This document shows positions 1 to 32,964 of a DNA stretch of 32,964 bases, piece by piece; position 1 is the stretch's first letter; each line of letters opens with the position of its first letter. The DNA lies in contig CALMRD010000408.1 of assembly GCA_937871625.1 (NCBI GenBank), positions 1 to 32,964 on the forward strand, read 5' to 3'. The notes below the pieces were generated by a model. It was not told the DNA's origin and made no database searches. It saw nothing but the letters and a program-made list of their open reading frames with translations. The position numbers and the translations under genes were made by a program. This stretch comes from an uncultured Bacteroidales bacterium (GTDB lineage Bacteria; Bacteroidota; Bacteroidia; Bacteroidales; VadinHA17).

Positions 1-2927
1 AGATAATCCACGAGATTGGCACTCTGATCAAGCTTTAGTTTTTTTCTGAGACGATACCTGCTGATCTCAACGCCGCGTATTGAAATGTTCATCAGGGGAG
101 CAATCTCTTTTGTAGTAACATTCATCCTCAGGTAACTGCAGAGTCTCAATTCACCCGGGGTAAGTTCAGGATGAAGGTTTCTGAGGCGGGAGTGGAATTC
201 CTGATGGACTTCATCAAAATAACGGTCAAAGACCTCCCAGCTCTTTTCATTTTGTATATCCCGGTCTATCTTACGGCTGATTTTTTTCAGATCAGCTACC
301 ACAGACTCATTCTTGGCATTCTGTATCAGGACTGACAGCTCCTGCTTAAGGGAGTTCAGGAATTTATTCTTCTGTATGATGTGATAGGCAGCCGTGGTGA
401 GCTCCTTGTTCTTATGGTTCATCTCAGACTGCAGCCTCTCGTTTTTCAGCTGCATCACCTCCGCCTCTGCAGCCAGTTTCTGCTCCTCAAGGGTCTGCTC
501 TGTCTTCTTGAATGCATTTATCTGCCTGTTCTTCTCCTGTAACCTTACCCTCTCTATTCTTCTCAGATAGAAATATGCTGCAGTCAGAATGATCCCGGAC
601 AACAACAGAAAATATAGTATCAGCGCCTTGTAGGATCTGGCAAAGGGAGGTTCTACAGTGAAGCAAAAACTATCCTCAGTGGTGATATTGCCGTATATGT
701 TTCTCGCTTTCACCTCAAAACAGTAATCTCCTTCGTGCAGATTGGTGTACTCTTTACTGTTTGCCGTTGTCCAGTCGGACCAGTTATCATCAAAATTCAT
801 CAGTCGATAACTGTATTCAATGTGTCCGGCATTTTCCATATCCGGGGAGTTGAACCTGAAGGAGATATTGTTCCAGGAGTAGGGCAATGCAAACCGGTCA
901 TTGATCTCGCGCTCATCCAGATGTGAGTTGCCGGAGAAATAGTATAACGAGTCCTTACGCTTTGAGGAGATGGTTACACTGTTTATGTAAACATGCCTCT
1001 CATCGAAATAATTCTTGTAGATCGATGGGTCATAATGAACCAGTCCCTTCTGTGTACCTATGAATATATTGGCCGGATCCTGGATAAAAATATTGTCAAA
1101 CGGTGAAACACGTGTGTCGTTAAGGTCCAGAAACGGAGTCGATATATTGGTATAGGTTCCATCTTCCAGCAGCCTGAAGACCCCCATTCCCTCACTGGCT
1201 GAATACCATAAATTGCGGTTGTGGTCTTCCTTCAGGAAATATATCAGCCTGAAGTCACCAAAGAAATCATTCAGCTCTTCAGGTTTAAAGAAAAGCTCTT
1301 GCTGCTCATCATACTGGTAAATGCCCCGGGTGGTTGAGATGAAAAAATCACCTGATCTGGCATGCAGAATGTAAGGCAACTCCTCGGGCAGGTTGCTGGT
1401 GCCCCTGTATTCCTTAAAAAGGATAACACTGTCAAGGCTTTCATTGAGTTGAATATGGAAGAGTCCAAGATATCCGTGGCTCATCCACAGCCAGTGGTCA
1501 TCTCTCAGTATCAGATCCTTTGAGGAGACATCAAACCCCTGAACCCTGTTTCTGAACTTCCATCTTCCATCCCTCTCCTTTTCAAAGATTATCAATCCGT
1601 CATATGTGCCACTGAGCAGCAGGTTGTCATGACCCGGAACTGCATTGAAGTTCCAGACACCCCTGCTGTTTGTAAGCTTCGTGGCTTTTGTTCCGTCAAT
1701 TGCGTATGCCCCGTTGTGATGTCCGCAAAGCAGTTGTCCGCCTGTTACCGTAAGATTCCAGACCTGCCCTTCCATCCCTTCAACCAGGTCATACTCAATA
1801 TTGATATGACTTCTGAGTTTGTCAAGTTCCTTTGTAAAGAGACCCTGGTTGGTGCCTATATAGAACCTGTTCCCATGAATAGCAGTTGCATAGGTTGCTG
1901 CTATATTAAAATTGTCATTTATAACAGATGTCGGGAGACTTGATTTAAGAAAATCAATCCCGATGTCAAGTCCAAGCCAGACATTATCCTGGCGATCCAA
2001 AAACAGTGACAGGACTGTGTTATTCTGCAAGCCGTTGGATCTGCTCAAATGTTCCTGGATTTCTCCTTTCTCATTTACCACAAACAGTCCGCTCTTGATC
2101 GTTCCGAACAGATAGGTGTTATTGTGAACAGATCCGCAATAGAGTTTGTATTTCTTCAGCTCCCCGGAAATTTCCGTTTCCCAGGGGTGCATGGTCTGAC
2201 CTGAGAGCACAAACAACCCATTGTTCATTGTTCCCACCAGAAGGTCGTTCGCATTTGCCGGAGTAAGTGATTGTATCTCATCCCTGGTGAACAGAAGATC
2301 ATCCGCAATGGTCTGCAGGCTGTCATCAACCAGCATCCTCAGTCCCACTCCGATCTCAACGACATAATAATTATTGTTGACATAGAAGGAGTTGCCAAAC
2401 CTCTCCCTGGGCGTGATAACATGAATTATATTGTTCTTATAGATTAAGATTGATTCGAAACTCTGAAAAACGACACCGAACCTGGTCTGGTAGATGTTCC
2501 ATACATCATCAAAATTCCTGGCATTTTCAGGGATAAGATGATTCAGGGAACTATAACTGGTTCCTGTTCCGGCAGATCTTTCAAGAACTCCTATTTCATT
2601 ATATGCACCGACATATAACCTGTTATCAGAACCGAATGCCAGTGACCTTACAATCGAATTATTGGATACAGGAAATGTCTCCCACTCTTCCCCGTCAAAC
2701 CTCAGTATGCCGTTATTGTTGGCAACGTAGATATTACCCTGCTCATCATCAACGATATTCCAGTTCTGAGTGCCCCCCCTGTATTCACTTCTGCCTATAT
2801 TCCAAATTTCCGGAACACCGATCGATTTAAACTGGCCGGAGAGGCTGAGCGTTTGAAATATAGCCAGCACTAAAATGATTCTCTTCCAGTTATTGAGCAA
2901 CATGGCTGTAGATGATTGAACTGTCAT
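1..2927 (-). CDS. Membrane-tethered transcriptional regulator (beta-propeller / Y_Y_Y / TM / coiled coil / LuxR-type HTH), truncated by the left window edge
   Basis: My own minus-strand translation is open from ATG at 2927 (alternative ATG at 2903) to position 1: MTVQSSTAMLLNNWKRIILVLAIFQTLSLSGQFKSIGVPEIWNIGRSEYRGGTQNW... with a Y_Y_Y-like EYSYRLMNFDDNWSDWTTANSKEYTNLHEGDYCFEVKARN, a TM segment, a coiled coil and C-terminal LTPGELRLCSYLRMNVTTKEIAPLMNISIRGVEISRYRLRKKL. Collinear with the protein at 9773-12679. Missing from the ORF track because no stop lies inside the window. Confidence 0.9.
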   Translation of the reverse strand, partial: MTVQSSTAMLLNNWKRIILVLAIFQTLSLSGQFKSIGVPEIWNIGRSEYRGGTQNWNIVDDEQGNIYVANNNGILRFDGEEWETFPVSNNSIVRSLAFGSDNRLYVGAYNEIGVLERSAGTGTSYSSLNHLIPENARNFDDVWNIYQTRFGVVFQSFESILIYKNNIIHVITPRERFGNSFYVNNNYYVVEIGVGLRMLVDDSLQTIADDLLFTRDEIQSLTPANANDLLVGTMNNGLFVLSGQTMHPWETEISGELKKYKLYCGSVHNNTYLFGTIKSGLFVVNEKGEIQEHLSRSNGLQNNTVLSLFLDRQDNVWLGLDIGIDFLKSSLPTSVINDNFNIAATYATAIHGNRFYIGTNQGLFTKELDKLRSHINIEYDLVEGMEGQVWNLTVTGGQLLCGHHNGAYAIDGTKATKLTNSRGVWNFNAVPGHDNLLLSGTYDGLIIFEKERDGRWKFRNRVQGFDVSSKDLILRDDHWLWMSHGYLGLFHIQLNESLDSVILFKEYRGTSNLPEELPYILHARSGDFFISTTRGIYQYDEQQELFFKPEELNDFFGDFRLIYFLKEDHNRNLWYSASEGMGVFRLLEDGTYTNISTPFLDLNDTRVSPFDNIFIQDPANIFIGTQKGLVHYDPSIYKNYFDERHVYINSVTISSKRKDSLYYFSGNSHLDEREINDRFALPYSWNNISFRFNSPDMENAGHIEYSYRLMNFDDNWSDWTTANSKEYTNLHEGDYCFEVKARNIYGNITTEDSFCFTVEPPFARSYKALILYFLLLSGIILTAAYFYLRRIERVRLQEKNRQINAFKKTEQTLEEQKLAAEAEVMQLKNERLQSEMNHKNKELTTAAYHIIQKNKFLNSLKQELSVLIQNAKNESVVADLKKISRKIDRDIQNEKSWEVFDRYFDEVHQEFHSRLRNLHPELTPGELRLCSYLRMNVTTKEIAPLMNISIRGVEISRYRLRKKLKLDQSANLVDY

Positions 2928-2959
2928 TTATCGGGCGAGTTCATCTCCGGGAAATAGAA

Positions 2960-3002
2960 TAAAAAAAATCATTGCCTGCCCGCTCATCAGGCAGGCAATG
3001 AT
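2960..3002 (-). terminator. Intrinsic terminator downstream of the PKD lipoprotein gene
   Basis: 13-bp perfect inverted repeat ATCATTGCCTGCC (2968-2980) / GGCAGGCAATGAT (2990-3002), 9-nt loop, followed on the minus strand by a T-run (plus-strand A-run 2961-2968). Confidence 0.9.
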
Positions 3003-3015
3003 ATTAAACAATCAA

Positions 3016-4773
3016 CTATTTATGGATACCCTCCACATGAGGTCCTGACAGTTCATCAAAGTAGAAGCTGTGAGTACCAGTCGCAACTGTCGGGTTGCAC
3101 ATAAGGCGCAATGTGTTGTAATAATCGTGATTGAATCTGTCATCTGCAACCACATTCGGGGCATACATATCACCTGTCCAGTCAAACCCTCCGGGAACAC
3201 CGTTGAAGTCGAATACGGCCACTTCCCATGTATCATCATTCTGGATTGTATATGTAATCTCCGTTCCTGTTTTCCATGGCTCTGCCGGATCTGAATTCTC
3301 AAGCTTGAGAAGTATTACATCTCCTGCCTTGCCACGTATCATTACCTTGAACACCTGCTGCAGCCTCAGGTCAAATCTGAACCCTGCCGGCAGCCTGATA
3401 TATGCGTTGGCATACTGGTTGTCAGTCCTTGAGTAATGCGCAACCTTTGCAGACTTGTTGGGATATTCCTTTTCAGGATTGTCAACAGTGTTCAGGGCGC
3501 AGTTTTCAGCCAGAAGCGGGAATACCTGCACCTCGCTCAGATCATTGTAAACGATCATCATGTCAAGGAGGAATTCCACGTAAGCTGAGTTATTATTGGC
3601 CAGGACTACCTGCTTCGTACCGGTGAGTATTCCGAGACTGGAGTTGATCTTGGCTGTAACGGTATAGGTGCCTTTACGCATGTAGACATGACTCACCACC
3701 TCATCTTTGCCCCCGGTGACCTCATCACTGCCGTCGCCGAAGTTCCAGGTTATGCCTGTAACACTCTGTCCGTCAGGTATTGAATAATCAGCTACCGAAC
3801 ATGACACTTCATTGTCAGTCCCTTCAGTGGCACTTACGGTATAGGTGATTGTAGGACGTTCATACCCTTTCGGGATCAGAAAGTAATGCCACATCGTCCA
3901 GCTTTCGTAGGCACTGTAGCAGGTAAGTTCAAGGAGGTTCTCCGATACCTGAACAATACGGTATTTGTTGTCTTTGGCCCCTACGTCCAGTCCCGGATGA
4001 ATAGGCTTGGCACTGTTGATGGTAATATAATAAGTTCCGCCCTCTTCCACGATGGACCAGTTTCCGAAGGTGGGAGTGACATAGTCAACATCCCAGTCGT
4101 CCTTGTTCAGCCTCGGGTTCAGATATACTGAAGCCAGGGCCGGGTCATCCTTCATGTATCCCTTGACATAGCTGACACCCTTATTGTCATATTTCACAAC
4201 AAAATCAGTGAGTATGAACGTCAGTTCATCGTCATATGCTCCTGTTCCGCTCTTGACATAAGGATCGGCAGACCACCACTCCAGGCCGTTTCCGAGCCCG
4301 TTGGCGTCGCCCACTCCAAGGTGTCCCTTGGTGCCTGCATCCAGAACCCATGTTTTTCCTTCAGCGGCATCAACACCACCGGTAAGGTTGACATATACCG
4401 GGTCGGTGAAGATGGAGAAGTCGGTCTCAGTCTGCGTCAGCGTTTTGATAATAGTAGCTGTGCCGCCGCGGGTGACAAGGGTAAGCTTCACGCTGTAGTC
4501 TCCGGGCATCGGATACCTGACAACATTTGACTTGCCGCTTCCCTTGGTTCCGTTACCGAAATCCCATGAGGCGATGCCGGTAACAGCCGAGGTGTTCGTA
4601 ATCACAAAGTTGAAAGCGTCACTTCCTGGCGCAATTGAAAAATCAAGCTGGTCAGCCGTCGGTGCTTCACCGATATCGGGTTTATCTGCCAGCTGCGGTT
4701 CACAGGCAGTTATCATCAGCAATAATGCCAGTACGCCTGCAAGTCTGGTTATATGTTTATACATTTTCATCAT
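3016..4773 (-). CDS. PKD-domain surface lipoprotein (SusE/F-position glycan-binding protein)
   Basis: 585 aa; lipobox signal MYKHITRLAGVLALLLMITAC; two PKD-like repeats (SWDFGNG..YPMPGDYSVKLTL and TWNFGDGSDEV..YMRKGTYTVTAKI); C-terminal beta-sandwich-like region; directly downstream of susD. Confidence 0.85.
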   Translation of the reverse strand: MMKMYKHITRLAGVLALLLMITACEPQLADKPDIGEAPTADQLDFSIAPGSDAFNFVITNTSAVTGIASWDFGNGTKGSGKSNVVRYPMPGDYSVKLTLVTRGGTATIIKTLTQTETDFSIFTDPVYVNLTGGVDAAEGKTWVLDAGTKGHLGVGDANGLGNGLEWWSADPYVKSGTGAYDDELTFILTDFVVKYDNKGVSYVKGYMKDDPALASVYLNPRLNKDDWDVDYVTPTFGNWSIVEEGGTYYITINSAKPIHPGLDVGAKDNKYRIVQVSENLLELTCYSAYESWTMWHYFLIPKGYERPTITYTVSATEGTDNEVSCSVADYSIPDGQSVTGITWNFGDGSDEVTGGKDEVVSHVYMRKGTYTVTAKINSSLGILTGTKQVVLANNNSAYVEFLLDMMIVYNDLSEVQVFPLLAENCALNTVDNPEKEYPNKSAKVAHYSRTDNQYANAYIRLPAGFRFDLRLQQVFKVMIRGKAGDVILLKLENSDPAEPWKTGTEITYTIQNDDTWEVAVFDFNGVPGGFDWTGDMYAPNVVADDRFNHDYYNTLRLMCNPTVATGTHSFYFDELSGPHVEGIHK

Positions 4774-4792
4774 TCTTTGATTTTAAAGAAGT

Positions 4793-6403
4793 TTATAAAC
4801 CTGCGTAGGCCGGAACCATCTGCTTGAGCACGCCTGCGTTCATATTCCTGATCTCGCTGGCAGGGATGGGGAACATACCCCAGGAGTTAGCCTTGAAGGT
4901 GCGGTTTCCGAAGTCACCGGCGTTGGGTGTGCCCGAAGGAACAACGAAGCTTGCATTGACCATCTGCTCAGAATAAGTCAGACCTCTTCTGAGGAGATCC
5001 CACTTTCTCAGGCCCTCGCCTCCAAATTCCACACGTCTTTCCTGGTAGATATCATCAAGGGTTATCGTTACTTTGGCTGCTGCCTCACCCAGTGCCCTGG
5101 TCCTGACCCTGTTATAGTAGCCAGCGGCCTTGCCCGGCGCGTCGGCCAGCCATACCTCTGCTGCCATCAGCAGCACATCGGCAAACCTTATATCCATATG
5201 GTTGCGGGGAAAGTTATGACTCGGATCGCCGCCCGAACCCTGGTAGTCGGCACGCGCCATATACTTCTTGTTAAAGTAGCCGGTGTTCATGAAAGCCCGG
5301 TTATAATCGGTCAGGAGCGTCTCGGCATCATACAGGGTGACATATTTCCTGGGGTCACCTGGTTCAAATGCATCAGCCAGGCTCCATGTGGGAATGGAAA
5401 ATGACCATCCCGGGAAAACAGTGGCGTCACCCTGCGGGTTACGTATACTGATCCACACCGATGAGAAGTTGCCGTTGATGTTCCAGCCTCCCCAGTCGCC
5501 TGACTTTGCCTTGTCTGAATACTGAATCTCAAGAACTGCTTCAGCGTTGTTCTGGTTATCCCAGTCGAAGAGGTCGGCATAGTCAGGTACAAGTGAATAC
5601 TGCTCGCTAAGAATTACCTGGTCGAGAGCCGACTGCACCCAGGCCTTGTTGATGGCTGTGGTGCCATTGCTCCACTGTTCTGCCGTAAGACCCAGTCCGC
5701 TTATGGCACTCATACCAGTGTGATAGAGGTAAATACGTGCCGCAAGTGCCTGAGCCGCCCCTTTTGACACACGTCCTTTTTCGGCTGCAGGAATGGTTAC
5801 CGGCAGGGCATCGACGGCATCAAGAAGATCTGAAGCTATCAGGGCAAAGATCTCATTCGGAGTGCTCTGTTCAACATTCTTGTACTCTTCCACATCGGGG
5901 AGCACCTCTGTTATCTTGGGCACCCATCCGAAATGACGGACCAGGTCCCAGTAGAAGTAAGCCCTCAGGAACTTGACCTCACCCTCAAAACGTGTCTTGA
6001 GGCCATCACTCTCCCAGGCGATATCCTCCTGCTTCTGCAGATAGAGGTTTGCCCTGTAGATACCTGAGTAACAACGGTTCCACAGATCAGATGAGGAGTT
6101 GTTCTCCGGCTCCATCTTGAACATCTCCATATCCTGCCACTGGCTCATGTCCGAAGCATCGGATCCGCCGCAGAAAGCATCGTCGGACCATATATCCGAC
6201 ATTGTGGGTACGAACTGCCAGTTTTGTACGGAGTATGCATCATACACCGCCGCGACAGCGAGGAAGGCATCTCCCTCGGTCTTGTAGTAGTTGGCTTCCA
6301 CCTGGCCGGTCTTGGGCTCAAGCTCAAGGAATTCCTGGGAACACGATGAGCCCGCAACCATCAAAGCCAGAAAGAAGAGACCATATAATATTGACTTTTT
6401 CAT
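4793..6403 (-). CDS. susD: SusD/RagB family nutrient-binding outer membrane lipoprotein
   Basis: Lipoprotein signal MKKSILYGLFFLALMVAGSSC, SusD-like C-terminal NHMDIRFADVLLMAAEVWL..YYNRVRTRALG..ERRVEFGGEGLRKWDLLRRG. The track ORF begins at 6436, but MKKSIL (6403) is the likely start and removes the overlap with susC. Confidence 0.95.
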   Translation of the reverse strand: MKKSILYGLFFLALMVAGSSCSQEFLELEPKTGQVEANYYKTEGDAFLAVAAVYDAYSVQNWQFVPTMSDIWSDDAFCGGSDASDMSQWQDMEMFKMEPENNSSSDLWNRCYSGIYRANLYLQKQEDIAWESDGLKTRFEGEVKFLRAYFYWDLVRHFGWVPKITEVLPDVEEYKNVEQSTPNEIFALIASDLLDAVDALPVTIPAAEKGRVSKGAAQALAARIYLYHTGMSAISGLGLTAEQWSNGTTAINKAWVQSALDQVILSEQYSLVPDYADLFDWDNQNNAEAVLEIQYSDKAKSGDWGGWNINGNFSSVWISIRNPQGDATVFPGWSFSIPTWSLADAFEPGDPRKYVTLYDAETLLTDYNRAFMNTGYFNKKYMARADYQGSGGDPSHNFPRNHMDIRFADVLLMAAEVWLADAPGKAAGYYNRVRTRALGEAAAKVTITLDDIYQERRVEFGGEGLRKWDLLRRGLTYSEQMVNASFVVPSGTPNAGDFGNRTFKANSWGMFPIPASEIRNMNAGVLKQMVPAYAGL

Positions 6404-6422
6404 AGTTCTGTTGATTTGCATG

Positions 6423-9400
6423 TTAGAATGTAACACTGATACCGGTCATGATGGTACGGGCCTGCGGATAAATGCCGCGGTCAATACCGTTGTCAAATAC
6501 TCCACCTCCGATTTCCGGATCATAACCCTTGTACCTGGTGAATGTGTAGAGGTTCTCTGCAGAAACATAGAGACGCAGTTTGCTGATAGTTAATGCATCG
6601 GTTATGTTCTGGGGCAGTGTATAACCAAGTGTGATATTCCTCAGTCTGACAAAGCTGCCGTCCTGGATGTAGAAGTCGCTAACCGTCTTTCCGTTCAGGT
6701 TATTATCGACAAAGGTGACGCGCGGGTAGAAATCCGAGGTCCCTTCACCCGTCCAGCGGTTAAGCCATTCGGCATTGTAGTTGGTACCGTTCATGTCATA
6801 CCTCCTGGTGGCGCTGTATATCTCCTGTCCAAGAGCTGCGTAGAGGAACATGTTGAAGTCGAACCCGTACATCTCTGCGCTAAGGTTGAGACCACCGGTA
6901 AAATCGGGGAAGGGGCTTCCTATCTGAACCCTGTCGCCATCACTGATGGTGCCGTCCCTGTTCTCATCGACAAATTTTATGTCGCCGGGCTGGGCGTTGG
7001 GCTGGATCTTTGCTCCCGTGGTGCTTACGTAACTGTTGATCTCCTCCTGGGTCTGGAAGATACCGTCTGTCTTTACTCCGTAGAAGACTCCCATGGGGGT
7101 GCCTATCTCTGCATAGATTATGCCGCTTTGGCCGAATCCGCCGTCACCACCCTGAAGCCTTTTCTCGGCATTCTGAATGTCAAGGACCTTACTCTTGTTA
7201 AAGGCGCCGTTAATGGATGCACTCAGATAGAGTTCACCAAGCTGCTTGCGGTAGCTGATCTCAGCCTCGATACCTGAGTTCTGAACCGAACCGCCGTTGA
7301 TGATCGGGGCAGAGTTGCCAACGAGCATGGGTACCGGTGCCGTCACGAGCCAGTCTTTGGTCTTCTTGATATAATAGTCAAGAGTGACGGTAACACTTGA
7401 ATTCAGAGTCGAAAGGTCGATACCGAAGTTTGTCTGTTCCGAGGTCTCCCACTTCAATGACGGGTTGGCTATCCTTGTAGGCTGCGTACCGTTGTACTGG
7501 GTCTTGCTGTCACCGAAATAATAGATATTCTGGTTACCGATGACCGAGGTATAGCCGAAGTCACCTATACTCTCATTACCGTTCTGGCCCCAGCTGGCCC
7601 TTAACTTAAGCATATCAACAACATTGGTAAGACCGCTCATGAAATCCTCCCTTGATATGACCCAGCCTATCGAGGCCGAGGGGAAGTATCCGTACTTGTT
7701 CTCGTCGCCAAACCGCGACGAGCCGTCACGCCTGATGGTGGCCGTCAGCATGTAGCGGTCCATCAGGTCATAGTTGACACGGGCAAAGAGTGATGAAACG
7801 GTATGCTCGGAATAACCACCACCTGCATTGGCACTCTCAGGATCAGTGGCGTTATCAAGGTATGAATGCTCAAAGTCGTCAAAAATGAGATCGTTCTTGG
7901 AACCCCACAGATTTTCATACATATCCTTGAATGCGGTTGTGCCCGCCATAAGCGTCAGGTTGTTAACACCAAACGACTTTGAATAGGTAAGTACATTCTC
8001 GAAGTTCCACCTTGAATAGATGTCAATCGACTTATTGGCTCGGTCAATTATGCTGAAATGCATGGCATCAAGGTAATACTCGGGAGTATAGGAGTCATTA
8101 TTCACAATGGCATATTCACCGCCGAATGATGTCCGGAATACAAGTCCTTCGAGCGCTCTGGCAATCTTGCCAAAATCAAATTCCCCGTAGAGGTTACCTA
8201 TTAACTTATAGGTCCTGGTTTTGGAGTTATTGTAACTGATCATTGCAACAGGGTTGGTGATCTCCTGCAGACCTATGCCGTAGGCTTCGGGTGTTGCCCA
8301 TGAGCCGTCGGAGAACATTACCGGTACTATCGGGGGCATGTTCAGGGCCTGGTTAAGTCCCAGCCCGAAGCGGTCGTTGGTGGCAATACCCCGGCTGGTG
8401 ATACCGACAAGGTTGACGTTGCCGCCCAGCTTGAAGAACCCGAATGTACCGGCTGCGTTGAGCCTGTAACCGATTTTCTCAAAGTTGGATTTCCCTTTGG
8501 CCACTATACCATCCTGGCTGAAGTAATTAATAGAGGATGAGTATTCCAGCTTGTCGCTCCCTCCCATGAAAGAGAGAGAATGGTTTTGCTTGGGTGCGTT
8601 GTAATAGAACATCTCATCCTGCCAGTCTGTGTCAGCGGTGAAGCCCTCTGTCTGTGCCGCCGTGAACTTTGGTCCCAGACCTCCGTTGATCGATGCCTCA
8701 TTGGTAAGCATAATATACTCCTTCGCATTAAGCATGGGGATCTTCTTCCACGGGTTCTGGAAGCCGTAGTAACCGTCGTATGATACTGTAAGCCTGGTAT
8801 CGGTACGTCCGGTCTTTGTTGTGATGAGTACTACACCGTTTGCTCCGCGGGCACCGTAGATAGCAGCCGAGGCAGCATCCTTCAGCACCTCGATGGATTC
8901 AATGTCGCCGGCATTCAGGAAATCGGTTCCTGCACCGCTCATCGGGAGCCCGTCAATGATGTAGAGAGGCTCGGCATCACCGTTGGTGCCGGCACCCCTG
9001 ATGCGAACAGAGATCTGCGAGCCGGGCTGACCTGAGTTGGCAGTGATGACCACCCCTGCAGTCTTTCCCTGCAGAGCCTGGGTGACACGCATGTCTGCCG
9101 CTTTGCGCAGATCTTCGCCGTCAACCTTTGCGATAGCTCCTGTGACCAGGCTCTTTTTCTGCGTGCCGTATCCCACAACAACTATCTCGTCAATCAGCTC
9201 CATATCGGAAGCCATAACTATATCATATGTGGCGCTCTCTGTCACCACAATCTCCCGCGTCTTCATCCCCACAAAGGAGAAGACAATGGTAGAGTTCACA
9301 GGTACATTGTCGATACTGTAGTACCCGTTGATGTCAGTCAAGGTCCCGGTTGTCGTGCCCTTCACGAAAACACTCAATCCGGGAACAGGCTGACCGTCGT

Positions 9401-9494
9401 CAGCTGACGTTACAACCCCCTTTATCTGCAGCCCCTGGGCATTCAGCCCCAGGGTAAATGCAATGAATAAAAGGGTCATGATTGTCTGTTTCAT
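6423..9494 (-). CDS. susC: SusC/RagA family TonB-linked outer membrane transporter
   Basis: 1023 aa; signal peptide, carboxypeptidase-regulatory-like domain, plug motifs (VVVGYGTQKKSLVTGAI, GDIESIEVLKDAASAAIYGARGANGVVLITTK), C-terminal aromatic beta-strand (..TIMTGISVTF). Confidence 0.97.
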   Translation of the reverse strand: MKQTIMTLLFIAFTLGLNAQGLQIKGVVTSADDGQPVPGLSVFVKGTTTGTLTDINGYYSIDNVPVNSTIVFSFVGMKTREIVVTESATYDIVMASDMELIDEIVVVGYGTQKKSLVTGAIAKVDGEDLRKAADMRVTQALQGKTAGVVITANSGQPGSQISVRIRGAGTNGDAEPLYIIDGLPMSGAGTDFLNAGDIESIEVLKDAASAAIYGARGANGVVLITTKTGRTDTRLTVSYDGYYGFQNPWKKIPMLNAKEYIMLTNEASINGGLGPKFTAAQTEGFTADTDWQDEMFYYNAPKQNHSLSFMGGSDKLEYSSSINYFSQDGIVAKGKSNFEKIGYRLNAAGTFGFFKLGGNVNLVGITSRGIATNDRFGLGLNQALNMPPIVPVMFSDGSWATPEAYGIGLQEITNPVAMISYNNSKTRTYKLIGNLYGEFDFGKIARALEGLVFRTSFGGEYAIVNNDSYTPEYYLDAMHFSIIDRANKSIDIYSRWNFENVLTYSKSFGVNNLTLMAGTTAFKDMYENLWGSKNDLIFDDFEHSYLDNATDPESANAGGGYSEHTVSSLFARVNYDLMDRYMLTATIRRDGSSRFGDENKYGYFPSASIGWVISREDFMSGLTNVVDMLKLRASWGQNGNESIGDFGYTSVIGNQNIYYFGDSKTQYNGTQPTRIANPSLKWETSEQTNFGIDLSTLNSSVTVTLDYYIKKTKDWLVTAPVPMLVGNSAPIINGGSVQNSGIEAEISYRKQLGELYLSASINGAFNKSKVLDIQNAEKRLQGGDGGFGQSGIIYAEIGTPMGVFYGVKTDGIFQTQEEINSYVSTTGAKIQPNAQPGDIKFVDENRDGTISDGDRVQIGSPFPDFTGGLNLSAEMYGFDFNMFLYAALGQEIYSATRRYDMNGTNYNAEWLNRWTGEGTSDFYPRVTFVDNNLNGKTVSDFYIQDGSFVRLRNITLGYTLPQNITDALTISKLRLYVSAENLYTFTRYKGYDPEIGGGVFDNGIDRGIYPQARTIMTGISVTF

Positions 9495-9503
9495 AGATTT
9501 AAT

Positions 9504-9531
9504 TTAGAGGTTAGAGATTAGAGGTTAGATT
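9504..9531. repeat. Heptamer tandem repeat in the susC leader
   Basis: TTAGAGG-TTAGAGA-TTAGAGG-TTAGATT (4 x 7 bp); on the susC sense strand (CCTCTAA)n, starting 9 bp upstream of the ATG. Confidence 0.85.
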
Positions 9532-9548
9532 AAGTTGATCTTCTTTAC

Positions 9549-9569
9549 CTCGCCGGCCAGGCCGTCGAG
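9549..9569 (-). promoter_or_regulatory. GC-rich hairpin in the susC 5' leader
   Basis: Minus-strand CTCG-A-CGGCCTGGCCG-G-CGAG, a 21-nt imperfect palindrome in an AT-rich leader; no T-run follows, so it is not a terminator. Confidence 0.5.
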
Positions 9570-9620
9570 AATGTGTAAATATACAATACACGTTATACAT
9601 AAGCACAGATAACAATACAT

Positions 9621-9651
9621 CAAAAATACTACAACAGTCATTGTCAGTCAA
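9621..9651 (-). promoter_or_regulatory. Predicted Bacteroidota-type promoter for susC
   Basis: Minus strand TTG (9651-9649), N20, TATTTTTG (9628-9621), matching the Bacteroidota -33/-7 pattern TTG-N19-21-TAnnTTTG. Confidence 0.5.
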
Positions 9652-9662
9652 CACATCAATTG

Positions 9663-9693
9663 CAGATAGCTATCTGATATATATATCTGATAT
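9663..9693. promoter_or_regulatory. Candidate operator upstream of susC: 14-bp palindrome plus 10-bp direct repeat
   Basis: CAGATAGCTATCTG (9663-9676) is a perfect palindrome; TATCTGATAT occurs at 9671-9680 and again at 9684-9693. Confidence 0.5.
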
Positions 9694-9772
9694 TAAACTT
9701 ACTACACAAATGTAATTAGTATGATGACTTACATCTAAGGATAAATGAAGATACTACAAATGCGATTTTTTC

Positions 9773-12679
9773 CTACAAATTAAGAATATGGGTGGTAAGA
9801 TTTGTTTCCCTGCTAATACCCATCTTTTTTCTGACCCGGTACCTGCATATCTCCACTCCGCGGACAGAGATATTCATAAGGGGAGCTATCTCTTTGGTGG
9901 TGATGTTCATCTTAAGGAAAGCACAGAGTCTCAACTCTGTAGGCGTAAGGGTCGGGTATTTGTCCTTGAGGCGGTTAAGAAACTCCTCGTGCACTTCATC
10001 AAATGCTCTTGCGAACACTTCCATCTGGTTATTGTTGTCAACCTCCCTGTTTATCCTGGAATAGAGATCACTTATCCTGCTCCCGGTTGTATTATCCCTG
10101 CAGATTGATTTAATGATAGTGAGTTCCTCCTTCAGTGTAAGCAGAAACTCATTTTTTCTGACCAGGTTCATGGCTTCATTTGCCAGCTCCTTGTCGCGTT
10201 GTATCATCTCTGCCCTGAGCTTCTCGTTGCGAATTCTGATTATCTCCTTTTCTGCTTCAAGAGCCTGCCTGATGTACTCCTGCTCCTTCTCCGCATAAAT
10301 GCGCTGACTGTTAATTCGCTCCCTTCTCTTTGACAGCTCAATGCGCCAGTTGACGAATCTTACAAGAAAGAGAACGAGGCTCAGCAACGCAATTATGTAG
10401 CCCAGATAAGCTGCAGGCGACTTGTACCACGGGTGTTCAATCACAAACTCCACTCCGTCAGGCAGACTCTCTCTCCCCAGCATATCTCTTGCCTTTACCC
10501 TGAAGGTATACCTTCCGTCAGGCAGGTTGGAATACTCCTTGGTGGAAGACCTGTCCCATGCTGACCATTTATCATCAAATCCCTCCAGCATGCAACTGTA
10601 TTCTGTATTGCCGGCGTTGGCGTAAAGAGGCGACGTGAAGGTGAACCTGATAACATTATTGTGATACCTGAAGCTGCAGGGCTTATCCTGCCTGTAATCC
10701 TTGCCATTACCTCTGCCAAAGTAAAATACCGTATCCTCATGTAGTGCCTCAGCCCTGACAATATAAGCTGAAAACTCCTGATAACCTGATGAAGTATGTG
10801 TGGCCGAATAGTGTGCAAAACCGTCTTCCGTTCCAAAAAAGAGATGTTCTGACGAATATGAATAGACCGATTCAAAACCGATGATGAACTTACCGGTGAG
10901 AGGCAGGAATGGTGTTGCAAGATGCTTGTAGGTACTATCTTCCTGTAACCTGAACACCCCCGCCCTGTTTTCGGAAACATACCAGATATTCCCGTACTGG
11001 TCCTCCATAAGATAGGAGAACCCCACAACCGGACTGAGGAGCCTGTTGAGTCGGACAGATCTTGTAAACCTGTCCTCTTCAGGCAGATACTCGAAAAGTC
11101 CGGCCTCGGACAGCACAACTATCTTATCCCTTATCCTGCTGATGACAAGGCCATAGTCTGAAGGCAGGCCATCATCTGAGTTATAGAACCTGTAAGATGA
11201 GACAGTATCCGGCCTGCTGCCCAGGCGAATCCTGTAGATACCCTTGAAGCCATGGCTCATCCAGAGGTCTCCAGCCTCATCCTCCTCAAATACCCGGAAT
11301 GATTCGCCGAAGCCCTCTATTCTTCCTGAGAACTTCCAGGTTCCCTCCTGCCACCTGAAAAGTATGATGCCACTGAAGGTCCCCCCTGCCAGGTAACCCG
11401 GGTGGCTGCTCAACTCGTGATATTTCCACCCGCCCGGAATATTGCTGATGAGCCTGGCCCGGTCGCCCTCTACAATAAAGGTTCCCTTATTATGGCCACA
11501 GAAAAGGATATCCCTGTGAACACTCAGGTGCCAGACCTGACCGTCAGTACCCTCGATCATCCTGTAATCCTCGTCCGCACCCACTCTCCCCCATGATTTC
11601 ACGTACAGGCCCTGGTTGGTCCCGAGGTAAATATTCCCGTCATGAATAACGGTGGCATAGCCGGCGCCAAAACCCTCCGAGTTCTGTATGAAGGTGACAG
11701 GAGAATTAACTGTCAGATAATCAATGCCTTTGTTCAGGAGAAGCCAGAGATTACCTGCAAGGTCTGAAAAGACATTCAGTATCGTGTTGTCCTGCAATCC
11801 CCTTTTTTTATTAATCTGCTGGATTATGTTTCCCTGACTGTCGACGATCATCAAGCCGTTGAGTATTGTACCGATTGCATAGTAGTCATCGTGCAGGCTG
11901 ACTGCACTGAATATCTGGTCGCGTATCAGCATCATGCTGGCAGGCACGTTCCATCTCACAAGCTCCCGGCCGTCATAGATGAAAAGTCCCCGGTCGGGTG
12001 TACAGACAAGGATCTCGTTGTCATCACCCTTCGGCATCAGGGAGATGATCTCCTCACCTTCCAGAATAGCGCAACCCTCAATCTCTGCCAGCGCGGTGCC
12101 GTCATATTCCATCAACCCGTTCTCAGCATCGTTGAAAATGAGTCTGCCACGTACAGTAAATGAATTCTGAAATCTCGAGGGAGCCTTGAGAACGGCGACA
12201 GGACTTCCCTCTTTGAAAAAGTAGGCGGCATCGTAGGTCTGAAAAACAATTTTATCCCTGTACTTGCAAATATGCCATACATCGTCAAAATTCCGGTTCT
12301 CTTCAGGAATTAGATCACGGAGGGATTTGAATGTCATCTGCCCGCTGGCTGACCAGACCATTTTTCCCAGGTCATTATAGGCGCCGATGTAAATATCTCC
12401 CGGCTCGTCAATGTATACTGACCTTACCATGGACCGGTTTGGCATGCTGTATATCTGCCAGTGCTCGCCGTCAAAGACCAGGAGTCCGTCATTGTTGGCA
12501 AAGTACATGAACCCCCGTCCGTCCTGTGCGGCGCTCCAGTTCTGGGTGCCGCCGCGGTAGTCATCCTTCGTGAAATTGCGGATGTATGGAGTGCCGATAT
12601 TCTTAATCTCCCCGGCAGCCACCGCTCCTATCAGGAAGAGAAGCTGCAACACCGCTGCAAATCGTCGTACCACGGTCAC
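9773..12679 (-). CDS. Membrane-tethered transcriptional regulator (beta-propeller / Y_Y_Y / TM / coiled coil / LuxR-type HTH)
   Basis: 968 aa; N-terminal signal; propeller-like repeats; Y_Y_Y motif (EYSCMLEGFDDKWSAWDRSSTKEYSNLPDGRYTFRVKARD); TM (AAYLGYIIALLSLVLFLV); C-terminal HTH (LTPTELRLCAFLKMNITTKEIAPLMNISVRGVEICRYRVRKKMGI). Directly upstream of susC. Confidence 0.92.
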   Translation of the reverse strand: MTVVRRFAAVLQLLFLIGAVAAGEIKNIGTPYIRNFTKDDYRGGTQNWSAAQDGRGFMYFANNDGLLVFDGEHWQIYSMPNRSMVRSVYIDEPGDIYIGAYNDLGKMVWSASGQMTFKSLRDLIPEENRNFDDVWHICKYRDKIVFQTYDAAYFFKEGSPVAVLKAPSRFQNSFTVRGRLIFNDAENGLMEYDGTALAEIEGCAILEGEEIISLMPKGDDNEILVCTPDRGLFIYDGRELVRWNVPASMMLIRDQIFSAVSLHDDYYAIGTILNGLMIVDSQGNIIQQINKKRGLQDNTILNVFSDLAGNLWLLLNKGIDYLTVNSPVTFIQNSEGFGAGYATVIHDGNIYLGTNQGLYVKSWGRVGADEDYRMIEGTDGQVWHLSVHRDILFCGHNKGTFIVEGDRARLISNIPGGWKYHELSSHPGYLAGGTFSGIILFRWQEGTWKFSGRIEGFGESFRVFEEDEAGDLWMSHGFKGIYRIRLGSRPDTVSSYRFYNSDDGLPSDYGLVISRIRDKIVVLSEAGLFEYLPEEDRFTRSVRLNRLLSPVVGFSYLMEDQYGNIWYVSENRAGVFRLQEDSTYKHLATPFLPLTGKFIIGFESVYSYSSEHLFFGTEDGFAHYSATHTSSGYQEFSAYIVRAEALHEDTVFYFGRGNGKDYRQDKPCSFRYHNNVIRFTFTSPLYANAGNTEYSCMLEGFDDKWSAWDRSSTKEYSNLPDGRYTFRVKARDMLGRESLPDGVEFVIEHPWYKSPAAYLGYIIALLSLVLFLVRFVNWRIELSKRRERINSQRIYAEKEQEYIRQALEAEKEIIRIRNEKLRAEMIQRDKELANEAMNLVRKNEFLLTLKEELTIIKSICRDNTTGSRISDLYSRINREVDNNNQMEVFARAFDEVHEEFLNRLKDKYPTLTPTELRLCAFLKMNITTKEIAPLMNISVRGVEICRYRVRKKMGISRETNLTTHILNL

Positions 12680-12750
12680 TCTTTTAATTGACCAAATTAT
12701 AATTTTTATCAGCTTCCTGCGAGTTGCGGTTTAATTTTTTTATTTTTAGG

Positions 12751-12758
12751 TATATTTG
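12751..12758 (+). promoter_or_regulatory. -7 element TATATTTG upstream of the arginine decarboxylase gene
   Basis: Exact match to TAnnTTTG 48 bp before the ATG at 12807; no well-spaced -33 element. Confidence 0.4.
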
Positions 12759-12806
12759 CCATGATCCGGAATTACCCGGCATGTAACCTAAACATTGTTG
12801 CGCAAA

Positions 12807-13334
12807 ATGGTCAAAGTTACCAACAACAGGATCCCTCATGAATTTTTTGTAACCAAAGGTTCAGGATGCAGTGAATATGCCCTCCACCCCGGATCATACC
12901 ATATGGCACTGTACGATGCAGGCATCGCCGAATACAACATCATGAACTACTCGTCAGTGCTGCCGGCTTCGGCGAAGCTGCTGACTCTTGATGAGATCGA
13001 CATGCCGCCATACGGCTCCGAATTGTGTACCATCATGGCAGTGGCCAACGGGTATTACGGTGAGCACATTTCAGCGGGAATCATATTTGCATGGATGTAT
13101 ACTGACGAGACCTGTGAGGAGAAGGTAGGAGGGCTGGTCTGTGAACTGGCAGGTTACTTTGACATGGAAGCTCTTGAGGAGAGACTGTATACGGTACTGA
13201 ATGACCTTCATGACAGGACCTTCTCACAGTACTATCTCGGTGAGCCTGCTGTCATCAGGGAGTCACTGACGATAGATAAGAGATACGGAACAGCCCTGGT
13301 GGCTCTTTGCTTTGTAAATTTTACCCAGGGATGA
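12807..13334 (+). CDS. Pyruvoyl-dependent arginine decarboxylase (PvlArgDC)
   Basis: IPHEFFVTKGSGCSEYALHPGSYHMALYDAGIAEYNIMNYSSVLPASAKLL resembles the family pattern, including the Ser-Ser self-cleavage site (xSSxLP). The track ORF starts at a TTG (12795); ATG at 12807 is the more likely start. Confidence 0.85.
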   Translation: MVKVTNNRIPHEFFVTKGSGCSEYALHPGSYHMALYDAGIAEYNIMNYSSVLPASAKLLTLDEIDMPPYGSELCTIMAVANGYYGEHISAGIIFAWMYTDETCEEKVGGLVCELAGYFDMEALEERLYTVLNDLHDRTFSQYYLGEPAVIRESLTIDKRYGTALVALCFVNFTQG

Positions 13335-13393
13335 TGACAGGGAATTTTTCGCCCGGCTGAAAATAAGCAGAGGAACTGCAATAAACGCCTGCC

Positions 13394-13948
13394 ATGAGCA
13401 GACCATCCAAACTGATCAGTTTCTTTATGCCACCGCCCCGATGGCGTATCCCGGTCATCGTGACAGTTGGCATATTCACAGGTCTCTTTTTCCTGCTGCT
13501 GAAGATTTCCAACGCAACCTCATATCTGTCAGATGACCCCAGGGTCTGCATCAACTGCCATATTATGACGCCGCAGTTCGCCACCTGGTCGCACAGTGCC
13601 CATCGTGCCGTCACTGACTGCAACGAGTGCCATGTGCCTCATGACAGCTTTATAAGAAAATATTACTTCAAGGCGTCCGACGGACTACGACACTCCACGG
13701 TCTTCACCCTGCGCAACGAACCGCAGGCCATCTATATCAGGGAGGCCGGCAGGAATGTAGTGCAGGAGAACTGCCTCCGCTGCCATGCCTCACTCTTCAG
13801 TGACGGCCCGGGAATGCCAGCCGAAGCCATGGCGGGCAGGCGCGACAGGCAGTGTCTCGACTGTCATCGCTATACGCCTCACGACAGGGTCAACAGCATC
13901 TCCTCAACGCCCTTCGCCATAACCCCCTCTCTCAAGGATAACCTTTAG
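13394..13948 (+). CDS. nrfH: Cytochrome c nitrite reductase small subunit NrfH (NapC/NirT family)
   Basis: N-terminal TM and four CxxCH motifs: CINCH, CNECH, CLRCH, CLDCH; directly upstream of nrfA. Confidence 0.92.
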   Translation: MSRPSKLISFFMPPPRWRIPVIVTVGIFTGLFFLLLKISNATSYLSDDPRVCINCHIMTPQFATWSHSAHRAVTDCNECHVPHDSFIRKYYFKASDGLRHSTVFTLRNEPQAIYIREAGRNVVQENCLRCHASLFSDGPGMPAEAMAGRRDRQCLDCHRYTPHDRVNSISSTPFAITPSLKDNL

Positions 13949-13970
13949 CTAACTCCCAATACCCACACCT

Positions 13971-15437
13971 ATGACAAGCATCAAGGACCAAATATCAAAA
14001 AAACCGTGGCTGGGCTGGATACTGTTCCTGGCAACCGTTGCAGTGGTGTTCTTCCTCGGTATGCTCGCTTCATCAGTTGTTGAAAGACGCAGTGAAGCAA
14101 AGTATGCCTACCGCCCGCCGACCGACCTGCAGCCATTTGAGACTGACAACAGCGTCTGGGGTAAGTTCTATCCACGTGAATATCAGTCGTGGCTGATGAC
14201 CGCCGACACCTCATTCCGCAGCAAATATGCAGGCAGCAAGCCACTTGATATCCTGACCACTGACCCCGAACTGGTTGTGCTCTGGGCGGGCTACTCATTC
14301 TCAAAGGACTATAAGCAGGCAAGAGGACACTACTATGCCATTGAAGATAACAGGAACACGCTGCGAACCGGGGGGCCTCTCTCACCTGATGCCGGCCCCC
14401 AGCCTGCAACATGCTGGACATGCAAGAGTCCTGATGTGCCCCGTATGATAAACCAGATGGGTGCCGCGAGCTTCTACAGCTCCACCTGGGCATCGCTTGG
14501 ACATGAGATTACCAGCACTATCGGTTGCGGCGACTGTCATAATCCTGAGGATATGACACTCACCATCACCCGCCCGGCTCTCAGGGAGGCCTTTGAGCGC
14601 CAGGGCCGAAACATAAGCGATGCGGGACACCAGGAGATGCGCAGCCTCGTGTGTGCACAGTGCCATGTGGAATACTATTTCAGGGGAGAGGGCAAATACC
14701 TTACCTTCCCGTGGGATGAGGGGATGACTGCCGGTGACATGGAAAAATACTACGACAATTATGAGTACACTGACTGGACCCACGCCATCAGCAAGGCTCC
14801 TATGCTTAAGGCTCAGCATCCCGACTATGAACTGTTCAAAACAGGTATTCATGCCCGGCGCGGTGTGGCCTGTGCCGACTGCCACATGCCATACATTGCC
14901 GAGGGTGGGGTTAAATACACCAGCCACCATGTGCAGAGCCCGCTCAACATGATCTCCACAACATGCTCAGTATGTCACAGGCAGAGTGAGGAGGAGCTGA
15001 TGAACAATGTCTATGAGAGGCAGGATAAGATTGCTGAACTGAGAAACTACCTCGAAGAGATACTTGTGGTTGCACATTATGAGGCCAGGGCTGCCTGGGA
15101 GGCAGGAGCCGATGACAAAACCATGGAGCCGGTGCTAAGGCTCATAAGGCAGGCACAGTGGAGATGGGACTTCTGTGCCGCCAGCCATGGCGGTTCATTT
15201 CATGCCCCCCTTGAAATGGCCTCGGTTCTTGGCAACGGCATCATGAAAGGACTGGAAGCCCGGATTGACCTCGCTTCAATACTGACAGCAAAGGGAGTCA
15301 GGGAAGTCACCCTGCCCGACATCTCTTCAAAGGCTGATGCACAGAGATCTATAGGACTTGACATAGAAGCCCTGATAAGGGAAAAGGAGGAGTTTAAAAA
15401 ACAGGTATTGCCCCTCTGGGATAAGGCCTCCGTCTGA
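13971..15437 (+). CDS. nrfA: Ammonia-forming cytochrome c nitrite reductase NrfA
   Basis: Catalytic CWTCK plus four CxxCH (CGDCH, CAQCH, CADCH, CSVCH); KAQHPDYELFKTGIHARRGVACADCHMPY and SHHVQSPLN segments. Confidence 0.96.
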   Translation: MTSIKDQISKKPWLGWILFLATVAVVFFLGMLASSVVERRSEAKYAYRPPTDLQPFETDNSVWGKFYPREYQSWLMTADTSFRSKYAGSKPLDILTTDPELVVLWAGYSFSKDYKQARGHYYAIEDNRNTLRTGGPLSPDAGPQPATCWTCKSPDVPRMINQMGAASFYSSTWASLGHEITSTIGCGDCHNPEDMTLTITRPALREAFERQGRNISDAGHQEMRSLVCAQCHVEYYFRGEGKYLTFPWDEGMTAGDMEKYYDNYEYTDWTHAISKAPMLKAQHPDYELFKTGIHARRGVACADCHMPYIAEGGVKYTSHHVQSPLNMISTTCSVCHRQSEEELMNNVYERQDKIAELRNYLEEILVVAHYEARAAWEAGADDKTMEPVLRLIRQAQWRWDFCAASHGGSFHAPLEMASVLGNGIMKGLEARIDLASILTAKGVREVTLPDISSKADAQRSIGLDIEALIREKEEFKKQVLPLWDKASV

Positions 15438-15474
15438 AACGTTTTTATAACAAAAATCAATAATTAAAGGCATT

Positions 15475-17298
15475 ATGACAGTCAATCATAAGTTATCCCC
15501 TGTTGTTCTTGCCCTGCTGCTGATGCTGTCACCGGCAGCAGGGGGACAATCCGGTCAACACTCCTTTGCCCTGGGTGATGAGGAGTTCCTGCTAGACGGC
15601 GAGCCTTTCCGGATCATCAGCGGGGAGATGCACCCGGGAAGAATACCTGTGGAATACTGGAAGCACCGTATTCAGATGGCCAGGGCGATGGGCTGCAATA
15701 CTATATCTGCATACCTCTTCTGGAACCATCATGAAGCCACGGAAGGTATTTATGATTTTCATACCGCCAACCGTGATATATCACGATTCATTACCACTGC
15801 AGCCGAAGAGGGTATGTGGGTTATCATAAGGCCTGGACCCTACGTCTGTGCCGAGTGGGAATTCGGAGGTATACCGCCCTACCTGCTTCGCAACCCGGAG
15901 CTCAGGATAAGATGTATGGACCCGCATTACATGAAAGCCGCAGAGCGTTATATCTCGCGCCTGGCGGATGTGCTGCGCCCTCATCTCATAACCAACGGCG
16001 GACGGGTACTCATGGTGCAGATAGAGAACGAATACGGCAGCTACGGCAACGACAGAAACTATATGAAAGCCCTTAAGGAGATTTGGGAAAAAAGTGGTAT
16101 AGACGTTCCCTTCTTCACCGGCGACGGGCCAACGCCTTACATGCTTGAGGCGGGGACGCTGCCAGGCTGTGCGGTAGGACTTGATTCCGGCAGCAGCGAA
16201 AAGGACTTTGAGCTGGCACGCAGTATGAACCCTGGCGTGCCTGTCTTCTCCAGCGAGACCTACCCCGGCTGGCTGACACACTGGGGTGAGGATTGGGCAA
16301 GACCTGACACGGCCGCACTGATGCGGGAGGTGAAGTTCCTGATGGATAACCGCAAATCGTTCAACTTCTATGTTATTCACGGCGGCACCAACTTCGGCTT
16401 TACCGCCGGAGCCAACTCGGGTGGCAAGGGCTACGAACCCGACCTTACCAGTTACGACTATGACGCACCCATAGACGAGCAGGGAAGGGCAACACCCAAG
16501 TATATGGCACTGAGGAAACTGATAGGTTCATACCTACCGAAGAAAACCGGGTTGCCCCCCATACCGGAGGCTATTCCTGCCATGAGTTTTTCGGAGACAG
16601 AGCTTTTGCCCCTGACTTCCATATGGGATAACATGCCTGCTCCCGTGAAGTCAGTACAGCCCCGGCCTTTCGAGATGTACGGCCAGGACTACGGGTTCAT
16701 GCTCTATTCCACCCGCCTGATCGGGCATAAGGGCGGAAGACTTAATGTCATTGACCTGCATGACTATGCAACCGTCTTCCTAGACGGCAGGTACATAGGA
16801 ACACTCGACCGCCGCCTCGGGATAAATACTATTGATCTCCCGCGTGGCGAGAACCGGTATCCACTGCTTGAGATTTTCGTCGAAGGGATGGGACGCATAA
16901 ACTTTGCCCATGCGATGATAGACCGAAAGGGCATCACTGACAGAGTGACACTGAACGGCATGACGCTCATGAACTGGGAGGTTTACGGATACCCGATGGA
17001 TGAGGGTTTCATTTCAGGACTGAAGCCGGCAGTGACCTCCGGTGATAAGCCCGGCATCTTCTTCAGGGGCACATTTGATCTGGAGACAACGGCAGATACC
17101 TTTATTGACATGACCAACTTTACCAAGGGTTTTGTATGGGTCAACGGACATAACCTCGGAAGATACTGGGAGATAGGCCCTCAGACCAGACTCTACTGTC
17201 CGGCTCCGTGGCTCAAAACCGGAGAGAATGAGATAATCATTTTCGATATGCACAGGACCACCCCTGGGAGTGTAAGGGGATTCCCTTCAATGTACTGA
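15475..17298 (+). CDS. Glycoside hydrolase family 35 beta-galactosidase
   Basis: Signal peptide; GEMHPGRIPVEYWKHRIQMARAMGCNTISAYLFWNHHE; acid/base VLMVQIENEYGSYG; nucleophile VFSSETYPGWLTHWGE; FNFYVIHGGTNFGFTAGAN. Confidence 0.95.
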   Translation: MTVNHKLSPVVLALLLMLSPAAGGQSGQHSFALGDEEFLLDGEPFRIISGEMHPGRIPVEYWKHRIQMARAMGCNTISAYLFWNHHEATEGIYDFHTANRDISRFITTAAEEGMWVIIRPGPYVCAEWEFGGIPPYLLRNPELRIRCMDPHYMKAAERYISRLADVLRPHLITNGGRVLMVQIENEYGSYGNDRNYMKALKEIWEKSGIDVPFFTGDGPTPYMLEAGTLPGCAVGLDSGSSEKDFELARSMNPGVPVFSSETYPGWLTHWGEDWARPDTAALMREVKFLMDNRKSFNFYVIHGGTNFGFTAGANSGGKGYEPDLTSYDYDAPIDEQGRATPKYMALRKLIGSYLPKKTGLPPIPEAIPAMSFSETELLPLTSIWDNMPAPVKSVQPRPFEMYGQDYGFMLYSTRLIGHKGGRLNVIDLHDYATVFLDGRYIGTLDRRLGINTIDLPRGENRYPLLEIFVEGMGRINFAHAMIDRKGITDRVTLNGMTLMNWEVYGYPMDEGFISGLKPAVTSGDKPGIFFRGTFDLETTADTFIDMTNFTKGFVWVNGHNLGRYWEIGPQTRLYCPAPWLKTGENEIIIFDMHRTTPGSVRGFPSMY

Positions 17299-17303
17299 CA
17301 AGG

Positions 17304-18344
17304 CTAGCTGATACCTGTAATAGCTGAGAGCAGGAAATAGATACCTGCAGCCAGCAGCATCGAAACAGGGATGGTGAGCAGCCAGGCATAAAGCAGGTTT
17401 ATCGTCACACCCCAGCGCACTGCGGTGATCCTTTTCGTCAATCCCACGCCCATGATGGCACCCGTGATTGTGTGGGTCGTGCTCACGGGAATTCCAAAGG
17501 CCTCGGTGCCAAAAAGAAGCACCGCTCCCGCGGTCTCAGCCGCAACACCCTCGAAGGGAGTCAGTTTGGTGATCTTTGTGCCCATGGTCTTGACAATCCT
17601 CCATCCCCCTATGAGAGTGCCGAGTGCAATTGCAGAATAGCATCCGAGCACTATCCAGTGCGGTATGTCATGAACCTTGCCATCGACCATCTCAATATGT
17701 GCCCAGTGCGGAACCTCCTGCATGCCGTGAAAGTAAACCATGAGCGCAGCAGCAATGATCCCCATAACCTTCTGCGCGTCATTGCCGCCGTGTCCCAGGC
17801 TGAAGAGCGCGGATGAGAGAAGCTGAAAACCCTTGAATCGCTTCTCCAGACGGAATGGGTTACCCCTTCGACTGATCCAGAGAAGTAGGATTGAAAGAAA
17901 ATAGGACATGATCATTCCAAGCAGCGGAGCCAGGAAGATGAATGCAGCTATCACCGCAATCTTGCCCGTATGCACAACGTCCAAACCGGTATAGGCTATC
18001 GCTGCTCCGGCAAAACCACCGACGAGAGTATGGGATGAACTGGAGGGTATACCCAGGTACCAGGTAAGCAGGTTCCATATGATGGCGGCAATGATGCCTG
18101 CCAGGATGACCATCAGCGTAATAGCAGAGGTGTCTACAATCTTGGCAATGGTGTCAACAATATGTAGCTCGAAAACAAGATAGGCCAGCCAGTTGAACGC
18201 CGCTGCCCACACAACTGCCTGAAAGGGAGTAAGGACCTTGGTTGAGACCACCGTGGCTATTGAGTTGGCCGCATCATGGAAACCATTGATGAGGTCGAAG
18301 GCAAAGGCCAGGACTATGATGATGATCAGAATTGTAAAATCCAT
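17304..18344 (-). CDS. PiT family inorganic phosphate transporter
   Basis: FDLINGFHDAANSIATVVSTKVLTP and FGIPVSTTHTITGAIMGVG duplicated PiT signatures; SLGHGGNDAQKVMGII. Confidence 0.95.
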   Translation of the reverse strand: MDFTILIIIIVLAFAFDLINGFHDAANSIATVVSTKVLTPFQAVVWAAAFNWLAYLVFELHIVDTIAKIVDTSAITLMVILAGIIAAIIWNLLTWYLGIPSSSSHTLVGGFAGAAIAYTGLDVVHTGKIAVIAAFIFLAPLLGMIMSYFLSILLLWISRRGNPFRLEKRFKGFQLLSSALFSLGHGGNDAQKVMGIIAAALMVYFHGMQEVPHWAHIEMVDGKVHDIPHWIVLGCYSAIALGTLIGGWRIVKTMGTKITKLTPFEGVAAETAGAVLLFGTEAFGIPVSTTHTITGAIMGVGLTKRITAVRWGVTINLLYAWLLTIPVSMLLAAGIYFLLSAITGIS

Positions 18345-18355
18345 CAGGGGCTCTG

Positions 18356-19003
18356 TTAGGCAATTTTGATAATGACGGAAGAGAGAATGTCTGCGACATC
18401 GTCACAGCGGTCAACTGCCTTCTCAAGAGCTGCAAGAACATCCTTCTTCTTGATCAGCTCAATGGCATCACTCTCCTCCTGGAAAAGTTTTGCCAGATAC
18501 CTGTGGTTAATATCATCAGCATGCTCCTCCAGCTCTCCTATCTTCCTGCAGTTATCCTTGTACTTGCTCAGATTCAGCACGTCACGGAGGCCGTTAAAGG
18601 CTGTGTTGATCTCTATTGATGCATCCCGGATGACTTCAGCCATCTCACGGAATTCAGGAGGTACCTCCCTCATCTTGTAGAGATGAGCCTGCTTGGCAGC
18701 ACTGTGTGTCAGATCCAGAACAGAGTCGGTGGCGTGAATAAGTTCAAAGATATCTTCACGGTCAAAGGGTGTTATAAAGGTGCCGCTCAAAGCCTTGTAA
18801 AGATTCCTGGCTATCTGGTCACCGACAAGCTCCGCCTCCTTTATCTTCTGCCCCAGCGCCTCCCTCCTTTCGGGCGACGGTTCATTCATGAATTCAACGA
18901 GTAACTCAGCACCTACAATAAGGTTGGCTGATGCATCCTTGAAGAGAGGATAGAACTTACCCTCCCTGGGTGCGAGAAAGGAGAACACCTTGTCGAGTTT
19001 CAT
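18356..19003 (-). CDS. DUF47 / PhoU-like phosphate transport regulator
   Basis: MKLDKVFSFLAPREGKFYPLFKDASANL...TFITPFDREDIFELIHATDSVLDLTHSAAK; 11 bp upstream of the PiT gene. Track ORF starts at 19036; MKLDK at 19003 is likelier. Confidence 0.9.
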   Translation of the reverse strand: MKLDKVFSFLAPREGKFYPLFKDASANLIVGAELLVEFMNEPSPERREALGQKIKEAELVGDQIARNLYKALSGTFITPFDREDIFELIHATDSVLDLTHSAAKQAHLYKMREVPPEFREMAEVIRDASIEINTAFNGLRDVLNLSKYKDNCRKIGELEEHADDINHRYLAKLFQEESDAIELIKKKDVLAALEKAVDRCDDVADILSSVIIKIA

Positions 19004-19033
19004 CTGATTTCTGAGTATGGTTTTACAACTCCA

Positions 19034-19041
19034 CAAAAGTA
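19034..19041 (-). promoter_or_regulatory. -7 element TACTTTTG upstream of DUF47-PiT
   Basis: Minus-strand TAnnTTTG match about 31 bp upstream of the predicted start at 19003; no clear -33 element. Confidence 0.4.
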
Positions 19042-19161
19042 TACTAATGACTTTAGTCCCGAAAGAACATTTGCGGGAATTTCGCTGAAAGAGATAAAAT
19101 TTATTCTTTAGCTTAGGCTAACATTCGCTATCTTGCACTTCAAATACCACATAAGCAATTC

Positions 19162-20562
19162 ATGAAGTTAACATTCTACGGGGCTGCCCGTGAGGTGACG
19201 GGCAGCAAGATACTTATAGAGACGGAACACGGAAAAAACATCCTGCTCGACTGCGGACAGTTCCAGGGAAAGGGTCTGGAGACCGAGGAGATGAACCGGG
19301 CAGTGCCATTCCCTCCCGCCTCTGTTGACCATATTATACTGTCACATGCTCATATAGACCACTCAGGACTCATCCCCTTTCTTTACCGTAACGGGTTCAC
19401 CGGGTCTGTGATCTGCACGAACGCCACTCGTGATCTCTGTTCCATCATGCTTGCCGATTCGGGAAAGATACAGGAGTACGATACCAGGTACTTCAACAGG
19501 AAAAGGGCAAGAAAAAATCTCCCACCCGTTGATCCTCTCTATACACAGGCTGATGCCGTGGCCTCAATGCACCTCTTCATCGGGGTGGCCTATGACCGGA
19601 AGTTCCGCATTGACGACTATACTACCATCAGGTTCACCAATACCGGTCATATGCTTGGCAGCAGCGTGATAACCCTTGAACTCAGGGAGAAAGATGGTAT
19701 CAGGCGGCTGGCATACACCGGTGATATCGGAAGACCTTCAAACAGGATACTGAAGAGTCCCGAGCCATTCCCCCAGGCAGACATCCTCATAACCGAGTCG
19801 ACTTACGGCGACCGCCTGCACCCTACTGCAGAGGAATCTGACGAGGAGCTCTTCAGGGTGGTCCGTCACACATGCGTTGAGAAGAGAGGCAAGCTTATCA
19901 TCCCCGCCTTCAGTGTGGGCCGTACCCAGGAGGTCGTCTATTCGCTTAATTCATTGTACAACGCCGGCAGGCTGCCCAGGGTGGATATCTATGTCGACAG
20001 TCCCCTGTCTGTCAACGCTACGAACATTTTCCGCCTGCATACCGAGTGTTTCAATAGCGATGTCCAGGAAGTGATGCTCTCTGACCCCGACCCGTTCGGA
20101 TTCAACAGCCTCTTTTACATCACAGAGGTTGAACATTCCAAGAGGCTTAACGATATAAGGGAACCGGTAATCATCATCTCATCATCGGGAATGATGGAGG
20201 CCGGGCGCGTCAAACATCACCTGGCAAACAGCATCAGCAACCCTGCCAATACTGTTCTTGCCGTTGGTTACTGTGCTCCTTCCACACTCGGAGCCAGGAT
20301 ACTGGGAGGTGCCGAAGAGGTATCCATACATGGTAACAGCTATGAGGTGAAGGCAGATATTGAAAGGATCGAGTCATACTCCGGCCACGGCGATTACAGG
20401 GAGATGGCCGGCTACCTCTCCTGCCAGGATACCTCCAGGCTGCAGAACATATTCCTGGTACACGGCGAGTATGAGACACAGGTTAAATATCAGTCATATC
20501 TCGAGTCAAAGGGGTTTGGAAATATTGAGATCCCGGCATACGGAAAATCTTTTTCACTGTGA
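19162..20562 (+). CDS. MBL-fold metallo-hydrolase with beta-CASP / RMMBL domain (CPSF73-like, RNA-processing type)
   Basis: MKLTFYGAAREVTGSKILIET; HAHIDHSG zinc motif; GTRD-like LITESTYGDRLHP; FSVGRTQEV; SSSGMMEAGRVKHHL; ESYSGHGDYREM. Confidence 0.93.
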   Translation: MKLTFYGAAREVTGSKILIETEHGKNILLDCGQFQGKGLETEEMNRAVPFPPASVDHIILSHAHIDHSGLIPFLYRNGFTGSVICTNATRDLCSIMLADSGKIQEYDTRYFNRKRARKNLPPVDPLYTQADAVASMHLFIGVAYDRKFRIDDYTTIRFTNTGHMLGSSVITLELREKDGIRRLAYTGDIGRPSNRILKSPEPFPQADILITESTYGDRLHPTAEESDEELFRVVRHTCVEKRGKLIIPAFSVGRTQEVVYSLNSLYNAGRLPRVDIYVDSPLSVNATNIFRLHTECFNSDVQEVMLSDPDPFGFNSLFYITEVEHSKRLNDIREPVIIISSSGMMEAGRVKHHLANSISNPANTVLAVGYCAPSTLGARILGGAEEVSIHGNSYEVKADIERIESYSGHGDYREMAGYLSCQDTSRLQNIFLVHGEYETQVKYQSYLESKGFGNIEIPAYGKSFSL

Positions 20563-20577
20563 TTTATATAATATTCC

Positions 20578-20607
20578 TTTCAGAGTCGTTCTGAAAATTT
20601 ATTTTTG
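20578..20607 (+). promoter_or_regulatory. Hairpin abutting a -7 promoter box (terminator/promoter junction)
   Basis: TTTCAGA (20578-20584) / TCTGAAA (20590-20596), 5-nt loop, followed by AATTTATTTTTG containing TATTTTTG (20600-20607). Confidence 0.5.
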
Positions 20608-20625
20608 CACAAAAATTTCCGAATC

Positions 20626-22092
20626 ATGTTTATAGCAATGGTCATTCTATTCGTGCTGGGTTACCTGGCCATCGCACTGGAGCATCCTCTCAAGATAGAG
20701 AAGGCTGCCAGTGCGCTCATTCTCGGATCTGTCCTCTGGGCTCTGTATGCTCTTTTCAGTGAACAGATCCTCGGTCTTGGCTTTTCCCCTTCATGGGAAG
20801 AGATGAAGATGATGGCCCGGGAGATAATTCAGAACATCATGCCGGTCATGAGTGCTGACGCGTTCGCCACCTGTCCCTTTAATGAGACAGTGGAACTGGC
20901 ATCCCATCCCAATGCATTTGTCAAGTTTGAACTGGCACATCACCTTGTTGAGACTGCTGAGATACTCTTCTTTCTCTTCGGTGCCATGACCATTGTTGAG
21001 GTCATTGACCAGCACCAGGGTTTTACCGTCATCACGAACAAGATATCCACAAACAGCAAGGTCAAACTGCTCTGGATCCTCGGTATCCTCACATTCTTCA
21101 TGTCCGCTGTCCTTGACAACCTCACCACCACCATCGTCATGATAGCCCTGCTCAGGAAGCTGATATCCGACAAACCGACACGGTGGATCTATGCAAGTAT
21201 GATAGTAATCTCGGCTAACTCCGGTGGCGCATGGTCACCCATAGGCGACGTCACCACCATCATGCTCTGGATAGGGGGTCAGATAACCACTGTCAATATT
21301 ATTCTCAAAGTGATTGTTCCGAGCCTGGTAAGCATGATCGTCCCGCTGACCATACTGTCGTTCATGGTTTCGGGCAATGTGACAAGGCCCGAGAGACCTG
21401 CCTACGCCGGTGAGCTGACAACCCCCTTTGAAAGGACATTTATACTCATCCTGGGTATTTGTATGCTGCTGTTTGTGCCCGTCTTCAAGACAGTCACCCA
21501 CCTTCCTCCCTATGTAGGGATGTTGTTCGGACTGGGTGTTCTCTGGCTCGTTTCGGAGATCATGCACCGCGACAAGGAGGATGAGATCAGGAAGAAACTT
21601 ACGATCTACCATATCGTCAAGAAGGTTGACACACCCACGATATTCTTCTTTCTTGGTATCCTCACCGCAGTAGCTGCCCTGCAGAGCGCAGGTCAGCTCA
21701 GCCTGCTTGCGGGATGGCTCGACGAGAAGTTGGGCAACATATACCTGATAAACCTTGCCATTGGGGCCCTCTCGGCCGTGGTTGACAACGTACCGCTTGT
21801 CGCAGGCGCCATGGGTATGTATGATGTGGTCACACCGGACATGCTGCGTATGGCTGCCGATCCGGCCTATGCATCATTCTTCGTGCAGGACGGTCTCTTC
21901 TGGGAGTTCCTGGCCTACTGTGCCGGAACAGGAGGAAGCATGCTGATAATAGGCTCTGCTGCCGGTGTGGCGGCCATGGGCCTTGAACGTATTGACTTTA
22001 TCTGGTATATGAAGAAGATATCATTGCTTGCCCTCGCCGGGTACCTCGCCGGTGCCGGTGCATACTGGCTGCAGGCACAGCTTATACACTGA
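20626..22092 (+). CDS. nhaD: NhaD family Na+/H+ antiporter
   Basis: MFIAMVILFVLGYLAIALEHPLKIEKAASALILGSVLWALYALF; VETAEILFFLFGAMTIVEVIDQHQGF; two DN-containing motifs (SAVLDNLTTTIVMIALL, SAVVDNVPLVAGAMGMYD). Track starts at TTG 20605; ATG at 20626 preferred. Confidence 0.92.
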   Translation: MFIAMVILFVLGYLAIALEHPLKIEKAASALILGSVLWALYALFSEQILGLGFSPSWEEMKMMAREIIQNIMPVMSADAFATCPFNETVELASHPNAFVKFELAHHLVETAEILFFLFGAMTIVEVIDQHQGFTVITNKISTNSKVKLLWILGILTFFMSAVLDNLTTTIVMIALLRKLISDKPTRWIYASMIVISANSGGAWSPIGDVTTIMLWIGGQITTVNIILKVIVPSLVSMIVPLTILSFMVSGNVTRPERPAYAGELTTPFERTFILILGICMLLFVPVFKTVTHLPPYVGMLFGLGVLWLVSEIMHRDKEDEIRKKLTIYHIVKKVDTPTIFFFLGILTAVAALQSAGQLSLLAGWLDEKLGNIYLINLAIGALSAVVDNVPLVAGAMGMYDVVTPDMLRMAADPAYASFFVQDGLFWEFLAYCAGTGGSMLIIGSAAGVAAMGLERIDFIWYMKKISLLALAGYLAGAGAYWLQAQLIH

Positions 22093-22113
22093 GGTTGAAA
22101 AAAATATTTTTGT

Positions 22114-22150
22114 AAAGGGCTTCATCGAATGGTGAAGCCCTTTATATTTG
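22114..22150 (+). terminator. Intrinsic terminator whose 3' end overlaps a -7 promoter box
   Basis: 11-bp perfect stem AAAGGGCTTCA (22114-22124) / TGAAGCCCTTT (22133-22143), then ATATTTG; TATATTTG (22143-22150) matches TAnnTTTG. Confidence 0.85.
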
Positions 22151-22204
22151 CATCCTCTAATCCTCCTCACAGGTACAGATATACCATCATTAATTCCCCT
22201 GAAC

Positions 22205-23362
22205 ATGTTTCTGATCCAGAACTTTGAGTTCGTGCTCTTTGCACTTACACTCGTGGGAGTAGCACTCTTCCACAGGCATACTATGTGGGTGGCCCTCACA
22301 GGCATGACCCTTATCATCATCTACAAGCTGGTGTTCAATGATCCGGCTGACCCGTTCCAGCTCTTCCACCACCTCGGGGAAGAAGGACGTACTCTCATCA
22401 ATCTCATGGGTTTACTATTCGGATTTTCACTCCTCGCAAAGCACTTTGAAGAGTCACATGTCCCTGACCTGCTCCCCAACTACCTCAGCGGGGGGTGGCT
22501 CGGGGCTTTCTCCCTGCTGGTGATGATCATGGTGCTCTCTTCATTCCTTGATAACATCGCAGCAGCCCTTATAGGAGGAACAATAGCCCTGGTAGTCTTC
22601 AGAGGTAAGGTGCACATCGGATACGTGGCTGCCATAGTGGCCTCCAGCAACGCAGGGGGAGCAGGAAGCGTCATCGGTGATACAACTACCACCCTCATGT
22701 GGATCGACGGAGTTCCTGCAATGAATGTCATACATGCATATATTGCAGTAATACCGGCACTTATTGTGTTCGGTATACCCCTCTCGATCATCCAGACAAA
22801 ATTCCAGCCTATACAGAATGATGCCACGCCAGGAATAAAAATAGACTACCGGAAAATAGTGGTTGTAGCCCTGATTCTCGTTGGAGCAATCACCACCAAT
22901 ATCCTGCTTGACTTCCCGGCTGCAGGGGTATGGGGAGGCATTCTTCTCGGAGCGCTCATAACCTCCACCCCCTGGGCAGAACTGAAGAACTCACTGAAAG
23001 GTACTATCTTCCTGCTGGCCCTGGTTCTCTCTGCCTCAATGATGCCTGTTGAAGAACTGCCCTCCGCATCATGGCAGACAAGCTTCGTTCTTGGATTTGT
23101 ATCCTCCATATTTGACAACATACCCCTGACCAAACTGGCTCTTGAACAGGGAGGATACGACTGGGGCATGCTTGCATATGCAGTCGGATTCGGGGGATCA
23201 ATGATATGGTTCGGATCATCGGCAGGTGTTGCCATTACCAATAAATTCCCGGAAGGCAGATCCGTTGCCAGGTGGCTGAAGAGCGGCTGGTGGATTGCGG
23301 CTGCTTACGTGATCGGCTTCCTGGTCCTGCTGGCTATAAAGGGATGGACACCAGTCATATAA
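22205..23362 (+). CDS. Second NhaD/ion-transporter-superfamily sodium:proton antiporter
   Basis: MFLIQNFEFVLFALTLVGVALFHRHTMWVALTGM; paired motifs SSFLDNIAAALIGG and SSIFDNIPLTKLAL; SSNAGGAGSVIGDTTTTLMWIDG. Track starts at TTG 22148, inside the -7 box; ATG 22205 preferred. Confidence 0.85.
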   Translation: MFLIQNFEFVLFALTLVGVALFHRHTMWVALTGMTLIIIYKLVFNDPADPFQLFHHLGEEGRTLINLMGLLFGFSLLAKHFEESHVPDLLPNYLSGGWLGAFSLLVMIMVLSSFLDNIAAALIGGTIALVVFRGKVHIGYVAAIVASSNAGGAGSVIGDTTTTLMWIDGVPAMNVIHAYIAVIPALIVFGIPLSIIQTKFQPIQNDATPGIKIDYRKIVVVALILVGAITTNILLDFPAAGVWGGILLGALITSTPWAELKNSLKGTIFLLALVLSASMMPVEELPSASWQTSFVLGFVSSIFDNIPLTKLALEQGGYDWGMLAYAVGFGGSMIWFGSSAGVAITNKFPEGRSVARWLKSGWWIAAAYVIGFLVLLAIKGWTPVI

Positions 23363-23384
23363 AACCAATAGCCTGAAAAAAAGT

Positions 23385-23406
23385 AAGGCCGGGGTCCCGG
23401 CCTTTT
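23385..23406 (+). terminator. Intrinsic terminator after the second antiporter
   Basis: AAGGCCGGG-GT-CCCGGCCTTTT inverted repeat, 23 bp after the stop codon; T-rich 3' side. Confidence 0.85.
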
Positions 23407-23411
23407 ATAAT

Positions 23412-23450
23412 CATGAAAAAAAAAGAGGCTGCCCTGTCCGGACAGCCTCT
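23412..23450 (-). terminator. Intrinsic terminator of the RRM protein gene
   Basis: AGAGGCTG (23424-23431) / CAGCCTCT (23443-23450); minus strand continues into a T-run (plus-strand A-run directly before the stem). Confidence 0.85.
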
Positions 23451-23463
23451 GCTGTGTTATACC

Positions 23464-23766
23464 TTAGTATCTCTGTTCATCCCTGTCACGAAAATCGCGA
23501 CGGGGCCTGAAAGGTTTCTTCTCTGCCTTCGGCTCAGACTTCTTAACGATGATCTGACTGCCATCGAGCTCTGAATTGTTGAGTTTTTCGATAGCCTCAT
23601 AACCGGCACGGTCATCAGCCATCTCTACGAAACCATAACGCTTGGAAAAGCCGGTCTCACGGTCCATGATAACTTTTGCGGAGATAACCTCCCCAAATTT
23701 GCTGAAAAGTTCCTGAAGGTCTTCTGCTTTGGTAACAGAACTCAGCTTGGCGACAAAAATGTTCAT
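23464..23766 (-). CDS. RRM-domain RNA-binding protein with basic Arg-rich tail
   Basis: RNP2 NIFVAKL, RNP1 KRYGFVEM; C-terminal KKSEPKAEKKPFRPRRDFRDRDEQRY. Confidence 0.95.
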   Translation of the reverse strand: MNIFVAKLSSVTKAEDLQELFSKFGEVISAKVIMDRETGFSKRYGFVEMADDRAGYEAIEKLNNSELDGSQIIVKKSEPKAEKKPFRPRRDFRDRDEQRY

Positions 23767-23857
23767 CTGAAAATTAATTAAATGTTAATAAAACAATAAA
23801 ATCAACAGGGAGGGGTATATGCAATTATGCCGGCCCCTTCAGACCTGCCAATCAACA

Positions 23858-23890
23858 CAAAGGTATTTAAATATTTTTAACATTTGCAAA
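23858..23890 (-). promoter_or_regulatory. Predicted promoter of the RRM gene
   Basis: Minus strand TTTG (23890-23887), N21, TACCTTTG (23865-23858). Confidence 0.6.
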
Positions 23891-23940
23891 TTAATTTAAT
23901 TATTTGAAAATGATCCAATAAGAGAATTCCGGACCGTCTG

Positions 23941-25755
23941 CTATCTTACCAGAGGGGCCGTTTTCCTGCTCAGCCACTCTCTCTCTTCCGGTTCAAGCCT
24001 GTCAGCCAGCATGTTAAATACCTTCTTATGGTAATCGTTCAGCCACTGAAGCTCTGCATCATCAAGGAGCGACAGATCTGTCAGTGCCCGGTCAATATAA
24101 CAGAGTGTAACGGTCTCGAATCTCAGAAAACTACCGTAATCGCTCTCCCTGTCATTGACGCAGAGAATAAGGTTCTCCGTTCTGAAACCGTATTTTCCCT
24201 CGAGGTACACTGCCGGTTCATCAGAGGTAACCATACCCGGTTCAATCACGGTCTTCAGGTCTCCTGTAGCAGCCGAGCCTATGGTCTGGGGGCCTTCATG
24301 CACATTTAGAAAACTGCCCACCCCGTGGCCGGTTCCGTGACCGTAGTTCAGTCCGTTGTCCCACAGGGCCTTTCGTGCCAGCAACTCGATCTGATATCCG
24401 CGGGTGCCGTACGGAAACTTTGCCATGGCCAGGTCAATAGTGCCCCTGAGAGCCAGGGTGAAGTGCTTTCGCATCTCAGTGTCGGGTTGCCCCAGCGCAA
24501 TGGTCCTCGTAATATCAGTAGTACCACCATAGTACTGACCGCCGGAATCCAGCAGAAAGATCCCTGACTGCTCCAGCACGGCATCACTGTCGGGCGACGG
24601 CACGTAGTGAGGCAATGCAGCATGCTCATTGAAGGCAGCTATTGTGGCAAAAGAGGGACCGAGACATCCCTCCTGGCTCATCCGCAGGGACTCAAGCTTC
24701 GCCGAGGCGGAGAGCTCCGTAATCTTCTCACTGCCTATCGTGTTCTCGAGCCAGATGAAAAAGCGGGTGAGGGCCACGCCGTCCCTGATCATAACCTCCC
24801 GCAGGTTCTTTATCTCAGCATCATTCCTGATGGCTTTGAGCCTCGTGGGAATGCTCAGGTCATGAACAACCTTTACAGCTCCCGGAACAGCCCTGCGCAA
24901 AGCAGCCGAGGTGTTTGACGGGGAGAGCAGCAGCCTGCTTCCGGCTGGAAGCGACCTCAGCACCGAGGTTGTAATTTCATACGGCAGAAGCACAACCCCG
25001 TCACGGTCAAATGCAGCCTTAAGGAAACCGGGGATTTTGTCTTCGTCGGCAAAGAGTATCACCTGATCATTGCTTACGATGGCAAACGACAAAAGCAACG
25101 GGCTGTAGGTTATGTCCCTGCCGCGTATGTTAAGGAGCCACATCACATCATCACAGGAGGTAAGCAACTGGTAGTCAACGCTCATGGTCTTCATCCTCTC
25201 CCTGACGCGGTATATCTTCTCATTACGGCTCTCGCCGGCAAATTCCAGGGGCAGGTCAAAGGCTTCCCCGTCCGGTAAAGGTGGTCTGTCATGCCATACC
25301 GGGGTGATCAGATCGCTACTGAGCGAGAGCCTGATACCCTTCTCCTTCAGCTGCAAGCGAAGAAGCCCGGCAACGGAGACAGAGATCACTCTTCCGTCAA
25401 CGGCTACCAGGCTGCCCCTCTTCATCTTTTCTGCAAGCCAGTCAATATATTCAGGGGTGTGAGGTATCTTCAGCCTGACAAGTTCAAATCCTGAATTCAT
25501 CAGCTGGCCGGCTGCCTGAACAAAATAGCGGCTGTCAGTCCAGAGACCGGCAAATTTGGCCGTGATCACCACAGTGCCGGCGGAGCCGGAAAAACCTGTA
25601 AGCCACCTTATCGCCCTCCAGTGATCAGGGAGATACTCCCCGAGATGGGGATCAGCTGAGGGTATTATAAGTGCATCAACACCCCTCTTCTTCATAACTG
25701 CACGAATGGCAGCGAGGCGACTCCTGTGAGCATTCGTATCCATGGCGGCTGTCAT
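23941..25755 (-). CDS. Aminopeptidase P family (Xaa-Pro aminopeptidase), three-domain form
   Basis: Metal-ligand motifs LLDSGGQYYGGTTDITRT, GHGTGHGVG, EPGMVTSDEPAVYLEGKYGFRTENL. Start may be 25755 or 25743 (MDTNAHRS). Confidence 0.95.
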   Translation of the reverse strand: MTAAMDTNAHRSRLAAIRAVMKKRGVDALIIPSADPHLGEYLPDHWRAIRWLTGFSGSAGTVVITAKFAGLWTDSRYFVQAAGQLMNSGFELVRLKIPHTPEYIDWLAEKMKRGSLVAVDGRVISVSVAGLLRLQLKEKGIRLSLSSDLITPVWHDRPPLPDGEAFDLPLEFAGESRNEKIYRVRERMKTMSVDYQLLTSCDDVMWLLNIRGRDITYSPLLLSFAIVSNDQVILFADEDKIPGFLKAAFDRDGVVLLPYEITTSVLRSLPAGSRLLLSPSNTSAALRRAVPGAVKVVHDLSIPTRLKAIRNDAEIKNLREVMIRDGVALTRFFIWLENTIGSEKITELSASAKLESLRMSQEGCLGPSFATIAAFNEHAALPHYVPSPDSDAVLEQSGIFLLDSGGQYYGGTTDITRTIALGQPDTEMRKHFTLALRGTIDLAMAKFPYGTRGYQIELLARKALWDNGLNYGHGTGHGVGSFLNVHEGPQTIGSAATGDLKTVIEPGMVTSDEPAVYLEGKYGFRTENLILCVNDRESDYGSFLRFETVTLCYIDRALTDLSLLDDAELQWLNDYHKKVFNMLADRLEPEEREWLSRKTAPLVR

Positions 25756-27917
25756 CAGAATTCCTCCTTGCCAAAGAAATGCCTCAGCCAGAAGCTATTC
25801 GCCTCATTTGTCATAAAGACCCTCTTGGGGCCGCCCCAACCGTGGCGCTCTCCTGGGTAAATCATCATTTCAAACGGTTTGTTCAGGTCCTGCAGGGTGG
25901 TCACAAGCCATATAGTGTTCTGCATGTGCACGTTATCGTCAATATCGCCGTGCCGAAGGAGCAGCCTGCCCCTGAGATTCTCCGCATAGGTCAGCACGGA
26001 GCCTAGCCTGTAGCCTTCAGGATTATCCTCCGGGGTGTCCATGAATCTCTCGGTATACACATTGTCATAAAGCTTCCAGTCGGTAACCGAATAATCAGCA
26101 ATACCGTGAGTCCAGTAATCAGCTCCTGCCGTAAGTGCCATGCAGGTCACATACCCGCCATAGGAACCGCCGGTGATACCCATGCGTGAGGAGTCTACCC
26201 AGGGCTGTTCCCGAAGCCACTTAACGGCATCTGAATAATCTGAAATCTCCCACTTGCCCAATGAACGGTGCATGTAGTCCAGTCCCCGCTTCCCGAATGT
26301 ACCCGACCCGCGGTGGTCAACATTTATAGTTACAATACCATTCTCAGCATACCACCGCGGCTGGTAGCCCATCCACCTGTTGCGGATGCTGCCTGCATCA
26401 GGGCCGCCGTAGACAGTGAATACGACCGGATATTTCTTTGCAGGATCGAAGCTGACAGGATATGTGATCAGGGCAGGCATATCAAAGAGACCGTCGGCAC
26501 TCTTTATGGTTACCAGCTCCTGCCTCTGATGCTTCTCAGCATCAAATGCTGTTATCTCTTCACTGTGGATGGTACGTACCATCCTGCCTTTCCTGTCAAT
26601 GAGATCAATGCTGCCCGGGCTCTCAAGGCTGCTCCAGCTGTCGAGGAACCATGAGCCTCCCGGTGACACTGAGGCTGCATGATAGCCTCCACCGGCTGTT
26701 ACCTTTAAAAGCTTCGTGCCGTCAAGCCTGGCCCTGTAAAGATGGTTGTCAAGGGCATCAGGACCGGTACCGTTGAAGTAGATCTCCCCCCGGGCCTCAT
26801 CTACCCTTACAATTGAGGTCACCTTCCAGTCGAAATCAGTGATCTGTGACTTCAGGACTCCATCCCACCCGTACCAGTAGAGATTGTACCAGTCGTTACG
26901 GTAACTCCTGACAATAAACCCGCTTCCGTCACTCATCACATGGATATCCTCAAAGAAATCCACCCATGTCGGCCTCGTCTCCCGGTATATTTCCATATAG
27001 TCACCGGTAGTCACATCGGCAAGAATAAAGCGCATGTCATCCTGGTCTCTGTTAAGAACCTGTATCATCAGCTTTTTACTGTCAGGGGTCCATGAGGGCC
27101 ATGCTATGTACTGGTCTGTCTCTTCATCAGTTTTAACCCAGGTTGTCTCACCCGTTGAAATATCCACAACTCCCATCTTCACTTTCGGATTGGGATCACC
27201 GGCTTTCGGGTAAGAGGTTATCTCCAACTCACCCCGGGGGCCGTCGCTATCCTCCAGCCTGTTCAGGTAATATTGGGGCACAGGGTTGTCATCGGTATGC
27301 AGGTATGCGATGCTCCCTGCATCAGGAGACCACCAGAAGGCTGCATACCTTGAGGCTCTCCCAAGTATCTCCTCATAGTAAACCCATGAGGCCCAGCCGT
27401 TATAAATCTTCTCATCGGCATCGAAAGTCAGTCTTGTCTCCTTTCCGGCGTCGAGGTCATATGCGTAAAGATCCTTCTCTTTTGTATAGGCAATCTTCCT
27501 GTCGCCGGGGGCAAACCTCATGTTCACCTCTTTGCCGCTGTCTTCAGTAAGTCTGATCCCTGTGCTGACACTCCCGTCATAATACCACAGATCATTATCC
27601 CGGAGGACCACAACAGCCTTCATGTCTGAAGATACCGCCACATCAGGCCCCGCTTCAACACCCTCAGGCAGCATCTCCCGGAGCTCCTGCATTTCGCTTT
27701 TATAATCGGTAACAGCAACTGACCTGCCTGTCCTGCAGTTAAATTCGGAAATCACCGGATTCTTTTCCTCATCAAGGGTGCGGATAAGCATGCGGTTGTC
27801 ATCAATCCATCTGATCAGCCCCGGCTGCTGATCTGAAAATCCCGGTCGCTGACCGGAAAGGCTTAGGGTTAAAATTAAAAGTAACGAAAACTGGATAAGC
27901 CTGAACATCTGTTTCAT
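25755..27917 (-). CDS. Dipeptidyl peptidase IV-like S9 family serine peptidase
   Basis: GITGGSYGGYVTCMA (Ser), HGDIDDNVHMQNT (Asp), GERHGWGGP (His); YYEEILGRASRYAAFWWSPD Glu motif; signal peptide from MKQMFRLIQFSLLLILTLSLSGQ (27917; track start 27974). Confidence 0.95.
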   Translation of the reverse strand: MKQMFRLIQFSLLLILTLSLSGQRPGFSDQQPGLIRWIDDNRMLIRTLDEEKNPVISEFNCRTGRSVAVTDYKSEMQELREMLPEGVEAGPDVAVSSDMKAVVVLRDNDLWYYDGSVSTGIRLTEDSGKEVNMRFAPGDRKIAYTKEKDLYAYDLDAGKETRLTFDADEKIYNGWASWVYYEEILGRASRYAAFWWSPDAGSIAYLHTDDNPVPQYYLNRLEDSDGPRGELEITSYPKAGDPNPKVKMGVVDISTGETTWVKTDEETDQYIAWPSWTPDSKKLMIQVLNRDQDDMRFILADVTTGDYMEIYRETRPTWVDFFEDIHVMSDGSGFIVRSYRNDWYNLYWYGWDGVLKSQITDFDWKVTSIVRVDEARGEIYFNGTGPDALDNHLYRARLDGTKLLKVTAGGGYHAASVSPGGSWFLDSWSSLESPGSIDLIDRKGRMVRTIHSEEITAFDAEKHQRQELVTIKSADGLFDMPALITYPVSFDPAKKYPVVFTVYGGPDAGSIRNRWMGYQPRWYAENGIVTINVDHRGSGTFGKRGLDYMHRSLGKWEISDYSDAVKWLREQPWVDSSRMGITGGSYGGYVTCMALTAGADYWTHGIADYSVTDWKLYDNVYTERFMDTPEDNPEGYRLGSVLTYAENLRGRLLLRHGDIDDNVHMQNTIWLVTTLQDLNKPFEMMIYPGERHGWGGPKRVFMTNEANSFWLRHFFGKEEF

Positions 27918-27955
27918 CATAGTGACTCTGTGGTTAAGAATTTGTTTAATGCGAA

Positions 27956-27963
27956 CAAATATA
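27956..27963 (-). promoter_or_regulatory. -7 element TATATTTG for the DPP-IV / aminopeptidase P pair
   Basis: Exact TAnnTTTG match on the minus strand, about 40 bp upstream of the start at 27917. Confidence 0.5.
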
Positions 27964-28030
27964 AGAAAGTTCATCCACCGTTACTTCGAAGATGTCCAGG
28001 AGCATATAATGAAAATGCCGGTGTATTGTT

Positions 28031-28038
28031 TACCTTTG
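28031..28038 (+). promoter_or_regulatory. -7 element TACCTTTG for the acyltransferase-like gene
   Basis: Exact TAnnTTTG match 17 bp upstream of ATG 28055. Confidence 0.45.
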
Positions 28039-28054
28039 TACAAACAAACGATGG

Positions 28055-29335
28055 ATGGGGAGAGAAGGAAAAAGCCACATAACGGCAGAATGGATGAAGC
28101 TCGACAATGCTGCCAAGATCTATCCTGCCATCACAGGTTCTGAACTAACGGGCGTTTTCCGCATCTCTGTATGGCTCACCTCCCCCGTAAACCTTCCTGC
28201 CCTGAAAAAAGCCTCGGAGGATGCCTCATCGCTTTTTCCCCTCTTCAGCGTTGAACTCTGCAAGGGTTTTTTCTGGTATTACCTTGAGTACAACGGCATG
28301 GCTCCCAGGGTGATGGCCGACACCGGACCGCGGTGCCAGCCTTTTCCGCGCACCATGAACGGGGAACTGGTATATCGTGTGCTGGCGCGTGAAAACATAA
28401 TCTCGGTGGAGTTCTTTCATATTCTCACTGACGGCGGTGGTGCTCTCTTTTTCCTGAAGACGCTGCTGAATCTCTATTTCGAAGAAGCCTTCGGGATTAA
28501 GGAGGTGCCTTTTCCAGAGGTGAGCGGAGGACCCCTGCCTGGCAGCGGCGATGATATGTTTGCGAAAATTTACGGCAAAGGTATGCCCAGTCCCCGGGTG
28601 ATGCCGCGGGCATGGCATCTCCCCTTTCCTCTGAGAAAAGCTCCCCGCTTCAGGGTGACAGAGCTTGAAGTGCCGGCAGACAGGCTGGCGACACTCACCC
28701 GGGAGGCGGAATGTACCATCTCCGAATACCTGGCCTCGGTACACCTTTTTGCACTGCAGGAGATACGTCATGAAACAGGAAAAGGATCACCATACATAAG
28801 AGTGCAGATCCCGTTTGACCTGCGCAGGAGATATGAAGCCCCGACACTCCGCAACTTCTCACTCTTTGCCATGCCTGAGATAGACATCAGGATGGGCCAC
28901 TATACCTTTGAAGAGATACTCAGGGAGGTGCAGATCACCATGAAGATCATGACCGACGAGAAGAGAATCAGGCAGGTAATAAGCCGCAATGTGTCAAAAG
29001 AGAAGAATCCCCTCATACGTATCATCCCACTCTTTATCAAGAGCCCGGTATTGCGGTTTGCCTATAACAGGTTCGGACCGAGCCAGTTCACAAGTACCAT
29101 CACCAACATGGGGAGAGTCACTCCTGCAGGACCAGCGGCAGATCTGATGCAGGCCATGTCAGTGACACCACCCCCGCCACACAGGGATATCAAAATTACT
29201 GCCGGACTGATAACCCTGGGTCCAAATGCTATCATTACATTTGGGACGATCACTGACAATACTGAACTGCAAAAGCGTTTCATCAGCAAGCTCACCTCTG
29301 CGGGCGTGCCGGTGAAGCTTCTGTCAACCGAATAA
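28055..29335 (+). CDS. Condensation-domain / alcohol acetyltransferase-like protein
   Basis: HxxxDG-type motif in SVEFFHILTDGGGALFFLKTLL; N-terminal WMKLDNAAKIYPAI; C-terminal TSTITNMGRV. Start could also be ATG 28094. Confidence 0.75.
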   Translation: MGREGKSHITAEWMKLDNAAKIYPAITGSELTGVFRISVWLTSPVNLPALKKASEDASSLFPLFSVELCKGFFWYYLEYNGMAPRVMADTGPRCQPFPRTMNGELVYRVLARENIISVEFFHILTDGGGALFFLKTLLNLYFEEAFGIKEVPFPEVSGGPLPGSGDDMFAKIYGKGMPSPRVMPRAWHLPFPLRKAPRFRVTELEVPADRLATLTREAECTISEYLASVHLFALQEIRHETGKGSPYIRVQIPFDLRRRYEAPTLRNFSLFAMPEIDIRMGHYTFEEILREVQITMKIMTDEKRIRQVISRNVSKEKNPLIRIIPLFIKSPVLRFAYNRFGPSQFTSTITNMGRVTPAGPAADLMQAMSVTPPPPHRDIKITAGLITLGPNAIITFGTITDNTELQKRFISKLTSAGVPVKLLSTE

Positions 29336-29346
29336 TGAACTGACCT

Positions 29347-30030
29347 ATGGCAATATGTAAAAACTGCGGCGTGGAGCTCGGAGAAGGAATCGAGAGATGT
29401 CCTCTCTGCGAGCCCTCAGATGATTCCGCAGGCAGAATGGCATCACCTGCGGACCTGTTCAGGCTCTCAAGGCTCCAGAATGCAAGACAACTGTACGAGA
29501 TAATCATGCTGCTCCTTATCTCAGGCGTCATCATCACCACAGCCATTGACGCTGCATTCGGGAAAGGAATGGGTTGGTCACTCCTGACAACAACATGCCT
29601 GGGTTACCTGATAGCATTGGTGTCAGGGTTCTGGTTCCTCAGGAAAAAACCTTATTACATGATATCGGCGACGGCACTGTTTACCCTGCTCTTCCTCTGG
29701 TTCATCGATCTGCTTACCGGAGAGACAGAATGGTTCTTCCGGATGGCCTGCCCGCTCGTGTTATCGGGGGCCATTCTCTCATCAGCAGTGATATACTTTA
29801 ACTCCTTCTCCAGGTACAGGGGTCTGAACCTGCTGGCCACTATCCTCGTTGCTGTGGCACTGTTTGTCCTTACGACCGAATACCTGACCGACAGGCTCAG
29901 ATCGTCAGAATTCACTCCTTCATGGTCACTGGTGGCTGCAGCCTCACTGGTCATCATCGCCATGATCTTCATCTTCATACATTACAGACTGAAGCGGGGC
30001 CACAGCCTTGGCCGCATGTTCCATATCTGA
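29347..30030 (+). CDS. Zinc-ribbon multi-pass membrane protein (likely DUF6320-like)
   Basis: N-terminal CKNCGVELGEGIERCPLCEP (two CxxC) then about six hydrophobic segments; 11 bp after the acyltransferase-like gene. Confidence 0.65.
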   Translation: MAICKNCGVELGEGIERCPLCEPSDDSAGRMASPADLFRLSRLQNARQLYEIIMLLLISGVIITTAIDAAFGKGMGWSLLTTTCLGYLIALVSGFWFLRKKPYYMISATALFTLLFLWFIDLLTGETEWFFRMACPLVLSGAILSSAVIYFNSFSRYRGLNLLATILVAVALFVLTTEYLTDRLRSSEFTPSWSLVAAASLVIIAMIFIFIHYRLKRGHSLGRMFHI

Positions 30031-30081
30031 CCATACCGTGCATGTCAGAACGGACTGTATGCATATGTAACATTATCCCTG

Positions 30082-30115
30082 TTTGCATCCGGCTATCATT
30101 TTTAAAATATATTTA
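30082..30115 (+). promoter_or_regulatory. Weak candidate promoter for the M14 peptidase gene
   Basis: TTTG (30082-30085), N22, TATATTTA (30108-30115), one mismatch to TAnnTTTG. Confidence 0.3.
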
Positions 30116-30203
30116 CATCCTCAACCAGACCTGATGAAACTTGCATGAGCATCAACACAGAACAGGAGTTGATTGATTAATCCATGTATGTTCCATCCGA
30201 CCA

Positions 30204-32879
30204 ATGAAACAAAAATTATATAACCGAATGAAAAGATATTCAATTGCTACACTGGCCGGGCTTATAGTATCACTGAGCCTCCTCTCGCAGCAGATTAAAA
30301 CCCCTGAAGAATTCCTCGGATATGCCCCTGGTGATCAGTTTACCCTCCAGCATGCCGTAACCGATTATATAATGCATATAGCTGAGACAAGTCCCTCTGT
30401 TAAGTACATTCAGTATGGCGAATCATGGGAAGGCCGGTCTCTGGGAGTCTGTGTTGTGTCGTCACCCGGCAACCTCGCACAGCTGGAGCAGATCAGACTC
30501 TCAAACCTGCGGAGGGCGGGACTGGCCGAAGGCACTCCCGAGGTGGAACCTGTGCCCATCATATGGCTTGCCTACACCGTGCATGGATCGGAACCTGCCG
30601 GTACGGAAGCGGCGATGAAGCTCCTCTGGACCCTTGCAGCCGGAGAGTGGAAGGAGGCTGAAAAATGGCTGGAAAAAATGATCATCGTAATAGACCCGTG
30701 CCAGAACCCTGACGGCAGGGAGCTTTTTACAACCAGGTATATAAGAGCGCAGGGCTGGCCCCCCAACAGTGACCCCAACGCGTGGGAGCATAACCAGCCG
30801 TGGCCTTCGGCAAGGCTGAACCATTATCTTTTTGATCTTAACCGCGACTGGAGCTGGCATGTGCAGCAGGAGACACAGATGAGGATGAAGCTATACAACA
30901 GCTTCATGCCCCACGTGCATGCCGATTTCCACGAGATGGGATCAGGAAGCACATACTTCTTCCCTCCCGGGGCGGAGCCATGGCATGAGGTGATAACTCC
31001 CTGGCAGAAAGAGTATCATACACTGACCGGGCAGAAGGCTTCAAAGCTGTTTGATGAGGCCGACCGGCTCTATTTCACCAAAGATAATTTTGACCTCTTC
31101 TGCCCTAGCTTCGGTGACACCTGGCCGCTTTTCAACGGCGCCATGGGCTTTACCCTCGAACAGGGAGGAGGAGCACAGGCCGGACTGGTACTGAAACGAC
31201 TGGAGAGAGACACACTGACCCTTGCCGACCGGGTTGAAGGCCATTTCCTCGCCTCAATGGCCGTGCTTGAAGCAGCCGCGGACAACAGCGAAAGGCTGCT
31301 GAGTGAGTTCTACCAATTCTTTAAAAACGGTGCCGAAAAGCCGTCATCCAGATATAAATCTTTCATAATCAAAGGATCAGCAGATGCGGCCTCTCTCGAA
31401 TCACTCCTGCAGCTGCTTGAAGGCAACCAGATCAGGTATTCATCACCGCGCGTTACAGGAAAGAAGATCACCGCCTATGATTACAGGGCCGACAGAGAGG
31501 GAAGCATGACGGTCGAAGAGAACGATATTCTGATCAGCGCATACCAGCCTCAGAGCAGATTGATTCAGGTGTTGTTTGAGCCCGACTCAAAATCGTCCGA
31601 TTCAATCAGCTACGACCTGACAGCCTGGGCTTTGCCATATGTCTACAACATTGAAGCCTATGCTGTTGAGGAACGGTTGCTATTAGCCGGTGATACTCCG
31701 GCCGGTGAAAAGAAGAGCAGCAAGACAGCTGCAGCACGAAAGCAGACCGGCGAGGCAGAGGCGGAGCCGAAACAACCCGGTGATGTGGCAGGCCGGACAA
31801 AAGAGACCGGTGAGGCAGAGGCACCGATTGATATTGCCGTCATGGGTAACTCCGGACAGCAGGCTGACACTGTCAGGGCATATGCCTATGCTGTTCCGAT
31901 GACCGGATTCAATGAACTGAAGTTCATGGCGCAGCTCTTCAGGGCGGGGTTCAATGTACGGTCAGCCCTGAGACCCTTCACCGCGTCAGGCAGCACCTTC
32001 GGACGCGGGTCTGTGGTGGTAGCCCGCGGCGACAACCGGAGCATGACCCTCTTTGATGAGAAAGTAAAGGCAGCAGCTGTTGCCAGCGGAGTGACGCCGG
32101 TAAAACTTGCTGGCGGTATGTCGACAACGGGTAAAGACCTCGGCTCTGACTACACCCGGGTGGGTCAGCGCCCTGCCATAGCGCTTGTCGGCGGTGAGGG
32201 CACCACACAGGCCTTCGGTGAGATATGGTACTTTATGGAGAGAGAACTTGAATACCCCGTTACCGTTATTGAAGCTACCAGGCTGAAGAATACTGACCTG
32301 TCAGATTATGATCTCCTGGTTCTTCCGGGAGGCAACCTTAAAGAGTCCGGTGAAAAGATAATGGCTTTTGTCACCGGGGGTGGCAGGGTCATCGCCATGG
32401 ACAGCGCCATCGCCCTTTTCAGGGATGAAAAAACTACTGAGCTCGGCAAGGCATGGGAGCTCCGACAGGCTGAAGAGAAAAAGAATGCAAAGGCTGATCC
32501 GGCAGACACCACGCGGCTGGTACGGTATGAGGATCAGAGACGCGTTGCCGCAACAGCCAGGTCCGCAGGAGCAATATACCGGGTGAAGCTGGACGAAACC
32601 CATCCCTATGCATTCGGAATGGGGAAGGAGTGGTTCCTCATGAAGAGGAACGAAGGTCTGCCCTACCTCGAGAAGGGAAGCAACATCGGTTATATCGCCG
32701 ATGATGATCCGGTAGCCGGTTTTGCCGGTTACAAATTCCGCAGTAAGGTGAAAAACACAGGTGTCATCGCCTCAGAAAACATTGGCAGGGGTGCCGTCGT
32801 ATACCTGTCAGACGATCCCTATTTCAGGGCTTACTGGAAGAGCGGAAGAGTGCTGCTCGGCAACCTCCTGCTAAGGTAA
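30204..32879 (+). CDS. M14 family zinc carboxypeptidase with C-terminal class-I-GATase-like domain
   Basis: Zinc motif HGSE, FDLNRDWSWHVQQET, HVHADFHEMG, FTLEQGGG; C-terminal IALVGGEGTTQAFGEIWYFMERELEYPVTVIE..DLLVLPGG. First Met at 30204 or MKRYSIATL (30228). Confidence 0.92.
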   Translation: MKQKLYNRMKRYSIATLAGLIVSLSLLSQQIKTPEEFLGYAPGDQFTLQHAVTDYIMHIAETSPSVKYIQYGESWEGRSLGVCVVSSPGNLAQLEQIRLSNLRRAGLAEGTPEVEPVPIIWLAYTVHGSEPAGTEAAMKLLWTLAAGEWKEAEKWLEKMIIVIDPCQNPDGRELFTTRYIRAQGWPPNSDPNAWEHNQPWPSARLNHYLFDLNRDWSWHVQQETQMRMKLYNSFMPHVHADFHEMGSGSTYFFPPGAEPWHEVITPWQKEYHTLTGQKASKLFDEADRLYFTKDNFDLFCPSFGDTWPLFNGAMGFTLEQGGGAQAGLVLKRLERDTLTLADRVEGHFLASMAVLEAAADNSERLLSEFYQFFKNGAEKPSSRYKSFIIKGSADAASLESLLQLLEGNQIRYSSPRVTGKKITAYDYRADREGSMTVEENDILISAYQPQSRLIQVLFEPDSKSSDSISYDLTAWALPYVYNIEAYAVEERLLLAGDTPAGEKKSSKTAAARKQTGEAEAEPKQPGDVAGRTKETGEAEAPIDIAVMGNSGQQADTVRAYAYAVPMTGFNELKFMAQLFRAGFNVRSALRPFTASGSTFGRGSVVVARGDNRSMTLFDEKVKAAAVASGVTPVKLAGGMSTTGKDLGSDYTRVGQRPAIALVGGEGTTQAFGEIWYFMERELEYPVTVIEATRLKNTDLSDYDLLVLPGGNLKESGEKIMAFVTGGGRVIAMDSAIALFRDEKTTELGKAWELRQAEEKKNAKADPADTTRLVRYEDQRRVAATARSAGAIYRVKLDETHPYAFGMGKEWFLMKRNEGLPYLEKGSNIGYIADDDPVAGFAGYKFRSKVKNTGVIASENIGRGAVVYLSDDPYFRAYWKSGRVLLGNLLLR
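31740..31829 (+). repeat. Imperfect 30-bp tandem repeat (3 units) inside the M14 peptidase gene
   Basis: Units encode KQTGEAEAEP / KQPGDVAGRT / KETGEAEAPI; units 1 and 3 share GACCGGYGAGGCAGAGGC exactly 60 bp apart (31745 and 31805). Confidence 0.75.
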
Positions 32880-32964
32880 GTGCCTGCGAAGGCCGGCAGC
32901 GACATATTGGTTTTCTCGACCGGTTGGATTACATTTATATCCAGAACCAACGACCAGGGTATGC

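Follow-up and report, generated by a model that had tools for sequence, protein, structure and literature searches.

Membrane-tethered one-component regulators with a NarL/LuxR-type helix-turn-helix (HTH) domain are common in the nutrient-uptake loci of Bacteroidota. In the literature searched, the closest precedents for the locus described here were SusR and HTCS site predictions only, and no described binding site was found for the propeller/Y_Y_Y/LuxR-HTH class, whose sites the initial annotation of this DNA had rightly called poorly characterised. For the SusR-like regulators of Bacteroides, Ravcheev et al. 2013 (PMC3878776) predicted direct repeats separated by 67 or 77 bp, which they read as six or seven helical turns, and for the HTCS sites direct repeats about 21 bp apart. 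NarL sites consist of heptamers in a 7-2-7 arrangement, inverted and 2 bp apart (PMC4549865).

The locus lies in a window of 32,964 nucleotides (the whole stretch of DNA analysed) from an uncultured Bacteroidales bacterium. As in the SusR-like systems, its regulator is a membrane protein with a periplasmic sensor and a C-terminal HTH, and two of its half-sites (S2 and S3, see below) lie 64–68 bp or six turns apart, as SusR-like direct repeats do, which is a likeness of spacing; in contrast to those systems, there are six half-sites with extra spacings of 11 and 22 bp, and the regulator is of the Reg_prop/Y_Y_Y type (PMC3878776). With the HTCS of Bacteroides PULs it shares a related Reg_prop/Y_Y_Y sensor and direct-repeat sites, whereas the spacing is 11/22/66 bp and the HTH is of the NarL/LuxR type; Pfam and NCBIfam searches of the regulator returned none of the histidine kinase, receiver and AraC domains that define an HTCS. 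The seven-base half-sites and the HTH fold are those of NarL/FixJ/LuxR response regulators, from which the locus differs in its direct repeats at 11 bp and in a regulator that is membrane-tethered and in which no receiver was found.

The regulator and its neighbouring genes

On the minus strand the regulator gene is followed by a 278-bp spacer, susC, susD and the gene of a PKD protein, and this gene order recurs in about 25 genomes.

9773–12679, minus strand: regulator, with Reg_prop propeller, Y_Y_Y domain, transmembrane helix, coiled coil and C-terminal HTH (Pfam, hydropathy, AlphaFold)
6423–9494, minus strand: susC-like TonB-dependent transporter, the putative target (NCBIfam TIGR04056, 880 bits)
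4793–6436, minus strand: susD, downstream of susC
3016–4773, minus strand: PKD protein, downstream of susD

The regulator (968 aa) has a periplasmic propeller part and, by hydropathy, a transmembrane segment at about residues 755–776, followed by a long helix, a coiled coil and the NarL/LuxR-type HTH. Its description as a membrane-tethered LuxR-HTH protein holds. The C-terminus scored 20.2 bits with Pfam GerE, slightly below the cut-off of 23.5. Its AlphaFold model matched the C-terminal domain of DosR with a TM-score (target) of 0.79 and an rmsd of 1.4 (probability 1.0, E about 0.1), and isolated DosR/VraR-like HTH domains were matched at 1.3–1.5 Å over about 60 residues, with the same probability and E values. 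By this modelled four-helix domain, the regulator belongs to the NarL/FixJ/LuxR HTH type. The NCBIfam model of the BT3442 family gave a weak C-terminal match (21 bits against a cut-off of 940), and the sensor matched the solved HTCS sensors 3v9f and 4a2l by sequence.

Two further features of the window were observed. Another regulator of this family, the second in the window (9–2849, minus strand; 36% identical), stands after the PKD gene and reaches the contig end, and a pyruvoyl-dependent arginine decarboxylase (12795–13334, plus strand) adjoins NrfH/NrfA-like cytochromes and a GH35 enzyme.

A phased heptamer array in the regulator-susC spacer

The initial annotation had proposed that the spacer holds a candidate operator of the adjacent regulator. 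This proposal stands, with a phased array of TGWWGTA heptamers in place of the palindrome it had named. Our preferred reading, to which we give a probability of about 0.85, is that six TGWWGTA half-sites form an operator which would be read by the HTH of the adjacent regulator and would activate susC-susD-PKD. The elements of the array are listed below, with their conservation in the four closest species (the window plus L032–L034).

9752–9758, minus strand: S1, TGTAGTA, about 181–187 bp upstream of the predicted start; 7/7 kept
9730–9736, minus strand: S2, AGATGTA (6/7 match), 22 bp after S1
9687–9691, minus strand: U box, ATCAG, positionally conserved, inside the 9684–9693 repeat copy and 22 bp ahead of the S3 slot
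9663–9669, minus strand: S3 slot, degenerate CTATCTG, placed by phase; it coincides with the right arm of the palindrome
9652–9658, minus strand: S4, TGATGTG, 11 bp after the S3 slot; 7/7 kept
9627–9636, minus strand: S5, TGTAGTA (9627–9633) overlapped by TGTTGTA (9630–9636); 10/10 kept
9616–9622, minus strand: S6, TGATGTA, 11 bp after S5
9576–9583, minus strand: -7 box TATATTTA (TAnnTTTR), 39 bp after S6; 8/8 kept

In these four species S1, S2, S4, S5, S6 and the -7 box were 100% identical, against 70% for the whole spacer. S4 and S5 are 25 bp apart in the window, whose clade carries a 3-bp insertion between them, and the overlapping TGTTGTA keeps the 22-bp option. Two side observations were made here. 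The block 9718–9741, which includes S2, was identical at 23 of 24 bases in the four species, more than S2 alone would explain, and an additional exact TGTAGTA (9700–9706, minus strand), off the conserved phase, was seen in the window only.

Taken together, 34 regulator-susC spacers were compared, and redundancy-thinned sets of 19, 20 or 24 were used for counts. Spacers whose regulators are at least 60% identical align on a TGTAGTA near the regulator stop and then on TGATGTATT...TGATGTATTTTTGAAGTA. In 19 thinned spacers 76 exact copies of TGWWGTA were counted, against 5.2 expected and a maximum of 13 in 300 shuffles, and pairs at 11, 22 and 33 bp numbered 14, 12 and 13, against about zero in shuffles. 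A motif-agnostic self-similarity scan of 128 spacing combinations peaked at (11,22), with a score of 29.5 (shuffle mean 21.6, maximum 22.8). The heptamers are all in a single orientation and follow the layout S1-21/22-S2-65/68-S3-11-S4-22/23-S5-11-S6 (bp), which puts the half-sites near 0, 2, 8, 9, 11 and 12 helical turns. Spacings of 22, 66, 11, 22 and 11 bp place all of them on the same side of the helix. The 7-2-7 inverted-heptamer layout of NarL was ruled out, given heptamers in one orientation and 11, 22 or 66 bp apart.

The 20 exact heptamers found upstream of S3 all fell at 65–68 or 87–89 bp, and none elsewhere in 1431 positions; the S1 band (86–90 bp before S3) was occupied in 17 of 20 thinned loci and the S2 band (64–68 bp) in 15 of 20. 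Most other loci have TGATGTA or TGATGAA as S3, and the S4 column is nearly invariant, with S1, S2 and S6 absent or weak in some loci. Comparison of the loci thus shows, at the level of sequence, that the heptamer and its phasing are strongly conserved. If the best single 11-bp pair is taken as anchor, it is sometimes the proximal pair, and several distant family members have only one strong pair; hence support for the six-site layout is strongest in the branch of the window itself, where regulators are at least 39% identical.

Comparison also shows a fixed distance between the array and a promoter element. The TAnnTTTR box recurs 38–40 bp after S6: of 24 thinned loci, 19 carry a match of at least 5/6 at 39±1 bp, where the background is 1.1. 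In Bacteroidota, TAnnTTTG is documented as the -7 box of sigma-A promoters (PMC7366714, PMC9723704); Flavobacterium has it at positions -12 to -5 (PMC9723704). By this -7 box at a fixed place, the promoter is of the sigma-A type of Bacteroidota, and from the position of the box at 9576–9583 the susC start is predicted near 9571. Relative to this predicted start, S6 lies at -45 to -51, S5 at -56 to -62, S4 at -81 to -87 and the S3 slot at -92 to -98.

A further reading adds to the array a site formed by the ATCAG box and by TATCTG in the S3 slot, which would be bound by another protein or would serve, in this lineage, as an alternative S3 half-site. In 8 of 20 thinned loci ATCAG stood between 24 and 15 bp ahead of S3, against 0–1 in other segments, and TATCTG is kept 6/6 in the window's clade; against this, ATCAG is missing in many loci and TATCTG is confined to that one clade. 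We regard such an additional site as possible but rather doubtful, and it would be compatible with the six-half-site operator.

Association of the array with the regulator and proposed mechanism

The array was kept in loci whose SusC is not orthologous, being 32% (L041) or 42–43% (L044, L045, L047) identical to that of the window, which indicates that the array goes with the regulator and not with the target. A strict 18-mer scan of 198 genomes of the order gave 11 matches, against 4 with a reversed-pattern control. Five of the ten matches outside this locus adjoin a regulator of the same family, and one (L144) adjoins susC only, with no regulator in the wider surrounding stretch. Two (L106, L109) had no relevant neighbour, and L104 and L105 were set aside as apparent chance matches. 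In these two loci the 18-mer falls within susD-type coding sequence, on codons for ADVLLMYAEA, which is a trap for motif scans. Relatives of the second regulator (L085, L020) carry TGATGTA at 0, 11 and 33 bp in their downstream spacer, before a large non-susC ORF (1068 aa in L085), that is, identical spacing at another kind of target.

The heptamer was also compared with the recognition helix in 94 nearly non-redundant regulators, a callable pair being needed. Where the helix was VE(I/V/A)(S/C/G/T)R, all 45 regulators with a callable pair had TGWWGTA; where it was VENNR, all six such regulators had TGAGKTT. The Fisher value of 5.6e-8 overstates independence, since in the tree the TGAGKTT/VENNR regulators form a single clade within the other group; the helix switch is thus one event, not many. 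The position changed from I to N, aligned to NarL, presumably falls at a base-contacting residue, which we take as a lead. Among regulators of the same helix class, 23 of 68 had no strong pair within 330 bp downstream, and their targets may lie elsewhere.

These 23, together with the fact that binding by the adjacent regulator is a conclusion from comparison, leave some room for a reading in which the array is real and read by another co-travelling protein, such as a global sugar regulator. This is very unlikely. The S5-S6 box TGTAGTATTTTTGATGTA has no other 0-mismatch match in its own 3.48-Mb genome, which would be unusual for a global regulator. The five 2-mismatch matches all lie away from any relative of the regulator, of susC and of susD. 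The heptamer tracks the recognition-helix class and the array persists beside non-orthologous susC genes; the matches of the blind scan cluster at the regulator family, and the second-regulator loci carry the matching spacing before a gene other than susC.

For the six-half-site operator, we infer the following course of events. The adjacent membrane-tethered regulator would read the heptamers directly through its NarL/LuxR-type HTH domains, with one dimer for each 11-bp pair, S3-S4 and S5-S6. The S5-S6 pair, centred about 51–53 bp upstream of the predicted start, a usual place for an activator to contact RNA polymerase, would make this contact, and either a second dimer or a short loop would reach S1-S2, six turns farther up. 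When the sensor binds an oligosaccharide in the periplasm, susC-susD-PKD would be switched on.

To judge from the papers searched, the six-site layout, the heptamer, the promoter phase and the helix correspondence are new for this regulator class. With the heptamer, the spacing rule, the promoter position and the helix-heptamer correspondence, the question of where and how such sensors bind is reduced to a few short experiments, and the array rule lets targets be predicted across many genomes. A more tentative proposal, which we consider somewhat less probable than its opposite, is that these features form a transferable grammar of the whole family, in which fixed-phase half-sites over about 12 turns would gather several membrane-tethered dimers in one looped complex at the inner membrane, and two or three residues of the recognition helix would determine the heptamer letters (a change from VEIS to VENN switching TGATGTA to TGAGGTT). 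If this were true, motifs and targets of uncharacterised regulators would be predictable from sequence.

The CAGATA/TATCTG palindrome and the earlier promoter call

The strings named in the initial annotation are all present in the window.

9663–9676: perfect 14-bp palindrome CAGATAGCTATCTG
9671–9680 and 9684–9693: direct repeat TATCTGATAT, the copies separated by ATA
9606–9611: further copy of CAGATA

The palindrome and its flanking CAGATA had been taken as the operator of the regulator, centred 55 bp upstream of the start of a TTGACT/TATTTT promoter. The palindrome is indeed perfect, CAGATANNTATCTG has no second copy across the 3.48-Mb genome, the four closest species retain its right arm TATCTG in full (6/6), and L032 carries the related CAGATTTATCTG. 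Conservation in orthologous loci, named in the annotation itself as the refuting test, contradicts it. The left arm keeps only 2 of 6 bases in those species, the palindrome is absent from more distant orthologs and from the alignment of spacers with regulators at least 60% identical, and in 19 thinned orthologous spacers CAGATA was found only four times, never phased and with no enrichment. Moreover, dinucleotide shuffling of the 278-bp spacer produces a perfect 14-bp palindrome by chance in 3.9% of cases. The CAGATA at 9606 keeps 3 of 6 bases and is of little weight, because the window holds 31 copies of CAGATA against 18.4 expected. Across the whole window, six perfect 14-bp palindromes were counted, against 2.3 expected from shuffles.

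The promoter on which this proposal depended fared no better. TTGACT-17-TATTTT is present on the minus strand (9651–9623), but the segment called as promoter (9621–9651) is the S5-S6 half-site pair; the supposed -33 hexamer keeps 2/6 bases and the half-sites 21/21. The call was dropped in favour of the -7 box phased 39 bp after S6. Measured from that conserved box, the centre of the palindrome lies at about -98 instead of -55. A palindromic operator is largely refuted by this comparison of sequences and has very little probability left. What survives of the proposed operator pieces is that TATCTG fills the S3 slot and that the 9684–9693 copy holds the ATCAG box. With the right arm kept 6/6 and the left arm 2/6, the window's clade has a degenerate S3 whose letters happen to make half a palindrome. 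The array analysis also corrects a promoter call that would put the start site wrongly.

Equally improbable is that TGWWGTATTWTTGWWGTA represents a duplicated promoter with tandem -7 boxes, the repeats reflecting sigma factor binding: TATTTTTG within S5-S6 is a perfect TAnnTTTG, but it is part of the heptamer repeat unit, S1 and S2 are single heptamers without TTTG, the second helix class keeps the 11-bp spacing with TGAGKTT, a sequence that is no -7 box, and a separate -7 box stands at the fixed 39 bp.
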